Assembly: GCF_002162135.1 (NCBI RefSeq)
Contig: NZ_CP021382.1
Span: forward strand, 4,090,001 to 4,154,000
DNA: 64,000 bases
Source of the DNA: Cellvibrio sp. PSBB006
GTDB lineage: Bacteria; Pseudomonadota; Gammaproteobacteria; Pseudomonadales; Cellvibrionaceae
Direction: 5' to 3'
A program made the position numbers and the translations under genes. Positions 1 to 64,000 of the stretch are shown one piece after another; the stretch's first letter is position 1, and each line of letters opens with the position of its first letter. The notes below the pieces were generated by a model, which was given only the letters and a program-made list of their open reading frames with translations, made no database searches and had not been told where the DNA came from.

Positions 1-151
1 ACGGGTTTCAGTAGTGTTTGGCAGGGCATAACAAGGTTATAGATAAATGGCTTGCGGGGGTGGGGTTGGCAACAGGCGTTTTGGGAATTTTGCACTACAC
101 TGAGTCAATGTTTGTCTGGTTTTTTTAGCGCCTGTTTGTCAGAGATAATCC

Positions 152-3100
152 ATGCCTTATGAAAAGATAAAACGCCTGTTCCGGGTGATGCCTTGGCTGT
201 TGGCTCTGGTGCTGACCGGCGTATTTGTGGTGCTGCTGCATTATGAATGGCGACAACAGGACAACTTGTGGCGGGAGCGCCTGGGGTTGGGTGTCGAGAT
301 GTTGGCGGTGCAGGTGGATATCAATCGCTGGCACCTGACACGACAGGCCGTGCAAGGTGCGGAGCTGATTGCGGCGAACCCGCAAATCCTGGCGACCATT
401 CGCGCCGCCTATGCTGTCCATCAGGATGATCCCAATGAAAGCAGTGCTGATATGGCCTCAATACGCGCTGAGCTGGAGCGTCAACTGCAACCTTACTGGC
501 GCGATCTGAAAGCATTAAACGCACGCTATCTGCAAGTGAGTCTGGCACAGGAAGCTACCGTGTTGTTGCGTATGCATCGACCGGAACGTTTTGGTGATCG
601 GCTGATGCATTTGCGCCCGCTGGTGATGGATGTTTTTACCACCGGGGAAATTGGTGAGGGGATGGAGGTGAGCCGTCATGGTGCAGGATACCGGGGCGTG
701 GTACCGGTGTTTCCTGCGGATAATGCTGGCAGTTCACCGATTGCGGCCATCGAAGTCGGGATAGGTTTACTGGCTCACCGACCCCATGCCGAAGGTTCCG
801 GGCGCGCCATCTTATTAGCGCCGGAGATATTCAATACCGTATTGTGGGACAGGGCGCGTGCTGAACTGACGCTGCCGGAACAGCGGACCGAAAAACAGTG
901 GCTGCTGGAAAATTTTTCCGATCCGATATTTGAGCATTGGTATCTTGATGGCCTGTTGCCCGATCCGTCGCGTCCGGGGTATCGGATGGTGACCTGGCAA
1001 GACAAAGTATATTTAATTCATTCTGTGACGATAAAAGATTTTCTGGGCGAAGCTGATGCGCAGCGGCCACCGGTTGCCGCCATCCTCAGTTGGCGGGATA
1101 TCTCCAAAGAGCAGGCCATCTACGACGAGACGCGTCGTTATACCTTGGTGAAATGGTTATTTGCATTGCTCCTGGCGCAGGTGATGATGTTGCTTTTATG
1201 GCACTTTACTCGCCGCTATATTCGCGCGCTGATTGACGAGCATCGCATCCAGCTGGAACAGGAACGCGACTCCAGCGACATGGCTCGGCAACGGTTGCAG
1301 TTGGCATTAGCCAGCAGCGACTCGGGTTTTTGGGAGTGGGATATCGTCACCAACAAGGCCACCTTTTCACTGGAATGGAAACAGATCTGCGGGGTGCCGG
1401 TGGATCATCCGGTCCAGAACGATGGGGAAGAATGGCTGAGCCGTTTGCATCCCAATGATAAAGAGCAGTGTGTGAATGACATGACTCGCCATATTAAAGG
1501 CGAAACGCCCATGTTCGAAAATGAACATCGCCTGCGTATTCATGACGCTTCATACAAATGGTTTTACACCCGCGGTAAAGTGGTTGAGTGGCTGCCGGAT
1601 GGACGCGCCGCACGAATGTTAGGTGTCTACACCGATATTTCATCGCGCAAAAATAATGAACTCACCATCTTGCGCCAACAGGCAGCGCTGCGTGCGCTGA
1701 ACGAAATCGCTTCGCTGCCCGCCGTAGAATTTGAAGAACAATTGCGTCGTTCGTTAATTCTCGGTGCGCGTCATCTGGGCATGCAATACGGCATCATCAG
1801 CCGGGTAAAAAATACCGATTACACCATCCTGGTGCAAATTTCTCCCGACGCACGTTTTAGCGATGGACAGCAACTTCCTTTGCAACAAACGCCCTGTGGA
1901 ATAACCCTTGCGGATGGTGATGTCGTCGCCGTGCAGCGCTTTACAGATTCCGAGTTCGCTAACCATCCCGCGCACACGGTATTGCAACTGCAATCTTATA
2001 TTGGTGTGCCGTTATGGGTTGAGGGCGACGTCTATGGCACGGTCAGTTTTTCGTCCGGCAGTGGCGCTCGTGCTACACCCTTTGACGCGCAGGATAAAGA
2101 TTTTATGCGTCTGCTGGCCCGCTGGATGGGTTCAGTGATTACGCACTGGCAACAGGATGACCGCCAACGCGCGCTTTATCGACGCTTCACCAAATTGAGT
2201 GATCGGTTGCCCGGCTTCCTGTATCAATTTCAACTGAATCCCGATGGCAGTTCATTTTTTCCTTATGCCAGCACTGGTATCAAATATGTTTATGGTATTA
2301 ATCCGGCGCAAGCGTCTATTAATTCTGAAGCGATCTATCAAGTGATACACCCGGATGATCGCGAGCTGGTTGCGACGACAGTGAACGAGTCGGCCCAACA
2401 CTTATCAACCTGGCGAGTCAGCTACCGTGTCAATCATCCGCAACGAGGTTTGATTTGGGTGCAGGGCGATGCGCAACCGGAAAAGCTGGATGATGGCAGC
2501 ATACTCTGGCATGGCTTTATCTCTGATGTCACCGCCGCAAAAGATGCTGAGCTGCGATTGCATGAAACCAACGCGCTGCGCCAGGCAATCTTTGATGCTG
2601 CCAGCGTGGCCATCATTTCGGTGGATGAAAAAGGCATCATCAAGACATTCAATCGCGGTGCCGAATCGATGCTCGGCTACACGGCACAGGACGTGGTGGG
2701 CAAACAAACCCTGACCATCTTTCACCGTCAGGAAGAGATTGCCATGCACGCACGGGTGTTATCGGCGGAGTTGGGCTACAGCGTTGCGGAAGATTTTGAA
2801 GCGCTGGTGGCCAAGGCGCGGCGCGGTGAAAAAGATGAAAATGAATGGACTTATCTTCACCGTGATGGCACCGATGTTCCGGTATTGCTGGCAGTAACCA
2901 GCCTGCGCAATGCACAGGGAAATACCAACGGTTTTCTCAGCATTGCGCGCGACATTACAGACCTCAAACGCACTGATCGCTTAAAAAGTGAATTTATCTC
3001 CACCGTCAGCCATGAATTGCGTACACCCTTGACTGCGATCAGCGGATCTCTGGGTTTAATTGTCGGCGGCGCTACCGGCGAGTTACCGCCAAATCTGTTC

Positions 3101-4438
3101 AAGATGATCAACATCGCGCACAAAAACAGTTTGCGATTGAATCATCTGGTTAACGATTTGCTGGATATGGAAAAACTGGTTGCCGGCAAGATGCATTTTG
3201 ATATGCGTTCTCACGAGCTGGTGCCACTGCTGCAACAGGCAATGGAGGAAAATTCTGCGTATGCCACACAGCATCAGGTAAGGTTCCAATTGCAGGGCGT
3301 TGAGGTCAATGTACAGGTGGTTGTGGACGCAAGCCGCTTCCTGCAAGTGCTCACCAATTTTCTCTCCAATGCAGCCAAATTCTCACCGCCCGACAGCATC
3401 GTCAAGATCACCGTCAGCCTCCACCGTGAACAAGTGCGCGTCGCAGTAAGTGACAATGGCAGCGGCATTCCGGAAGAATTTCGCTCGCGTATCTTCCAGA
3501 AATTTTCCCAGGCGGATTCATCGGATCGGCGCCAGAAAGGCGGTACCGGTCTGGGGTTGGCAATCTGCAAGGAATTGGTGGAGCGCATGGGCGGTAGTAT
3601 CGGTTTTGAATCGGTGGAAGGTATGGGTTCGACCTTTTATTTTGATTTGCCCTGCGTTAACACCTCAAGCGTAAATTTTTCGGCGCGTACAGCATCGGCG
3701 CATGAGTCCCGGCCTATTCTGGTGGTGGAGGATAACCATGAAGTGGCTGACTTGATTGCAACCATGTTGCGCAACGCCGGCTATCAAGTCGATATCGCCG
3801 ACACGGGGGCGGCGGCACTATTAAGTCTTTCCCGAAAACTTTATGGCGCTGTCACACTGGATTTGATGTTGCCGGATATGAGTGGCTTGCAAGTCCTGCA
3901 ACAAATTCGTGCGCGCAAAAGTACCGCAGCCATACCGGTCGTGGTTGTCTCCGCCGCCGTCGATGAAGGGCGTTTGACGGTCACCAGTGACCTGGCTTTA
4001 TCCCACGTGGATTGGCTGGAAAAACCCATCAACGAAACGCGTTTGTTATCCTTGGTCAAGGAAGCTGTGAGCCAGAATCAATCGGCACCGATTAATATTC
4101 TGCATATTGAAGACGATGTGGACCTGCAGCGTTTGATCGCCTTTATCGGTCATCGTTATGCGGAATTCGATGGTGCGGCCAGCCTGGCCGAAGCGCGTGA
4201 GAAAATGCAGCAAGGCCTCTATCAACTGGTTATCCTTGATTTGGGTTTGCCCGATGGCAACGGCTGGGACTTACTGCCGGAATTGCAACGGTATCAACCC
4301 GATGCCAAGGTTATTGTCTTGTCTTCCCGTGAACTCACCGACACACAAAAACAGGAAATCGAATTGGCATTTGTTAAAAATCCTGAATCCAGCCAGGAAT
4401 TTCTCGATGTTATTGAAACATTATTTACCCGGCGCTGA
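152..4438 (+). CDS. Hybrid sensor histidine kinase with PAS/GAF sensors and two receiver domains
   Basis: Membrane-anchored hybrid kinase of 1428 residues. A first transmembrane helix (about 12-32) and a second (about 333-353) enclose a periplasmic sensor region with no family I recognise. After it come a PAS domain (about 378-500), a GAF domain (about 520-680), two more PAS domains (about 690-940), a HisKA domain with the phospho-acceptor in STVSHELRTPLT (His954), an HATPase domain (DNGSGIPEEF, GGTGLGLAICKELV) and two receiver domains (acceptors about Asp1237 in TLDLMLPD and Asp1363 in LDLGLPDG). It leads an operon with a second kinase and a response regulator. Multiple sensors suggest integration of redox, ligand and envelope signals; the actual stimulus is unknown. 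The first 151 bases of the window show no gene. Confidence 0.93.
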   Translation: MPYEKIKRLFRVMPWLLALVLTGVFVVLLHYEWRQQDNLWRERLGLGVEMLAVQVDINRWHLTRQAVQGAELIAANPQILATIRAAYAVHQDDPNESSADMASIRAELERQLQPYWRDLKALNARYLQVSLAQEATVLLRMHRPERFGDRLMHLRPLVMDVFTTGEIGEGMEVSRHGAGYRGVVPVFPADNAGSSPIAAIEVGIGLLAHRPHAEGSGRAILLAPEIFNTVLWDRARAELTLPEQRTEKQWLLENFSDPIFEHWYLDGLLPDPSRPGYRMVTWQDKVYLIHSVTIKDFLGEADAQRPPVAAILSWRDISKEQAIYDETRRYTLVKWLFALLLAQVMMLLLWHFTRRYIRALIDEHRIQLEQERDSSDMARQRLQLALASSDSGFWEWDIVTNKATFSLEWKQICGVPVDHPVQNDGEEWLSRLHPNDKEQCVNDMTRHIKGETPMFENEHRLRIHDASYKWFYTRGKVVEWLPDGRAARMLGVYTDISSRKNNELTILRQQAALRALNEIASLPAVEFEEQLRRSLILGARHLGMQYGIISRVKNTDYTILVQISPDARFSDGQQLPLQQTPCGITLADGDVVAVQRFTDSEFANHPAHTVLQLQSYIGVPLWVEGDVYGTVSFSSGSGARATPFDAQDKDFMRLLARWMGSVITHWQQDDRQRALYRRFTKLSDRLPGFLYQFQLNPDGSSFFPYASTGIKYVYGINPAQASINSEAIYQVIHPDDRELVATTVNESAQHLSTWRVSYRVNHPQRGLIWVQGDAQPEKLDDGSILWHGFISDVTAAKDAELRLHETNALRQAIFDAASVAIISVDEKGIIKTFNRGAESMLGYTAQDVVGKQTLTIFHRQEEIAMHARVLSAELGYSVAEDFEALVAKARRGEKDENEWTYLHRDGTDVPVLLAVTSLRNAQGNTNGFLSIARDITDLKRTDRLKSEFISTVSHELRTPLTAISGSLGLIVGGATGELPPNLFKMINIAHKNSLRLNHLVNDLLDMEKLVAGKMHFDMRSHELVPLLQQAMEENSAYATQHQVRFQLQGVEVNVQVVVDASRFLQVLTNFLSNAAKFSPPDSIVKITVSLHREQVRVAVSDNGSGIPEEFRSRIFQKFSQADSSDRRQKGGTGLGLAICKELVERMGGSIGFESVEGMGSTFYFDLPCVNTSSVNFSARTASAHESRPILVVEDNHEVADLIATMLRNAGYQVDIADTGAAALLSLSRKLYGAVTLDLMLPDMSGLQVLQQIRARKSTAAIPVVVVSAAVDEGRLTVTSDLALSHVDWLEKPINETRLLSLVKEAVSQNQSAPINILHIEDDVDLQRLIAFIGHRYAEFDGAASLAEAREKMQQGLYQLVILDLGLPDGNGWDLLPELQRYQPDAKVIVLSSRELTDTQKQEIELAFVKNPESSQEFLDVIETLFTRR

Positions 4439-4474
4439 GGCGCGTATGTCAAAAGACTATCCCGGTATAACACC

Positions 4475-6439
4475 ATGAAGCCGCCCCTGCCCGCTAATGA
4501 AATGTTGCGTCTGCAAGCACTCTATGACTTGTTGATCCTGGATTCACCACGGGAAAAAAACTTTGATGATATAACAGCCATTGCCAGCATGATTTGTGAT
4601 GTGCCGATGTCCATCATCTCGTTGGTTGATGCGGAGCGCCAGTGGTTCAAATCGAGCGTCGGTCTGGACGGCACCGAGACGGCTCGCGATATTGCCTTTT
4701 GTGCGCATGCCATCCTGCAACCGCAGCAGATGACCATTGTGCCGGATGCGCTACTGGATAAACGCTTTGTCGATAATCCACTGGTCACCGGCGATCCGCA
4801 TATTCGTTTTTATGCCGGTGCGCCTTTGGTGACGGAGGACGGTGCTGCTTTGGGCACTTTATGTGTCGCTGACTATAAACCGCGTGATATCACTCCCGAA
4901 CAACAACAAGCCTTGATGGCGCTGGCGCGTCAGGTTATGCAGCTATTCCATTTGCGCTCCGCCAACCATTTGTTACAACGCAATGCCGAAAATTTGCAGT
5001 CCATTATTACAGGCGCTAACGTTGGCACCTGGGAGATGAATGTCCAGACCGGGGGAGCCTCCTTTAATGAACGCTGGGCACAAATGCTCGGTTATTCGTT
5101 GGAAGAATTGCAACCGCTGAACATGTCGACCTGGTCATCGCTGACCCACAAAGAAGATCTGGTGCGCGCCCAGGCAATGCTCCAGCGTCACTTTCAAGGC
5201 CAGTCGGAATATTACGATTGTCAATTTCGTATGCGCCACAAACTGGGTTATTGGGTGTGGATTCACGCCCACGGCAGCGTTTCCAAGCGCACCCAGGAAG
5301 GCGCACCATTAATGATGTTCGGTACCCATGTGGATGTCACGGCATTGATGGAGTCGCGACGGGCGCTGGAAGAAAATGAAGAACGCTTTCGCAGTATGCT
5401 GAGTAATTTGCCCGGTGCCGTTTATCGTTGCATCAACGATCATCAGTGGAGCATGCAATTTCTCAGCGACGAAGTGGAAGAGCTGACTGGTTATCCCGCT
5501 GAAGATTTTATCGATAACCGGCGGCGCAGTTTCAGTGATATCACGCATCCTGATGATGCGAAACATGTCGCGCGAGTTGTGCGCAATGCCATCACGGAAA
5601 AGCGCGAATTTACCCTGGAGTATCGGGTACAGCGAGCCAGCGGTCAGTGGTGTTGGTTGCAGGAAGTCGGGCGGGGTATCTTTGATGAGCAGGGCCAATT
5701 GAAATATCTGGACGGTTTTATCTGGGATATTACCGAGCGAAAAAATATGGAACAAATGAAAGATGAATTTGTTTCCACGGTCAGTCATGAATTGCGCACG
5801 CCGCTTACTTCCATCTCCGGTGCACTGAAATTAATGGTCAGTGGCGCCTTGGGTGAGATGCCGGAAAAATCCCGCACCATGCTCGACATTGCTTACAAGA
5901 ACAGCCAGCGGCTCACCTTGTTGATTAATGACCTGCTCGACATGGAAAAACTGCTGGCGGGCAAGATGGCGTTCAACCTGCACAAACAACCCTTGCACAC
6001 GCTGCTGGAACAGACGGTTTATGAAAACAGAGCCTACGGTGACCAATACCAGGTGAGCTTTCAGCTGGCACCGGTTGCCGACACGCTTCAGGTGATGGTG
6101 GATGAGCAACGTTTTTTACAGGTTATGAGTAACCTGCTCTCCAATGCGGCCAAGTTTTCACCGCCCGGCAATCGGGTGGATATTCGCACCGCAGCAGAGG
6201 ATGGAAACGTCAGGATTTCGGTGGTTGATTATGGCAGCGGCATACCCCTGGAGTTTCAACATCGTCTGTTCCAGAAATTTTCCCAGGCTGATGCATCGGA
6301 TTCCCGCCAAAAAGGTGGAACAGGTCTGGGGTTGGCTATAACCAAAGAGTTGCTGGAAAACATGAACGGTAAAATCAGCGTTGAGTCGCAGCCGGGCCTG
6401 GGAAGTTGTTTTACGATTAGCTTACCCTGTACGGAATAG
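4475..6439 (+). CDS. Sensor histidine kinase, GAF-PAS-PAS-HisKA-HATPase
   Basis: Cytoplasmic kinase of 654 residues with no membrane segment. An N-terminal GAF domain (about 25-165, with the family-typical FCAHAI stretch) is followed by two PAS domains (about 175-285 and 300-420), HisKA with phospho-acceptor His438 in STVSHELRTPLT, and an HATPase domain (NLLSNAAKFSPPG, GGTGLGLAITKEL). It starts 36 bases after the hybrid kinase stop and precedes a response regulator, so the three are probably co-transcribed. Its catalytic core closely resembles that of the upstream kinase, for example the shared stretches NDLLDMEKL and FQKFSQAD, which points to duplication. It has no receiver of its own, so the small regulator downstream is the natural partner (inference). 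Confidence 0.92.
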   Translation: MKPPLPANEMLRLQALYDLLILDSPREKNFDDITAIASMICDVPMSIISLVDAERQWFKSSVGLDGTETARDIAFCAHAILQPQQMTIVPDALLDKRFVDNPLVTGDPHIRFYAGAPLVTEDGAALGTLCVADYKPRDITPEQQQALMALARQVMQLFHLRSANHLLQRNAENLQSIITGANVGTWEMNVQTGGASFNERWAQMLGYSLEELQPLNMSTWSSLTHKEDLVRAQAMLQRHFQGQSEYYDCQFRMRHKLGYWVWIHAHGSVSKRTQEGAPLMMFGTHVDVTALMESRRALEENEERFRSMLSNLPGAVYRCINDHQWSMQFLSDEVEELTGYPAEDFIDNRRRSFSDITHPDDAKHVARVVRNAITEKREFTLEYRVQRASGQWCWLQEVGRGIFDEQGQLKYLDGFIWDITERKNMEQMKDEFVSTVSHELRTPLTSISGALKLMVSGALGEMPEKSRTMLDIAYKNSQRLTLLINDLLDMEKLLAGKMAFNLHKQPLHTLLEQTVYENRAYGDQYQVSFQLAPVADTLQVMVDEQRFLQVMSNLLSNAAKFSPPGNRVDIRTAAEDGNVRISVVDYGSGIPLEFQHRLFQKFSQADASDSRQKGGTGLGLAITKELLENMNGKISVESQPGLGSCFTISLPCTE

Positions 6440-6455
6440 AGTGGGAGAACGCATC

Positions 6456-6839
6456 ATGCACACTGAATTGCAACGTATTCTTTATGTTGAAGACGACCCG
6501 GATATTCAAGCGATTGCGGTTATGGTGCTGGAGACGATCCAGGGCTTTACGTTGGAGGTTTGTTCGTCTGGCAATGAATCCGTGCAAAAGGCAGAGGCAT
6601 TTAATCCGGATCTGATATTGCTGGATGTGATGATGCCGAATATGGATGGCCCGGAGACACTCGAACGGCTGCGGGAATTTCCGACGCTGGCCGTGACACC
6701 CGTGGTTTTTATGACGGCCAAGGTACAACCGCAGGAGGTACAGGCTTATCTGGATCTCGGCGCGGTCGGTGTGATTGCCAAACCCTTTGATCCCATGATT
6801 CTGGCAGATCAGTTGCGGGAGATCTGGGAGCGTCAGTAG
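6456..6839 (+). CDS. Single-domain response regulator (CheY-like receiver)
   Basis: A lone receiver domain of 127 residues with no output domain. It shows the acidic pocket EDDPD near the start, the acceptor Asp57 in LLDVMMPNMDG, the Thr/Ala switch in FMTAK and the conserved Lys in IAKPFDP. The ATG at 6456 follows a GGGAG ribosome-binding site; the frame is open further upstream into the preceding kinase, but that extension is unlikely. It closes the two-kinase operon and is followed by a strong terminator. Such stand-alone receivers act through protein-protein contacts or as phosphate shuttles in a relay; here they would collect phosphate from one or both upstream kinases (inference). Confidence 0.92.
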   Translation: MHTELQRILYVEDDPDIQAIAVMVLETIQGFTLEVCSSGNESVQKAEAFNPDLILLDVMMPNMDGPETLERLREFPTLAVTPVVFMTAKVQPQEVQAYLDLGAVGVIAKPFDPMILADQLREIWERQ

Positions 6840-6845
6840 CGGCAA

Positions 6846-6874
6846 AAAAACGCCCGGATTTACCGGGCGTTTTT
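6846..6874. terminator. Bidirectional intrinsic terminator
   Basis: A GC-rich stem (ACGCCCGG / CCGGGCGT) with a 5-base loop is flanked by an A-run on the left and a T-run on the right, so it can end the kinase/regulator operon on the plus strand and the convergent porin/binding-protein operon on the minus strand. Confidence 0.9.
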
Positions 6875-6898
6875 AATCAAGCCTGTTGAATGTGTCGA

Positions 6899-7327
6899 TC
6901 ACGGCAATTTGTGAATGACCTTAACCGAATCATCAACGACGCTGGCATCCACATAACCGATCATCTTCGGGTTGCCGGCGACCAATGCCTTCACCGCTGC
7001 GTCATCACCACTGTCTTTGGGTGGCGTGCCTTTGCCGGTGAACACCAGTTTGGACCAATACGCTTTGTACTGGCTGGGACTTTTATTACAAATCTCCTGG
7101 TTAAATACATCGCGTGTTGCCGAGCCATCATCCTGATTCAAGGGGATTGCCGGCGAACCATTCGGAAAGCTTTTGCTTTTGCCCATAAACAAACGGGAAA
7201 TCTCGTCTGCTGTCAGGCTGTCAACGCTCGCCGAAGGATGCACAATAACGGCGACCTCCGCCAGTGCCAGGCCGGACCAACTGATGATCGCCAGAGCGGC
7301 TAAAGAACGTAAGAAATTTTTCATCAT
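6899..7327 (-). CDS. Small periplasmic phosphate-binding-like (PBP-like) protein
   Basis: 142 residues with a signal peptide (hydrophobic stretch up to SGLALA, cleavage before about residue 24). The remainder matches the short PstS-like/PBP_like_2 type: the family-typical FMGKSKSFPNG and the binding-loop region NQDDGSATRDVF. It has one lobe only, less than half the length of a true PstS, so ligand transport is not assured. It starts 11 bases after the stop of the porin-like gene and is surely in its operon. Proteins of this type often sit next to outer-membrane porins in marine and cellulolytic gammaproteobacteria; a role in phosphate or oxyanion sensing or uptake is plausible but unproven. 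Confidence 0.82.
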   Translation of the reverse strand: MMKNFLRSLAALAIISWSGLALAEVAVIVHPSASVDSLTADEISRLFMGKSKSFPNGSPAIPLNQDDGSATRDVFNQEICNKSPSQYKAYWSKLVFTGKGTPPKDSGDDAAVKALVAGNPKMIGYVDASVVDDSVKVIHKLP

Positions 7328-7338
7328 GGCGCTTCCTC

Positions 7339-8514
7339 TTAAAACACTGATTGCAACGCAACAGAGAAAACTTTCTGTTCGCCTTTATTATCATCCACGT
7401 CGTCGTATTGCAGCTTCAAGGCCACACCGGAGCTGACATCCCAACGCACACCATAGGACATGGTATCGCGGAATTCACCACGGGTTGCCGCAATGGCTTG
7501 CAAGGTACCGATGAGGGGTGCTGTCTCCGCGCTGGCCGGAATACCGGCTTCCGGCGTAGCGAGTTCGTCATCAGACTTGGCGCTGGTCACGTGAAATAAA
7601 AAGTCACCGGCACGCACACCACCCATGATGTAGTGGCGAATATTTTTGGAGAGGAAGGAATCTTCCACGTCAAATTCCACATATTCCGCCGCCGCAACAA
7701 AACGGCCCGTGTCGATATTGAGGCCCACTTCAGCGAAGGTGGTTCGGTCTTCATCAACCAGTACTTTGCTTACGGTATCGGCAAAAGGTGAAGCTTGCAG
7801 CTGCCCCAGAAATTGATTGAAGCTGACGGTTTCGCTCAACTGAAAATCGCTGAACTCAATCGTCAGATCCGTTTGGTGGTAGGCGGCACGCAGTGTCCAC
7901 CAATCGCGCCCGATAGTGGCCGCGACGCCCATCTGGTTTTTGGATTCTGCGGTCGCAGAAATACCGGTGAGCACGAAGTCATCATTAAAACTGCCGAAGT
8001 AAACCTGGAAACTGGTGTCGAAACTACCCAACGCAGAAGTCAGGTAATAGTCGATCCCGTTAACGTTGTTGAACGGCAAGTAATAAAGTTCTTGCGGTGC
8101 CGAAATCCAGGCGTAGGTGTAACCCACGTCCAGGTAATCGGAAAACATATAAAACGGTGTGCGCAAACGACCGACACGCACTTTACTGTTATCAGTGGCT
8201 TGCCAGGTCAGGTAAGCCCACTCTGCCGTAAGGTCGTAATCGTCGTTGCTGCGGGCAATCATTTGCACCGTCGCCGAAATTTTTTCGTTTACCTGTCCGC
8301 TCACTTGCAAGCCGAGCAGGTTCTTGTCGAACGTCAAATCTTCATCGTCGTAACCGCCATAGGCGATACTGTTTTCATCGTCAACGAATCCACCACCTAC
8401 GGATAAAAAACCGGAAATGTTGACATCCGCTGCCTGCGCCCAAGGCGATAGCATCACGCCGGCAACGGCCAAGGCAAGGCCGCGCTTTTTGTGTTGTGTG
8501 TTGTTTACATTCAT
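7339..8514 (-). CDS. Porin-like outer-membrane beta-barrel protein
   Basis: 391 residues with a signal peptide (MNVNNTQHKKRGLALAVAGV start, cleavage after AQA at about residue 28). The mature part is rich in alternating aromatic/polar strands, acidic loops and glycine, and ends in the C-terminal phenylalanine (SVALQSVF) needed for barrel insertion. It contains the DNSKVRVGRLRTPFYMFSDY motif region seen in gammaproteobacterial porin-like proteins. It is the first gene of a two-gene operon with the PBP-like protein downstream. Substrate is not evident; phosphate or small anions are suggested only by the partner. Confidence 0.82.
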   Translation of the reverse strand: MNVNNTQHKKRGLALAVAGVMLSPWAQAADVNISGFLSVGGGFVDDENSIAYGGYDDEDLTFDKNLLGLQVSGQVNEKISATVQMIARSNDDYDLTAEWAYLTWQATDNSKVRVGRLRTPFYMFSDYLDVGYTYAWISAPQELYYLPFNNVNGIDYYLTSALGSFDTSFQVYFGSFNDDFVLTGISATAESKNQMGVAATIGRDWWTLRAAYHQTDLTIEFSDFQLSETVSFNQFLGQLQASPFADTVSKVLVDEDRTTFAEVGLNIDTGRFVAAAEYVEFDVEDSFLSKNIRHYIMGGVRAGDFLFHVTSAKSDDELATPEAGIPASAETAPLIGTLQAIAATRGEFRDTMSYGVRWDVSSGVALKLQYDDVDDNKGEQKVFSVALQSVF

Positions 8515-8618
8515 GGATTAACCTCTCATAAAATTAGCCACGCCTTTTTCCCATCAAACACGCTTTTTACTACTGTCTATCGCGTACTTCTTTTCGCAGA
8601 CGCACACCAAAGCACGGC

Positions 8619-9569
8619 TTATTGCGCTTTGGCCTTGCGAATATCGTCCAGGGTTTTTTGTGCTTTGGTATTACCTTGCGCAACGGCTTTTTGTACCCAC
8701 TCCTCCGCCAGCTGCGGATTTTTTTTGGTGCCTTTGCCGGCAAAGTACATATAGCCCACGATGAGTTGTGCTTCGTCGTAACCTTGTTGGGCCGCTTTCA
8801 GGTACCACTCGTGGGCGGACCTGGCATTTTTGGTTACGCCCGTGCCCTGGTCATAGAGATAACCCAGCATGAATTGCGCCTGGGGATGCTCAGCGTGGGC
8901 CGCCTTTTCAAACCAGTGAAACGCGGTGGCGTAATTCTGCGGAATGCGCGTGCCATCCATATAAAGATAAGCGAGGGTGTATTGCGCTTCGGTGTGGTTC
9001 TGGTCAGCGGCTTTTTGGTACCACTGAATGGCCTGTTGGTCATCCTGAGCCTGGCCTTCACCTTTGAAAAAACTGTTCGCTAACTGGAATTGCGCCTGGG
9101 GGTTACCCTGCTGTGCCGCCTTTTCAAACCAGATGAGCGCTTGGGGGAGATTTCTTTCGGTCTTGTTGCCGTCGTAGTACAGGGTGGCGAGTTCCATTTG
9201 GGCGGGCTCAATGCCGGCATTGGCAGCGGTGGTCAACCATTTGATCGCATCGGGTACATCCTGCGGGATTCCGTCGCCATCTAGCAGCATCTTGCCGACC
9301 TGGTAATTGGATAGCGCATGCCCCTGGCGCGCGGATTTTTTCAGCCAGCCCAGCGCGCGGCCTTTGTCCTGCGGCATGCCCAGACCGTCTTTTTGCATGA
9401 TGCCGAGGTAATAGCGCGCTTCCGCGTTACCCACGGTGGCGAGGGTGCGGAATTCTGCCAGGGCGGCATCGTATTGCTGTTTGTTGAAGGCTTTAATGCC
9501 ATCGTTCAAGGTGGCGGAGACTGTGGTGCTGATCAAACACCCCAGGATAAATAACAACCGTTTCATCAT
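8619..9569 (-). CDS. Secreted Sel1-repeat (TPR-like) protein
   Basis: About 316 residues from the ATG at 9569 (a second ATG lies one codon on). A signal peptide (MKRLLFILGCLISTTVSA) is followed by about eight Sel1 repeats of roughly 36 residues, each with the AxxWxxKAAxQG and AQxxLAxxYxxG consensus. Sel1 repeats form alpha-solenoids for protein-protein contact, in many bacteria at the envelope or in signalling complexes. The longer open frame reaching to 9719 lacks a signal sequence and is unlikely. It stands alone, separated by 104 bases from the porin gene and by a 368-base gap from the HD-GYP gene. Confidence 0.88.
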   Translation of the reverse strand: MMKRLLFILGCLISTTVSATLNDGIKAFNKQQYDAALAEFRTLATVGNAEARYYLGIMQKDGLGMPQDKGRALGWLKKSARQGHALSNYQVGKMLLDGDGIPQDVPDAIKWLTTAANAGIEPAQMELATLYYDGNKTERNLPQALIWFEKAAQQGNPQAQFQLANSFFKGEGQAQDDQQAIQWYQKAADQNHTEAQYTLAYLYMDGTRIPQNYATAFHWFEKAAHAEHPQAQFMLGYLYDQGTGVTKNARSAHEWYLKAAQQGYDEAQLIVGYMYFAGKGTKKNPQLAEEWVQKAVAQGNTKAQKTLDDIRKAKAQ

Positions 9570-9937
9570 TGGATATCCATTACGTCCTGCAATTGGGTAG
9601 CGACGGACTGCACACCGCCGGATAGAAATTATCACTGCGACAAAATAAAGACGTCGACTGCGAATCAACATGTCACCGTTGCCGCCGCACACCTGTGATC
9701 CGTCAGGTGTAGCAAGCAAGGATTTATGGGAACTGACCGCCGAGCGGCAATCAGGGGGCCGTCTGATATCACCTGCGGCCTATGTTGGGCGAAGTATGAA
9801 CGATCTTTGGTTAAATGCAAATTTACATGCCAAAAATGTGGCATAGAACAATCTTTTTGGCGCGGCTTCGCTTGTTTTACGGCTGGTCCTGCCATACAGG
9901 CTGGTCATTGTCGCTTCTTTGGCGTGTCGGCCGCTGC
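9570..9937. other. Intergenic stretch without a recognised gene
   Basis: This 368-base gap should hold the promoter of the Sel1-repeat gene and the 3' end of the HD-GYP transcript. I see no convincing riboswitch, terminator or repeat. A plus-strand open frame inside it (9726-9944) has four cysteines but no ribosome-binding site or recognisable family, and I do not call it. Confidence 0.5.
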
Positions 9938-11155
9938 CTATTGATCTATCCACAGGTGTTCCAGATGACGAAAACCCCAGGTGTCGGCCGACTCCCGCCC
10001 CTCAATCTTTTCTTCCTGCTGGCGTGCCAGATCCACCACCTCCGGCGCAATTTGCACCCGCGATTTGGTGGAAAAGAATACCTTGACCCTGGGCATCAAC
10101 AGCGAGTCGGGATTTTGTTCGATAACGACGCCCAGGCGCCCGCTGGTGAGGCGCACCAATGAGCCTATGGGATAAATGCCCACGGTTTTGACGAAAGCCT
10201 GGAATACCGTGTCATCAAAGTGCCCCTTGCTCCACTCGGCCATCTTGCGGATGGCTTCGGCCGGCAGCCAACCTTTTTTGTAAGGGCGATCCGAGGTTAT
10301 CGCATCATAGACATCGCTTACTGCGCCCATGCGGGCCAGTATGCTGATGCCATCGCCTTGCAGGCCGTGAGGGTAGCCGGTGCCGTCGATCTTTTCGTGA
10401 TGATGCAGGCAAACATCCAGCACTGCCGGGCTTACGGAGTCGCTCTTTTGCAAGATGCGCAGTCCGCGCTCCGGGTGGGTCTTCATCACCGCAAATTCGG
10501 TATCGGTTAACTTGCCCGGTTTGTTGAGGATCTGGTTGGAGATAGCGATTTTGCCAATGTCGTGCAGTAACCCCGCCAGGCCAGCTTCCCGCACCTGCTC
10601 CTCGCTCATGTTCAGCTGGCGCGCCAGGGCGATCATCAGGCCGCACACGGCAACGGAATGCATGTAGGTGTATTCATCGACATTCTTGAGGCGGGCGAGG
10701 CTGATCAGCGCATGGGGGTGGCGCGATGCCGAGTTGGCAATATCCTCGACCAGATTCAGCGCCTGGCCGACCTCAATGGCCTTGCCCATACGTGCCGTGC
10801 TGAACATGTCCACCACGGATTGTTTGGCGGTATTACACAATTGCATGGCATGGCGAACTTCGTCCGCCATGCTGGTGGTCGCGGTGGACAGTGGCTTATC
10901 GGCTTCGCGCAACAGGTATTCCGTTTCCTGGTCTACTTCTTCATCGGTTCTGGCGGTAGCGCCCTGTTCCACATCAAGCCCTTTGCCGGTATCGATCCAG
11001 ACTTCCTGTATGCCGCTGGCGAGCAGGGTCTTCAAGTCATTTTGCTGGGTGAGTAAAAAGCGGGCGCGCCAGAAAGGGTGTTCCATCCAGGAACCGCAGA
11101 GCTCCTGGATGTACATACCAAGACGAAGGTCCTGGATCGTGATTCGTTTAAGCAT
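9938..11155 (-). CDS. HD-GYP cyclic-di-GMP phosphodiesterase
   Basis: 405 residues: an N-terminal DUF3391-type region (about 1-125) and an HD-GYP domain (about 135-330). The metal and substrate motifs are intact: HD in LLHDIGK (His198-Asp199), the second histidine group in THPERG, HHHEKIDGTGYP (about 251-262) carrying the GYP signature, and SDVYDAITSDRPY. This predicts hydrolysis of cyclic-di-GMP to GMP, lowering the biofilm signal. It is transcribed away from a gene for a GGDEF cyclase across a 228-base divergent promoter region, so one locus encodes both making and breaking of the messenger. Confidence 0.94.
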   Translation of the reverse strand: MLKRITIQDLRLGMYIQELCGSWMEHPFWRARFLLTQQNDLKTLLASGIQEVWIDTGKGLDVEQGATARTDEEVDQETEYLLREADKPLSTATTSMADEVRHAMQLCNTAKQSVVDMFSTARMGKAIEVGQALNLVEDIANSASRHPHALISLARLKNVDEYTYMHSVAVCGLMIALARQLNMSEEQVREAGLAGLLHDIGKIAISNQILNKPGKLTDTEFAVMKTHPERGLRILQKSDSVSPAVLDVCLHHHEKIDGTGYPHGLQGDGISILARMGAVSDVYDAITSDRPYKKGWLPAEAIRKMAEWSKGHFDDTVFQAFVKTVGIYPIGSLVRLTSGRLGVVIEQNPDSLLMPRVKVFFSTKSRVQIAPEVVDLARQQEEKIEGRESADTWGFRHLEHLWIDQ

Positions 11156-11383
11156 CGGGGTTTATGTCTCGGTTTTTTCATTCTTATTTACATTCCGGCG
11201 AACACGATTGCCCAGCCGCGCACAGATCTGATCAATACAGTACCGATCAATCCAGACTGACAGAATCCCTGGTGAGTTAAGTATAGATAGCGTCTATAGT
11301 GTTTAAAGAAATTACTTGCATCGGTGCGTCGCTGGCGAGCGCAACCGAAGAAAACCATCTTTTTGCCCTGATTCGAGAAGCCT

Positions 11384-13024
11384 GTGCCGACGACAAACGC
11401 CGACATCACTGCAAAATTAAAAGCGCTGCGCGAGGACTATGCTGCCCGACTGCCGCAGGAATTAACCGCGTTGCATGAACTGGCAGAGCAGGCCCTGACC
11501 GCATCGGGAGCTCCGCAGACGGTGCAACTTACGCAACTGCACCAGCGCCTGCATAAGCTGGCCGGCTCTGCCGGAAGTTTTGGTTTTGCGCAGCTCGGCA
11601 AACAAGCCAAGCAGTTGGAGATCCAGGTGCAACAGTGGTTAGCGCAGGCCGTTGACCCGGGTCAACGGCGCGTCTTCTGCATAGCCGTGGGCGCACTTGG
11701 CGCTCTGGCCCAGCCCGATCAGTCGCCGTCCTATGTCGGTGTGACGGATGCCGAAACATCCGCGGCCCAAACGTTGATTTATTTGCTTGAGGATGACCCC
11801 GCCGTAGCGGAAGACATCGTGCTGAACCTGCGCCATTTTGGTCATCGTGTTGAACACTTTGATCGGCTGGAACAGGCCGAAGCAGTCATCCTCCGGGCGC
11901 CGCCGGATTTTATGGTGGTGGATATCGTGTTTGAAGCCGAAGGACGCGAGTCCCCGGCACTGATCGCGGCGTTACAGCAAAAGCTATCCAAACCCTTGCC
12001 GGTCGTCTTTATCTCGGCGCGCGATGATTTTGCGGCCTACCATGCAGCCGTTAAGGCCGACGCTATCGGTTACTTTGTTAAACCCCTGGATGTGATTCGG
12101 CTGGTGGACCGGCTTGAACAGTACCTCGACCGGCGCCGTGAACTGCCCTATCGCGTGTTGATTGTGGATGACGATGAAACGCTGGCAGAGCATTATCGGC
12201 TGGTGCTGAGTTCGGCGGGGATGCTGGTGGATCTGGTGACTCACCCGGAACAGGTGCTCACCGCCCTGCGCAACTTTAACCCGGAGATGATCCTGCTGGA
12301 CCTGAACATTCCCGAATACTCTGGTCCTGAACTGGCGCGGGTAATTCGCCTGAGCGATGAATGGTTGCGTGTGCCCATTACCTACCTGTCATCGGAAACC
12401 GATGTGGATCAGCGTATTAAAGCGATGGGGCAGGCCGGGGACGATTTCATCGCCAAACCCATCAGTGACCGCGAACTCATCTCGGCGGTGTCTATCCGCG
12501 CCGCCCGCAGCCGGCAGCTGAGTAACGCGATTGATCGCGACAGCCTGACGGGATTGCTCAAACATTCGCGCATCAAGGAGCAGGTGGACATCGAACTGGC
12601 GCGCACCCGGCGCAGTGGTGAGCAATTATGCGTGGCAATGGTTGATCTGGATCATTTTAAATCCGTTAACGATACCTACGGCCACCCGGCGGGCGATAAA
12701 GTTATCAAGGCGCTGGCGCATCTGCTGCGCCAGCGCTTGCGCAAGACGGATAGTATCGGGCGTTACGGTGGAGAGGAATTTGTTGCGGTGTTGCCCGGTT
12801 GCGACGCCAAAGAGGCGCAGCGGCTGCTTGATGATGTGCGGCAGAATTTCAAAGAAATCAGCTTTAGCGTGGACAGCAAACATTTCAATGTCACGCTCAG
12901 CGCGGGTGTTGCCTGTGCTGATGTGGCGCACACCCTGACAGCAGATACCCTTCTGCAAATGGCTGACGACGCCCTATATCTGGCCAAGCACGGCGGTCGT
13001 GACCAGATCTGTATTGCCGAATGA
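11384..13024 (+). CDS. Hpt-REC-REC-GGDEF diguanylate cyclase
   Basis: 546 residues starting at a GTG. An N-terminal Hpt domain (about 1-120; acceptor His in RLHKLAGSAGSFG) precedes two receiver domains (about 128-245 and 255-375, the second with the clear acceptor LLDLNIPEYSG) and a GGDEF domain (about 385-545). The active-site loop is RYGGEEF, and an RxxD inhibitory site (RKTD) lies exactly five residues before it, so product inhibition by cyclic-di-GMP is expected. Hpt plus two receivers means it can take part in a phosphorelay as well as make cyclic-di-GMP. It diverges from the HD-GYP gene. The hybrid kinase operon some 5 kb to the left could be a source of phosphate (inference). Confidence 0.93.
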   Translation: MPTTNADITAKLKALREDYAARLPQELTALHELAEQALTASGAPQTVQLTQLHQRLHKLAGSAGSFGFAQLGKQAKQLEIQVQQWLAQAVDPGQRRVFCIAVGALGALAQPDQSPSYVGVTDAETSAAQTLIYLLEDDPAVAEDIVLNLRHFGHRVEHFDRLEQAEAVILRAPPDFMVVDIVFEAEGRESPALIAALQQKLSKPLPVVFISARDDFAAYHAAVKADAIGYFVKPLDVIRLVDRLEQYLDRRRELPYRVLIVDDDETLAEHYRLVLSSAGMLVDLVTHPEQVLTALRNFNPEMILLDLNIPEYSGPELARVIRLSDEWLRVPITYLSSETDVDQRIKAMGQAGDDFIAKPISDRELISAVSIRAARSRQLSNAIDRDSLTGLLKHSRIKEQVDIELARTRRSGEQLCVAMVDLDHFKSVNDTYGHPAGDKVIKALAHLLRQRLRKTDSIGRYGGEEFVAVLPGCDAKEAQRLLDDVRQNFKEISFSVDSKHFNVTLSAGVACADVAHTLTADTLLQMADDALYLAKHGGRDQICIAE

Positions 13025-13030
13025 CCCGCT

Positions 13031-13064
13031 AAAAACAATTATCCCCGCCGAAGCGGGGATAATT
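13031..13064 (-). terminator. Intrinsic terminator of bamE
   Basis: A perfect 12-bp stem (AATTATCCCCGC / GCGGGGATAATT) with a CGAA loop. On the minus strand it is followed by a T-run (the A-run at 13031-13035), so it ends bamE; on the plus strand there is no T-run, though the hairpin may also protect the cyclase mRNA. Confidence 0.85.
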
Positions 13065-13066
13065 CG

Positions 13067-13522
13067 TTAATCTTCAAGATCCGGTGCAGCCGGAGGCACG
13101 GGGTCGTCAATGTTGGTGGGCAGCGGTGTATTCAGCTTGGCATCTTCCAGATAATCTTCTGATTTATCCTTGCTCAGCGGCGCCGGGCCGGGCAGATAAT
13201 CACCTTCCCAACGGACCATGTTGTCGCCTTCAAAATATACCGTCAGCAAGTGATCAAAGAACTTATCATCTGCACCACGGCGCAAGCTGTAATAGTAGTC
13301 CCAACGATTATCGTTAAAGGTATTGGGTAGGAGCGAGTTGCCCAGTACAAAACGCACCTGGCGTTTGGTCATGCCGGGCTTGAGTTGTTGGACCATCTCT
13401 TCAGTGATGATGTGACCTTGTTGAATATTGATCTTGTGCACGCCAGGGAAACGGAAATTGGTACAACCGGCAAGACTTGCAATCACAACAGCGACCAGTA
13501 TGAGGCGACTGGCTAATTTCAT
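13067..13522 (-). CDS. bamE: Outer-membrane assembly lipoprotein BamE (SmpA/OmlA)
   Basis: 151 residues from the ATG at 13522. A lipoprotein signal peptide ends in the lipobox LAGC. The SmpA/OmlA fold follows, with the family-typical KINIQQG, LKPGMTKRQVRFVLG and VYFEGD segments. BamE is a small accessory subunit of the BamABCDE machine that inserts beta-barrels. The C-terminal tail is long and proline/acid-rich compared with the E. coli protein. It is divergent from fur, separated by 76 bases, the arrangement found in Pseudomonas. Confidence 0.95.
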   Translation of the reverse strand: MKLASRLILVAVVIASLAGCTNFRFPGVHKINIQQGHIITEEMVQQLKPGMTKRQVRFVLGNSLLPNTFNDNRWDYYYSLRRGADDKFFDHLLTVYFEGDNMVRWEGDYLPGPAPLSKDKSEDYLEDAKLNTPLPTNIDDPVPPAAPDLED

Positions 13523-13598
13523 ATTAGGGCTTCCACTTGGCAAAAGAATGGGGATAATACCCGATCAACGGGGATACTGCGAAGATTTCGGAGGAAAA

Positions 13599-14009
13599 AT
13601 GGCAGACGAAAACCAGGAACTGCGCAAGGTTGGACTTAAGGTTACCTTGCCGCGCGTAAAGATTCTGCAAATGCTGGAATCGGCAGAACAGCACCACATG
13701 AGTGCCGAAGATGTTTATAAGGCACTGATGGAAGCAGGCGACGATGTCGGCCTGGCCACGGTCTATCGTGTGTTGACCCAGTTCGAAAGTGCGGGCTTGG
13801 TGGTTCGTCATAATTTTGATGGAGGCCATTCAGTCTTCGAAATCGCGCGAGGTGACCATCACGATCACATGGTCCGTGTAGACACTGGCGAAGTGATTGA
13901 GTTTCACAACAACGAAATTGAAGAACTGCAAAAGCGCATCGCCGCTGAACACGGCTTCCAGCTCACCGACCACAGCCTGGTGCTTTACGTTAAACCGATG
14001 AAGAAGTAG
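13599..14009 (+). CDS. fur: Ferric uptake regulator Fur
   Basis: 136 residues from the ATG at 13599, just after a GGAGG-type ribosome-binding site. The winged-helix DNA-binding part carries the GLATVYRVLTQF recognition helix; the metal-binding core is GDHHDHMVRVDTG with further His/Glu ligands in FHNNEIEE and DHSLVLYV. It represses iron uptake genes when loaded with ferrous iron. Oddly, there is not a single cysteine: the CxxC structural zinc site of E. coli Fur is absent and the one cysteine kept in Pseudomonas Fur is replaced by arginine. No clear Fur box is visible in the bamE-fur gap. Confidence 0.96.
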   Translation: MADENQELRKVGLKVTLPRVKILQMLESAEQHHMSAEDVYKALMEAGDDVGLATVYRVLTQFESAGLVVRHNFDGGHSVFEIARGDHHDHMVRVDTGEVIEFHNNEIEELQKRIAAEHGFQLTDHSLVLYVKPMKK

Positions 14010-14040
14010 GCAAGTAAAAAGTACGTCGTCGTCTGGCATT

Positions 14041-14068
14041 AGGGCTTTTGTTGCGAAACAAAAGCCTT
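14041..14068. terminator. Hairpin between fur and recN
   Basis: A 12-bp stem (AGGGCTTTTGTT / AACAAAAGCCTT, one G-T pair) closed by a GCGA tetraloop sits 31 bases after the fur stop and between the convergent ends of fur and recN. It lacks a strong T-run, so it may stabilise 3' ends or help terminate rather than act as a classical terminator. Confidence 0.5.
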
Positions 14069-14157
14069 AACACCAAACTTATATCAAGCAAATCAAAGTT
14101 ACCTGCGAAGCAATTATTTATCCCTTCTCTCGCTAGCGCCTTAATGTTCAGATATCC

Positions 14158-15825
14158 CTAATTTTCCAGGATTTCCCGCGCATGGGCCAAGGATTGTTCG
14201 GTCACTTTTGCACCGCCGAGCATACGTGCTATCTCTTCCACTTTTGCATCACCACTCAACTCCACCAGAGTAGATTCAGCGCTGTTTTTGCGGGCGGTTT
14301 TACTGACTTGCAGATGTTGATGACCTTTGCTGGCGACCTGGGCAAGGTGGGTGACGCAGATCACCTGACCCTTTTCGCCCAGCTGACGCAGCAGATTGCC
14401 GACCACGTCAGCGGTAGCACCACCGATGCCGACATCCACTTCGTCGAACACCAGCGTGGGGGTGGCGGAGGTTTGTGCAGTGATGACCTGGATAGCGAGG
14501 CTGATGCGCGACAACTCGCCGCCAGAGGCAACCTTATTCAGAGGGCGCGGTGGCTGACCGGGGTTGGTGCTGATCAGGAATTCGACGTCTTCCAATCCGT
14601 GCAGACTCGGTTTGTCGTTGAATGGAATCAGGCTCACCAGTAAATGGGCATTCTCCATCCCCAATTTTTGTAACTGCGCATTGACCTGTTTGGCCAGTTT
14701 TACACCTGCTTTTTGGCGTTGTGCAGACAGTGTTTCGGCCAACTGGCGGTATTGCCGCTCAGCTTCATTAACCTGCTGTTCAAGCACATCCAGCCGCGCA
14801 TCCCCGCCTTGCAATTCAGCCAGTTCGCTGCTGAGCTGGGCAATCAACTCAGGTAATTGCTCGGGCGTAATGCGGTGTTTGCGGGCAATGTCATAGATAG
14901 CCGACAAGCGTTCTTCAACAAAAGCGAGACGTTCCGGGTCCAGGGCAAAGCCGTCGATATGATGCTCAATTTCGTGTTGTGCCTCCTGCACCTGTATCTG
15001 CGCGCTGGTAAGCAATTGCTCCGCTTCTTGCAGCGCAGCGGTTTTTTCCGGCATAGCCCGCAGGATATGGAGTGCGCGATGTAGATTAATCGAAAGCCCT
15101 TGTTCATCGTCACTGCAAATGGCTGCCAATTGTTGGCTGCCCCTCAGGATGTCTTCCGCGTTGGCCAAAGTGCGCTGTTCCGCTTCGAGCGCTTCCATCT
15201 CGCCGCTCTTTAATCCCAGCTGATCCAGTTCCTGCACCTGATAATTAAGTAATTGGAATCGGGCGCTGACTTCAGCGGCGTTATCGCGCAAATGCAGATA
15301 ATGCTCCAGCCGACTCTGCCATTCGCGAAATGCCTGGCGAACCTGGCGCGCCAGTTCCGCCTGATTGGCAAACTCATCCAGCAGGCGGCGGTGGGTGTCT
15401 TTTAGTAACAGGGATTGGTGTTCGTGCTGGCTATGGATGTCGATCAGCATCTCGCCCAGGGTGCGCAGTTGTTGCAGGGTGACCGGTTGGCCGTTGATAT
15501 ACGCCTTGGATTTTCCATCGCTGCTGATAACGCGGCGCAACAGACATTCACTGGGCGTTTCATCCTGTTGCAGGTCGTGTTCCTTGAGCCATTTATTGGC
15601 CACACGGATCTTGCTGGTATCAAAACTGGCGCTGATGTCGGCGCGCTGCGCGCCCTGGCGTACCCGTTGACCATCGGCTCTGTCACCCAGAGTCTGCCCC
15701 AATGCTTCGAGCATAATGGATTTGCCCGAGCCGGTTTCGCCGGTGATAACCGTCATACCCGGTTTCAGGTCCAGGTCCAGATGATCGACCAGGGTGAAGT
15801 TTTGAATGCTGAGATGAGTGAGCAT
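14158..15825 (-). CDS. recN: DNA repair ATPase RecN
   Basis: 555 residues of the SMC-like RecN family. The Walker A motif GETGSGKS is at residues 29-36, a central coiled coil spans roughly 150-380, and the C-terminal half has the ABC signature region ASGGELSRISLA and Walker B LVFDEVDVGIGG. RecN holds DNA ends during recombinational repair of double-strand breaks. A LexA-type operator lies about 25 bases upstream, in keeping with its strong SOS control in other gammaproteobacteria. It is convergent with fur and divergent from grpE. Confidence 0.97.
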   Translation of the reverse strand: MLTHLSIQNFTLVDHLDLDLKPGMTVITGETGSGKSIMLEALGQTLGDRADGQRVRQGAQRADISASFDTSKIRVANKWLKEHDLQQDETPSECLLRRVISSDGKSKAYINGQPVTLQQLRTLGEMLIDIHSQHEHQSLLLKDTHRRLLDEFANQAELARQVRQAFREWQSRLEHYLHLRDNAAEVSARFQLLNYQVQELDQLGLKSGEMEALEAEQRTLANAEDILRGSQQLAAICSDDEQGLSINLHRALHILRAMPEKTAALQEAEQLLTSAQIQVQEAQHEIEHHIDGFALDPERLAFVEERLSAIYDIARKHRITPEQLPELIAQLSSELAELQGGDARLDVLEQQVNEAERQYRQLAETLSAQRQKAGVKLAKQVNAQLQKLGMENAHLLVSLIPFNDKPSLHGLEDVEFLISTNPGQPPRPLNKVASGGELSRISLAIQVITAQTSATPTLVFDEVDVGIGGATADVVGNLLRQLGEKGQVICVTHLAQVASKGHQHLQVSKTARKNSAESTLVELSGDAKVEEIARMLGGAKVTEQSLAHAREILEN

Positions 15826-15850
15826 GGGCGCCTCGGCACAAAGGAGATTT

Positions 15851-15866
15851 CTGGTTATTTATACAG
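15851..15866 (-). promoter_or_regulatory. LexA box upstream of recN
   Basis: CTGGTTATTTATACAG, read on the minus strand as CTGTATAAATAACCAG, fits the CTG-N10-CAG LexA consensus with an AT-rich centre. It sits 26 bases before the recN start codon, where it would overlap the promoter. Confidence 0.8.
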
Positions 15867-15925
15867 TATCTGGCTCGCGTCGACCAGAGGGGAAATAAAG
15901 CCCTGGCCAAAATTGTGGACATTGC

Positions 15926-15954
15926 CTTGAATCCCGAACTGCTAGCCCCATATA
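15926..15954 (+). promoter_or_regulatory. Sigma-32 heat-shock promoter for grpE
   Basis: CTTGAAT (15926-15932), a 13-base spacer and CCCCATATA (15946-15954) match the heat-shock sigma factor consensus CTTGAA / CCCCATNT almost perfectly. It lies about 90 bases before the grpE start and drives the grpE-dnaK-dnaJ genes. Confidence 0.88.
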
Positions 15955-16042
15955 CCCCGCACAGCTTAGCCGACAGCTGCGTACAGATGTCGACATATAT
16001 ATAAGCCCAAGTGAAAGACTGTAATAGAAGATGGAGGCCAGC

Positions 16043-16606
16043 GTGGCTAACAACGAAGAGTATCAGCAAGAATCCCCCACAGCCGAAGCCAGCGCCCCCG
16101 AGACGCAAACCGGTGTGGACGTTGACGTGTCCGTCGAAGCCCTGCAGGCGCAAATTGCCAGTTTAACTGCTGACCTGGATACTGCGCGCGAAAATGCGTT
16201 GCGCGCTCAGGCCGAGGCCCAGAATGCCCGCCGTCGCGCGGAACAGGATGTGGAAAAAGCCCATAAATTCGGCCTGGAAAGAATGGTAAATGACCTCTTG
16301 CCAGTGGTTGATAACCTTGAGCGTGCACTGGCAGCGATAGATACCAGCGACGAATCCTTTGCGCCGGTAACTGAAGGTATCCAGTTAACGCTGAAATCCT
16401 TTCTCGATTCTCTGGCTCGTCATCAGGTGGTCGCTGTTGACCCACAGGGTGCGCCCTTTGATCCGCAACTTCATCAAGCGGTTTCAGCTGTGCCAAACCC
16501 GGATGTTGAGCCCAACACGGTAATTAATGTATTCCAGAAAGGCTACACCTTGCACGGTCGTCTTGTGCGCCCGGCCATGGTCGTGGTAGCCAAGGCAGCG
16601 GATTGA
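16043..16606 (+). CDS. grpE: Nucleotide exchange factor GrpE
   Basis: About 187 residues, beginning at the GTG at 16043, which stands five bases after a GGAGG site; an ATG at 16031 overlaps that site and is unlikely. An acidic disordered N terminus and a long coiled coil (roughly 35-85) lead to the beta-domain with the family signature ending in VNVFQKGYTLHGRLVRPAMV (with I for the first V). GrpE releases ADP from DnaK and acts as the thermosensor of the cycle. It heads the heat-shock gene group under the sigma-32 promoter. Confidence 0.96.
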   Translation: MANNEEYQQESPTAEASAPETQTGVDVDVSVEALQAQIASLTADLDTARENALRAQAEAQNARRRAEQDVEKAHKFGLERMVNDLLPVVDNLERALAAIDTSDESFAPVTEGIQLTLKSFLDSLARHQVVAVDPQGAPFDPQLHQAVSAVPNPDVEPNTVINVFQKGYTLHGRLVRPAMVVVAKAAD

Positions 16607-16657
16607 TCAAACCGCTGAAAATAGTCGGTCTGTTTGTAGGGATTTGTCGTCCCCAGC

Positions 16658-16686
16658 CTTGAAATCCACACGGGCAGGCCAATATA
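16658..16686 (+). promoter_or_regulatory. Second sigma-32-like promoter, before dnaK
   Basis: CTTGAAA (16658-16664), a 14-base spacer and CCAATATA (16679-16686). The -35 element is perfect and the -10 is a partial match to CCCCATNT. It would give dnaK a promoter of its own besides read-through from grpE. Confidence 0.65.
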
Positions 16687-16797
16687 GATCACCAAGTGTC
16701 AACAACAGGCCGGGTGCCGGTGAGACAGTAAACATTCAATCAAGATTTATGTGCGTGAGCAGCGCTTGCGCCGGGTAAAAAATTCAGGAGATATCAC

Positions 16798-18729
16798 ATG
16801 GGTAAAATTATCGGCATCGACTTGGGCACCACCAACTCTTGCGTTTCCATTATGGAAGGCGGCAAGCCCAAGGTAATTGAAAACTCTGAAGGCGACCGCA
16901 CGACGCCGTCTATCGTCGCGTTTACCGGCGATGACGAAATTCTGGTGGGCCAGAGTGCAAAGCGTCAATCCGTTACCAACCCTAACAACACGCTTTATGC
17001 TGTCAAGCGTTTGATCGGTCGTAAATTTAAAGACGACGTGGTTCAGAAAGACATCAAGATGGTGCCCTACAAAATTGTTGCTGCCGACAATGGGGATGCC
17101 TGGGTCGAAGTGAAAGGCGATAAAAAAGCACCGCCGCAAATTTCTGCCGAAGTGCTGAAAAAAATGAAGAAAACCGCTGAAGAATATCTCGGCGAAAAAG
17201 TCACCGAAGCCGTTATTACGGTACCGGCTTACTTCAATGATTCACAACGTCAAGCAACCAAAGATGCGGGCAAGATTGCCGGTCTGGATGTAAAACGTAT
17301 CATCAACGAACCGACCGCTGCCGCACTGGCCTACGGTTTGGATAAAGGCAAAGGCGATCGCACCATTGCGGTATACGACCTGGGTGGTGGTACTTTCGAT
17401 ATTTCTATCATTGAAATTGCAGACGTTGATGGTGAGCATCAATTTGAAGTGCTTTCTACCAATGGTGATACTTTCCTTGGTGGTGAGGACTTCGACCTGC
17501 GTTTGATCGAGTTCCTGGCCGATACCTTCAAGAAAGACAGCGGTATTGATCTGCATAACGATCCTCTGGCTTTGCAGCGTTTGAAAGAAGCGGCTGAGAA
17601 AGCGAAGATCGAATTGTCGTCCAGCCAGCAGACGGAAGTGAATCTGCCGTACATCACTGCTGATGCAAGCGGCCCGAAACACCTGGTGGTGAAATTGACT
17701 CGCGCCAAACTGGAATCACTGGTTGAAGAGCTGGTGACTCGCTCGATGGACCCGGTCAAGATGGCCATTAAAGATTCCGGCAAATCCATCAGCGATATTG
17801 ATGATGTGATTCTGGTGGGCGGCCAAACCCGTATGCCATTGGTGCAAAAAGCGGTAGCTGATTTCTTCGGTAAAGAGCCGCGCAAAGATGTTAACCCGGA
17901 CGAAGCTGTTGCAATCGGTGCGGCGATTCAGGGCGCGGTACTGGCCGGTGATGTAAAAGACGTATTGCTGCTCGACGTTACCCCGCTGACATTGGGTATC
18001 GAAACCATGGGCGGTGTTGCAACGCCATTGATTGACAAGAACACCACGATTCCGACCAAGAAATCACAAGTGTTCTCCACGGCGGATGACAACCAGACAG
18101 CGGTGACGATTCACGTTGTACAAGGTGAGCGCAAGCAGGCATCACAAAACAAATCCCTGGGTCGTTTCGACCTGAGTGACATTCCGCCGGCACCGCGTGG
18201 CATGCCACAAATTGAAGTGACCTTCGATATCGACGCTAACGGTATTTTGAACGTGAGCGCGAAAGACAAGGCTACTGGCAAAGAGCAGTCTATTGTGATT
18301 AAAGCGTCTTCCGGTTTATCCGATGACGAAATCGAAAAAATGGTGAAAGACGCTGAAGCCAATGCCGAGGCGGATCGCAAGTTCGCGGAAGTTGTTGGTG
18401 CGCGCAACACTCTGGAAGGTTTGATTCACGCTACGCAAAAAACCTTGAAAGAAGCGGGCGATAAAGCGACCGGTGACGAGAAGTCAGCCATCGAATCGGC
18501 CATCAAGGAAGCGGAAGAGGTTGTTAAAGGTGAAGATCTGGAGAAAATCCAGGCCGCCACGACCAAGTTGACGGAAGCTTCCGGTTCACTGGCGCAGAAA
18601 CTTTACGCAGAACAGTCTGCTCAAGGCCAGGGTGGCGCAGGTGCTGCTGGCGGAGCGGACAACGGAAAAGCTGATGATGACGGCGTAGTAGAAGCCGAAT
18701 TCGAAGAAGTGAAGGATGATAAAAAATAA
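16798..18729 (+). CDS. dnaK: Chaperone DnaK (Hsp70)
   Basis: 643 residues, full length for the family. The ATPase domain opens with the signature [13 protein letters not shown] and has the second and third Hsp70 signatures ([15 protein letters not shown] and [11 protein letters not shown]). The peptide-binding domain and helical lid follow, with a glycine/alanine-rich linker and an acidic C terminus ending EEVKDDKK, as in other gammaproteobacteria. The ATG follows a CAGGAG site. It lies between grpE and dnaJ, its two co-chaperones. Confidence 0.98.
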
Positions 18730-18757
18730 TTATTATCCGAACGTGTAAGTGAGCGAC

Positions 18758-18786
18758 GACAAATGCGGGCAAGTCCCGCATTTGTC
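18758..18786 (+). terminator. dnaK-dnaJ intergenic hairpin
   Basis: A 12-bp perfect stem (GACAAATGCGGG / CCCGCATTTGTC) with a 5-base loop about 30 bases after dnaK. No T-run follows, so it probably lets part of transcription through to dnaJ or sets an mRNA processing/stability boundary that lowers DnaJ relative to DnaK (inference). Confidence 0.5.
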
Positions 18787-18867
18787 ACGTTAAGGCGAAT
18801 CGTATTTTTATAACGAAAATTCCACCTCAACGATTTTTTTGAATTGATTTATTGGAAAGCTGCAAGC

Positions 18868-20001
18868 ATGGCAAAACGCGACTACTACGAAGTGCTGGGC
18901 GTCTCTCGCGACGTGTCTGCCGCGGATTTAAAAAAAGCCTATCGCCGCGAGGCAATGAAGCATCATCCGGATCGCAACCCGGATGACAAATCCGCTGAAG
19001 AAAAATTCAAAGAGGCCAACGAAGCCTACGAAGTACTCTCTGATGCACAGAAGCGTGCGGCCTATGACCAATACGGTCACGCCGGAGTAGACCCGCAATC
19101 CGGCATGGGTGGCGCCGGTGCCGGCTTCAGTAATTTCAGTGATATTTTTGGCGATGTCTTTGGCGATATCTTCGGTGCAGCGGCGGGTGGTCGTGGTGGA
19201 CGTGGCGGTGCGAGTCGCGGTTCAGACCTGCGCTATACCCTTGAGCTGAGCCTGGAAGAAGCCGTTAAAGGTACGACGGTTCAAATCAAAGTCCCTACTC
19301 TGGTGTCCTGTAAAACCTGCGACGGCAGTGGTGCAAAATCCGGTAGTAAACCGGTGACCTGTACCACCTGCGGTGGACGCGGTCAGGTGCGTATGCAGCA
19401 GGGCTTTTTCTCGGTGCAACAGACTTGTCCAAGTTGTCATGGACGCGGCACGGTGATCTCCGATCCCTGTAAGTCGTGTCACGGCCAAGGGCGTGTAGAA
19501 GAAACCAAAACCCTTTCCGTTAAAGTGCCTGCTGGTGTGGATACCGGTGATCGTATTCGTTTGTCCGGTGAAGGCGAAGCCGGCTTTGGTGGTGGCCCCA
19601 GCGGTGATTTGTATGTGCAAGTCAGCGTGCGCCGCCATGATATCTTCGAGCGCGAAGGTAATGATCTATATTGCGAAGTGCCGATTGATTTTGTCGATGC
19701 AGTATTGGGCGGTGAACTGGAAGTGCCCACGCTGGATGGCCGCGTAAAATTGAAAGTTCCGGCCGAAACCCAAACTGGCAAGATGTTTAAATTGCGTGGC
19801 AAAGGTGTGACGCCGGTGCGCGGTGGTCAAGCCGGTGATTTACTTTGTCGCGTAGTGGTAGAAACACCGGTGGACCTCACCGCCAAACAAAAAGATTTGC
19901 TGCGCGAGTTCCAGGCTACCATGCACGGCGGAAAAAACTCGCCCCGACAACGCAGCTGGTTTGACGGCATGAAAAATTTTTTCGGTGATATGAAAATTTA
20001 A
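18868..20001 (+). CDS. dnaJ: Co-chaperone DnaJ (Hsp40)
   Basis: 377 residues from the ATG at 18868 ([12 protein letters not shown]); an upstream in-frame start adds only eight atypical residues. The J domain carries the HPD motif (HHPDRN) that triggers DnaK ATPase. A Gly/Phe-rich linker follows, then four CxxCxGxG zinc-binding repeats ([32 protein letters not shown]) and the C-terminal substrate-binding domains. It is the last gene of the heat-shock group and is followed by a strong terminator. Confidence 0.98.
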
Positions 20002-20030
20002 TCATGACCCATTATTCAGTCTTTTAAGCA

Positions 20031-20068
20031 AACGGGTTGGTCCCACAAGGACCAACCCGTTTTTTTTA
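20031..20068 (+). terminator. Intrinsic terminator after dnaJ
   Basis: A perfect 13-bp stem (AACGGGTTGGTCC / GGACCAACCCGTT) with a CACAA loop and an eight-base T-run, 29 bases after the dnaJ stop. Confidence 0.95.
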
Positions 20069-20073
20069 ATCCC

Positions 20074-20221
20074 GTAGGTCGGATTGGCGCCAGCGTAGTC
20101 CGACAAAAAGCCTCAAATAACCGAAGCGTTAATAAATATAAAGTTACTGGCTGTACCACGAAATAGAGCCTAGCCTGAACGTGATCCAGTGTCGGATTAC
20201 GCTGATGCTAATCCGACCTAC
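20074..20221. repeat. REP-like palindrome pair 1 (inverted copies)
   Basis: Copy at 20074-20104 (GTAGGTCGGATT...GTCCGAC) and a second copy in opposite orientation at 20191-20221. Each copy is itself an imperfect palindrome whose arms are GTCGGATTA and TAATCCGAC. The pair fills the dnaJ-deacetylase gap. Confidence 0.88.
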
Positions 20222-20260
20222 GCGATGATGATGCGTGAGTAACAATAACGAGGGGAAACC

Positions 20261-21079
20261 ATGAAATTTACATTCTTGAAAGCATTTTTATTATTGGGTG
20301 TAGCCGCAACCGTGCCATCCGGGTTTGCGGCGGAGAAAAAACCGTTTACCTGGCCTAACGGTGCCAAGGCTGCGGTAAATCTTGCCTATGATGATGCACT
20401 GAATTCACAGCTGGATAATGCCATTCCTGCGCTGGATAAATACAAATTAAAAGGCAGTTTTTATTTGACGCTGGCGAGCGACACCATTGATAAGCGATTG
20501 GAAGATTGGCGCGCGGCGGCGGCTAATGGCCATGAATTGGCGAACCATACCATCTTCCATCAATGCTCCGGTGCGATTCCCGGACGTGAAAGTTGGGTGG
20601 TTCCTCATCGCGATCTGGACAAGATCAGCGTGGATGCACTGGCTGATCAAATTCGTTTTGCCAACACCGTCCTGTTTTCTATCGATGGTAAACGCGAGCG
20701 GACCTACACCACGCCTTGCGGCGATTTAAAAGCCGGCGGCGAAGCCTACTTGCCCGCTGTCAAATCAGAATTCGTTGCAATCAAATCAGCCTTCGGCGGC
20801 GTTATCCCGGATATGGCAACCCTTGATCCTTACGCAGTGACAGTCGCTGTTCCCGAAAATGTTACCGGCAAGCAATTAATCGCGGTTGTAAAAGAAGCGG
20901 CTGAAAAAGGCACCATGGCCAATTTCACGTTCCACGGCATTGGCGGTGATCATTTATCGGTATCCAAAGAGGCGCACGAAGAACTGCTCAAATATCTGGC
21001 CGACAACAAAGATACCTATTGGACGGATACCTTTCTCAATATCATGAAACACGTTAAAGCCGAACAAGCGCGCCTATAG
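20261..21079 (+). CDS. Secreted polysaccharide deacetylase (NodB fold, CE4-like)
   Basis: 272 residues with a signal peptide (cleavage after FAA, about residue 24). The NodB domain shows the metal-binding aspartates in LAYDDAL and the HxxxH motif in NHTIFHQ, followed by late motifs around FTFHGIGGDH. Family CE4 enzymes remove acetyl groups from chitin, xylan or peptidoglycan; an exported enzyme in a polysaccharide-degrading organism could act on plant or cell-wall polymers. No carbohydrate-binding module is attached. It stands alone between two REP-like elements, so its substrate cannot be read from neighbours. Confidence 0.88.
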   Translation: MKFTFLKAFLLLGVAATVPSGFAAEKKPFTWPNGAKAAVNLAYDDALNSQLDNAIPALDKYKLKGSFYLTLASDTIDKRLEDWRAAAANGHELANHTIFHQCSGAIPGRESWVVPHRDLDKISVDALADQIRFANTVLFSIDGKRERTYTTPCGDLKAGGEAYLPAVKSEFVAIKSAFGGVIPDMATLDPYAVTVAVPENVTGKQLIAVVKEAAEKGTMANFTFHGIGGDHLSVSKEAHEELLKYLADNKDTYWTDTFLNIMKHVKAEQARL

Positions 21080-21103
21080 TCGCAAGCAAAACCTGAGTCG
21101 CAT

Positions 21104-21133
21104 GTAGATCGGATTAGCGCTGCGTAATCCGAC
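21104..21133. repeat. Single REP-like palindrome
   Basis: One copy (GTAGATCGGATTAGCGC...ATCCGAC) 24 bases after the deacetylase stop. It is the only unpaired copy among nine in the window. Confidence 0.85.
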
Positions 21134-21519
21134 ACACATCACTCAGCTTATACATCACGAGCCGCGTAACGATTCCGTTGCGCCACGCTCGGGTCACATT
21201 TCCTGCATTGAATCTCACGTTCACAAAACCTTACTCGCCTTGCAGTTTTTTACCAGTAAAATACCGACACTGGAGACTCGCACAGGAAAAACAAAACGGA
21301 TGTAACAAAATGCGCATCCTGTTTCATGGCGAAAATGAAAAATTATGCGCCGTTTGAACAGGTAGAAATCATCGCTGTCCGAGCAGCGTTAAGTTGTGTA
21401 AATTACTGTTTGATCTGTCGCACCGCTATACGACATGGAATAAAGTCTTGCGGACTATAATTTGCCTGACAATATCCTCATTACAATAAATTCATCTGAA
21501 ATCGCTTTGGAGAACGGCC
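21134..21519. other. Intergenic region upstream of the epimerase operon
   Basis: A 386-base non-coding stretch. The only element I can support is a -10 box TATAAT at 21456-21461, about 60 bases before the epimerase start, with no clear -35 match. This suggests an activator-dependent promoter (inference). Confidence 0.4.
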
Positions 21520-22578
21520 ATGAAAACCCTCAAAGGTCCCGCAATATTTCTCGCGCAATTCTGTAGTGATGAAGCGCCCTTTAACTCCCTCGATACCATC
21601 GCCGCCTGGGCCAGCAGTTTGGGCTTCAAAGGCGTGCAGATTCCCACGTGGGATGGTCGCGTATTCGATCTGGAGCGCGCGGCGACCAGCATGGAATACT
21701 GCAATGAATTTAAATCTATCCTGGCCAAATATGACCTGGTAGTCACTGAATTATCCACGCATTTACAAGGCCAGTTAGTAGCCGTGCATCCGGCTTATGA
21801 CGAAATGTTCGATGGCTTCGCGCCGGAGTCGGTGCGCGGCAATCCTGTTGAGCGCCAGAAGTGGGCGGTGAACCAATTGATGCTGGCGGCGCAAGCCAGT
21901 AAAAATCTCGGACTCAATGCGCACGCGACCTTCTCCGGCGCATTATTGTGGCCTTATTTGTATCCCTGGCCGCAACGTCCTGCCGGTTTGGTGGATACCG
22001 GTTTCCGTGAGCTGGCGGCGCGCTGGTTACCGATTCTGGATGCGTTTGATGAAGCCGGTGTGGATGTCTGTTATGAAATCCATCCCGGTGAAGACTTGCA
22101 CGATGGTGCAACCTTCGAACGTTTCCTCGCCGCTGTTGAAGATCACCCGCGCTGCAACATTCTTTTCGATCCCAGCCATTTCGTTTTACAACAACTGGAT
22201 TACCTCGCGTTTATCGACCGCTACCACGACCGCATCAAGATGTTCCATGTGAAAGATGCGGAATTTAATCCCACCGCACAGCAAGGCGTATACGGTGGTT
22301 ATGAAAATTGGGTAGACCGTGCCGGACGTTTTCGTTCATTGGGTGATGGCCAGGTCGACTTCAAACAAATCTTCTCCAAATTCGCGTCTTACAATTATGA
22401 AGGCTGGGCGGTACTGGAATGGGAATGCTGCCTGAAGCATCCGGAAGATGGCGCGAAAGAAGGTGCGAAATTTATTCAGGAACATATTATCCGTGTCACT
22501 GAAAAAGCTTTTGATGATTTTGCCAAAGGCGGTACCGATGAAGTGGCCAACCGTCGTATTCTCGGTTTAAAAATTTAA
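21520..22578 (+). CDS. Sugar phosphate isomerase/epimerase (xylose-isomerase-like TIM barrel)
   Basis: 352 residues of the AP-endonuclease-2/xylose-isomerase-like TIM-barrel family. Metal-ligand positions are evident in YEIHPGEDL (Glu, His), FDPSHFVLQQLD (Asp, His) and KMFHVKDAEF (His, Asp). Members isomerise, epimerise or dehydrate sugars and inositols. It is followed after 64 bases by a Gfo/Idh/MocA oxidoreductase and then an MFS permease, a trio typical of catabolism of oxidised or keto-sugars or cyclitols; the exact substrate cannot be told from sequence. A GGAGAA ribosome-binding site precedes the ATG. Confidence 0.88.
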   Translation: MKTLKGPAIFLAQFCSDEAPFNSLDTIAAWASSLGFKGVQIPTWDGRVFDLERAATSMEYCNEFKSILAKYDLVVTELSTHLQGQLVAVHPAYDEMFDGFAPESVRGNPVERQKWAVNQLMLAAQASKNLGLNAHATFSGALLWPYLYPWPQRPAGLVDTGFRELAARWLPILDAFDEAGVDVCYEIHPGEDLHDGATFERFLAAVEDHPRCNILFDPSHFVLQQLDYLAFIDRYHDRIKMFHVKDAEFNPTAQQGVYGGYENWVDRAGRFRSLGDGQVDFKQIFSKFASYNYEGWAVLEWECCLKHPEDGAKEGAKFIQEHIIRVTEKAFDDFAKGGTDEVANRRILGLKI

Positions 22579-22642
22579 TTCGCGTGCGTCCTGCATGGAG
22601 AACATGCAGGCATTTTCCACAACACACAAAAGAAGATTCACA

Positions 22643-23785
22643 ATGACAACTCCAAAAATTCGATACGCAATGGTTGGCGGTGGTCGCGGTGCTTTTATCG
22701 GTGCAGTGCATCGTATTGCGGCGCGGATAGACGACCGCTTTGAATTAGTCGCCGGCGCACTTTCATCCAAACCGGATATCGCACAGGCTTCCGCAACGGA
22801 TTTACACATTGCTGCCGATCGTGCTTATACCTCTTATGAAGACATGATTCGCGCGGAAAAAAATCGCCCGGATGGTGCGCAGGTCGTCGTCATCGTTACG
22901 CCGAACCACATGCACTTTCCCGTGGCGAAAGCCTGTCTTGAAGCGGGTATGGATGTGATCTGTGACAAGCCGGTGACGCGCACCCTTGAAGAAGCGCTGG
23001 AGCTGGAAAAACTCGTGCAGTCCTCGGGTTGCTTTTTCGGTTTGACGCACAACTACAGCGGTTATCCACTGGTACGTTATGCACGCGAATTGGTTGCCCA
23101 GGGCAAGTTGGGCAAGTTGCGTGTGGTGCAGGTGGAGTATCCGCAAGAGTGGCTCACTGAAGCGGCCGACGATGACAATAAACAAGCGTCCTGGCGTACT
23201 GATCCGGCGCGCTCTGGCTTGGCCGGTTGTCTGGGGGATATCGGCACCCATGCATTTCAACTCGCCCGTTTTATTACGCAACAAAAAGTGGAAACCGTGT
23301 GTGCCGATCTGGCCAGTTTTGTGGACGGCCGCCCGGTGGATGACAACGTACATGTACTGTTGCGTTTCGCCGAAGGTGCCAAAGGCATGTTGTGGAGCAG
23401 CCAGGTTGCTCCGGGTTGTGAAAACGGTTTGCGCATTCGCGTCTACGGCGAAAAAGCCGGCATCGAATGGGCGCAGGAAAATCCCAACGAATTATGGTTC
23501 TGTGAATTAAACAAGCCGCGCCAGCGCGTTACCCGTCGCGGTGATATCGGCAGTGACATAGCGGCGCGCGGTATGCGTACACCGGGTGGCCATCCGGAAG
23601 GTTACCTCGAAGGTTTTGCCAACTTGTATCAGGACTTTGCCGATATCCTCCTGGCGCGTCAGCAAGGCAAAACCCATGAGATGCAAGCCTGGGTGCCTGG
23701 TATCGAAACCGGTGTTGAAGGTATGCGTTTTATTCAGGCCGTGCTACATTCATCCGGCGCAAACGGTACCTGGACAGCACTGTAA
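22643..23785 (+). CDS. Gfo/Idh/MocA-family NAD(P)-dependent oxidoreductase
   Basis: 380 residues from the ATG at 22643; the frame is open 16 codons further upstream but without support. The Rossmann fold begins YAMVGGGRGAFIG, the family's catalytic lysine is in CDKPVTRTL, and the C-terminal substrate domain contains GDIGTHAFQLARF with a conserved Asp/His. These enzymes oxidise or reduce sugars and inositols at a ring hydroxyl. Position between the TIM-barrel epimerase and the MFS permease suggests a three-gene pathway in which the permease imports the compound and these two enzymes process it (inference). Confidence 0.9.
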   Translation: MTTPKIRYAMVGGGRGAFIGAVHRIAARIDDRFELVAGALSSKPDIAQASATDLHIAADRAYTSYEDMIRAEKNRPDGAQVVVIVTPNHMHFPVAKACLEAGMDVICDKPVTRTLEEALELEKLVQSSGCFFGLTHNYSGYPLVRYARELVAQGKLGKLRVVQVEYPQEWLTEAADDDNKQASWRTDPARSGLAGCLGDIGTHAFQLARFITQQKVETVCADLASFVDGRPVDDNVHVLLRFAEGAKGMLWSSQVAPGCENGLRIRVYGEKAGIEWAQENPNELWFCELNKPRQRVTRRGDIGSDIAARGMRTPGGHPEGYLEGFANLYQDFADILLARQQGKTHEMQAWVPGIETGVEGMRFIQAVLHSSGANGTWTAL

Positions 23786-23802
23786 CCCGTGTGCTTATAA
23801 CG

Positions 23803-23834
23803 AGCGGGGTGATGCAAAGCGCGCGCACCCCGCT
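23803..23834 (+). terminator. Hairpin between oxidoreductase and permease genes
   Basis: A 9-bp stem (AGCGGGGTG / CACCCCGCT) with a 14-base loop just after the oxidoreductase stop and without a T-run. It may lower expression of, or uncouple, the permease gene from the two enzymes. Confidence 0.35.
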
Positions 23835-23904
23835 TGATGTCGTAAGCCAAGAGTCATGAATCACCAACACATAACATCGTCACAACAATAATTAGGTAAA
23901 CGCT

Positions 23905-25125
23905 ATGGTTAATACCGTTAATCCCTCACGAATTTTCAATGCGAGTTGTATCGCGCTGATTGTTACTGCCATGACCTTCGCCATTCGCGCGGGTATCCTC
24001 AACGACCTCAGCCTCAGCTTTAATCTGACCAACCAGCAACTCGGTTGGATCAACGGCATGGCATTCTTCGGTTTTCCAGTGGCGATGATGTTTGGTGGTT
24101 TGATTTATAACTACCTGGGCGCAAAAAAATTATTGTACCTGGCATTTATTTGCCACTTGCTTGGCCTGGTGTTAACCATGACCGCCACCGGATTCTGGAC
24201 ATTATTGTTATCCAGTTTCTTCATCGGTTTTGCTAATGGTTCAGTAGAAGCAGCGTGTAATCCGTTGATTGCGGACATGTACCACACGCGCAAAACGGCC
24301 ATGCTGAATAAATTCCACGTGTGGTTCCCCGGCGGTATTGTGATCGGTGCCCTGGTGTCCGCAGCGATGACCAAGATGGGGTTGGGTTGGCAATTGCAAA
24401 TTGCGGTGATGATTATTCCTACTATCATCTACGGCTTTATGATCTTCGGCCATCCGTTCCCGGCGACAGCGAACTCCGAGACTTCCACCGCAACAAATAT
24501 CCGTGCGCTTTTCTCGCCGTTATTTATCTTTATGTTCTTCTGTATGACGCTTACCGCTGCCTCGGAATTTGGCACAACCCAATGGGCAGAATTAATCTTC
24601 GGCGCATCCGGTGCGCATCCGATGTTGTTCCTGGCTTTGGTTACCGGTGTAATGGCTCTGGGGCGTTATTTTGCGGGGCCCATTGTTGAAGCCTTTAATG
24701 CGGTGGGTGTGTTACTGATGTCGGCGATTATTACCACGATAGGTATCTTTTTACTGAGCACGGCGTCGGGCGCGATGGTCTATATCTCCGCGGTCGTGTT
24801 TGCCTTGGGGGTTACTTACTTCTGGCCAACCATGATCGGCTTTATCAGTGAATACCAACCTAAAACCGGTGCTTTGGGTATGTCGTTGATTGGCGGGGCG
24901 GGTATGTTTTCCATGTCTATCTGGAATCCGGTTATTGGCGGCTGGCTCGATGAAGCAAAAGCAGAGGCTATTGCCAGTGGCGTAACCGCCGAGGCGGTCG
25001 AAGTGGCGGCCGGGCAGGCCACCTTGCAAAACCTGGCTTTGTTCCCGGCATTTCTGATCCTTGCATTTGGTCTGCTGTTCTTTATGCGGCACAAGCTTGA
25101 GCGCCAGGTTCACGCAACGGAATAA
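23905..25125 (+). CDS. MFS sugar permease (FucP-like)
   Basis: 406 residues with about twelve hydrophobic helices, spaced as in the major facilitator superfamily. The closest type is the fucose/glucose permease branch, with NPLIADMYHTRKT and HVWFPGGIVIG in the first half and a loop before helix 7. It is an inner-membrane symporter, third in the row after the epimerase and oxidoreductase, and so probably imports their substrate. A terminator follows within 90 bases. Confidence 0.88.
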   Translation: MVNTVNPSRIFNASCIALIVTAMTFAIRAGILNDLSLSFNLTNQQLGWINGMAFFGFPVAMMFGGLIYNYLGAKKLLYLAFICHLLGLVLTMTATGFWTLLLSSFFIGFANGSVEAACNPLIADMYHTRKTAMLNKFHVWFPGGIVIGALVSAAMTKMGLGWQLQIAVMIIPTIIYGFMIFGHPFPATANSETSTATNIRALFSPLFIFMFFCMTLTAASEFGTTQWAELIFGASGAHPMLFLALVTGVMALGRYFAGPIVEAFNAVGVLLMSAIITTIGIFLLSTASGAMVYISAVVFALGVTYFWPTMIGFISEYQPKTGALGMSLIGGAGMFSMSIWNPVIGGWLDEAKAEAIASGVTAEAVEVAAGQATLQNLALFPAFLILAFGLLFFMRHKLERQVHATE

Positions 25126-25176
25126 GTCAGCGTTAATTTTTAACGGCGCATAAATAAGTGCGTCATACAACTGATA

Positions 25177-25211
25177 AAGGCGATAACATCCGGTATGTTA
25201 TCGCCTTTTTT
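25177..25211 (+). terminator. Intrinsic terminator after the MFS gene
   Basis: Stem AAAGGCGATAACAT / ATGTTATCGCCTTT with a short CCGGT loop and a T-run. Confidence 0.92.
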
Positions 25212-25256
25212 AATGGTTGATCCGACTTACACCTGACGAGAGATTGAGTAGACCCG

Positions 25257-26798
25257 ATGATGCGACCCTTGGTAGCAAGCTCGATGAACGTCACCAAGAT
25301 GGTGGTGTTGCAGTGCATTGCGCTGGTTACCCGTTTTCCCTGGGCTGTGGCGATCTTCGGTTTTGTTTCCGGTGTGGCCAGTTTTCTGTTAGTCGAACGG
25401 GAACAGGAAAAATTTGCCCAGATAGTCTCGGCATTGATGCTGCTCAGTTGGGGCTGGCTGGCGCTGGAAAATTTATTACAGCGCAGTGTGTCATCCTGGT
25501 TTGGTTTTAAACTGCCGCCGCCCTTATTGAGTTTTGCCACGCAGCTAGTGCATCAGGAAAGTTTGTTTTTCGTTGTCCCCTTTTTCTTTATCACCACAGT
25601 GTGGAACGGCGGGCAGATGGTGTTTACCTCGCTGCTGATCATCGCCGCGTTTATCTCAATTGTTGATCCTATTTATTATCGCTGGCTGGCCGCCAGACGC
25701 TGGTTATATTTTATCTTTCACGGTGTAACGCTGTTCGCTGTCTTGCTCACCGCGTTACCGATTATCTTCCAACTACCCACCCCAAAAAGCTATTTGCTGT
25801 CCCTGGGTATCGCCATACTCCTTTCCTTGCCGGGAATCGTGCGCGCCTTGCCGTTCAATTGGTGGAAGCGCAGCCTGCTAACAATAACCGGCATTGTGAT
25901 TGTGGCCATTATCGGTGTATCTGTGCGCGCCTGGATTCCACCCGCCACCTTGCGTTTAACTGAAGTTGCCGTGACAGATCGCATTGATGATCGCAATCGC
26001 TCACCGGAAAATTCATTAAAAGTGATTAGCGTAGACCAGTTGCGCTCGGGACTTTATGCCTATACGGCGATTCGTGCACCACGCGGATTAAACGAGCGCA
26101 TCTATCACGTTTGGCGGCGCAACGGTCGCATCGTGGATAAAATTGCGCTCGATATCAGTGGCGGGCGCGAGGCGGGATACCGCGCCTGGACCCACAAATT
26201 AAACTTTCCCCCTTATCCCAGCGGCCGCTGGCAAATTCATGTAGTGACCGAAGCGAATCAGGTAATTGGCATCCTGCGATTTCAGGTAGTTGAGTCGACG
26301 GACGAAGTCATTGTTGAAGACGATGATATGAATCCGGTGGAAAAGATTCGCGCGGTGCTGCCGGAAGATTTGATTCCGCTTGAGCAATTGGGTGGTGAAG
26401 ATAAACAATCAGAAACCGATGGCGATCAAGAAGAAACTGGTGTTTCTGAGGAAGATATTTCTGGCGAGAATGAATCTGCACAACCAGCCCAGGAGTCTGA
26501 ATTCTCGCCGGAAGAATTACCTGCGGATGAACCTGTTGAAGAAGAACCTGAACAGATATCGACCGATGGAGATGCATCCGAACAACCTCCGTCTTCACCG
26601 TCGCCGGATCAAACAACCGACGATTCGATTGATAAGCCCCGTGATGAGGAGAAGGATGAGCAAGTAGATTCATCCAACGAGAGGGTTGAAGAGATTGTTG
26701 AGCAAGAGCCGGATCAGGAAAAAATAGAACAGGATGTAGTGGAAGAAGAGTCTATAACATCGGAGAGTTCCGAGCATTCCTCAGAACCAGCAGAATAA
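25257..26798 (+). CDS. Membrane protein with DUF5924/DUF2914-type domains and a long acidic tail
   Basis: 513 residues in three parts. Residues about 10-235 hold seven or eight hydrophobic helices (DUF5924-like). Residues about 240-360 form a soluble DUF2914-like domain with the conserved YHVWRRNGR and W-x-H patterns. From about 365 to the end the chain is low-complexity and almost purely Glu, Asp, Gln, Ser and Pro, presumably disordered. DUF2914 occurs in several exported or membrane proteins and is of unknown function. Start codons ATG-ATG at 25257 and 25260 are equivalent. Flanked by terminators, it is transcribed alone. Confidence 0.8.
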   Translation: MMRPLVASSMNVTKMVVLQCIALVTRFPWAVAIFGFVSGVASFLLVEREQEKFAQIVSALMLLSWGWLALENLLQRSVSSWFGFKLPPPLLSFATQLVHQESLFFVVPFFFITTVWNGGQMVFTSLLIIAAFISIVDPIYYRWLAARRWLYFIFHGVTLFAVLLTALPIIFQLPTPKSYLLSLGIAILLSLPGIVRALPFNWWKRSLLTITGIVIVAIIGVSVRAWIPPATLRLTEVAVTDRIDDRNRSPENSLKVISVDQLRSGLYAYTAIRAPRGLNERIYHVWRRNGRIVDKIALDISGGREAGYRAWTHKLNFPPYPSGRWQIHVVTEANQVIGILRFQVVESTDEVIVEDDDMNPVEKIRAVLPEDLIPLEQLGGEDKQSETDGDQEETGVSEEDISGENESAQPAQESEFSPEELPADEPVEEEPEQISTDGDASEQPPSSPSPDQTTDDSIDKPRDEEKDEQVDSSNERVEEIVEQEPDQEKIEQDVVEEESITSESSEHSSEPAE

Positions 26799-26858
26799 AT
26801 GAGCCGCTTGATGTGGGTGACCTTGATTATCTCAAGACCACCCAAAGCAGAAGGAAAA

Positions 26859-27809
26859 TTAGCGACCTCTACTCAACACCCGCTGCATGGCAATAAAACA
26901 GAATAACAGTACACCGATCACGATCTTGGTCCACCAGCTGCTTAACGTGCCGTCAAACGAAATATAGGTTTGCACGACGCCCATGATCAACACGCCGATC
27001 AACGTTCCGATAACATAACCATAACCACCCGTGAGCAATGTCCCGCCGATAACGACGGCGGCAATTGCATCAAGCTCTACCCCGACGGCGGCGAGTGAGT
27101 AACCGGAAAAGGTGTAGAACGAGTAGACGATACCGGAAAGTGTGGCGAGAAATGAGCTGGTGGCGTAGATGGCAATAGTAGTACGCGCGAGGGGAACACC
27201 CATCAGCGCAGCAGAATTGTTGTCGCCACCCAATGCGTACACCCGGCCACCAAAGCGTGTGTAATGCGCAACCACAATGGCAATGATCAACACCAATAAA
27301 CAGATTATCGTGGAGCTGCCGATCCAGGCACCGCCCGGCAATTCAAAGCCGAACATGGAAACAGCGTCATAAAATTCATGCGTGATAGGGATAGATTCTT
27401 CACTGATGACGCTGGCCAATCCGCGCGCGAGGAACATGCCGGCCAAGGTGACAATAAACGGTTGCAGCTTATACACATAAATCAATGCGCCCATGGCGGC
27501 GCCGAAGCTGGTACCGAGCAGCAATACCACCGGAAACACCACCAGCGGATGCCAGTTGTATTGTGAAATCAATACACCGCTGATCACGCCTGTCAATGCA
27601 ATAACAGCGCCCACGGATAAATCAATGCCGCCCGATAAAATCACAAAGGTCATGCCGACAGCAGCGATAATCAAAAACGCATTGTCGGTTAATAAATTGA
27701 AAAAAACGCGCGGTGTACCGAAGGATTCAAATTGTACCGAGCCTATGCCAAACAATAAAAAAAACAGGCAGCAGGTAACGATGAGTGGAATAAACTTACG
27801 ATTAACCAT
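26859..27809 (-). CDS. yjfF: Sugar ABC transporter permease, YjfF type
   Basis: 316 residues, nine or ten helices of the RbsC/branched permease family, with the typical LSGGIDLSVGAVIAL segment and the GYGYVIGTLIG region. It is the last gene of a four-gene importer, its start overlapping the stop of the other permease by 8 bases. The gene order binding protein, ATPase, permease, permease matches YtfQ-YtfR-YtfT-YjfF of E. coli, which takes up galactofuranose; related transporters import L-arabinose. The neighbouring dehydrogenase and dehydratase favour an aldose such as arabinose or galactose here (inference). Confidence 0.9.
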   Translation of the reverse strand: MVNRKFIPLIVTCCLFFLLFGIGSVQFESFGTPRVFFNLLTDNAFLIIAAVGMTFVILSGGIDLSVGAVIALTGVISGVLISQYNWHPLVVFPVVLLLGTSFGAAMGALIYVYKLQPFIVTLAGMFLARGLASVISEESIPITHEFYDAVSMFGFELPGGAWIGSSTIICLLVLIIAIVVAHYTRFGGRVYALGGDNNSAALMGVPLARTTIAIYATSSFLATLSGIVYSFYTFSGYSLAAVGVELDAIAAVVIGGTLLTGGYGYVIGTLIGVLIMGVVQTYISFDGTLSSWWTKIVIGVLLFCFIAMQRVLSRGR

Positions 27810-28812
27810 GACGCTTTCTCCACACCATGATGCTGGACAGCTGTTGCTGGAAACGCGGAGATTGCATCAGCAACACCAGGATAATGGCCGAAGCCTTGAT
27901 CAATAAATTAAATTTGGGTGGGATACCGCTCATGATGATGGTGACGGTGAGCGTTTGAATAATCAGTGCGCCGATGATGGATAAAAATAATGAGAAGCGT
28001 CCACCCATCAATGAAGCACCACCAATAACCACGGCCAGAATCGCATCAAGTTCCAGCCATAAGCCGGCGTTATTCGCATCAGAGCCTTTAATGTCAGCGG
28101 CGGCAATCATGCCTGCCAGGGCAGCGCACAGACCGGCCAGACAGTACACACTTAATTTAATAGCCTTGGCGTTGATGCCGAGATAACGGCTTGCCGAGGC
28201 ATTGGCGCCGACGGCTTCGACATACAAACCGAGTGCTGTGCGGCGCATCAATAATTGCACCAGCACAAAGGTAATGATCACCAGCACCACGGGAAAGGGC
28301 AGCCCCAGAAAATAACCGGTGCCGAGAAAACTGAACGCATCGTGCTGAAAAGTGACGATCTGCCCTTCATTAATCAATTGCGCTACGCCACGCCCGGCGA
28401 CCATCAAGATTAACGTGGCAACAATAGGCTGGATATTTAAATAGCCCACCAACAAACCGTTGATCATGCCGCCCACCAAACCGGCCGCAAGACCGCCGGC
28501 AATGATTACGGTCAGGCTGTCGACACCGGACACGATTAAATAAGCGCTGACGGCGCCGGCAATGGCCATCACTGAGCCGACGGAAAGATCTACACCGCCG
28601 GTGGCAATAACCAGGGTCATGCCAATGGCCAGCAAGGCTATCGGTGCTGCGCGATTTAAAACATCAATCAGGCTGCCGTAGAAGCGGCCATCTTTAAATG
28701 TCAGGTTAAAAAATTCCGGTGAGATAATCAGGTTGATTAACAGCAGGAGTAACAGTCCGGCAAGTGGCCAAATATAGCGGCGCAGTTGCGGGTTGGATAA
28801 GAAAGCATTCAT
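27802..28812 (-). CDS. ytfT: Sugar ABC transporter permease, YtfT type
   Basis: 336 residues, RbsC-like permease with the characteristic IATGGVDLSVGSVMAIAG segment and the second glycine-rich GGASLMGGRFS motif. It pairs with the following YjfF-type permease, the two forming the membrane channel. Only 30 bases separate it from the ATPase gene upstream. Confidence 0.91.
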   Translation of the reverse strand: MNAFLSNPQLRRYIWPLAGLLLLLLINLIISPEFFNLTFKDGRFYGSLIDVLNRAAPIALLAIGMTLVIATGGVDLSVGSVMAIAGAVSAYLIVSGVDSLTVIIAGGLAAGLVGGMINGLLVGYLNIQPIVATLILMVAGRGVAQLINEGQIVTFQHDAFSFLGTGYFLGLPFPVVLVIITFVLVQLLMRRTALGLYVEAVGANASASRYLGINAKAIKLSVYCLAGLCAALAGMIAAADIKGSDANNAGLWLELDAILAVVIGGASLMGGRFSLFLSIIGALIIQTLTVTIIMSGIPPKFNLLIKASAIILVLLMQSPRFQQQLSSIMVWRKRHG

Positions 28813-28842
28813 AGTCGGGCTCGTTTACGTCTCGGCTGAAAG

Positions 28843-30345
28843 TTATGCGGATGCAATCGCGCGCATGATGGTATTGGGTTGAATGTCCTGGCCGGTTAAC
28901 TCGGCCACTTTTTTGTGATCGCGCAGCACAACCACTTTATCGCTGAAGGCTACCAGTTCTTCCAGCTCCGAAGAGGCGACGATCAATGACAACCCTTGCT
29001 CGCACAATTGCCGGATTAATTTGATGATCTCGGCGTGGGCACCAATGTCGATACCCCGTGTAGGTTCATCAAGAATCAACAGGCTGGGGTTTGACGCAAG
29101 CCAGCGTGCGAGGATGACTTTTTGTTGATTGCCACCGCTTAATTGCTCGATGGGTTTTTCGATATCCGAGGTAGCGATATTGATGTCTTTTACATACTTT
29201 TCCGCGATGGCATTTTGTTGATTGCGCGGAATAAATCGCCACCAGCCCTGTTTGATCTGTTGCGCCAGGATAATATTTTCACGGATCGACAGTGGTCCGA
29301 GGATGCCATCGTGCTTGCGATCTTCCGGACACAAACCCATACCCAGATCAATCGCGTCTTTGGTGGACGACAGATTAATTTCCTTGCCGTGAAAAATTAC
29401 CGTGCCGGTTTGTTTTTTATCTACACCGAAAATCAACCGGCATAATTCTGTACGACCCGAACCAAGCAAACCCGCCAATCCGACCACTTCGCCTTGCGCG
29501 ACTTGCAAGTCAATAGGTTCCAGCGAACCGGACTTGCCGACTTGTGTTAGCGTTAATGCTGGCGGCGCCTGTTGTTCGCCAATTGTTTGGTGCAAACGAT
29601 CTTCCAGTGCCGCCAATTCTTTGCCTAACATATGCCCCACCAGTTCGGGGCGTGTCAGGGTGGCAGCATCAAATTCGCCAACGAGTTCCGCGTTGCGCAA
29701 GATCGTGATGCGATCACATACCGCGTAAACCTGATCGAGAAAATGTGTAACAAACACGATGCCAATGCCGCGCTCTTTCAAGCTGCGCATGATGCGAAAC
29801 AGGGATTGCACCTCGTCTGCATCCAGGCTGGCCGTGGGCTCATCAAGAATCAACACCTTGGCTGACATATCGACACCGCGCGCGATGGCAATCAATTGCT
29901 GCACGGCAATCGAGTAACTGGACAGCGGTTGTGTAACGTCAATGTCCAGGTCGTAATCTTTCAACAATGCGTGGGATTTTTGATTGATGGTTTTCCAGTC
30001 GATCAAACCCCAGCGTTTCGGCTCACGGCCGAGGTAAATGTTGTGTGCAACGCTGAGGTTGGGCAGCAGGTTAACTTCCTGATAGACGGTGCTGATACCC
30101 AGCGCCTGAGCGTCGCCGGTGTTACCGGGAAAAATAGCGTTTCCGTCCAGCAGGATGTCACCCCCGTCGCGGGTATACACACCGGTCATCACTTTAATCA
30201 GCGTGGATTTTCCTGCGCCGTTTTCGCCGAGCAAGGCATGGATTTCACCAGCGCGCAACGTAAAATCCACGCCTTTCAGGGCGTGAACACCGGGAAATTT
30301 TTTATGGATTCCCCGTAACTGGAGAACAGCAATAGCGTTAGACAT
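28843..30345 (-). CDS. ytfR: Sugar ABC transporter ATP-binding protein, YtfR type
   Basis: 500 residues with two tandem ABC modules, as in all RbsA/MglA-type importers. The N-terminal module has Walker A LLGENGAGKST and Walker B LILDEPTASLD; the C-terminal one has a degenerate Walker A (LLGSGRTE), signature LSGGNQQK and LILDEPTRGIDIG. It energises the two permeases. A gap of 104 bases holding a pair of REP-like repeats separates it from the binding-protein gene upstream. Confidence 0.94.
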   Translation of the reverse strand: MSNAIAVLQLRGIHKKFPGVHALKGVDFTLRAGEIHALLGENGAGKSTLIKVMTGVYTRDGGDILLDGNAIFPGNTGDAQALGISTVYQEVNLLPNLSVAHNIYLGREPKRWGLIDWKTINQKSHALLKDYDLDIDVTQPLSSYSIAVQQLIAIARGVDMSAKVLILDEPTASLDADEVQSLFRIMRSLKERGIGIVFVTHFLDQVYAVCDRITILRNAELVGEFDAATLTRPELVGHMLGKELAALEDRLHQTIGEQQAPPALTLTQVGKSGSLEPIDLQVAQGEVVGLAGLLGSGRTELCRLIFGVDKKQTGTVIFHGKEINLSSTKDAIDLGMGLCPEDRKHDGILGPLSIRENIILAQQIKQGWWRFIPRNQQNAIAEKYVKDINIATSDIEKPIEQLSGGNQQKVILARWLASNPSLLILDEPTRGIDIGAHAEIIKLIRQLCEQGLSLIVASSELEELVAFSDKVVVLRDHKKVAELTGQDIQPNTIMRAIASA

Positions 30346-30360
30346 AAATCAATCGTCGCA

Positions 30361-30448
30361 GTAGGTCGGATTAGCGCAGCGTAATCCGACGAAGAAGTTA
30401 AATGTGCATGATGTCGGATTACGGCGTTGCACGCCTAATCCGACCTAG
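30361..30448. repeat. REP-like palindrome pair 2, inside the ABC operon
   Basis: Copies at 30361-30390 and 30413-30448 in opposite orientation, with 22 bases between. The pair lies between the genes of the binding protein and the ATPase, the classic place where REP elements protect the upstream message. Confidence 0.9.
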
Positions 30449-30449
30449 G

Positions 30450-31397
30450 TTATTGGCGTTTAGCTAATTCATCGGCGGCGTTTTCGGCAGTGAAGACTTT
30501 ACCGCCCATGCGAATCCACTTTTCAAAATCTTTTTTACCGTTGCGATGTTGTTCAATGACATCAAAGGCCGGACCACCCAGGTGAGGGCTGAGTTCGACC
30601 GATACATTGATGGTGCCATCAACAATGGCTTTGAGTGCGTCGTCCACAGCATCCACGGATACCACGAGGATGTCTTTGCCCGGTTGCAGGCCCGCTTCTT
30701 TAATCGCTTGAATCGCGCCTAGCGCCATTTCATCGTTGTGTGACCACAGCGCGCAAATATTTTTGCCACCGCCTTCGGCTTTCAGCAAACTTTCCATCAC
30801 TTCCTTGCCTTTGGCGCGAGTGAATTCAGCAGTCTGGCTGCGCACAATTTTGGCATCCGGGTTTTGCGCCAATACTTTATTAAACCCTTTCATCCGTCCG
30901 ATAGCCGCGCTGGAACCGACAGTGCCTTGCAGTTCAAGAATATTGCATTTGCCCTCGGTTTTTTCCATCAACCAGTTTGCGGCTTTTTCACCTTCCAGCT
31001 CGAAGTCGGGCGCAATGCGGGTGAGGTAGAGTGAATCGTTATTGACGGCCACATTGCGGTCAACAATCACCACAGGAATGCGCGCGCGTTTGGCTTCCAT
31101 CAGGATTGGTTGCCAACCGGTTTCTACCACCGGCGCGATGATGATGGCATCTACACCCTGCGCAATAAAACTGCGCACGGCTTTAATCTGGTTTTCCTGT
31201 TTTTGTTGTGCATCGGAAAATTTCAGTGTGATGTTGCGCTTCTCAGCTTCGGCTTTCACGGATTCAGAAAAGCTGGTGCGCCATCCACTTTCCGAGCCGA
31301 CCTGGGAGAACCCGACCGTTAGTGCAGAGGCAGTGCTGGCGATCAAGAAGCTGGATGCGAGCGCGGTGGTGTAGAGCGAGCGTAAAAATCGTTTCAT
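30450..31397 (-). CDS. ytfQ: Periplasmic sugar-binding protein, YtfQ type
   Basis: 315 residues with a signal peptide (cleavage after STASA, about residue 25). The mature protein is a type I periplasmic binding protein beginning LTVGFSQVGSESGWRT, as in galactofuranose-binding YtfQ, and contains IAPVVETGWQP and VIVDRNV. It delivers the sugar to the YtfR-YtfT-YjfF complex. First gene of its operon. Confidence 0.93.
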   Translation of the reverse strand: MKRFLRSLYTTALASSFLIASTASALTVGFSQVGSESGWRTSFSESVKAEAEKRNITLKFSDAQQKQENQIKAVRSFIAQGVDAIIIAPVVETGWQPILMEAKRARIPVVIVDRNVAVNNDSLYLTRIAPDFELEGEKAANWLMEKTEGKCNILELQGTVGSSAAIGRMKGFNKVLAQNPDAKIVRSQTAEFTRAKGKEVMESLLKAEGGGKNICALWSHNDEMALGAIQAIKEAGLQPGKDILVVSVDAVDDALKAIVDGTINVSVELSPHLGGPAFDVIEQHRNGKKDFEKWIRMGGKVFTAENAADELAKRQ

Positions 31398-31457
31398 TGT
31401 GACTTCCTCGTGACGAATAAAATTATTGGATGTTCACGTGTTACTTTAATTGCTTTT

Positions 31458-31602
31458 GTAGGTCGGATTAGCGCAGCGTAATCCGACACTGTCCGGGTGC
31501 AATATATAAATAATCACCCCGTAATTTTTATGTGGTACTTGTTTAAAACGTATTTTCTTTCTTAATGTTTTTGTCGGATTACGCTGCGCTAATCCGACCT
31601 AC
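31458..31602. repeat. REP-like palindrome pair 3
   Basis: Copies at 31458-31487 and 31573-31602 in opposite orientation, filling the gap between the dehydrogenase gene and the binding-protein gene. Confidence 0.9.
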
Positions 31603-31623
31603 GGTTTACGATTTGGAGTCATA

Positions 31624-32394
31624 TTAAATCCAGCCGCCGTCGACGATAAAGTGTTGCGCGGTGCACACTCGACTGTCATCCGACGCAAGGAACAAAGCCA
31701 TCGCGCTGATATCTTCCGGCATGACATTTTTTTTCATGCATTGGTTGTCGAGGATCGTCTGCGCGCTTTTTTCGTTCATCAACATCGCCAATTGTCGCTC
31801 GGTCATCACCCAGCCGGGCACCAGGGTATTTACGCGAATATTGTCGCTGCCCATGTCCCGCGCCAAGCCGCGGGTTAAACCTTCGATCGCGGCTTTTGAG
31901 CTGGTGTAGCCGGGCATACCGCCCTGGGTAGCGTACCAACTCATGGAACCGAGATTAATAATCGAGCCTCCGCCCAATTCTTTCATGTGCCAGTAAACTG
32001 CCTGCGCCGCAAAAAAATGATGTCGCAAATTGACTGCCAGGCGTTCATCCCAATAGGCCACAGTCACTTTACGAAAATCGTGACGCGTGTCGTTGGCGGC
32101 GTTGTTGATCAGCACGCTCACCAACCCTAATTCTTTGCGCACCCTGGCAATGGTTTCCTGCACGCGCGGAATATTCAGCAAATTGCAGTGGTAGTACACC
32201 GGCGCTATGCAGTCGGGAATATCACTGAGCGACGCCACCAGTTTTTCTGCATCCTCGTTGCGGATATCGATAAACGCTACGCGTGCGTGTTGGCGACAAA
32301 ACGCCTCTACCAAATTGGCGCCAATGCCGGAAGCGCCGCCGGTAATCAATACGATCTTCCCGCGTAAACTCGGGTACTGGTTACTGAGATTCAT
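31624..32394 (-). CDS. SDR sugar 1-dehydrogenase (D-xylose/L-arabinose dehydrogenase-like)
   Basis: 256 residues of the short-chain dehydrogenase family: cofactor motif TGGASGIG, NNAANDTRHDF, catalytic Ser in LGSMSW and the YxxxK pair in YTSSKAAIEG. Across its length it resembles the Caulobacter NAD-dependent D-xylose dehydrogenase, including YPSLRGK, AYWDERLAVNLRHH and the C-terminal LFLASDDSRVCT region. It would oxidise an imported aldose to its lactone. It lies 52 bases after a sugar-acid dehydratase gene and beside a sugar ABC importer. Exact sugar is uncertain. Confidence 0.85.
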   Translation of the reverse strand: MNLSNQYPSLRGKIVLITGGASGIGANLVEAFCRQHARVAFIDIRNEDAEKLVASLSDIPDCIAPVYYHCNLLNIPRVQETIARVRKELGLVSVLINNAANDTRHDFRKVTVAYWDERLAVNLRHHFFAAQAVYWHMKELGGGSIINLGSMSWYATQGGMPGYTSSKAAIEGLTRGLARDMGSDNIRVNTLVPGWVMTERQLAMLMNEKSAQTILDNQCMKKNVMPEDISAMALFLASDDSRVCTAQHFIVDGGWI

Positions 32395-32446
32395 CGACGG
32401 CTCTTATGTTGTTATGTGCATGCTGTTGTTAATGGGTTTGATTATG

Positions 32447-34189
32447 TCAGTGGGAATGTGCGGGCACTTCAGCACCCCGACAGCCCACCAGAAAATCAAA
32501 GTCGCAGCCCTCATCGGCCTGCATCACATGGTCAATATACAACTGTAGATAACCGCCGGGTTGTACCGGTTTACGCGTGACACGCAGCTGCGCGATGCGT
32601 GCCTGTAATTCTTCGTTGCTGATGTCTATCTCAAGCAATCCGTTGTGCGCGTCAAGATGAATCATATCGCCATCCTGCACGGCAGCCAGCGGACCGAGCT
32701 CCATCGCCTCCGGTGCCACATGTAACACCACGGTACCAAATGCGGTGCCGCTCATGCGAGCATCAGAGATGCGCACCATATCCGTTACACCTTGTTTCAG
32801 CAGCTTCGGCGGCAAGCCCATGTTGCCGACTTCCGCCATGCCGGGATAGCCCTTGGGCCCGCAGTTCTTCATCACCAGGACAGAGGTGGCATCCACCTCC
32901 AGATCCGGGTCCATAATGCGCTCTTTATAATGCTCAAAGTTTTCAAATACCACGGCGCATCCGCGATGATTCATCAATGCCGGGGTTGCGGCAGAGGGTT
33001 TAAGTACTGCGCCGCGCGGGGCGAGATTGCCGCGCAAGATGCAGATACCCCCGCTCTCGCATAAAGGGTTGTTCAACGGTCGAATCACGTCGTCGTTGTA
33101 ACACGGTGCGTCGCGATTGTTGTCCCATAAGCTTTTACCGTTGGCGGTCAGGGCGGGTTTATGTAACAAATCCGCTTCGCCCAGCCGGCGCAGCACAGCG
33201 GGCAGGCCTCCGGCATAGTAAAACTCTTCCATCAGATACTGGCCGGATGGTTGCAGGTTCACCAGGGTCGGCACGTCCTGACCGTAGGTTTGCCAGTCAT
33301 CGAGCGTCAACTCAACGCCGACCCGCTGGGCAATGGCTTTCAAATGGATCACCGCATTAGTCGAGCCGCCAATAGCTGCATTGACCCGAATGGCATTGAT
33401 AAAAGCTTCGCGGGTCAGCAGTTGCGATAGTTTGAGGTCTTCGGCAACCATCTCCACAATGCGCATACCGGAAGCGAAAGCCAGGGCATTGCGTCGCGCA
33501 TCGACCGCCGGAATCGCGGCATTGTGTGGCAGGGAGGCGCCCATGGCTTCCACCATACAGGCCATGGTGGAGGCGGTACCCATGGTGTTGCAGGTGCCGG
33601 CGGAGCGCGACATATCCGCCTCCGCATCCATAAATTCCTGTAACGAAATTAGCCCGGCTTTGTAATCTTCGCTCATGCGCCAGACGTGGGTGCCGGAACC
33701 TACATCCATCCCTTTGTGCTTGCCGTTGAGCATGGGGCCGCCGGTGACGACAATGGTTGGCAGATCACAGCTGGCTGCGCCCATCAGTAGCGCGGGAGTG
33801 GTTTTATCGCAGCCCACCAGTAGCACGACACCATCAATGGGATTGCCGCGAATCGATTCCTCAACATCCATGGAGGCCAGGTTGCGGGTCAACATGGCAG
33901 TCGGGCGCAGGTTGGATTCACCATTGGAGAACACCGGGAACTCTACCGGTACGCCGCCTGCCTCCAGCACACCGCGCCGCACACGGTCGGCCAGTTCACG
34001 GAAATGGGCATTGCAGGGAGTCAGCTCCGACCAGGTATTACAGATACCGATGATGGGCCTGCCCTGGAAATGATGCTCGGGAATGCCCTGATTGCGCATC
34101 CAACTGCGGTACATAAAACCATTCTTATCTCTCTGGCCGAACCATTGCGCCGAGCGAAGGGGTTTTTTGATCTTGTTATTGTCAGACAT
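32447..34189 (-). CDS. IlvD/Edd-family sugar-acid dehydratase (L-arabinonate dehydratase-like)
   Basis: 580 residues from the ATG at 34189. The Fe-S cluster and active-site segments are present: VGCDKTTPALLMGAASCD, SAGTCNTMGTASTM, NCGPKGYPGMAEVG and RISDARMSGTAFG. The overall match is to the sugar-acid branch (L-arabinonate/D-xylonate dehydratase of Rhizobium type) rather than to dihydroxyacid dehydratase IlvD. The enzyme would convert an aldonate to a 2-keto-3-deoxy acid. With the dehydrogenase just downstream it makes steps one and three of an oxidative pentose (or galactose) route; no lactonase or later enzyme is in the window. Confidence 0.88.
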   Translation of the reverse strand: MSDNNKIKKPLRSAQWFGQRDKNGFMYRSWMRNQGIPEHHFQGRPIIGICNTWSELTPCNAHFRELADRVRRGVLEAGGVPVEFPVFSNGESNLRPTAMLTRNLASMDVEESIRGNPIDGVVLLVGCDKTTPALLMGAASCDLPTIVVTGGPMLNGKHKGMDVGSGTHVWRMSEDYKAGLISLQEFMDAEADMSRSAGTCNTMGTASTMACMVEAMGASLPHNAAIPAVDARRNALAFASGMRIVEMVAEDLKLSQLLTREAFINAIRVNAAIGGSTNAVIHLKAIAQRVGVELTLDDWQTYGQDVPTLVNLQPSGQYLMEEFYYAGGLPAVLRRLGEADLLHKPALTANGKSLWDNNRDAPCYNDDVIRPLNNPLCESGGICILRGNLAPRGAVLKPSAATPALMNHRGCAVVFENFEHYKERIMDPDLEVDATSVLVMKNCGPKGYPGMAEVGNMGLPPKLLKQGVTDMVRISDARMSGTAFGTVVLHVAPEAMELGPLAAVQDGDMIHLDAHNGLLEIDISNEELQARIAQLRVTRKPVQPGGYLQLYIDHVMQADEGCDFDFLVGCRGAEVPAHSH

Positions 34190-34449
34190 CAATTACCACT
34201 CAAGAGCCTGATAAGGATCAGCGCAGCTGCATGCTGCGTTACTGCTATCAAGGCTAAGGCTGAGTCAAAAACATCGGGTTTAATTAGTAATATAATATAA
34301 TCTATTGTGCAAAAGGTTACCCGAAAGCGGTGGCGCGGGCAAGGTGTAGTCGCGGTTTGGCCTGACCAAAATGGGGTAAAGAGAGGTAAAGGGAGAGCTG
34401 AGAGAGAAAGGGCGGGGAGTTTTAAAAGCGGCATCCTTGCCGAGCCCCA

Positions 34450-35301
34450 TCACGGGTTCTGGAGATGCTCTGCGTGATAACGCAGGTGCTCATCGATAAA
34501 GGTGGCGATAAAAAAGTAGCTGTGGTCGTAGCCCGGCTGGTACCGCAGGGTAAGCGGGTGGTTGTTGTCCCGGCAGGCCTGCTCAAGCGATGCGGGCTTT
34601 AATTGATCTTTGAGGAAGTTGTCATTCTCGCCCTGATCAATAAACAAGGGTTGTTTGGAGGCGCCACTGGCGATCAACTCACAGGTATCGTACTGCGCCC
34701 ACAAGTCGGGATTGTCGCCGAGATAGCCTTTGAAAGCCTTTTGCCCCCAGGGGCAATGGCTGGGATTCGCGATGGGCGCGAAGGCTGACACCGAGGCATA
34801 ACGTTTTGGATTGCGTAGCGCCATCACCAGTGCACCATGGCCGCCCATGGAGTGGCCACTGATCGCCTCCCGGCCATTCAGCGGGAAATGATTGCCAGCC
34901 AATGCGGGCAATTCATCGACAATATAGTCATACATCCGATAGTGCCGGCTCCAGGGCGTCTCAGTGGCATTGACATAGAAACCGGCACCAGAGCCGAAGT
35001 CGTAGCTGTCATCCTCCCCCGGCAAGTTAACGCCGCGCGGGCTGGTGTCGGGGCAGATAATCGCCAGACCAAGCTCGGCCGCCATACGCTGCGCCCCGGC
35101 TTTCTGCATAAAATTTTCGTCGGTACACGTGAGCCCGGAGAGCCACCACAACAGCGGCACAGTGCTGTGTTCCGCTTGGGGTGGCAGATAGATGGCGAAG
35201 ATCATCTCGCAGTTCAGAACGCTTGAGGTGTGCTTGTAACGTTTAAGCCAACCGCCGAAGCTTTTGGTGGAGGAGACTAAGGTGAGGGATGTATCTGACA
35301 T
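34450..35301 (-). CDS. fghA: S-formylglutathione hydrolase
   Basis: 283 residues from the ATG at 35301 (a second in-frame ATG lies two codons upstream). Alpha/beta-hydrolase of the esterase D family with the nucleophile in SGHSMGGHGA, the family motif LSGLTCTDENF and the late His in GYDHSYFF. It hydrolyses S-formylglutathione to formate and glutathione, the second step of glutathione-dependent formaldehyde removal. The gene follows frmA/adhC on the same strand; a pair of REP-like repeats lies between them. Confidence 0.95.
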   Translation of the reverse strand: MSDTSLTLVSSTKSFGGWLKRYKHTSSVLNCEMIFAIYLPPQAEHSTVPLLWWLSGLTCTDENFMQKAGAQRMAAELGLAIICPDTSPRGVNLPGEDDSYDFGSGAGFYVNATETPWSRHYRMYDYIVDELPALAGNHFPLNGREAISGHSMGGHGALVMALRNPKRYASVSAFAPIANPSHCPWGQKAFKGYLGDNPDLWAQYDTCELIASGASKQPLFIDQGENDNFLKDQLKPASLEQACRDNNHPLTLRYQPGYDHSYFFIATFIDEHLRYHAEHLQNP

Positions 35302-35327
35302 GATCATTCCGTTGTAGGGTAATAGTC

Positions 35328-35411
35328 GTAGGTCGGATTAGCCGCAGGCGTAATCCGACGCGATCTCATTCGAACAGCTTTGTCGGATTACGCCGCGCTA
35401 ATCCGACCTAC
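35328..35411. repeat. REP-like palindrome pair 4
   Basis: Copies at 35328-35359 and 35382-35411 in opposite orientation, between the genes of formaldehyde dehydrogenase and S-formylglutathione hydrolase. Confidence 0.9.
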
Positions 35412-35429
35412 GGGATCGGATGCTTTCAA

Positions 35430-36632
<1,203 letters not shown>

Positions 36633-36672
36633 CTATCCCCGCACACATCATAAACATCGACTAATACAGATA

Positions 36673-36694
36673 ATTATTGCAGAGGGACAATAAT
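36673..36694 (+). promoter_or_regulatory. Inverted repeat enclosing the LysR ribosome-binding site
   Basis: ATTATTG (36673-36679) and CAATAAT (36688-36694) flank the ribosome-binding site GAGGGA, and the right arm runs into the ATG at 36693. It could be a regulator operator or a weak mRNA hairpin that hides the start. Confidence 0.4.
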
Positions 36695-37583
36695 GCAGCG
36701 TTGGGAGAGAATTGAAGCTTTTGTTGAAGTGGTACGTTTGGGGAATTTTTCGGCAGCAGCCCGGCAATTGCAAGTATCAAGTTCGCATATCAGCCGGCTG
36801 GTCAGCCAGTTGGAACAACAATTGGGTACCCAATTGCTCTATCGCACCACCCGCCAGATCCGCCTGACCGACAGTGGGGCACTTTACTACGAAAGTTGTC
36901 GCCAGCTGTTCGAAGGCTTTAAAGATGCCGAACTGGCATTGGACCACCATCAAACCAATCCGACCGGTTTATTAAAGATTACTGCCGCCACCACCTTTGG
37001 CGAGCGTTATATCGCGCCCTTGGTCAATGAATTTCATACCCTGTATCCGCAGTTAAAAATCAGTATGCACCTGACGAATCGACAGTTGGAGCTGATTGAG
37101 GAAGGCTACGATATCGCGATCCGTATGGGGGTATTAAAAGAATCCACCCTGGTGGCGCGCCGTTTATGTGATCGACGGGAATTTGTGGTGGGATCGCCGG
37201 ATTATTTTGCTCACCATCCCCAACCGCGCAAGTTGGCAGAGCTGGAGCAGCATAACTGCCTGATTGGCTCGCGCGATCATTGGTTGTTTCTGGATAAGGG
37301 CGCTCGTAAGGATCTGGTGGTTACCGGTAACTGGCATGCCAATTCCGGTCCCGCTCTGGTGGATGCCGCCTTGCGTGGTATTGGTCTGGCGCAACTGCCG
37401 GACTATTACGTCACCGAGTATCTGGCCAGCGGGCAACTGATACCTGTCCTGGATGAGTATCAATTCATCGATACGGGTGTCTGGGTTTTGTATCCGCAAC
37501 AACGTTATCTCGCCGCCAAGGTGCGCCTGTTTATTGATTTTCTGGTGGAAAAATTTGCAGCCGGTATCCCGTGGGAGCAGTAA
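36693..37583 (+). CDS. LysR-family transcriptional regulator
   Basis: 296 residues. The N-terminal winged helix (RIEAFVEVVRLGNFSAAARQ, then SSSHISRLVSQLEQQLG and LLYRTTRQIRLTD) is standard for LysR regulators of the DsdC/AaeR-like group; the rest is the substrate-binding effector domain. It is divergent from frmA, the usual place for a regulator of that gene, and convergent with the Dabb gene. The effector is not evident. Confidence 0.93.
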   Translation: MQRWERIEAFVEVVRLGNFSAAARQLQVSSSHISRLVSQLEQQLGTQLLYRTTRQIRLTDSGALYYESCRQLFEGFKDAELALDHHQTNPTGLLKITAATTFGERYIAPLVNEFHTLYPQLKISMHLTNRQLELIEEGYDIAIRMGVLKESTLVARRLCDRREFVVGSPDYFAHHPQPRKLAELEQHNCLIGSRDHWLFLDKGARKDLVVTGNWHANSGPALVDAALRGIGLAQLPDYYVTEYLASGQLIPVLDEYQFIDTGVWVLYPQQRYLAAKVRLFIDFLVEKFAAGIPWEQ

Positions 37584-37588
37584 CCGGC

Positions 37589-37936
37589 TTAGAGGCCAAA
37601 CTCATTTTCAGTGGCGCGGCTGATGGAATCAAACACCATCACCTTGCTCCACAGGTGGGAGTACTCGGCGATAAACTGCTCGTGCAGCGGATGGTTTTGG
37701 TAGGTGTTCTGATCTTCAATGCTATCGAAGAACAGTAATTCGGAGGCGCTATAGCTGTTGTCGATCACCGGGCGCTGCTCGGTAGCAGCGGGCACGCCCA
37801 CATGCATGCCGCGCACCGTTTCAATGGCGGACAAACTGCGGATACCGGCGAGTAGTTGTTCCAGGTCTTCGGCAGAGTCGGGGTTTTTCAGCCAGAAGAA
37901 CACCTGGTGGGATAGCTTGGCAATGTGGCCGCTCAT
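37589..37936 (-). CDS. Dabb (stress-responsive A/B barrel) domain protein
   Basis: 115 residues with the ferredoxin-like alpha/beta-barrel pattern: HQVFFWLKN at the start, a central GVPAATEQRPVIDNSY and the FDSIEDQNTYQNHPLHEQF motif typical of the family. Function of such proteins is mostly unknown; some are small enzymes. It is convergent with the LysR gene, five bases away, and lies 39 bases downstream of dxs on the same strand. Confidence 0.88.
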   Translation of the reverse strand: MSGHIAKLSHQVFFWLKNPDSAEDLEQLLAGIRSLSAIETVRGMHVGVPAATEQRPVIDNSYSASELLFFDSIEDQNTYQNHPLHEQFIAEYSHLWSKVMVFDSISRATENEFGL

Positions 37937-37975
37937 AGTTCATTCCTGCTCATAGTTCGCTCCTGAAGGAATCAA

Positions 37976-39883
37976 TTAGCTCGCAACGATCTTTTTTCCT
38001 GCCAGCAATGCCTGGCGGGCCATGATCGCCTGCTCAATGCCGGCGGCATCCAGCCCCTGATCAACCAGTTGTTGTTTTTGGCTGTCCTGCTCAACAAAGC
38101 GGTCACTGAACCCCAGGTGCAGGACCGGCATAACCACGCCGGCGCTGGCCAGATGCTCACTGACTGCTGCACCTGCGCCGCCGGCGATGACATTTTCTTC
38201 GAGCGTTACTAGCAGGCTGTGTTCGGCGGCCATACGCTCAATCAATTCAGTATCCAGCGGTTTTACAAAGCGCATATCACAAACACTGGCATTGAGCTTT
38301 TCGGCTGCCTGTAAGGCGCTTGCCAGCGAGGTGCCAAAGCTGAGAATCGCCACCTGTTTGCCTTCGCGTTTGATCAGACCTTTGCCGAGGGGTAAAGCCG
38401 TCATGGTGGCGTTAATAGCTGCGCCGGTGCCGGTGCCGCGCGGATAGCGCACAGCGGCGGGGCCGGGATGTTGGTAGGCCGTATAGAGCAGCTGGCGGCA
38501 TTCATTTTCATCGCTCGGTGCGGCGATTACCGTATTGGGAATACAGCGCAGGAAGCTGATATCAAAGGCACCGGCGTGGGTTGCACCGTCTTCGCCGACC
38601 ATGCCAGCGCGATCGATGGCAAAGGTCACATCGAGGTTTTGCAAGGCTACGTCGTGGATTAACTGATCGTATGCCCGCTGTAAAAAAGTGGAGTAAATCG
38701 CCACCACCGGCTTCTGGCCCTCGCAAGCGATACCGGCGGCCAGGGTTACCGCATGTTGTTCGGCAATGGCAACATCGTAAAACCGCTCGGGGAAATTCTG
38801 CGCAAACTCCACCATGCCTGAGCCTTCGCACATGGCGGGGGTAATACCGACCAGGCGTTCATCCTGTGCGGCCATATCACATAACCAGTCACCAAAGACT
38901 TGTTGGTATTTGGGCTTTACGGCGATGTTGGCGTTTTTGATAACTGTTTTTTTGGGTTCGATCTTGTTGAGCGCGTGATACCCCACCGGATCTTCCTCGG
39001 CAGGGCCAAAGCCCTTGCCCTTCTGGGTTATCACATGTAGCAGCTTGGGGCCTTTAACTTCGCGCAGGTTGCGCAGGTAGCGCACCAGACTGATGAGGTC
39101 ATGGCCATCGATGGGGCCGATATAGTTAAAGCCCATCTCTTCAAACAGGGTGCCGGGAGAGACAAAGCCCTTGAAGTGTTCTTCGGTGCGACGGGCAAAT
39201 TCCCAGGCCTGCGGGATTTTAGTGAGTACTTGCTTACTGCCTTCGCGCAGGGAGTTGTAAAACTTGCTGCCCCAGATCTTGGATAGATAGGTGGCCAATC
39301 CGCCCACATTGGGCGAGATCGACATATTGTTGTCATTGAGGATGACTAACATGTCGCTGTTGATGTGCGCCGTATGGTTCAGCGCCTCAAAAGCCATACC
39401 AGCGGTCATGGCACCATCGCCGATCACGGCAACACATTTGCGCTCGCTTTCGGCCATCTGACTGCCGATGGCCATGCCCAATGCGGCACTGATGGAGGTG
39501 CTGGAGTGGCCGACACCAAAGGTGTCGTAATCGCTTTCATCGCGCTTGGGAAAGCCCGATAAACCGCCGCCCTGACGCATGCTGTGCATCCGTTCGCGGC
39601 GGTTGGTGAGAATTTTGTGCGGGTAAGTCTGGTGGCCCACATCCCATACCAGGCGATCATCGGGAGTCTGGTAAACGTAATGCAGTGCTATGGTGAGTTC
39701 CACCACACCGAGGCCGGCACCAAAATGACCGCCGGTCTGGCCTACCGTATAAAGCAGGAACGCGCGCAGTTCTTCAGCCAGTTCGGGCAGTTGTTTTTCG
39801 TTGAGCGCACGCAGCTCCGCTGGAGAGTCAATGCTATCCAGAAGCGGGGTGGACGGTCGGCTGGTGGGTATCTCGTTAAACAT
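37976..39883 (-). CDS. dxs: 1-deoxy-D-xylulose-5-phosphate synthase
   Basis: 635 residues from the ATG at 39883; the frame is open upstream but without homology. Thiamine-diphosphate enzyme with the catalytic [15 protein letters not shown], the cofactor motif [15 protein letters not shown], and the transketolase-type domains 2 ([15 protein letters not shown]) and 3. It joins pyruvate and glyceraldehyde 3-phosphate in the first step of the non-mevalonate isoprenoid pathway. It follows ispA and xseB, the usual gammaproteobacterial order. Confidence 0.97.
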
Positions 39884-40007
39884 TGACTGCCATCGGTTGG
39901 TCAAAATTGATCTTATATTACGCCGGTCAAAGGGCGACATTGTAGGCGGGCTGCGGCTCATTGCCTAGCGCCCGATTACATGCGTATTCCCAGATTAAGG
40001 CAGCGGT

Positions 40008-40910
40008 TTAGTGACTGCGTTCGATGATATACGCCGAAAGAGCCCGTAACGGCTGAGCCCGTTGATCAAATTCCGTCAGCGCCGCCAGAGCCTGCTGGTG
40101 CAATTCCCGTGCTTTGGCGCGTGCGTTATCCAACCCTAATAAAGACACGTAGGTAGGCTTGTTGCGTGCTATATCTGCGCCTTGCTGCTTGCCGAGAGTC
40201 GCGGTATCGGTAATAACGTCCAGGATGTCGTCCTGCACCTGAAACGCCAGCCCAATAGCGGCGGCATAGGTGCCAAGCGCGTGTAATCGTGGTTCATCTG
40301 CGCCACAGGCAATAGCACCCATGGCAACGCTTGCGCTAATTAATGCACCGGTCTTATGGCGGTGCATGGTTTCCAGTTGCGTTAAATCCAATTGATGGTT
40401 GACCGCAGCCAAATCAATGGATTGACCCAACACCATGCCACGTACCCCGGAGGCGCGGGTCAGCTGTTGCAGCAAGGTAATCTTGCAGGCATCGTCCAGG
40501 TGGGGTGCTTCACTGAGTAACTCAAACGCCAGGGTTTGCAGCGCATCACCGGCGAGGATGGCTGTAGCTTCATCAAAGGCAATATGGCAGGTGGGCTTGC
40601 CGCGCCGCAAATCATCGTCATCCATGGCGGGTAGGTCGTCATGAACGAGGCTGTAGGCATGAATACATTCGAGCGCGCAGGCGATGGTATCGAGAGAAGC
40701 CTGTTGTGCCGGGTTTAACGCGCCGCCGACCGCCAGTCCGCTGGCATAGACCAGGATGGGGCGCACGCGCTTGCCGCCATTGAACAGGCTGTAACGCATG
40801 GCGTCCCGCAAGCGTTCGCCGGCACCCATGGTGACAGGGAGCAGATTCTGCAAGGCGCTGTCGACACGATGGCGGCAATTGGCTACAAACTGACTGAAAT
40901 CGTCACTCAT
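40008..40910 (-). CDS. ispA: Farnesyl diphosphate synthase
   Basis: 300 residues with the first aspartate-rich motif [14 protein letters not shown] (Asp91 onward) and the second in FQVQDDILD. It condenses isopentenyl diphosphate with dimethylallyl and geranyl diphosphates to C15. It overlaps the stop of xseB by 4 bases and is 124 bases ahead of dxs, so precursor synthesis and chain elongation are co-expressed. Confidence 0.97.
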
Positions 40911-41152
40911 TCGTCGTCGCCTTGGGCGTCAAATGGCTCGAGGTTGATAACGCCCTGATTTTCCACCAATTTCTGTACCTGTTGCTCGGCGGCCGCCAGC
41001 CGTGCCTGGCAATCCCGTGTTAATTGGATGCCGGTTTCGAACGCTTTGAGGGACTCTTCCAGTGTCATGTCGCCCTGTTCCATCTTGTTAACCAGGGTTT
41101 CCAGCGCATTAAGGGACTGCTCAAAGTCTGCGCCTTTCTTTTTTACTGCCAT
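40907..41152 (-). CDS. xseB: Exodeoxyribonuclease VII small subunit
   Basis: 81 residues from the ATG at 41152, preceded by a weak ribosome-binding site; a longer frame to 41314 has no homology. It shows the family pattern [32 protein letters not shown] and a short coiled coil. The small subunit binds several-fold to XseA and makes active exonuclease VII, which degrades single-stranded DNA. First gene of the xseB-ispA-dxs operon. Confidence 0.96.
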
Positions 41153-41304
41153 AGTCTGCTCCAAGGGTGGGGCTTTGTGGTTGCGTCGCATCGATTTATT
41201 AGGGGATATGGCGTCGCCTGCAAAGGGCGCGATTATAAACCCGGTCAGGACAACATGGCAGGAGTTTCTGGTGCCGTCTCCTGGCTGGCGAAAATCCGCT
41301 GCCG

Positions 41305-41322
41305 TGTGAGACATATCCTACA
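41305..41322 (+). promoter_or_regulatory. GacA-type upstream activating palindrome
   Basis: TGTGAGACATATCCTACA, an 18-base element that differs from the GacA site TGTAAG-N6-CTTACA at one position in each arm with identical 6-base spacing. It lies about 65 bases before the predicted start of the small RNA. Confidence 0.65.
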
Positions 41323-41379
41323 AAACTCTCCGCCAATGCCCACTGGCGCCTGACGTGCCGTTCAACAATAATGGCACCT

Positions 41380-41511
41380 GTTACGGACGCATACACACGG
41401 ACCTGTGTGGCAAGGATCAACAGGAGTTGCGCCATATATCAGCCTAAGGTAGGGCTCCCATCCTGTAAGACACAAACCCTCGCTGCCCCCCGCAGCGGGG
41501 GTTTATTTTTA
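41380..41511 (+). ncRNA. Candidate RsmY/RsmZ-like CsrA-binding small RNA
   Basis: About 130 bases with no reading frame. Four GGA motifs lie at 41385, 41399, 41414 and 41423. The second is in the loop of a CACAC/GTGTG hairpin and the fourth is an AGGA tetraloop on a CAAC/GTTG stem, the exact presentation that CsrA/RsmA proteins bind. A strong terminator closes it at 41474-41511, and a GacA-like site and a weak -10 (AATAAT at 41367) precede it. In pseudomonads such RNAs sequester RsmA when the GacS/GacA system is active. The 5' end is a prediction; no sequence-level family match could be tested. Confidence 0.68.
41474..41511 (+). terminator. Intrinsic terminator of the small RNA
   Basis: A 12-bp stem (AAACCCTCGCTG / CAGCGGGGGTTT, one T-G pair) around a C-rich loop and followed by TTTATTTTT. 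No protein gene on this strand ends before it, which argues that it ends an RNA gene. Confidence 0.9.
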
Positions 41512-41749
41512 TCACCGGTTTGCCAATCCATCCCTTCACCTCTATTATCGGTTTGCGCTGCTGTCTGTTTTGTGTTGAATAAGTGCGCATGAAATTATTT
41601 GCGCGACAGCAATTATGTTTTTTGTGATAAATAGAAAGCTTTTTCCACTTTATTCCGCCCGTTTGTCATTGTTCTTTCTCCATCTCCGGATTAGGCTGCG
41701 GCAGTTTAGCTGCTAAAGCTGAAGTCTTCACAATGCAAAGGGGGTTGCT

Positions 41750-42883
41750 ATGTACAGCAAGCTGGAATCGTTGCGCGGTGTTGCGGCGTGTCTTGTCTTA
41801 CTTTTCCATTCTCATTTTATTGTTGGAACCAAAAGCCTCGATTTTGTTAAAAACAGTTATCTGTTTGTGGATTTCTTTTTTATTTTATCCGGGTTTGTTT
41901 TGACGCTCGCCTATGCCGATAAAATCCGCCAGGGTTTGGCATTTCGTGAATACATCAGCCTGCGGCTCGGCCGAATTTACCCCTTACACTTGTTTATGCT
42001 CCTGGTATGGGTGCCTTATATTTTGGGCAAGCAGTACTTTATCAGTGCGGGTTATGGCGGCGTAGATCAGTTCGAACATAACAACGCCTACAGCTTTGTC
42101 AGTAATCTGTTTTTGGTGCACGCCATGGGGGTGCACGATTATTTGTCGTGGAATCATCCCAGTTGGAGTATCAGTGTAGAGTTTTTTACCTACATTGCGT
42201 TCTTCATTTTGTTGTTAACCCTTGATCGCAGCGGCAGCAGAATCTTTCCCTTGCTGATTATTATTCCCGGTTACGCCTTCCTCTTCAGTGTTAACCCGGC
42301 GGGACAGATGGATGGAACCTATGATTACGGCTTTATTCGCTGTATGTCAGCATTTTATTGCGGCGTGCTCTTGTATCGTTGGAAGGATGAGATTGCGCAG
42401 GGGTTGGCGCGTTTCAATATTCATGCACTGGAAATCGTCGCCGTTGCATTGACGGTGGCTGCGGTGTGTCTTGCGCATCGCGGCGACGGTTATCTTGCGA
42501 TGACATTGGCATCTTTCTGTTTGTTGCTGATGGTATTTGCCAGCCCTATTCATGGTCTTGTCGGGCGGCTATTGGACACGGCGCCGTTGCGCAGTATCGG
42601 ATTGTGGTCCTATTCCATCTACATGACTCATGACATCATTCTCTCGTTCTTTTCCAACCTGTATGAAATCGTGTTTAAGGCCGCCCCCAAAAATCTTGGG
42701 GTCTGGGCCGTGTTGATTAATATTGCCTTGATTCTATTAACCGTTCTGATTTCACGTTTTACCTACCTCTACGTGGAAAAATATTTTCGCGATAAGGTCA
42801 AAGGGCTGGTCAGTCGTAAAACGGATGAATTGCCGGTTCGGACTCCCGTCGGCGACGAAGCTGTTTTGCCACCCTCCAAATGA
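41750..42883 (+). CDS. Acyltransferase family 3 membrane protein (OafA-like)
   Basis: 377 residues with about ten hydrophobic helices. It starts YSKLESLRGVAACLVLLFHS, the signature of acyltransferase 3 proteins, including the His and Arg thought to be catalytic, followed by FFFILSGFVLTL and WSISVEFFTYI. These inner-membrane enzymes O-acetylate cell-surface sugars such as lipopolysaccharide or exopolysaccharide. It lies alone, so its target is unknown. A C-rich terminator 240 bases upstream belongs to the small RNA. Confidence 0.9.
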   Translation: MYSKLESLRGVAACLVLLFHSHFIVGTKSLDFVKNSYLFVDFFFILSGFVLTLAYADKIRQGLAFREYISLRLGRIYPLHLFMLLVWVPYILGKQYFISAGYGGVDQFEHNNAYSFVSNLFLVHAMGVHDYLSWNHPSWSISVEFFTYIAFFILLLTLDRSGSRIFPLLIIIPGYAFLFSVNPAGQMDGTYDYGFIRCMSAFYCGVLLYRWKDEIAQGLARFNIHALEIVAVALTVAAVCLAHRGDGYLAMTLASFCLLLMVFASPIHGLVGRLLDTAPLRSIGLWSYSIYMTHDIILSFFSNLYEIVFKAAPKNLGVWAVLINIALILLTVLISRFTYLYVEKYFRDKVKGLVSRKTDELPVRTPVGDEAVLPPSK

Positions 42884-42931
42884 ATAAAGGGTGGTAACTT
42901 TTTCGCGCAAAAATTTTTATCCCGCCAGTTA

Positions 42932-42970
42932 ACTGGAGAGAGCTTTTTTCTGCTTTCTCCAGTATTCTTT
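42932..42970 (+). terminator. Intrinsic terminator after the acyltransferase gene
   Basis: Stem ACTGGAGAGAGC / GCTTTCTCCAGT (one G-T pair), a T-rich loop, then ATTCTTTT. Confidence 0.8.
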
Positions 42971-43134
42971 TATCAAGTCAAATGTGACAATCTCATCAAT
43001 GTATAGCTAAAAGATCATAAAACCGCTCAAGGGCGATAGCGTTTGTCATAAAAACGTAGTAAAAGCAGTAGTAGCGTATCGATGTTCGAGTGGTAGTTTC
43101 TGGTTTTGTCCGGTTCTCTACGATGGAGGTGTCG

Positions 43135-43695
43135 ATGGAAGCACGAATATTGCGGCTCAATACGGCGGGTCAACCGATCGAGTGGCTGCATTGGCAAGAA
43201 GCTGTGTGTCTTTATGCGCGCGACCTGGTGGCCTGGAGCCTGGGTGGTTTTGTTCGCCGTGTTCACGGCGGGCATTCCCGGCTGACAGGTTTGCAGACCT
43301 ACATGGATTTGCCAGCCATTATTGCCTGTGGCGGCAATCGTCTTGCGCGTATGCGTTTAATTCCCCCGTTGACCAATGCAGCCTTGTTTGCGCGCGATCA
43401 TTATCAATGTCTGTACTGCGGGCGTTCCTTTACCTATGGACAGCTGTCCCGTGACCATGTGCACCCCTTGAGTCGTGGTGGCAAAGACAAGTGGAATAAT
43501 GTGGTAGCCGCATGCAAACGCTGTAATCAGCATAAAGGCAATCGGTTATTGACCGAAGTGAATATGGAATTGCTGGCTTTGCCTTTTTGCCCCAATACGG
43601 CGGAGTATCTGGCGCTGATCAACAGCGAGCGGATTCGCGGCGACCAGATGGAGTTCTTGCGTCCGCAATTCAGTACGCGGCGCAACTGGCAGTAG
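43135..43695 (+). CDS. HNH endonuclease
   Basis: 186 residues from the ATG at 43135, five bases after a GGAGG site; an upstream in-frame start is unsupported. A C-terminal HNH domain has zinc pair CLYCG, the catalytic SRDHVHPLSRGG, the KWNNVVAAC and a second zinc pair CKRC. The N-terminal half (RILRLNTAGQPIEWLHWQEA) is typical of stand-alone HNH proteins widely found in proteobacteria, whose role is uncertain. No phage or restriction genes are near, so a housekeeping role is more likely than defence. Confidence 0.9.
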   Translation: MEARILRLNTAGQPIEWLHWQEAVCLYARDLVAWSLGGFVRRVHGGHSRLTGLQTYMDLPAIIACGGNRLARMRLIPPLTNAALFARDHYQCLYCGRSFTYGQLSRDHVHPLSRGGKDKWNNVVAACKRCNQHKGNRLLTEVNMELLALPFCPNTAEYLALINSERIRGDQMEFLRPQFSTRRNWQ

Positions 43696-43853
43696 TCCCG
43701 GTTTCGCTCGATGTTTACGGGTTGCTTTGTGTGATGGCAAATGCGCATCACCGGTTTTTTACCCCCTTCTGTAAGCTAACGTAAAGTCATTGTCCTGTCG
43801 TCCATCCCCCCAGTAGAATCCTTGTGTCAATAACAATCACAAGGTCACTGCCT

Positions 43854-44813
43854 ATGTCCTCTTCGTCAGACTTTTCCCTCTCCCGCCGACACTTTCTTGT
43901 TGCATCAGCGGGGCTTATTGGTAGTGCATCTCTGGGTATCGCTACCCTGGACGCGGTTGCTGCACCGGCCTTTGATTTTGAGATTTCCCTGGCGCAGTGG
44001 TCCTTGCACAAGGCGTTATTTGCCGGCGAGATCAAGGCGCTGGATTTTCCGGTTGTTGCGCGCAAAACCTATGACATAGGCGCGGTGGAATACGTCAACC
44101 AATTTTTTATGGACAAAGCCAAAGACCAAACGTTTTTGCGACAACTCAAACAACGCGCCGAAGATAATGGTGTGGTGAACTCCCTGATTATGATTGACGG
44201 TGAGCCAGAGATGGCATCTGCCGATAAACAAATTCGTGCTGCCGCTATTGAGGGGCATAAGAAATGGATTGAAGCGGCAAGATATCTTGACTGCACTGCC
44301 ATACGTATCAACTTGCATGGTGAGGGAACAGAAGCTGAATGGAAAAAGCACTCCACCGAAACACTGCGCGCCTTGTGTGAGTTCTCGGACGATTTCAATA
44401 TCAATATTCTGGTAGAAAACCATGGTGGTTTTTCTTCCGATGCAAAATTACTGACCGATGTGATGCGCGCCGTTGATCACTCGCGGTGCGGTACCATGCC
44501 GGACTTCGGTAATTTTTGTGTTCGTCGTCGCGATGGTGATATGTGGGAATCCCCTTGCGTTGAACAATATGATATCTACAAAGGCGTGGCGGAATTGATG
44601 CCTTATGCCGGCGCTGTGAGTGCCAAAAGTTTTGACTTTGATGAGCAAGGCAATGAAAGCAGTATCGACTTTCGGGCCATGTTAAAGCTGGTGAAGGCGG
44701 CTAATTATCAGGGATACGTTGGCATCGAATACGAAGGCAATAAATTAAGTGAAGAGGCCGGTATTCGCGCAACTAAAAAATTACTTGATACGATTCGTGC
44801 CGAGATGGCTTGA
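43854..44813 (+). CDS. Tat-exported sugar isomerase/epimerase-like TIM-barrel protein
   Basis: 319 residues from the ATG at 43854. The leader has a twin-arginine motif (SRRHFLVAS) and an Ala-rich hydrophobic region ending AVAAPA, so the protein is folded before export. The mature part is an AP-endonuclease-2-like TIM barrel with metal ligands in NILVENHGG (Glu, His), MPDFGNF, and VGIEYEGN (Glu). Exported relatives act on keto-sugars; substrate is unknown. It is unlike the cytoplasmic TIM-barrel protein at 21520. A terminator follows. Confidence 0.88.
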   Translation: MSSSSDFSLSRRHFLVASAGLIGSASLGIATLDAVAAPAFDFEISLAQWSLHKALFAGEIKALDFPVVARKTYDIGAVEYVNQFFMDKAKDQTFLRQLKQRAEDNGVVNSLIMIDGEPEMASADKQIRAAAIEGHKKWIEAARYLDCTAIRINLHGEGTEAEWKKHSTETLRALCEFSDDFNINILVENHGGFSSDAKLLTDVMRAVDHSRCGTMPDFGNFCVRRRDGDMWESPCVEQYDIYKGVAELMPYAGAVSAKSFDFDEQGNESSIDFRAMLKLVKAANYQGYVGIEYEGNKLSEEAGIRATKKLLDTIRAEMA

Positions 44814-44823
44814 TCGCAAACCC

Positions 44824-44855
44824 AGGCGTCTGTTTAGTTAACAGGCGCCTGTTTT
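44824..44855. terminator. Hairpin between convergent genes
   Basis: An 11-bp stem (AGGCGTCTGTT / AACAGGCGCCT, one T-G pair) with a TAGTT loop and a GTTTT tail on the plus strand, ending the exported TIM-barrel gene. Confidence 0.75.
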
Positions 44856-44861
44856 GCCAAC

Positions 44862-45602
44862 TCAATGACAACAGGCATCCTTAGTCGGTTGAGCATCTTC
44901 ATATTCATCGTGAAGCCGCATCCAGTCCATAATCTCATCCTCATTGCGGCCCTTTGGCGTGAGATCCAGAAAATTATACGTATTAATCAGAATGTCACCG
45001 CCGCGCGCGTAAGCGGAATAGGTGTGAAAAATATTGCCTTCATTATCTTTATAAAACACGCTGACACCAGGCCCCTCACCGGGTTCGCCCTCTTGCTCTT
45101 CATAGTTGTAATACATCTTACCCGCGGTTATGTCGGCTTCACTGGGGCTGACATGGTAATCGTAGTTAAAGTCACTGCCGAAAGAGGAAACCCATTTGAA
45201 TTGCCAGCCCATGCGTTGCTTAAATGCCTGAAATTCCTGCCAGGGCGCACGTGATACCGCGAGCAAGGTGACATCGTGATGGGGGAGATGCAAGTTGGGC
45301 CCGTCAAAATGGTCAGCTAAAAACGAGCAGCCATCACACCCCTGCTCCCAGCCGGGGGCAAACATAAAATGGTACACAATTAATTGGCTGCGCCCGTTGA
45401 ACAAATCGCTCAGGGTTTCCTTGCCTTGTGAGCTCTCGAATATGTATTCCTTGTCAACCTTTACCCAAGGCAAGGCCCGTCGCTCGGCGCTCAACTGATC
45501 GCGAAAATGTGTAAATTCTTTTTCCTTTTGCAGATGCGCTTTACGCGCGACTAACCATGCTTCACGGGATACCACTTGCGGATGTTTGATGTTGTCGGTC
45601 AT
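44862..45602 (-). CDS. DUF899 thioredoxin-like protein
   Basis: 246 residues from the ATG at 45602, seven bases after AGGAG. DUF899 proteins have a thioredoxin fold; here the N-terminal VSREAWLVARKAHLQKEKEF, FAPGWEQGCDGCSF with a CxxC-like pair, and VSVFYKDNEGNIFHTYS are clear. They are common beside YCII-type proteins and ECF sigma factors and may act in oxidative or chemical stress (inference). It is the last gene of the row that starts at 47086. Confidence 0.9.
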   Translation of the reverse strand: MTDNIKHPQVVSREAWLVARKAHLQKEKEFTHFRDQLSAERRALPWVKVDKEYIFESSQGKETLSDLFNGRSQLIVYHFMFAPGWEQGCDGCSFLADHFDGPNLHLPHHDVTLLAVSRAPWQEFQAFKQRMGWQFKWVSSFGSDFNYDYHVSPSEADITAGKMYYNYEEQEGEPGEGPGVSVFYKDNEGNIFHTYSAYARGGDILINTYNFLDLTPKGRNEDEIMDWMRLHDEYEDAQPTKDACCH

Positions 45603-45637
45603 GATCATTCTCCTGCTGAAAATGAATTGCTGAAACA

Positions 45638-46144
45638 TTACCTGGTTTTAACGGGTAACCAGAGTTCAATATCACCGGTACCTGTCTGCGGATTAAACGT
45701 GTCACCGTAACGCTCAATAAAATGCACCATGCCTGGGCCGCCAGCTGCGTGGACATAACCCGATGCAGGCAGCCATTGATCAAAAATGTTATGGATAGTT
45801 TGGCGCAATTGCGACACATGTTGATGATGAGTAAATATGGCGTATTGTTGCTCCGGTAGCATTACCTCAGACCATTCTGTTGGCACACCGGATCGATCTC
45901 CAATTTCCATGCCGGCCAGATAATCAAAACAGCTATTACTGTCATCGACACGGATACATAAGCCATAATCTGCGTTGCCAACTTGTGATGACACTTTACC
46001 CAGATGCGGTGCAAGTTGTTGCCACAGTTCGGGTATTTTTTGCGCGGCCTTATCATCAAGCCGAAGACGTAAGCCCGCAATACGCATAGTGCTTTTCTGT
46101 TCAAAGCGTGCAGGTTTTATGGACGTCGCTGAAGGCATTGTCAT
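45638..46144 (-). CDS. GyrI-like / AraC effector-binding domain protein
   Basis: 168 residues of the stand-alone GyrI-like (SOUL-type small-molecule binding) family: AGLRLRLDDKAAQKIPELWQ, YGLCIRVDDS, MEIGDRSGVPTEW and a C-terminal DIELWLPV strand. These bind hydrophobic or cationic small molecules and can hydrolyse or sequester them. It lies 29 bases after the YCII gene and 35 before the DUF899 gene, in one probable transcript with both. Confidence 0.88.
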   Translation of the reverse strand: MTMPSATSIKPARFEQKSTMRIAGLRLRLDDKAAQKIPELWQQLAPHLGKVSSQVGNADYGLCIRVDDSNSCFDYLAGMEIGDRSGVPTEWSEVMLPEQQYAIFTHHQHVSQLRQTIHNIFDQWLPASGYVHAAGGPGMVHFIERYGDTFNPQTGTGDIELWLPVKTR

Positions 46145-46173
46145 ATCGTATTCCTGAGCTTGTAACAGCCTGA

Positions 46174-46530
46174 TTAATCAGGCTGCAATTCGCGAATGGG
46201 TCGAATCTCAATGCTGCCGAGCCGTGCAGGTGGAATCTTGCCTGCTAGCTGAATCACCTGGTCGAGATTCTCGGCTTCCAATAAATAAAAGCCAGCCAAT
46301 TGCTCTTTTGTCTCGGCGAAGGGACCATCGGTAACATGTGGCCTGCCATCGCGAACACGTAAGGTGGCCGCTGTATTGACTGGTTGCAGCGCATTACCTC
46401 CAAGAAAGTGGCCTGTGCTACGCAGATTGTCACCGCAGGCAATACATTCCTTGTTGAGTGACTCCCATTCTTGCGGAGACATGGCATTGATAACATTTTC
46501 ATCGTAGTAAACGAGACAAAGGTATTTCAT
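46174..46530 (-). CDS. YCII-related DGPF-domain protein (first copy)
   Basis: 118 residues starting MKYLCLVYYDE at the ATG at 46530 (AGGAC site before it). It carries the DGPF signature in HVTDGPFAETKEQLAGFYL and the C-terminal RPIREL strand. Such proteins are the standard partners of ECF42 sigma factors; their biochemical role is not known. A paralogue lies at 47821. It lies downstream of the SnoaL-like gene with a 121-base gap, and before the GyrI-like gene. Confidence 0.93.
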   Translation of the reverse strand: MKYLCLVYYDENVINAMSPQEWESLNKECIACGDNLRSTGHFLGGNALQPVNTAATLRVRDGRPHVTDGPFAETKEQLAGFYLLEAENLDQVIQLAGKIPPARLGSIEIRPIRELQPD

Positions 46531-46651
46531 AAAATGTCCTGTAATTTGATCGATAGCCATTGCAGGCTGGTAGTTTGTTTTGAATCAATATCAATGTGCA
46601 TGGCTTAAAAAACATAAGCCTGATTTTCTGGAATGCCTTTTATCCCGTTGT

Positions 46652-47086
46652 TCAAGGTGTTGCATCAAACAACACTTTGCCGCTTTCCATATCAAACGGA
46701 CTGGAAAAGTGTTCGTGGATCACGAGCCATTGACCATTCATTTTGCGATAGCCACGCGTTACGCGCATCCAGGAAAATTGCTCGTTGCCCTGATCATCGT
46801 AGCCGCCGCACCGGGCCAGATTGTAGCTGAATGCGATACTGCCTTCGGTATGGATAACCAGATCGCGTGCTTCGTAAATCATGCCGTGTGGTGCAAATTC
46901 CATGCAGGCATGCCAGTGGTCGGTATAGGCTTTCTTGCCGACGAATTGCAGCTTCATTACCGCATCATAAGCGACGAGGTTGTCGGCGTAGTGTTTGACG
47001 ATCTCGTCGACCTTGCCGGTGCGCATGGCGGCTTCCCATTGTTCAATGCTGGCGCGGATTTCGATTTCTTCGTTGGACGTGGACAT
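46652..47086 (-). CDS. SnoaL/NTF2-like (DUF4440-type) protein
   Basis: 144 residues, a single NTF2-like fold: IEIRASIEQWEAAMRTG, DEIVKHYADNLVAYD, and GSIAFSYN followed by WMRVTRGYRKMNGQWLVIHE. A clear GGAG site precedes the ATG. NTF2-like folds bind or isomerise small organic molecules. It is the first gene after one of the two TGTCGA promoter sites, so it and the following three genes are a likely sigma-factor target operon. Confidence 0.9.
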   Translation of the reverse strand: MSTSNEEIEIRASIEQWEAAMRTGKVDEIVKHYADNLVAYDAVMKLQFVGKKAYTDHWHACMEFAPHGMIYEARDLVIHTEGSIAFSYNLARCGGYDDQGNEQFSWMRVTRGYRKMNGQWLVIHEHFSSPFDMESGKVLFDATP

Positions 47087-47133
47087 ATTGGTTCTCCTTT
47101 AATCGTTGATGCGTCATTAGTCATTAGTCATTA

Positions 47134-47160
47134 GTCGATTAAGAGCTGGTCGTATCGACA
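47134..47160 (-). promoter_or_regulatory. ECF42-type promoter, site B
   Basis: On the minus strand TGTCGA (47160-47155), 17 bases, CGAC (47137-47134), 47 bases before the SnoaL-like start codon. It matches the other site in the cluster exactly in both boxes and in spacing. Confidence 0.7.
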
Positions 47161-47231
47161 CAAGATGTTTTTTTCATGCTATGGCGATTCGTCCTGCTGC
47201 TCAATCCCTGTCATTCTGCTGACAGTGTTGA

Positions 47232-47798
47232 TTAACGTACCGACGCTCTCTCTGGCGCTTCGGCGACTGTTTTCATCTGCTGCAATCCAGCCTCAAAATC
47301 TTTCCCCACCATCTTGTCCATATTGATAAAGACATGCATAAGTTTGCTGATGAAGGAATTCGGGCCCTCCATTATCCATTCGACTCTGGTGCCATTGTCT
47401 GTCGGTGTGAGCGTAAACGTGGCGGTGTTATGTGCGGTAAAAGGCTTGATGAAATGCAACGCAATACCAACTTTTGTGTAGGGCGTGGATTCCGTAATTT
47501 CCATGCGTCCGTGGCCAACGTTATTGTCGCCCTCCCACGCATAGGTCGCGCCTGTTCCGCTGGGGCCGTCACTGTAATGGCGTTGCATCTGCGGGTCTTT
47601 TTTCTCCCATGGCGACCAATGTGTCCACTGATGAAAATTATTGATCAGTGGGAAAATCTGTTCAGGCGATGTGTTGATGGTAATCGTGCGTTCAACCCGA
47701 AAATGATCGGGTTTGGTCGCGGCCAGAATCAGCAGGATGGCAATCAGCGCAATGATAATCAGAACAATGGTCATGGTGATGGATCTCTTGGTCTTCAT
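47232..47798 (-). CDS. Membrane-anchored SRPBCC (polyketide cyclase-like) protein
   Basis: 188 residues from the ATG at 47798. One N-terminal membrane anchor (about 9-27) precedes a START/SRPBCC domain: VERTITINTSPEQIFPLINN, HWSPWEKKDP, and EWIMEGPNSFISKLMHVF. This helix-grip fold binds hydrophobic ligands; many members are linked to ECF sigma clusters. It lies 22 bases after the second YCII gene and shares its promoter. Confidence 0.9.
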   Translation of the reverse strand: MKTKRSITMTIVLIIIALIAILLILAATKPDHFRVERTITINTSPEQIFPLINNFHQWTHWSPWEKKDPQMQRHYSDGPSGTGATYAWEGDNNVGHGRMEITESTPYTKVGIALHFIKPFTAHNTATFTLTPTDNGTRVEWIMEGPNSFISKLMHVFINMDKMVGKDFEAGLQQMKTVAEAPERASVR

Positions 47799-47820
47799 AA
47801 TGTTTCCTTGATGGGATTTT

Positions 47821-48195
47821 TTAACTGACAGTTTGAACAAGTGATTCTTCCAGCTCACGGATGGGCCGTACTTCTACACCGCCATAGCGCGCTGGCGGCA
47901 ATTTGCTCGCTAGCTGAATGGCTTCGTTCAAATCCCGCGCTTCAAGCAAGCAATAACCGGCAAGCTGTTCTTTGGTTTCAGCAAAGGGACCGTCGGTTGC
48001 CGACAATTTGCCATTGCGCCAGCGCACGGTGGTGGCGGTATGAACGGACTCCAGAGCATCGCCGGCGAGGTAATAGTGGCTGGCTTGCAGTTGGTCCGAA
48101 TAGGCGATGCACTCCCTTATCAGCGCGTTCCACTCACTGGGTGGCAGTGCATTCATCGCTTCTTCGTCGAGATAAATAAGGCAGAGGTATTTCAT
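47821..48195 (-). CDS. YCII-related DGPF-domain protein (second copy)
   Basis: 124 residues starting MKYLCLIYLDEEAMNALPPS, with the DGPF signature in SATDGPFAETKEQLAGYCL. It is a clear paralogue of the protein at 46174, similar over nearly all its length. It is first in a two-gene unit with the SRPBCC gene, headed by promoter site A, which begins only 15 bases after the sigma-factor stop codon. Confidence 0.93.
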   Translation of the reverse strand: MKYLCLIYLDEEAMNALPPSEWNALIRECIAYSDQLQASHYYLAGDALESVHTATTVRWRNGKLSATDGPFAETKEQLAGYCLLEARDLNEAIQLASKLPPARYGGVEVRPIRELEESLVQTVS

Positions 48196-48231
48196 GGTGT
48201 CGATCCTGCTGAGTGGCGGTTTTTCTTAATA

Positions 48232-48258
48232 GTCGTTTGGCACACTACAGAATCGACA
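48232..48258 (-). promoter_or_regulatory. ECF42-type promoter, site A
   Basis: On the minus strand TGTCGA (48258-48253), 17 bases, CGAC (48235-48232), 36 bases before the start of the second YCII gene. The boxes agree with the TGTCGA / CGA motif described for ECF42 sigma factors. Confidence 0.7.
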
Positions 48259-48273
48259 GGAGTTAAAATTTTT

Positions 48274-49509
48274 TTATAACGCGGCAATGCGCCGTTCTAA
48301 AAAGCGTCGCTCCGGCTCCTGTTTGGTCAGTTTCAGCGCCTGCTCATAAGCGGTTTTTGCGTCTTGATGGCGGCCAAGTCGGCGGCACAGGTCGGCGCGG
48401 GCGGAGTAGAGCAAATGATAATCCTTGAGTTCACCCTTGCCGATCATGTCGTCAATGATGGTCAGTCCGGCTTCTGGGCCGTCGCGCATGGCGACAGCTA
48501 CGGCGCGATTAAGCTCTACCACCGGTGAGGGCGCAACGCGTAACAACAGGTCGTAAAGTCCAACAATTTCATGCCAATCCGTCTCCGCTGGCGTCGTTGC
48601 TTCGGCGTGAACGCCGACAATCGCGGCCTGGATGGTGTAGGGACCAAAACGGCGCGAACTCAATGAGCGGGTGATCAATTCGCTGCCTTCGGCGATAAGC
48701 TGACGATCCCAGAGTGAGCGATCCTGCTCGTCCAGCAGGATCAAGTCGCCATCGGCCGACATGCGCGCGTGGCGGCGGGAATCATGCAATAACATCAAGG
48801 CCAGCAAACCCATGGCTTCGGATTCCGGCAGTAATTCCACCAGCAGACGGCCCAGGCGAATGGCTTCGGCAGAGAGGTCGTGGCGGGTTACGGCGTTGCC
48901 GGTAGAGGCGGAGTAGCCTTCGTTAAACACCAGGTAGATGACGTGCAATACGGAATCTAGCCGCTCGGGTAATTGGGCTGGCGCGGGGACTTCATAGGGG
49001 ATGCGGGCATCGCGGATCTTGGCTTTGGCGCGCACGATGCGTTGGGCCACAGTCGGTGCGGAAGTCAGAAAAGCGCGGGCAATTTCCTCAGTTGTCAGGT
49101 CGCAGACTTCACGCAGGGTCAGCGCCACCTGGGCATCGGGCGACAGGCTGGGGTGGCAGCAGGTAAACACCAGGCGCAAGCGATCATCCTCGATATTCTC
49201 GTTATCCATCTCCTCTGCTTCTTCATCCAGCCGGTCGGCGACATCTTCCAGTGAGGTATCAAAGCGCGCCCGGCGGCGCAGTTGGTCAATCGCTTTGAAG
49301 CGACCGGTGGATACCAGCCAGGCGCGGGGATTATCCGGCAGGCCGTCGCGGGGCCATTGGTCCATGGCAGCACTGAAGGCATCATGCAAGGCTTCTTCAG
49401 CCAGGTCAAAATCGCCCAGCAAGCGAATCAGTGTCGCCAGTACCCGGCGGGATTCGGTGCGATAAATCGTCTCCAGGGTTTGCTGCATATGCCGGTTTGC
49501 GTCAGTCAC
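48274..49509 (-). CDS. ECF42-type RNA polymerase sigma factor with C-terminal extension
   Basis: 411 residues, starting at a GTG (49509) five bases after GAGGA. Residues about 8-75 are sigma region 2 (RVLATLIRLLGDFDLAEEAL, RAWLVSTGRFKAID) and about 110-175 region 4 (ALTLREVCDLTTEEIARAF, TVAQRIVRAKAKIRD). The remaining 220 residues are the helical TPR-like extension typical of this group, with VIYLVFNEGYSAS and AIVGVHAEA. The group has no anti-sigma factor; the extension is thought to control activity. It sits next to two DGPF proteins, the diagnostic context. Confidence 0.93.
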   Translation of the reverse strand: MTDANRHMQQTLETIYRTESRRVLATLIRLLGDFDLAEEALHDAFSAAMDQWPRDGLPDNPRAWLVSTGRFKAIDQLRRRARFDTSLEDVADRLDEEAEEMDNENIEDDRLRLVFTCCHPSLSPDAQVALTLREVCDLTTEEIARAFLTSAPTVAQRIVRAKAKIRDARIPYEVPAPAQLPERLDSVLHVIYLVFNEGYSASTGNAVTRHDLSAEAIRLGRLLVELLPESEAMGLLALMLLHDSRRHARMSADGDLILLDEQDRSLWDRQLIAEGSELITRSLSSRRFGPYTIQAAIVGVHAEATTPAETDWHEIVGLYDLLLRVAPSPVVELNRAVAVAMRDGPEAGLTIIDDMIGKGELKDYHLLYSARADLCRRLGRHQDAKTAYEQALKLTKQEPERRFLERRIAAL

Positions 49510-49736
49510 GGCGTCCTCACGATGATTATTGATATAGATGGGGCGAGTTTAGCATCCACTTTTCTGATGGCTTGTATGAAGATGTAAACCTTTCGTCAAA
49601 AACGTTATCCGCGCCCGGTTTCGCGGCCATTTTGCTGTGATAGCATGAGTCTTCGTTTGAATTGGGTTTGCGAATACTGCACGACCTGTTTTATTGTTGC
49701 CCGCATTGCGGAATATCTATGTAGCAGCAGGGATGT

Positions 49737-52700
49737 ATGAAAATACTGTTTAAGAACACCACCGGCGCCGAGTTTCAACTCTCCCCCGTTAATACCCCCA
49801 CCACCGGTGGGACTCCCACCAAAGATTCCCGGCAGATATTGCAGTCCGCCCGCCTGATTCAGCCGGCGACCTGGGCGGAAGTGTGGAAATTATTGTTTCC
49901 CAAGCAGCCCGTGCCGCCCTCGCAGGAGAAAATCCAGCAGGAAGTTGGCAGCGCCCTGAACAGCAAAAAGCTGCAGTTAGTGCCCGTAACGGCCCAGCCT
50001 GACGCAACGGCGGGTACCGAATTTCGCGGGCATCGCAGCGCCAAAGGCGGGGGCAAGAGCAGTGCCTCTGACGCATTGCCGCCGCCCAAAGAAGACGTCA
50101 AAGCCCATGCGGTAACGGCGGAGTCCAGCGAGACCTGCTCTGACCAAAATGCCGTGACCAGCGTCCAGCCCGGCAAGGTATCCAACACTGCCAACGAAGG
50201 CACTGCCGCCGTTGCCAACACCTGCACCAACGGCTGCCCCATCAGCATGATCTCCGGCGAGGAATTGCTGAGCCTGACAGACTTTACATTGCCCGGCCCG
50301 TTGCCCTTCACCTGGAGACGTACTTATCGCACCGGCCACAGCCGCGATATCGGCCTGGGCCATGGCTGGACCCACAGCGGTTGCGAGCGTTTGTACGAAG
50401 GCCACCATACGGTCGAGCTGAGCGATGACGAAGGTCGCATTCTGACGTTTAAACGCCCACGCCCGTATCAGCGCAGCAAATTACTGAACGAACAGATGGA
50501 TCTGGACGCTATCTCCTATGATGCCTACGTGTTGCGCAAACAGGGCCAGCCGCACAAAGTCTTCACGCGCCTCGGTCAAACCGGTGCCTTCCGCCTGACC
50601 CAGATACAACATCCTGCGTATCAAGCCCGCCAGGCATCCGGCGAGGCCGAGCAGGGTTTTGTGCTTAACCTGCATTACGACGCTTACAACGCGTTAATCC
50701 GCGTGACGGGAAACTGGGGTAAAGCCTTGCAATTTACCCGCGATGCCCATGGCCGCGTGAGTCGCATCACCCTGCAAGACAGTGCCTCGCAACAAAGTCG
50801 GGTGCTAGCTGAATACGACTACAGCGACGACGGGGATTTGATCGCGCATCGTGATGCTGCCGGGCGCGGCGAAAGCTACGCCTACAACCATCACCTATTC
50901 AGCCGTCGCACCCTGGCTACCGGTTTCAGTTATTACTACGAGTGGGACGGTGAATATACGCAAGCGCGGTGTTTGCGCGCCTGGGGCGACAAGGGCATCT
51001 ACGATTATCGCTTCCAGTGGGACCCGGACAACAATCGCAGCCAGGCCACCGACAGTCGCGGCTACACGTCTTATTACACCTACAACGAATTCGGTTTAAT
51101 CACTGAAGAGATTGATAACGAAGGCAATACCCATCGTTACACTTACGACAATGGCCTGCTCGCCAGCTACACCGATCCCGAAGGCAATGCCACCCGTTAT
51201 GCCTACGACGGTGCGTGCAATTTAATCGGTGTCATTGACGCACTCGATCAGCGTCAGACGCGTTATTTTTTTCACGGCAAGCTGCTCACGTCCACCGATA
51301 AAGACGGTGCACTCTGGCGCCGCAGTTACAACGCGCGTGGCTTGCTCGATACCCTCACTGCACCAGACGGCCAGATCACGCGCTACCGTTACAACGCGCA
51401 GGGTTTGCTCAGCCAGCAACTGGATGCGCGCGAACGCGTTACCCGTTACGAATGGAATGCGGCTGGCGAACTGACGGCGGTGATTAACCCGGCGGGCCAC
51501 AAGCAAAGTTTTAAATACAACGCCTTGGGCCAGATCGTACAAATGGATGTGTGGCTCGCCAGTCGCCACCACGGTGGCACGACGCGTTATTTTTATAACG
51601 ACAGCGGCGAACTGGAGCGGGTGACTTATCCCGGCGGCGAAAAAGTCGATATCCAATACAACGCCAATGGCCAGGTCGAACGCATCAGCGACCGGCGCGG
51701 GCGCGTCACAAAATATGAATACGATGGCTTAAGCCAGGTAGTGCGCCGCACCGATCCGGAAGGCAACAGCCTCCGCTATGAATACGACAACGAACGCAAC
51801 CTGACGCGTCTGATTAACGAAAATGGTGACGACTACCAATTCGTTTACGACGGCAATGAACGCCTGATTAAAGAAGTGGGCTTCGACGGGCGCATCCAGC
51901 ACTACAAATACAACAACGCCGGCCACTTGATTAAACACCTGGATGCCGGCGAGGTCGTCACCGAATTTGAACGCGATCCGCTCGGGCGCATGCTGTCCAA
52001 AACAAGCCGCGCGCTGAAAAACCCGGATGCGACAGCGGAATACAGCCGTTATATGTACGACCCGGTTGGCCGTTTGACGGAAACCTACAACAGCCATCAA
52101 TATCTCGCATTTCAATATGATCGTTTGGGCTTTTTGATCAAAGAGCACCACAGCGACCTTAATGAAAAACGCCAGCGTATCAGCGGCAGCATGGTGGACA
52201 TTAACTACCAGCGCGCTGCCAACGGGCAACTGAAAAAATTGCAGCTGCCGGGCCGTGAGGCTATTGATTACGCCTACGATCATTTTGATCGTTTGCAACA
52301 AGTCTTATTTAACGGGGCAGCAATTACCCAAATCCAACGCGATGATGTTGGGCGCGAGTTGAATCGAATCCAGGGCGACATCATTACCCACAGCGATTAC
52401 GATCCCATGGGACGCCTGGCGAAACAGCACGCCATCCATCGCCAGCAAAAAAATGATCTGATCAACCGCGAATACCAATACGATCCGTTCGGTAATTTAA
52501 GTAGCTTTAAAGACGGTAGCTGGGAAGTACGTTACGTCTACGACATGGTGGACAAACTCAAACGCACCGAAGGCGATTTAAACGAACACTTCGTCTTCGA
52601 CCCTGCCGGCAACCTGCTCGGCCAACAAAAAAGCGACACCGGAAAAACCACGCGCGGCAATCGTTTGCAGATGCAAGGCGACCGCAAATTCGACTACGAC

Positions 52701-53732
52701 GCACGTGGTAACCTGATCCGCGAAGCGCGCGGCAAAGGCGGCAAACTCGAAACGGTTTTTGAATACAACTTCAATAATCAATTAGTGAAAGTGGTTAAAG
52801 AAGGGCAAACAACCGAATACGCCTACGACCCCATTGGTCGTCGTATCCGCAAACAAGACAACTTCGGAGCAACTCACTACCTCTGGGCCGGCGATCAGCT
52901 CGCCCAGGAAACCCGCAACAACCTTAAGAAGACCTACGTCTACGAACCGGAAAGCTTCAAACCTCTCGCCATGGTCCAGGACGGCGAGATCTACCACTAC
53001 CACCTCGACCACCTCGGCACGCCCCGCGAACTCACCAGCCAACAAGGCAAACTTGTCTGGAAAGCGCGCTACAAAACCTACGGGAATGTCGCGGAAAAAG
53101 ACATTGAGGAAGTTGAAAACAATCTACGGTTTCAGGGTCAGTATTTTGATGAAGAAACCGGATTGCACTACAACCGGCACCGCTATTACGACCCGAGCCT
53201 GGGGCAGTTTACGACGCAAGACCCGATTGGGTTATTGGGTGGGGTGAATAATTATCAGTATGCGCCCAACCCGGTGGGGTGGGTTGATCCGTTGGGGCTG
53301 ACGTGTAAGGAAGGGTATGCGGTAGTTCGTCAACTTGAGAATGGATATGCAGAAGGACATTTAACTATAGAAATTGTGTGGGATGAGTTGAGCTATTCAA
53401 CTCATCAGGTGATTACATCATCTGATAAATCATCAACATCAATTAGACGTGCGAGTAGTATTAATTCAGATGCTATAAAAAACTGTACTGTAGCTCATGA
53501 AGCAAGAATAGCGCTCCCCAATGCTGAGGCTGCCTTTCGGTATCAGAAAGAAATATTAAATTCGGAAATTGGTAAGTACGATCTAATAGAAAATAGCTGT
53601 TATTCTCACGTTTTTGACGTTCTTGAAGCTGGAGGGCATGCGCCCATACAAAGAAGCAAAAAGGGATTTTTTAAGTTTATGAGGGGTAATGGCTTTGGGC
53701 GAATAGAGGACGCTCCGTCCTTGGAGGTATAA
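49737..53732 (+). CDS. RHS polymorphic toxin with a permuted papain-like C-terminal tip (candidate)
   Basis: 1331 residues. After a Pro/Ser-rich N terminus without a PAAR domain comes the DUF6531 entry (ISMISGEELLSLTDFTLPGP), then dozens of YD repeats (RYxYD, YDPxG types) forming the RHS shell, and the conserved end of the core YDPSLGQFTTQDPIGLLGG to VDPLGL (Asp1184). The last ~143 residues, from base 53301, are a variable toxin tip, AT-richer than the core. His1208 (GHLTIEI) and Cys1288 (NSCYSHVFDVLEAGG) are arranged as in circularly permuted papain-like (NlpC/P60, LRAT) folds. Function as peptidase, amidase or acyltransferase is inferred only. An immunity gene follows at once. Confidence 0.9.
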   Translation: MKILFKNTTGAEFQLSPVNTPTTGGTPTKDSRQILQSARLIQPATWAEVWKLLFPKQPVPPSQEKIQQEVGSALNSKKLQLVPVTAQPDATAGTEFRGHRSAKGGGKSSASDALPPPKEDVKAHAVTAESSETCSDQNAVTSVQPGKVSNTANEGTAAVANTCTNGCPISMISGEELLSLTDFTLPGPLPFTWRRTYRTGHSRDIGLGHGWTHSGCERLYEGHHTVELSDDEGRILTFKRPRPYQRSKLLNEQMDLDAISYDAYVLRKQGQPHKVFTRLGQTGAFRLTQIQHPAYQARQASGEAEQGFVLNLHYDAYNALIRVTGNWGKALQFTRDAHGRVSRITLQDSASQQSRVLAEYDYSDDGDLIAHRDAAGRGESYAYNHHLFSRRTLATGFSYYYEWDGEYTQARCLRAWGDKGIYDYRFQWDPDNNRSQATDSRGYTSYYTYNEFGLITEEIDNEGNTHRYTYDNGLLASYTDPEGNATRYAYDGACNLIGVIDALDQRQTRYFFHGKLLTSTDKDGALWRRSYNARGLLDTLTAPDGQITRYRYNAQGLLSQQLDARERVTRYEWNAAGELTAVINPAGHKQSFKYNALGQIVQMDVWLASRHHGGTTRYFYNDSGELERVTYPGGEKVDIQYNANGQVERISDRRGRVTKYEYDGLSQVVRRTDPEGNSLRYEYDNERNLTRLINENGDDYQFVYDGNERLIKEVGFDGRIQHYKYNNAGHLIKHLDAGEVVTEFERDPLGRMLSKTSRALKNPDATAEYSRYMYDPVGRLTETYNSHQYLAFQYDRLGFLIKEHHSDLNEKRQRISGSMVDINYQRAANGQLKKLQLPGREAIDYAYDHFDRLQQVLFNGAAITQIQRDDVGRELNRIQGDIITHSDYDPMGRLAKQHAIHRQQKNDLINREYQYDPFGNLSSFKDGSWEVRYVYDMVDKLKRTEGDLNEHFVFDPAGNLLGQQKSDTGKTTRGNRLQMQGDRKFDYDARGNLIREARGKGGKLETVFEYNFNNQLVKVVKEGQTTEYAYDPIGRRIRKQDNFGATHYLWAGDQLAQETRNNLKKTYVYEPESFKPLAMVQDGEIYHYHLDHLGTPRELTSQQGKLVWKARYKTYGNVAEKDIEEVENNLRFQGQYFDEETGLHYNRHRYYDPSLGQFTTQDPIGLLGGVNNYQYAPNPVGWVDPLGLTCKEGYAVVRQLENGYAEGHLTIEIVWDELSYSTHQVITSSDKSSTSIRRASSINSDAIKNCTVAHEARIALPNAEAAFRYQKEILNSEIGKYDLIENSCYSHVFDVLEAGGHAPIQRSKKGFFKFMRGNGFGRIEDAPSLEV

Positions 53733-54077
53733 ATGGGCATAATATTATGTGATGTGCATGGAGAGTCAGGGTTTAATCCTTATGTATCAAATGAGCTTGT
53801 AGATAAAATCTCAAACAATATTTTGCTGATCCCATCGGAAATAAAGCGTGTTGATATTAAGTTTTTTGACGAAGAGAGCGGTGGGGAAATCTTTGATATT
53901 CAATATTGGATGAGTAAAGAGGCATTCGACTTTTTATCAGCAGCTGATTCATATGAGGTTATATCTGATGAAGATGAGAAAAAACTAGATGTACTGTTTG
54001 GTCCAGTAATGAATGGCGGCGGTGTTTGCGATAAATGCTTTCGTGAATATTTAGAGCGTTCAAAGAAGGTGGCGTAG
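53733..54077 (+). CDS. Probable immunity protein for the RHS tip
   Basis: 114 residues, starting at the base after the RHS stop codon, with the ribosome-binding site GGAGG inside the end of the RHS gene. It is acidic and AT-rich like the toxin tip. A CDVHGE motif near the N terminus and a GGVCDKC motif at residues about 96-102 may bind zinc. I recognise no family by name. Adjacency and size are what one expects of the cognate immunity protein, which must bind and block the tip. Confidence 0.75.
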   Translation: MGIILCDVHGESGFNPYVSNELVDKISNNILLIPSEIKRVDIKFFDEESGGEIFDIQYWMSKEAFDFLSAADSYEVISDEDEKKLDVLFGPVMNGGGVCDKCFREYLERSKKVA

Positions 54078-54179
54078 TTTAAATTCGCATGGGTGTGCTT
54101 TAAGTGTTGCTATGTTTGCATGGCATAAGCTATATGCGAAAGACGTCGGAGGAGTTCTCAGGTAGAGGGAAAAACCTTG

Positions 54180-54290
54180 TTGGAACCGGATGAGATTTTA
54201 AGGTCACTCGAAAATAACAATTGCATGATTAGGTCCAAAATATTGTCATTCGTAAAATATAAAATTATATGTATCGCTTGGGTGCTTTAG
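54180..54290 (+). CDS. Possible small reading frame or gene remnant
   Basis: A frame of 36 codons beginning TTG GAA CCG at 54180 (a second TTG at 54177) behind a GAGGGA site and ending directly before the ADP-ribosylglycohydrolase ATG. The reading LEPDEILRSLENNNC looks protein-like, and the frame stays open leftward to 54129. It may be a short leader peptide or a leftover fragment of an exchanged toxin module. Evidence is weak. Confidence 0.25.
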   Translation: MEPDEILRSLENNNCMIRSKILSFVKYKIICIAWVL

Positions 54291-55445
54291 ATGAAAGTGT
54301 GCTTGGATCTTATTGAAAAACGTGCATCCACTTTAGACGATCCACTGGCATTTCCCCCTCTTCATGATCGAATTAAAGAAGGTTGCAGATCTATCTCCGT
54401 ATGGCTTTTGCCCTACCTTGATCATCGTTGCGCAGTAAATAGCGACATAATGGAAACTAAAGCATACCTGGACGCTGCTGGGCAAAATTCATCTGAGTTT
54501 GCCTCGCGGTTTCGCGGGGCTCTGCTCGGTTTGGCATTGGGGGATGCATTAGGTACAACCCTTGAGTTTTCGCAGAGGGATTCCTTACCAGAGGTAACAT
54601 CAATAATTGGTGGTGGTCCTTTTGGTCTTCGTCCCGGTGAGTGGACTGATGATACAAGTATGGCTCTTTGTCTTGCTCATAGTTTAATTAGAAAGGAGTC
54701 ATTTAACTATCAAGATCAACTTGATTTATATTGCTTATGGTGGAAAAAAGGAATATTTAGCTCGAATGGTAGGTGTTTCGATATTGGTAATACCGTTGTG
54801 GATGCGCTTAATAGATACATGGAAACCGGCGATGCATATTCAGGTTCGACAGACCCAATGGCTGCAGGTAATGGGTCTTTGATGCGGCTTGCTCCGGTAG
54901 TTCTTTTTTATTTTTCTGATCCGGACAGTTGTGTCGAGTGGTGCGCAGAAAGTTCCAAAACTACCCATGGTGCAAAGGAGGCTGTGGATGCCTGTCGGTA
55001 TCTTGGAGCTCTTTTACATGGTGCAATCAAAGGTGTAAGCAAGGCGGAGCTTACACAGGGGCTCTATGAGCCCTACCCAAATTTTTGGAACGATAACCCG
55101 TTAAGCTTGGCGATACAAAATGTCGCTATGGAGGCATGTAGAAAGTCCAGAGATAAAATTAGATCGTCAGGATATGTGGTCCATACCTTGGAAGCGGCAA
55201 TATGGGCTTTTCATAACACAGACACATTTGAAGAGGGCGCTATTTTAGCGGCCAATCTTGGCGATGATGCCGATACGGTGGCTGCTGTTTATGGTCAATT
55301 GGCTGGCGCGTATTATGGTGAACATCAAATCAATCCACTTTGGATAAAAAAGCTCTCCTGTTTTCACGTTTTTTATATCTATGCGGATAAACTTCGCCGC
55401 TTTGGACTTTGCAGGACACCAAGTTTTGTTCGAGTCGAGCGATAA
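54291..55445 (+). CDS. ADP-ribosylglycohydrolase (DraG/ARH) with N-terminal extension
   Basis: 384 residues. The hydrolase core (about 70-365) has the metal-binding motifs GLALGDALG, GEWTDDTSMAL, AAGNGSLMRLAP and NLGDDADTVAAVYG in full. The first ~65 residues are an extension absent from simple DraG enzymes. The enzyme would remove ADP-ribose from arginine or similar residues. Next to an RHS toxin locus, it may be an immunity protein against an ADP-ribosylating tip, like Tri1 in Serratia, where an N-terminal extension plugs the toxin (inference). The present RHS tip is not an ADP-ribosyltransferase, so it would be an orphan. Confidence 0.85.
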   Translation: MKVCLDLIEKRASTLDDPLAFPPLHDRIKEGCRSISVWLLPYLDHRCAVNSDIMETKAYLDAAGQNSSEFASRFRGALLGLALGDALGTTLEFSQRDSLPEVTSIIGGGPFGLRPGEWTDDTSMALCLAHSLIRKESFNYQDQLDLYCLWWKKGIFSSNGRCFDIGNTVVDALNRYMETGDAYSGSTDPMAAGNGSLMRLAPVVLFYFSDPDSCVEWCAESSKTTHGAKEAVDACRYLGALLHGAIKGVSKAELTQGLYEPYPNFWNDNPLSLAIQNVAMEACRKSRDKIRSSGYVVHTLEAAIWAFHNTDTFEEGAILAANLGDDADTVAAVYGQLAGAYYGEHQINPLWIKKLSCFHVFYIYADKLRRFGLCRTPSFVRVER

Positions 55446-55458
55446 GGGATCGATAAAA

Positions 55459-55890
55459 TTGGAAATATTTGATCATGCTGCTAACTGGGTCAGTCAACAG
55501 CAAGAAATTATCCTTGGGTCTGGAGTCTCACTAACTTCAGAGCAAATTGTGATAGCCTCTCAAGTAGGTGTTCTGCGGCCAGAGAAAATTCGCATATTGT
55601 CGGTTGCTAAAATTTCACCTCCGGATGACCCTTTGTTGCGAAAAGTCGCTGAGGAAATGAATTTTCTTGGTCCGGATACTATAGGGCTGACGCTTGGTTA
55701 TGGTATTTATTTGCGCGAAGGTTATATCACTGACAGGCTGCTTTCCCATGAATTTCGGCATGTTCAGCAATACGAAGTTGCCGGTTCTGTTCAGGCTTTT
55801 ATTGTTGAATACATTCAGCAAATATTTCAGTATGGCTATTATGATGCACCTTATGAGGTTGATGCGCGAGCCCATGAGCTTATTCATTAA
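55459..55890 (+). CDS. Small HExxH protein (putative metallopeptidase-like)
   Basis: 143 residues from a TTG start at 55459, nine bases after AAGGGA; an upstream ATG at 55381 overlaps the preceding gene by 65 bases and lacks a ribosome-binding site. It has a zinc-type motif HEFRH in LLSHEFRHVQQYEVAG, preceded by LTLGYGIYLREGY and followed by PYEVDARAHE, which could give the third ligand. No signal peptide. I have seen similar stand-alone proteins of unknown role. It ends the RHS accessory region and is AT-rich like its neighbours. Confidence 0.75.
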   Translation: MEIFDHAANWVSQQQEIILGSGVSLTSEQIVIASQVGVLRPEKIRILSVAKISPPDDPLLRKVAEEMNFLGPDTIGLTLGYGIYLREGYITDRLLSHEFRHVQQYEVAGSVQAFIVEYIQQIFQYGYYDAPYEVDARAHELIH

Positions 55891-56060
55891 GCTATCGCAG
55901 CACATCGTATGCTGAAGGCCTTCTTGCCGAATAACCTCGGTAAATATTTATTTGTTCAGATGTTCACGATCTACCTCCCTTTTTTAAGTGGAGTCATCGC
56001 TTCTCGATTTTGATAAATCTAAATATCGATATTAATGCCGACTTTCTTTAGCGCTCACTT

Positions 56061-59000
56061 TTAATGAAAATCCCGCGATTTTAACGCAAGGCTTTGCAGT
56101 CGATCCGTCACATCCTCAATATGACCAGCGAGCACATGAACAATAGGGGCGCCGACGTCATCTGTCAGTATGTCGACGGTGCCTTTGATGATCAGCAATT
56201 TCCCTGTCAATAATTCTTTTCGGAACTGTTCCTGCGTTGTGCTCCAGACAACCACATTATTGGTGCCGGTTTCGTCTTCCAGGGAGACAAACATGACGCC
56301 GGTGGTGGTGCCGGGACGTTGTCGTCCGGTGACGATGCCAGCGATGCGGACGAAGCCTTTGTGTGGCAAGTGAATTAACTCGGCGTGGCGCTTGCAGCGG
56401 TTAAAGGGGTATTCCTGTCTGAGTATTTCCATCGGGTGTGCACGCAGTGTCAAACCGATGGAGGCATAATCGTCCATCACATTTTCTTCCAGCGTGGGGC
56501 CATTCATTAATAATGGATCGTCATCGACTTCGCTGTCTTCCAACAGTTCTGAATGGGGCAATAAGGCGGATGCCTGCCAGCGGGCGCGGTAGCGGTCGCC
56601 GGCGATGTTGAGCAAAGCATCGGCAGAGGCGAGGCATTCGAGGTCGCTATCGCTAAGGTTGGTGCGTTTGATGATGTCGTGCAAGGAGGTGAAAGGTTTT
56701 TGCGCGCGGAACACTTCAATGGCTTCCGCTTTTTCTGCATTGAGCGATCCCACGGCAATAAATCCCAAGCGAATTCCCCACTTACCCCGGTGGTCTGGTT
56801 CGAGTGTGTATTCGTATCGGCTTTGATTGATATCGATGGGAAAAATTGTGAGGCCGTGTTTGCGGGCATCCTGAATTAATTGTGAGGGGCTGTAGAATCC
56901 CATGGGTTGACTGTTCAGCAGTGCGCAATAAAACGCCGCCGGATGGTGTCGTTTAATCCAACTGGACAAGTAACACAGAATGGCGAAAGAGGCGGAGTGG
57001 CTTTCGGGAAATCCATAGCCGCCGAAGCCTTTGATTTGTTCAAACAATCGGTCGGCAAATTCTTGCGTGTAGCCATTGTTCAACAGGCCATCTTTAAAAT
57101 CTTGTTCAAACGATAAGAGTTTGGAATTTTTCCCCCAGTTTGCCATGGCCCGGCGTAATTGATCTGCTTTGCCGCCGCTGAAGCCAGCGGCTACCATGGA
57201 TAAGCGCATCACCTGTTCCTGAAAAATGGGAATACCCAGAGTACGTTCAAGCACACTTTTCACTGTGTCGCTCGGATAAGTGATGTCTTCCTTACCAGCG
57301 CGGCGACGCAAATAGGGGTGGACCATATCACCTTGAATCGGACCTGGTCGCACAATGGCGATTTGAATCACCAGATCGTAAAAGCATACGGGTTTTAAGC
57401 GTGGCAGCATCGCCATTTGCGCGCGCGATTCCACTTGAAATACACCTACACTGTCGCCACGACAAAGCATGTTATAGGTGGCGGGATCATCTTTAGGAAT
57501 ATCCTGTATCGAGCGAATAGTCGGTTCGTAAGTCGTGATGTAATCCAGCGCACGGCGCAAGGCTGAGAGCATGCCCAGCGCCAGGACATCCACCTTCAGT
57601 AAACGCATGGCTTCAAGATCTTCCTTGTCCCATTGAATAATGGTCCTGTCCGGCATGCTCGCATTTTCCAGCGGCACCAGGTCGCTGATTTTAGTCTCGG
57701 AAATCACAAAGCCACCCACATGCTGGCTCAGGTGCCGGGGGAAGCCACGTATCTGTTGCACGAGGTTAAAGAAGTGCATCAGGAGCGTATGGTTGACATC
57801 GGTGTTGAGGGATTCCACCTGCTTTTGCAAATCTGTGCTTCTATCCCACCAGGCAATATTTTTTGCCAGGTGATCAATCAGTGTTTCATCCATGCCTAAC
57901 GCCTTGCCAACATCACGCACCGCGCTACGGCTGCGATAGGTAATGACCGTGGCGGCAATGGCGGCGCGCTCGCGACCATATTTTTGGTAAATATATTGGA
58001 TCACTTCCTCGCGTCGTTGATGTTCAAAGTCCACGTCAATATCGGGCGGCTCATCGCGCTCCAGTGAGATAAAACGTTCAAACAGGACATTGATTTGGCC
58101 CGGTTCAATCTCGGTAATAAATAAGCAATAACACACGATAGAATTAGCTGCCGAGCCTCTGCCTTGGCAAAGAATCCGCTGTTGGCGAGCAAATCGGACA
58201 ATGTCATGCACGGTTAGAAAATAATATTCGTATTCAAGTTTTTCGATTATCGTTAATTCATTTTCTATCAGATTTTCATTGGCGGGAGATACACCTTCGG
58301 GCCAGCGTTTGCGTTTTCCTTCATCAACCAAATGGCGTAAATACTCCGTAGGGGAAAAATTGTCCGGAACTAATTCCCGTGGATATTGGTAGCGCAACTC
58401 GTCCATAGAAAAATTGCAGCGGTCTGCAATCACACAGGTTTCATTCAATAATGCGGCGGGGTACAACCTGGCCAGCTGGTGAAATGATTTTAAATAGGCC
58501 TCGCCATTGAGTTCCAACCGGGTGCCCATTTCCTGCACGGACGTATTGTGACGAATAGCCGTCACCACATCTTGTAGTGGTTTGCGTTCGTTGCTGTGCA
58601 TCAGAGCGCTACCGCAGGCCACCAAAGGAATATTCTTGTTTAGGCTGAGCTGATGCCAGCGTTCAAAATCCTGTTGCTCGCCGCCATAAAATTGATGGTT
58701 AATGCCGATCCATAATCGATTTTTAAAAGCGTTACTTAATTCCGTCGCGGTTGCATCGGTAATGGTGTCGTTGAGGTCCGCCAACCAAATCACCAGGCAA
58801 TGACGCAGGCGAAAGCGCAGGTCTTCAAAGTGCGCTTCATAGGAGCCCTTTTCCGCACGCCGACGCGCCAGGGTGATAAAACCGGACAGTTCTGCATAAG
58901 CAATTTTTGACGGTGCAATGGCAATTAATCGCATGTCGTTGGATAACGTAAAACGGCTGCCGATAATCAGCTTCATCTTCAGTTGTTCTGCGGCCACAAA

Positions 59001-59150
59001 AGCTTTTACGATGCCGGCCAAAGAACATTCGTCGGTGATGGCAAGTGCGTCATAACCTAATTCGTGGGCGCGATAAACGTATTCGTCGGGATGCGACGCG
59101 CCAGTCAAAAAAGTAAAGTTGGTGATGGTGTGTAAATGAGCGTAGCGCAT
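56061..59150 (-). CDS. dnaE2: Error-prone DNA polymerase DnaE2 (ImuC)
   Basis: 1029 residues from the ATG at 59150 (MRYAHLHTITNFTFLTGASH), whose A is the last base of the imuB stop. An N-terminal PHP domain leads to the C-family polymerase core with PPDIDVDF and the acidic catalytic residues, a helix-hairpin-helix region and a C-terminal OB fold (GIVTGRQRPGTTTGVMF). DnaE2 lacks the replicative tau-binding tail and copies over damaged bases together with ImuA and ImuB, causing induced mutation. The last gene of the SOS cassette. Confidence 0.96.
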   Translation of the reverse strand: MRYAHLHTITNFTFLTGASHPDEYVYRAHELGYDALAITDECSLAGIVKAFVAAEQLKMKLIIGSRFTLSNDMRLIAIAPSKIAYAELSGFITLARRRAEKGSYEAHFEDLRFRLRHCLVIWLADLNDTITDATATELSNAFKNRLWIGINHQFYGGEQQDFERWHQLSLNKNIPLVACGSALMHSNERKPLQDVVTAIRHNTSVQEMGTRLELNGEAYLKSFHQLARLYPAALLNETCVIADRCNFSMDELRYQYPRELVPDNFSPTEYLRHLVDEGKRKRWPEGVSPANENLIENELTIIEKLEYEYYFLTVHDIVRFARQQRILCQGRGSAANSIVCYCLFITEIEPGQINVLFERFISLERDEPPDIDVDFEHQRREEVIQYIYQKYGRERAAIAATVITYRSRSAVRDVGKALGMDETLIDHLAKNIAWWDRSTDLQKQVESLNTDVNHTLLMHFFNLVQQIRGFPRHLSQHVGGFVISETKISDLVPLENASMPDRTIIQWDKEDLEAMRLLKVDVLALGMLSALRRALDYITTYEPTIRSIQDIPKDDPATYNMLCRGDSVGVFQVESRAQMAMLPRLKPVCFYDLVIQIAIVRPGPIQGDMVHPYLRRRAGKEDITYPSDTVKSVLERTLGIPIFQEQVMRLSMVAAGFSGGKADQLRRAMANWGKNSKLLSFEQDFKDGLLNNGYTQEFADRLFEQIKGFGGYGFPESHSASFAILCYLSSWIKRHHPAAFYCALLNSQPMGFYSPSQLIQDARKHGLTIFPIDINQSRYEYTLEPDHRGKWGIRLGFIAVGSLNAEKAEAIEVFRAQKPFTSLHDIIKRTNLSDSDLECLASADALLNIAGDRYRARWQASALLPHSELLEDSEVDDDPLLMNGPTLEENVMDDYASIGLTLRAHPMEILRQEYPFNRCKRHAELIHLPHKGFVRIAGIVTGRQRPGTTTGVMFVSLEDETGTNNVVVWSTTQEQFRKELLTGKLLIIKGTVDILTDDVGAPIVHVLAGHIEDVTDRLQSLALKSRDFH

Positions 59151-60664
59151 CAGGCGAACACTCCCTGCACATACCATTGCTTATCGTAAAGATTGAAAAA
59201 AATCCATAGCGATAGATTGTCCTGACGTTTCGCCAGATAGTAGTCCCGCGCAACAGGTTTATCCCACCAATCACCGATGATGCGTTCCGGCCCGATCAGC
59301 GGCGCAAGGTAACCGTGCCAGTACAGCCGCTGGTACCGATCTTCAATAGGCTCTGGATTCTCCAGTAACCAGGTGGGGCGTAAGCTGCGTTTATGAATAT
59401 CAGGCAGCGCTTGAAAGGACTTTTCTGCAAGCGTCAACACAGCTTGCGTGAGTTCCGGTACACGGCTGTCGTGATAGCTGAGTTTATAAACGGCTGCATC
59501 GCCCAGACGTGCCTTCAGTTTGGCAATGGTGACAGCGAAATCTGAAGATGACGTCTTGCGGCGACGGCTTTGATCCAGGTCGAGTATCTGGTTGCCACTT
59601 TGTACGGGCAGTGTGTATTCGCAAAGCAGTGTGATCGAATCCACTTCAAACGGCAGTGCTTTATTTTCAAACTGGATCAGCGTGAGGTCATAGAGTAATT
59701 GCCATTGGCTTTGCGGCAAATCACTGTTGACGGTCATATGCGCCTTGCGTCGATAAATATCCGTCAGGTGCCACTCAATGGCGTGGCATTGTTGTTGCCG
59801 CTTGCGCAGATAATTTTCCAGCGAACTTAATAAATGTTCAAACGTCGGCTTCAGCTGATCCACAAGCGTAATCGGGTATTCAAAATGAATGGCTTCCTCG
59901 AACCATTCATCGGGCCGATAAATATCTCTGGGTTTATCAAACAAAGCGCCTTGCGAAAAATCCTGATCAATATCAAAAATCTCGGCCAGGACATCGGCGA
60001 ATTCATGCCCAAGGCGTTTCTTGAAGCTGCGTATGGATTTGTGCGTAATTTGCCGGGTAATATCACCCAGAGTGAAAAACCCCATGCGGGTTAACGAGGC
60101 TTGTGCGGCGGGAAAATCAAATAAAACATCAATGGGCAACGCATTCAGCCGCTGGAGAAATTCCGGCCTGGTTTCCTCTCCGGTAATGGCATGTTCAGCA
60201 AAGGAAAGTATCCAGGCCGCTTTGGCAGAATGCGCAAGCCCGAATAAAAATCCGTGGGGCGTTTGATTCAGGCATTCAGTAATCCGATGAACAATGCCCG
60301 CAACACCGGAAAATAATTGCAGGCAACTGGATATCTCCAGTAATAAACCGGATTGCGCTCTGGTGGGGCTGCAATAGCGATCAATGTACGGCGTAAAGTG
60401 ATAGAGCTGTTCGGATAATTGGTGCAGAGCCTGTTGCTCCTGCGCGGGATCTCGTTCAAGGATCTCGCAGCCGCTGAGCAATTGCGCGGTGGTGATATCC
60501 ATGTCCAGTTGCACCCCGGCGTGCTGCGCGGGTTGGTTGGCAAACACCACGCGTTTTCTATCGGCAATCACTACCGGTGTCGCAATTGCATCGGATTTGA
60601 TGGCGGTTAAAGGCAAGTCAGGCAGCCGAATCGCCAACCATAAACGTGCAGAAGTTGGGCGCAT
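59150..60664 (-). CDS. imuB: ImuB, Y-family-like mutasome protein
   Basis: 504 residues of the ImuB branch. It looks like a Y-family polymerase but lacks the N-terminal catalytic acidic pair (here WLAIRLPDLPL), which is typical: ImuB binds the beta clamp, ImuA and DnaE2 rather than making DNA. C-terminal signatures are PIEDRYQRLYWHGYLAPLIG and RDYYLAKRQDNLSLWIFFN. Its ATG overlaps the imuA stop by one base and its stop overlaps the dnaE2 start. Confidence 0.95.
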   Translation of the reverse strand: MRPTSARLWLAIRLPDLPLTAIKSDAIATPVVIADRKRVVFANQPAQHAGVQLDMDITTAQLLSGCEILERDPAQEQQALHQLSEQLYHFTPYIDRYCSPTRAQSGLLLEISSCLQLFSGVAGIVHRITECLNQTPHGFLFGLAHSAKAAWILSFAEHAITGEETRPEFLQRLNALPIDVLFDFPAAQASLTRMGFFTLGDITRQITHKSIRSFKKRLGHEFADVLAEIFDIDQDFSQGALFDKPRDIYRPDEWFEEAIHFEYPITLVDQLKPTFEHLLSSLENYLRKRQQQCHAIEWHLTDIYRRKAHMTVNSDLPQSQWQLLYDLTLIQFENKALPFEVDSITLLCEYTLPVQSGNQILDLDQSRRRKTSSSDFAVTIAKLKARLGDAAVYKLSYHDSRVPELTQAVLTLAEKSFQALPDIHKRSLRPTWLLENPEPIEDRYQRLYWHGYLAPLIGPERIIGDWWDKPVARDYYLAKRQDNLSLWIFFNLYDKQWYVQGVFA

Positions 60665-61419
60665 TACTGACCTCGTAATGGTGTAACACTGGCCAACCGT
60701 TGGGGAACAATGTCCTGCTTGGTTGCCGCCGTTTTTTCGTCGAGGGCGGCATAAGCTTGCGTCGGTTTCCAGTAATCCGGCAGCGGTAACAACAAAGGTT
60801 GTGGTTGTTGTTTTTGCAGATAGCCCGTTTGTTTGAACAATGTAATTTCCAGCCCATCAGCCAGCAAACGGGCAAATAAACGTAAACGGGCCGGTGAGCT
60901 TTGTTGCTGCGCCGCAGAGGGGCGAAACATCACACACAAGCCGGTACCGTCAGAGGCCGAGAGTAAACATTTGCGCAATTCGGTATAACTGATGTTCTCC
61001 CGCGGTTGCCAGGCGAGCACCGCGCCGACGCTGGCGCGCGCCAGTTCGGTAAAGCAGCCAATAAAATGTTTTTTCTCCGCCGCATCGACCACCAACAAAC
61101 GATCAAGATCAAAACCGGCCTGGATAAACGCTTGCGCAAAGGGAATGGCCGGCGGGTTAAGCAACACAATCAGCCCGGTTACCTGTAACAGCGCCGGCGT
61201 AAACAACAGCCACTCCCCCTGAATACCCGGCTGGCACACCTCGATCAACGTCCCTAAAGGCCACCCCTGATGCAATAACCGCTCATCCAGCAGCGCATGG
61301 CCAGTGGCCAGCGCTGTCCGATCGGTAAAGCGCTGCGAATGGCCCAGCCACATATCATCCCTGAGCAATAACTGCTCAAGCGAAGCGGTGGCTGGTTTGT
61401 CGGAGGGTACATCACACAT
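60664..61419 (-). CDS. imuA: ImuA, RecA-like mutasome protein
   Basis: About 251 residues from the ATG at 61419; a GTG nine bases earlier (61428) is also possible, and neither has a good ribosome-binding site. It shows RecA/SulA-like features, LIEVCQPGIQGEWLLF in place of a Walker A, LLVVDAAEKKHFIGCF and the C-terminal LRLFARLLADGLEITLFK. ImuA joins ImuB and DnaE2 in translesion synthesis. A textbook LexA box stands 17-20 bases upstream, so the transcript must be almost leaderless. Confidence 0.94.
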   Translation of the reverse strand: MCDVPSDKPATASLEQLLLRDDMWLGHSQRFTDRTALATGHALLDERLLHQGWPLGTLIEVCQPGIQGEWLLFTPALLQVTGLIVLLNPPAIPFAQAFIQAGFDLDRLLVVDAAEKKHFIGCFTELARASVGAVLAWQPRENISYTELRKCLLSASDGTGLCVMFRPSAAQQQSSPARLRLFARLLADGLEITLFKQTGYLQKQQPQPLLLPLPDYWKPTQAYAALDEKTAATKQDIVPQRLASVTPLRGQ

Positions 61420-61435
61420 GATTGGCACAAGATAA

Positions 61436-61451
61436 CTGTATTTATATACAG
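61436..61451 (-). promoter_or_regulatory. LexA box of the imuA-imuB-dnaE2 cassette
   Basis: CTGTATTTATATACAG, a perfect CTGT-N8-ACAG operator with an AT centre and TA on its outer side. A -10-like TATACT overlaps it on the minus strand. Confidence 0.93.
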
Positions 61452-61707
61452 TATAGTGCAGAGGGTTATGGGGACGTCAATCGGGCGGGTTAGAACATTT
61501 GGGAGCATCCGATGAGTGAGCAAAAAGGATAATGGTGGGGGGTTGTTTGTCATAAAACGCAGTAACCAATTTTCTGGCTAATGCCATCTGTCGCTGGGCC
61601 AGTTATCATGCACACTTCATTTTCATGCTAATTGCCAGCGGATGCCCGCCATCCCCGGTGATTACCCAAAGATCACAAGACACAAAACACCAAAAGAAAG
61701 GTTCACA

Positions 61708-62997
61708 ATGGAATTCCTCGATCTGCAACCCGCTACCCGCGCGCAGGGTGTTGTACAGCTCCCTGGCTCCAAAAGTATCTCCAACCGCACCTTGCTGCTG
61801 GCCGCTCTGGCGCAGGGCACGACCGAGATTCGCGACCTGCTGAAGTCGGATGATACTGACCGGATGCTGGAAGCCTTGCGCAGCCTCGGCGTGGGTGTGA
61901 CCCAGATCGGGGAAAATGATTATCGTGTGGAAGGCACTGGCGGTTTTCCCAATAAAGAAGCCGATCTGTTCCTCGGTAATGCGGGCACGGCGTTTCGCCC
62001 GCTGACGGCGGCGCTGGCGTTAAGCGGTGGGACTTATAAGCTGCACGGTGTGCCGCGTATGCACGAGCGGCCCATCGGCGACCTGGTGGATGCCTTGCGT
62101 CAGATCGGTGCGGATATTACTTACCTCGGGCAAGAGGGTTTTCCGCCCCTGTTGATCAAACCTGCTGAGATTGCTGCACAAGGCACCATCAGGATTCGCG
62201 GCGATGTGTCCAGCCAGTTCCTGACGGCGCTGCTGATGGCGCTGCCCATGACCGGCAAGGAAACCCGCATCGAGCTGATCAGCGAATTGATCTCCAAGCC
62301 CTACATTGAGATTACCCTGAAGCTGATGGCGCAATTCGGTGTGGTGGTGGAGCGCGATGGCTGGGAGCGTTTCACTGTGCCGGTGGCGAAGGGCTACACC
62401 TCGCCGGGTACGATGTTTGTTGAGGGCGATGCGTCCTCTGCGTCCTATTTTCTGGCAGCGGGCGCGTTGGGTCGTGGCCCCGTGCGGGTACAGGGCGTGG
62501 GCCAGAACAGTATCCAGGGCGATGTCGCGTTTGCAGATGCACTGGAAGCAATTGGTGTGAAGATCACCAAAGGCGAGAACTGGATTGAAGCTTCAGCACC
62601 GGCCTTGCCGTTAAAAGCTTTTGACCGGGACTTCAATCATATTCCCGATGCGGCCATGACACTGGCGGTGGTTGCACTCTTCTGTGATGGCCCATCGCGC
62701 CTGACCAACATTGCCAGCTGGCGAGTAAAGGAAACGGATCGCATCGCCGCGATGGCGACTGAATTGCGCAAGCTGGGTGCGATAGTGGAAGAGGGAGAAG
62801 ATTGGCTGCGTGTGACGCCGGTCGAAAAACTTATTCCCAACGCAGCGATCGATACCTATGACGACCATCGTATGGCCATGTGTTTTTCATTGGCAACCTT
62901 CGGCGGTGTGCCGGTGCGTATCAATGACCCCAAATGCACGGCAAAAACATTCCCCACGTATTTTGATGTGTTTGCCGACGTGGTGAGTGAAAAATAG
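61708..62997 (+). CDS. aroA: 3-phosphoshikimate 1-carboxyvinyltransferase (EPSP synthase)
   Basis: 429 residues from the ATG at 61708, six bases after AAAGG; an upstream in-frame start has no support. Class I type with [19 protein letters not shown], the [13 protein letters not shown] loop, [15 protein letters not shown], and [14 protein letters not shown]. It joins phosphoenolpyruvate to shikimate 3-phosphate on the way to aromatic amino acids. It is not flanked by other shikimate or cmk/rpsA genes, and is followed after 31 bases by a membrane-protein gene. Confidence 0.97.
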
Positions 62998-63028
62998 TTA
63001 GGACATGAATTCACTGGAGTGAGACGTT

Positions 63029-63520
63029 ATGCTGACCCTGTTCGCCAAAATTCTTAAGGTTCTGAATTCGGAAGCCTCTCCCTGGCAGATCGGCTGGGCC
63101 ATCGGCCTCGGTCTGCTGGCCGGCTTGTTGCCCTTTGGTTTCCTCACATTATTGATTCTGCTGATTGTCTGTTTGTTTACCATCAACCTCTCGACTTTTT
63201 TATTGGTGTGGGGCGTGTGTAGCGGTTTGATGTTTATCTTCGGCGACGCATTGGAAGCCCTCACCTGGCAATACGCGCAACAGCCGGGTTTATTGCAGTT
63301 ATTAGCTTCTACAGAAACGCTGCAGCTTTTGCATTTGCATCACACCTTGGTGCTGGGTGCGTTTGTGTTGGGTTTGCTCTTGCTCTTGCCGATAGCCTGG
63401 CTTGGTTCGTTGCTGGTTACCCAATACCGATTACGAGTGATGAGCAAATTGCAAAAATTACGGATTGTGCAAATGCTCAACGCCACCAAATTAGTTCAGC
63501 TGTATCAGAAATTAAATTAA
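63029..63520 (+). CDS. TIGR03546-type small membrane protein
   Basis: 163 residues with four hydrophobic helices (about 20-40, 43-70, 100-125). The start SPWQIGWAIGLGLLAGLLPF matches the DUF2062-like TIGR03546 family. A GGAG site lies before the ATG. The family is nearly always next to a TIGR03545 protein, as here; the function is unknown. Confidence 0.8.
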   Translation: MLTLFAKILKVLNSEASPWQIGWAIGLGLLAGLLPFGFLTLLILLIVCLFTINLSTFLLVWGVCSGLMFIFGDALEALTWQYAQQPGLLQLLASTETLQLLHLHHTLVLGAFVLGLLLLLPIAWLGSLLVTQYRLRVMSKLQKLRIVQMLNATKLVQLYQKLN

Positions 63521-63530
63521 GGAGCCGCAG

Positions 63531-64000
63531 ATGATCCGGAAATCGGGATGGTTAGTTTTTCTTGCGCTGCTGGCGACGGTTTTATTGCTGGTCTATGTTT
63601 TCGCCGGTACGGCCATTCGCATTGGTATGGTGTACACGTTGGAAAAAGCGGTGGGTGCAGAAGTTAATATCGATGATGTGTCACTGAGCCTGTCACCCTT
63701 GGCGCTCACCATTGAAGATTTGCAAATCACCAACAAGGACAAACCCACTCACAACACCATCAGTTTTGCGCAAGCCAATGCCGCATTGGAAGTCTGGCCT
63801 GCGTTGTTGGGTTATTACGTGATTAACGATTTATCAATTGACGGTCTGGCTTACGGCACTGAACGTCGCTCGCCAGGAAAAGTGTATCGCGGTGAGCTGG
63901 CCGAAGAGAGCGAAAGGGTAGATCTGGCGGAAGTCTTGCAGTTGGATTTGCCTGATGCCGATGAATTAATGGCGCGCGCGAATTTGCAAACCGAAGCCAA
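63531..64000 (+). CDS. TIGR03545-type AsmA-like protein (5' part, cut by window edge)
   Basis: The first 156 residues of a longer protein: one N-terminal membrane helix (about 8-27), then an AsmA-like start with DDVSLSLSPLALTIEDLQIT, as in proteins that bridge the periplasm. It begins 10 bases after the previous gene with a GGAG site. It is open at the right edge of the window; the rest is outside. Confidence 0.78.
   Translation, partial: MIRKSGWLVFLALLATVLLLVYVFAGTAIRIGMVYTLEKAVGAEVNIDDVSLSLSPLALTIEDLQITNKDKPTHNTISFAQANAALEVWPALLGYYVINDLSIDGLAYGTERRSPGKVYRGELAEESERVDLAEVLQLDLPDADELMARANLQTEA

Follow-up and report, generated by a model that had tools for sequence, protein, structure and literature searches.

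What does Cellvibrio sp. PSBB006 encode between xseB and a nearby acyltransferase gene? The genome of this bacterium is a single contig of 5.26 Mb, and we analysed a stretch of 64,000 nucleotides of it (the window; positions without a prefix refer to it). The minus strand carries an ORF read as dxs, ispA and xseB (Exonuc_VII_S, 40907-41152), the last of which runs divergently from the interval in question; the acyltransferase gene starts on the plus strand at 41750, downstream of it. Direct reading of the plus strand gives, in succession, TGTGAGACATATCCTACA, AATAAT, four GGA motifs and a terminator (Table 1). None of the four tested ORFs that overlap the region (48-109 aa) has a Pfam match at E 0.1. 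A first-pass annotation had proposed here a Gac-controlled small RNA of the RsmY/RsmZ type; its four GGAs in a non-coding stretch and its strong terminator at the end of that stretch are both borne out.

Table 1. Features of the predicted small RNA locus, in window coordinates.
Feature	Position	Strand	Basis
GacA-type upstream activating site TGTGAGACATATCCTACA	41305..41322	+	83-100% identity in 18/18 Cellvibrio loci selected by promoter pattern
-10 box AATAAT	41367..41372	+	Sequence; AATAATG belongs to the pattern present in 18/21 genus genomes
Predicted small RNA gene, about 131 nt, ends inferred	41379..41510	+	Model R3 match and conserved layout
GGA 1, in 5' leader, outside any conserved hairpin	41385..41387	+	
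Hairpin CACAC-GGACCT-GTGTG presenting GGA 2	41394..41409	+	Stem 41394-41398 with 41405-41409; GGA 2 starts at 41399
GGA 3, linker	41414..41416	+	
GGA 4 in CAAC-AGGA-GTTG	41418..41429	+	Stem 41418-41421 with 41426-41429; GGA starts at 41423; stem without counterpart in relatives
Small third hairpin AGCC...GGCT	41441..41456	+	Fold of window RNA; 3-pair counterpart in 12 relatives
Box CATCCTGT ahead of terminator, ATCCTGT invariant	41459..41466	+	
Intrinsic terminator with T-run	41474..41510	+	13-pair stem at 41474-41504; counterpart in 12 relatives

Each half of the 18-base element has one mismatch to TGTAAG-N6-CTTACA. The palindrome with GacA spacing that had been claimed for it is present and conserved, but it is an imperfect one, with complementary bases at six of nine position pairs. 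The -10 box begins 44 bases behind the 18-mer, and transcription would start at about 41379-41380, as deduced from this box. A covariance model of the RNA alone (R3, see below), whose training set included the window sequence, matches 41378-41470 with an E value of 1.6e-12. The inferred RNA folds better than its dinucleotide shuffles (z -2.44; 5 of 200 shuffles as good); we think that the terminator largely accounts for this.

How much of this could be chance? The half-site pattern has exactly one exact match in the window, and at two mismatches or fewer it occurs at three sites where 2.42 are expected. The 18-mer alone is therefore weak evidence and gains its weight through being conserved. 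Four GGAs in the core of the window RNA are reached by two of 300 dinucleotide shuffles, and the GGA enrichment of single sequences is modest across loci (p 0.007 to 0.36). Throughout the own genome, 18-mers with three mismatches or fewer number six, versus two for the reversed pattern. One of the six precedes a ComEA-like gene (TIGR00426, 74.2 bits): the near-consensus GacA-type site TGTAAGACATCTCCTACA (C1:649014-649031, plus strand; L031:1501-1518) ends 114 bases before it, and this gene is a possible direct target of GacA other than an RNA.

A DNA similarity search matched 15 of 37 genomes, all of the same genus, and the similarity covered the 18-mer and promoter and rarely the RNA. By our reading thirteen of these matches are the short-RNA unit, the one in G005 an isolated 18-mer and that in G011 a chance piece. 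A pattern made of the 18-mer and AATAATG, with any gap of 38-52 bases between them (total lengths of 63-77 allowed), finds one locus each in 18 of the 21 genus genomes. From the first base of the 18-mer to the end of AATAATG all 18 loci measure 69 bases. Model R1, which comprises the promoter and the first half of the RNA, adds G005 and G006, so that the unit is present in 20 of 21 Cellvibrio genomes. No copy of the short RNA was detected in G008 (79% complete), where a weak R1 match belongs to the long RNA described below. In 19 of the 20 genomes the unit lies beside xseB: xseB and ispA adjoin it in 17 of the 18 promoter-selected loci and in both genus loci added by R1. In the exception, G015, the RNA is there but no xseB lies within 1.5 kb of it. 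There an HNH-endonuclease-like ORF follows the RNA, and by our reading the window holds a similar one at 43090; G015 therefore probably carries the same locus with its other flank replaced. In mixtus-like loci (L003, L007, L011, L012, L038, L042, L046 and L050) a block like TGTCGCATATTTCAT...CAACTT behind the terminator looks conserved; it was not seen in the window. That the 18-mer and promoter belong to xseB or to the acyltransferase gene, with the GGA stretch as a leader, would agree with an 18-mer lying between xseB and the RNA and with an acyltransferase gene following on the same strand, yet this is very improbable, given that the terminator stands between the RNA and the acyltransferase gene, that no acyltransferase was found in about 1.5 kb searched downstream at the other 17 loci, that the 18-mer keeps a fixed distance to the -10 box and a varying one to xseB, and that G015 retains the RNA away from xseB.

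The letters of the RNA body are hardly conserved. In global alignment the window shares 57-75% identity with each relative, and shuffled controls reach a mean of 60.6% and a maximum of 75.8%, so that the similarity does not exceed that of the controls. Comparison with relatives was also where the first-pass reading could have come to grief: while these letters diverge, the number and spacing of the GGAs, one hairpin with a GGA loop and the distance from site to -10 box are kept. Exactly four GGAs occur in 17 of the 18 promoter-selected loci and three in the remaining one; altogether the 18 cores hold 71 GGA versus 9 TCC. Behind AATAATG the GGAs stand at offsets of exactly 10, 23, 40 and 50 in eight of the 18 loci and within a few bases of these in nine more.

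All 17 four-GGA sequences place GGA 2 in the loop of a hairpin, on stems of 5-9 pairs with a mean of 6.53, versus 3.27 in shuffles (none of 2000 as high). For GGA 1, 3 and 4 the stems in the same 17 sequences do not rise above shuffles (405, 1562 and 1381 of 2000 as high). Of the two GGA hairpins annotated at first, the one with a CACAC/GTGTG stem is therefore the conserved element; the AGGA tetraloop on CAAC/GTTG does exist in the window but found no counterpart among the relatives. RNAalifold on a wider alignment of 31 sequences returned zero pairs, a result that we attribute to misalignment in this poor alignment, and pairs were therefore counted again on a smaller set that leaves out the window itself, namely the 12 of 18 genus sequences with a good alignment. 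Seven pairs changed on both sides there, a number reached by none of 500 shuffles, and five of the seven belong to the GGA-2 stem. When the pairing partner is slid by 1-3 bases, pairing falls from 94.8% to 27-48%. Stem variants of the GGA-2 hairpin in relatives include GTCGC/GCGAC and AGCACTC/GAGTGCT. The counterpart of the third hairpin has 97.2% of its cells paired and hardly varies, and that of the terminator 97.7%. As a separate observation, the loci of genus g3 (L109-L111, L187-L191 and L193-L195) carry a GGA in the loop of the terminator hairpin, possibly as an extra CsrA site.

Within the RNA body, letter conservation is highest in the AUCCUGU box. ATCCTGT is found in 18 of 18 promoter-selected loci and CATCCTGT in 15 of them; in 14 loci ATCCTGT sits 32-39 bases ahead of the T-run and in the other four 50-54. 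Such an invariant box is what a small RNA acting mainly by base pairing, with its GGAs incidental, might be expected to show. We give this antisense explanation hardly any credence, as GGA number and spacing are kept where the body diverges and compensating changes preserve the GGA loop. A double-acting RNA, which would sponge CsrA and in addition use its box to pair with CsrA-occupied mRNA sites or to gate its own GGAs, is unlikely, if somewhat less so. In the own genome the box reads CAUCCUGU, which is exactly antisense to ACAGGAU(G), the core of the CsrA consensus. Pairing of the extended box with the RNA's own GGAs does not exceed shuffles (62 of 500 reach it).

Does the RNA occur without its promoter being part of the search? 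For model R3 the RNA bodies of 31 loci were used, with promoter letters excluded. At a threshold of E 0.01 it matches 100 of 144 family genomes. Across the order it matches 17 of 390 genomes at E 0.001, and 16 of these belong to the family; the sole match outside it (L196) looks like a chance match and has no GacA-type site. In total 41 R3 loci were read, 30 from the family search and 11 from the order-wide one. A GacA-type site had to score 11 or more out of 12 by a rule that we wrote after seeing the training loci. Eighteen of the 20 family loci from genomes outside the training set have such a site 66-82 bases upstream, with no equal-scoring site elsewhere in the locus. Each of the two, RNA and promoter, thus corroborates the other, since a model without promoter letters leads to the GacA-type site in 18 of 20 cases. 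The other two loci (L175 and L186, genus g4) have a conserved RNA body and no recognisable GacA-type site within the 100 upstream bases searched; control of the RNA may differ there. Some genomes hold more than one copy: in each of G080, G088, G089 and G090 two short-RNA copies lie about 250-500 bases apart, and L086 has a second copy upstream.

Model R1 also picked up longer GGA-rich loci. From the first 145 bases of 13 of them, eight from Cellvibrio and none from the own genome, model R2 was built; it matches 21 of 21 genus genomes with a best E value of 3.4e-13 or better in each. The own copy (L137, C1:5208186-5208330, minus strand; E 3.5e-24 with R2) is located between ORFs read as trxB and cpoB. 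Its first 250 bases contain 12 GGA and no TCC and therefore no ATCCTGT box. The long RNA shares the GacA-type promoter layout of the short one (R2), and R2 matches the short RNA as well, at weaker scores. The long RNA is CsrB-like; loci for it in relatives are L093-L107 and L112, with several copies in some genomes.

For the RNA to belong to a Gac/Csr circuit the genome should encode the proteins, and it likely does encode gacS, gacA and csrA. The csrA gene (L036), which adjoins an ORF read as aspartate kinase, scores 120 bits versus a cut-off of 73. A second csrA-like ORF of 52 aa (L037, C1:4202171-4202329) exceeds the Pfam cut-off and reaches 52.5 bits versus 73 for NCBIfam; its neighbours are ORFs read as AlkB-like and DUF262-like, and it may belong to a mobile island. 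We named gacA and gacS by best hit and domains, gacA also by its uvrC neighbourhood, both scoring below the curated NCBIfam cut-offs. The gacA gene (L060), beside uvrC and an ORF read as pgsA, has 276.4 bits against a cut-off of 280. The gacS candidate (C1:5096615-5099314) matches BarA over residues 2-891 with 773.6 bits (cut-off 890; next best 442), and its domains are cache, HAMP, HisKA, HATPase, receiver and Hpt. As a route to gacS the TorS family proved to be the wrong model, unusable with 65 kinase matches, and BarA was used instead; an 896-aa kinase ORF near 2959 kb (L151) was set aside, as the BarA match scores far higher. The available part of the genome paper on Teredinibacter turnerae names GacS, GacA and two CsrA homologues and does not contain the term small RNA (PMC2699552).

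Our analysis argues strongly that a free-standing gene for a small RNA, part of the Gac/Rsm (BarA/UvrY-Csr) circuit, occupies 41305-41510 and encodes a putative CsrA sponge; we hold this to be highly probable from comparative sequence evidence. This explanation is carried by an anatomy that is conserved, stem changes that compensate one another, a GacA-type site that occurs together with the RNA, and the likely presence of gacS, gacA and csrA; the RsmY/RsmZ-type reading of the first-pass annotation is supported by them. As to transcription, dependence on GacA, CsrA binding and downstream effect, we infer the following course. Phosphorylated GacA would bind the 18-mer at about -75 and activate a sigma-70 promoter, from which an RNA of about 131 nt would be made, ending at the terminator. 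The GGA motifs, of which one sits in the conserved hairpin loop and the others in linkers, would bind CsrA dimers and pull CsrA off its mRNAs, and genes repressed by CsrA would be released.

Simple similarity annotation had been expected to miss such an RNA; but the Rfam Csr/Rsm covariance models do not match here even weakly either, and this counts against the first-pass reading. At gathering score no Rfam family matches in the window; between 41100 and 41700 a threshold of E 10 brings up ten families, all unrelated, and no Csr/Rsm model; and at E 5 the Csr/Rsm models match none of four relatives. RsmZ, RsmX, CsrB and CsrC, the Csr/Rsm members of Rfam besides RsmY, thus gave no covariance-model match in these searches. 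Nor was there any Csr/Rsm match in the long loci L137, L121, L125 and L129; the weak hits near the RNAs were all to unrelated families. In the open-licence literature searched (titles and the starts of abstracts) no such RNA is described for the Cellvibrio group. Kulkarni and others reportedly presented a genome-wide predictor of CsrA-regulating RNAs in 2006, and it is possible that a predictor of this type has already proposed such an RNA in a relative. What we have is very probably a new, family-wide RNA of the known CsrA-sponge kind, judged by its sequence features and by its absence from Rfam and the searched literature. In the Cellvibrio family, whose bacteria are studied for polysaccharide degradation, it is likely the RNA component of the Gac/Csr circuit. 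With R3 covering 100 of 144 family genomes, and the Rfam Csr/Rsm models none of the window and eight further loci tested, direct tests of whether Gac/Csr controls degradation genes in this family are now possible.

How does the RNA compare with known systems? RsmZ and RsmX of Pseudomonas and CsrB and CsrC of enterobacteria are controlled by GacA/UvrY and sequester CsrA, and CsrB is much longer than the Cellvibrio short RNA. The latter resembles them in having several GGAs, and its proposed mechanism is theirs, GacA/UvrY control and CsrA sequestration (PMC4353343, PMC2375449). A single GGA is insufficient to sequester RsmA (PMC2375449). The closest likeness is to RsmY of Pseudomonas, and the RNA could be a true orthologue of it whose sequence has drifted too far to be recognised. 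This would refine our explanation and not oppose it; we consider it a real but tentative possibility, less probable than its opposite. The RsmY model RF00195 (cut-off 57 bits) passes in four of 145 order genomes. It has no match in the own region at E 10 and none in the own genome at E 0.001, and R3 in turn finds none of the four RsmY loci (L113-L116) at E 10 with default filters. As the models fail in either direction, sequence homology to RsmY is not demonstrated and the Cellvibrio short RNA cannot be filed in that family. The two also differ in GGA number, with four here and seven or eight in the RsmY loci L113-L116, and in their box, ATCCTGT here and GTCTGC in RsmY; the Cellvibrio RNA lies beside xseB, and no shared neighbour genes have been shown. 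RsmY and RsmZ of P. fluorescens SS101 have eight GGAs each (PMC4353343). Yet the layout is similar. In P. aeruginosa the upstream activating site is TGTAAG-N6-CTTACA and lies at -75 for rsmY and at -196 for rsmZ (PMC4950607), which sets rsmZ apart from the Cellvibrio RNA, whose site precedes the inferred start by about 75 bases. Both RsmY and the Cellvibrio RNA carry GGA 1 in the 5' leader and further GGAs in linkers, present GGA 2 in the loop of a short hairpin and have a conserved box near the terminator. The distance from the start of the GacA site to the first GGA is 78-82 bases in the four RsmY loci and 77-81 in 31 Cellvibrio-family loci, and that from GGA 1 to GGA 2 is 12-13 bases in RsmY and mostly 13-16 in the Cellvibrio family (outliers L048 and L109-L111).
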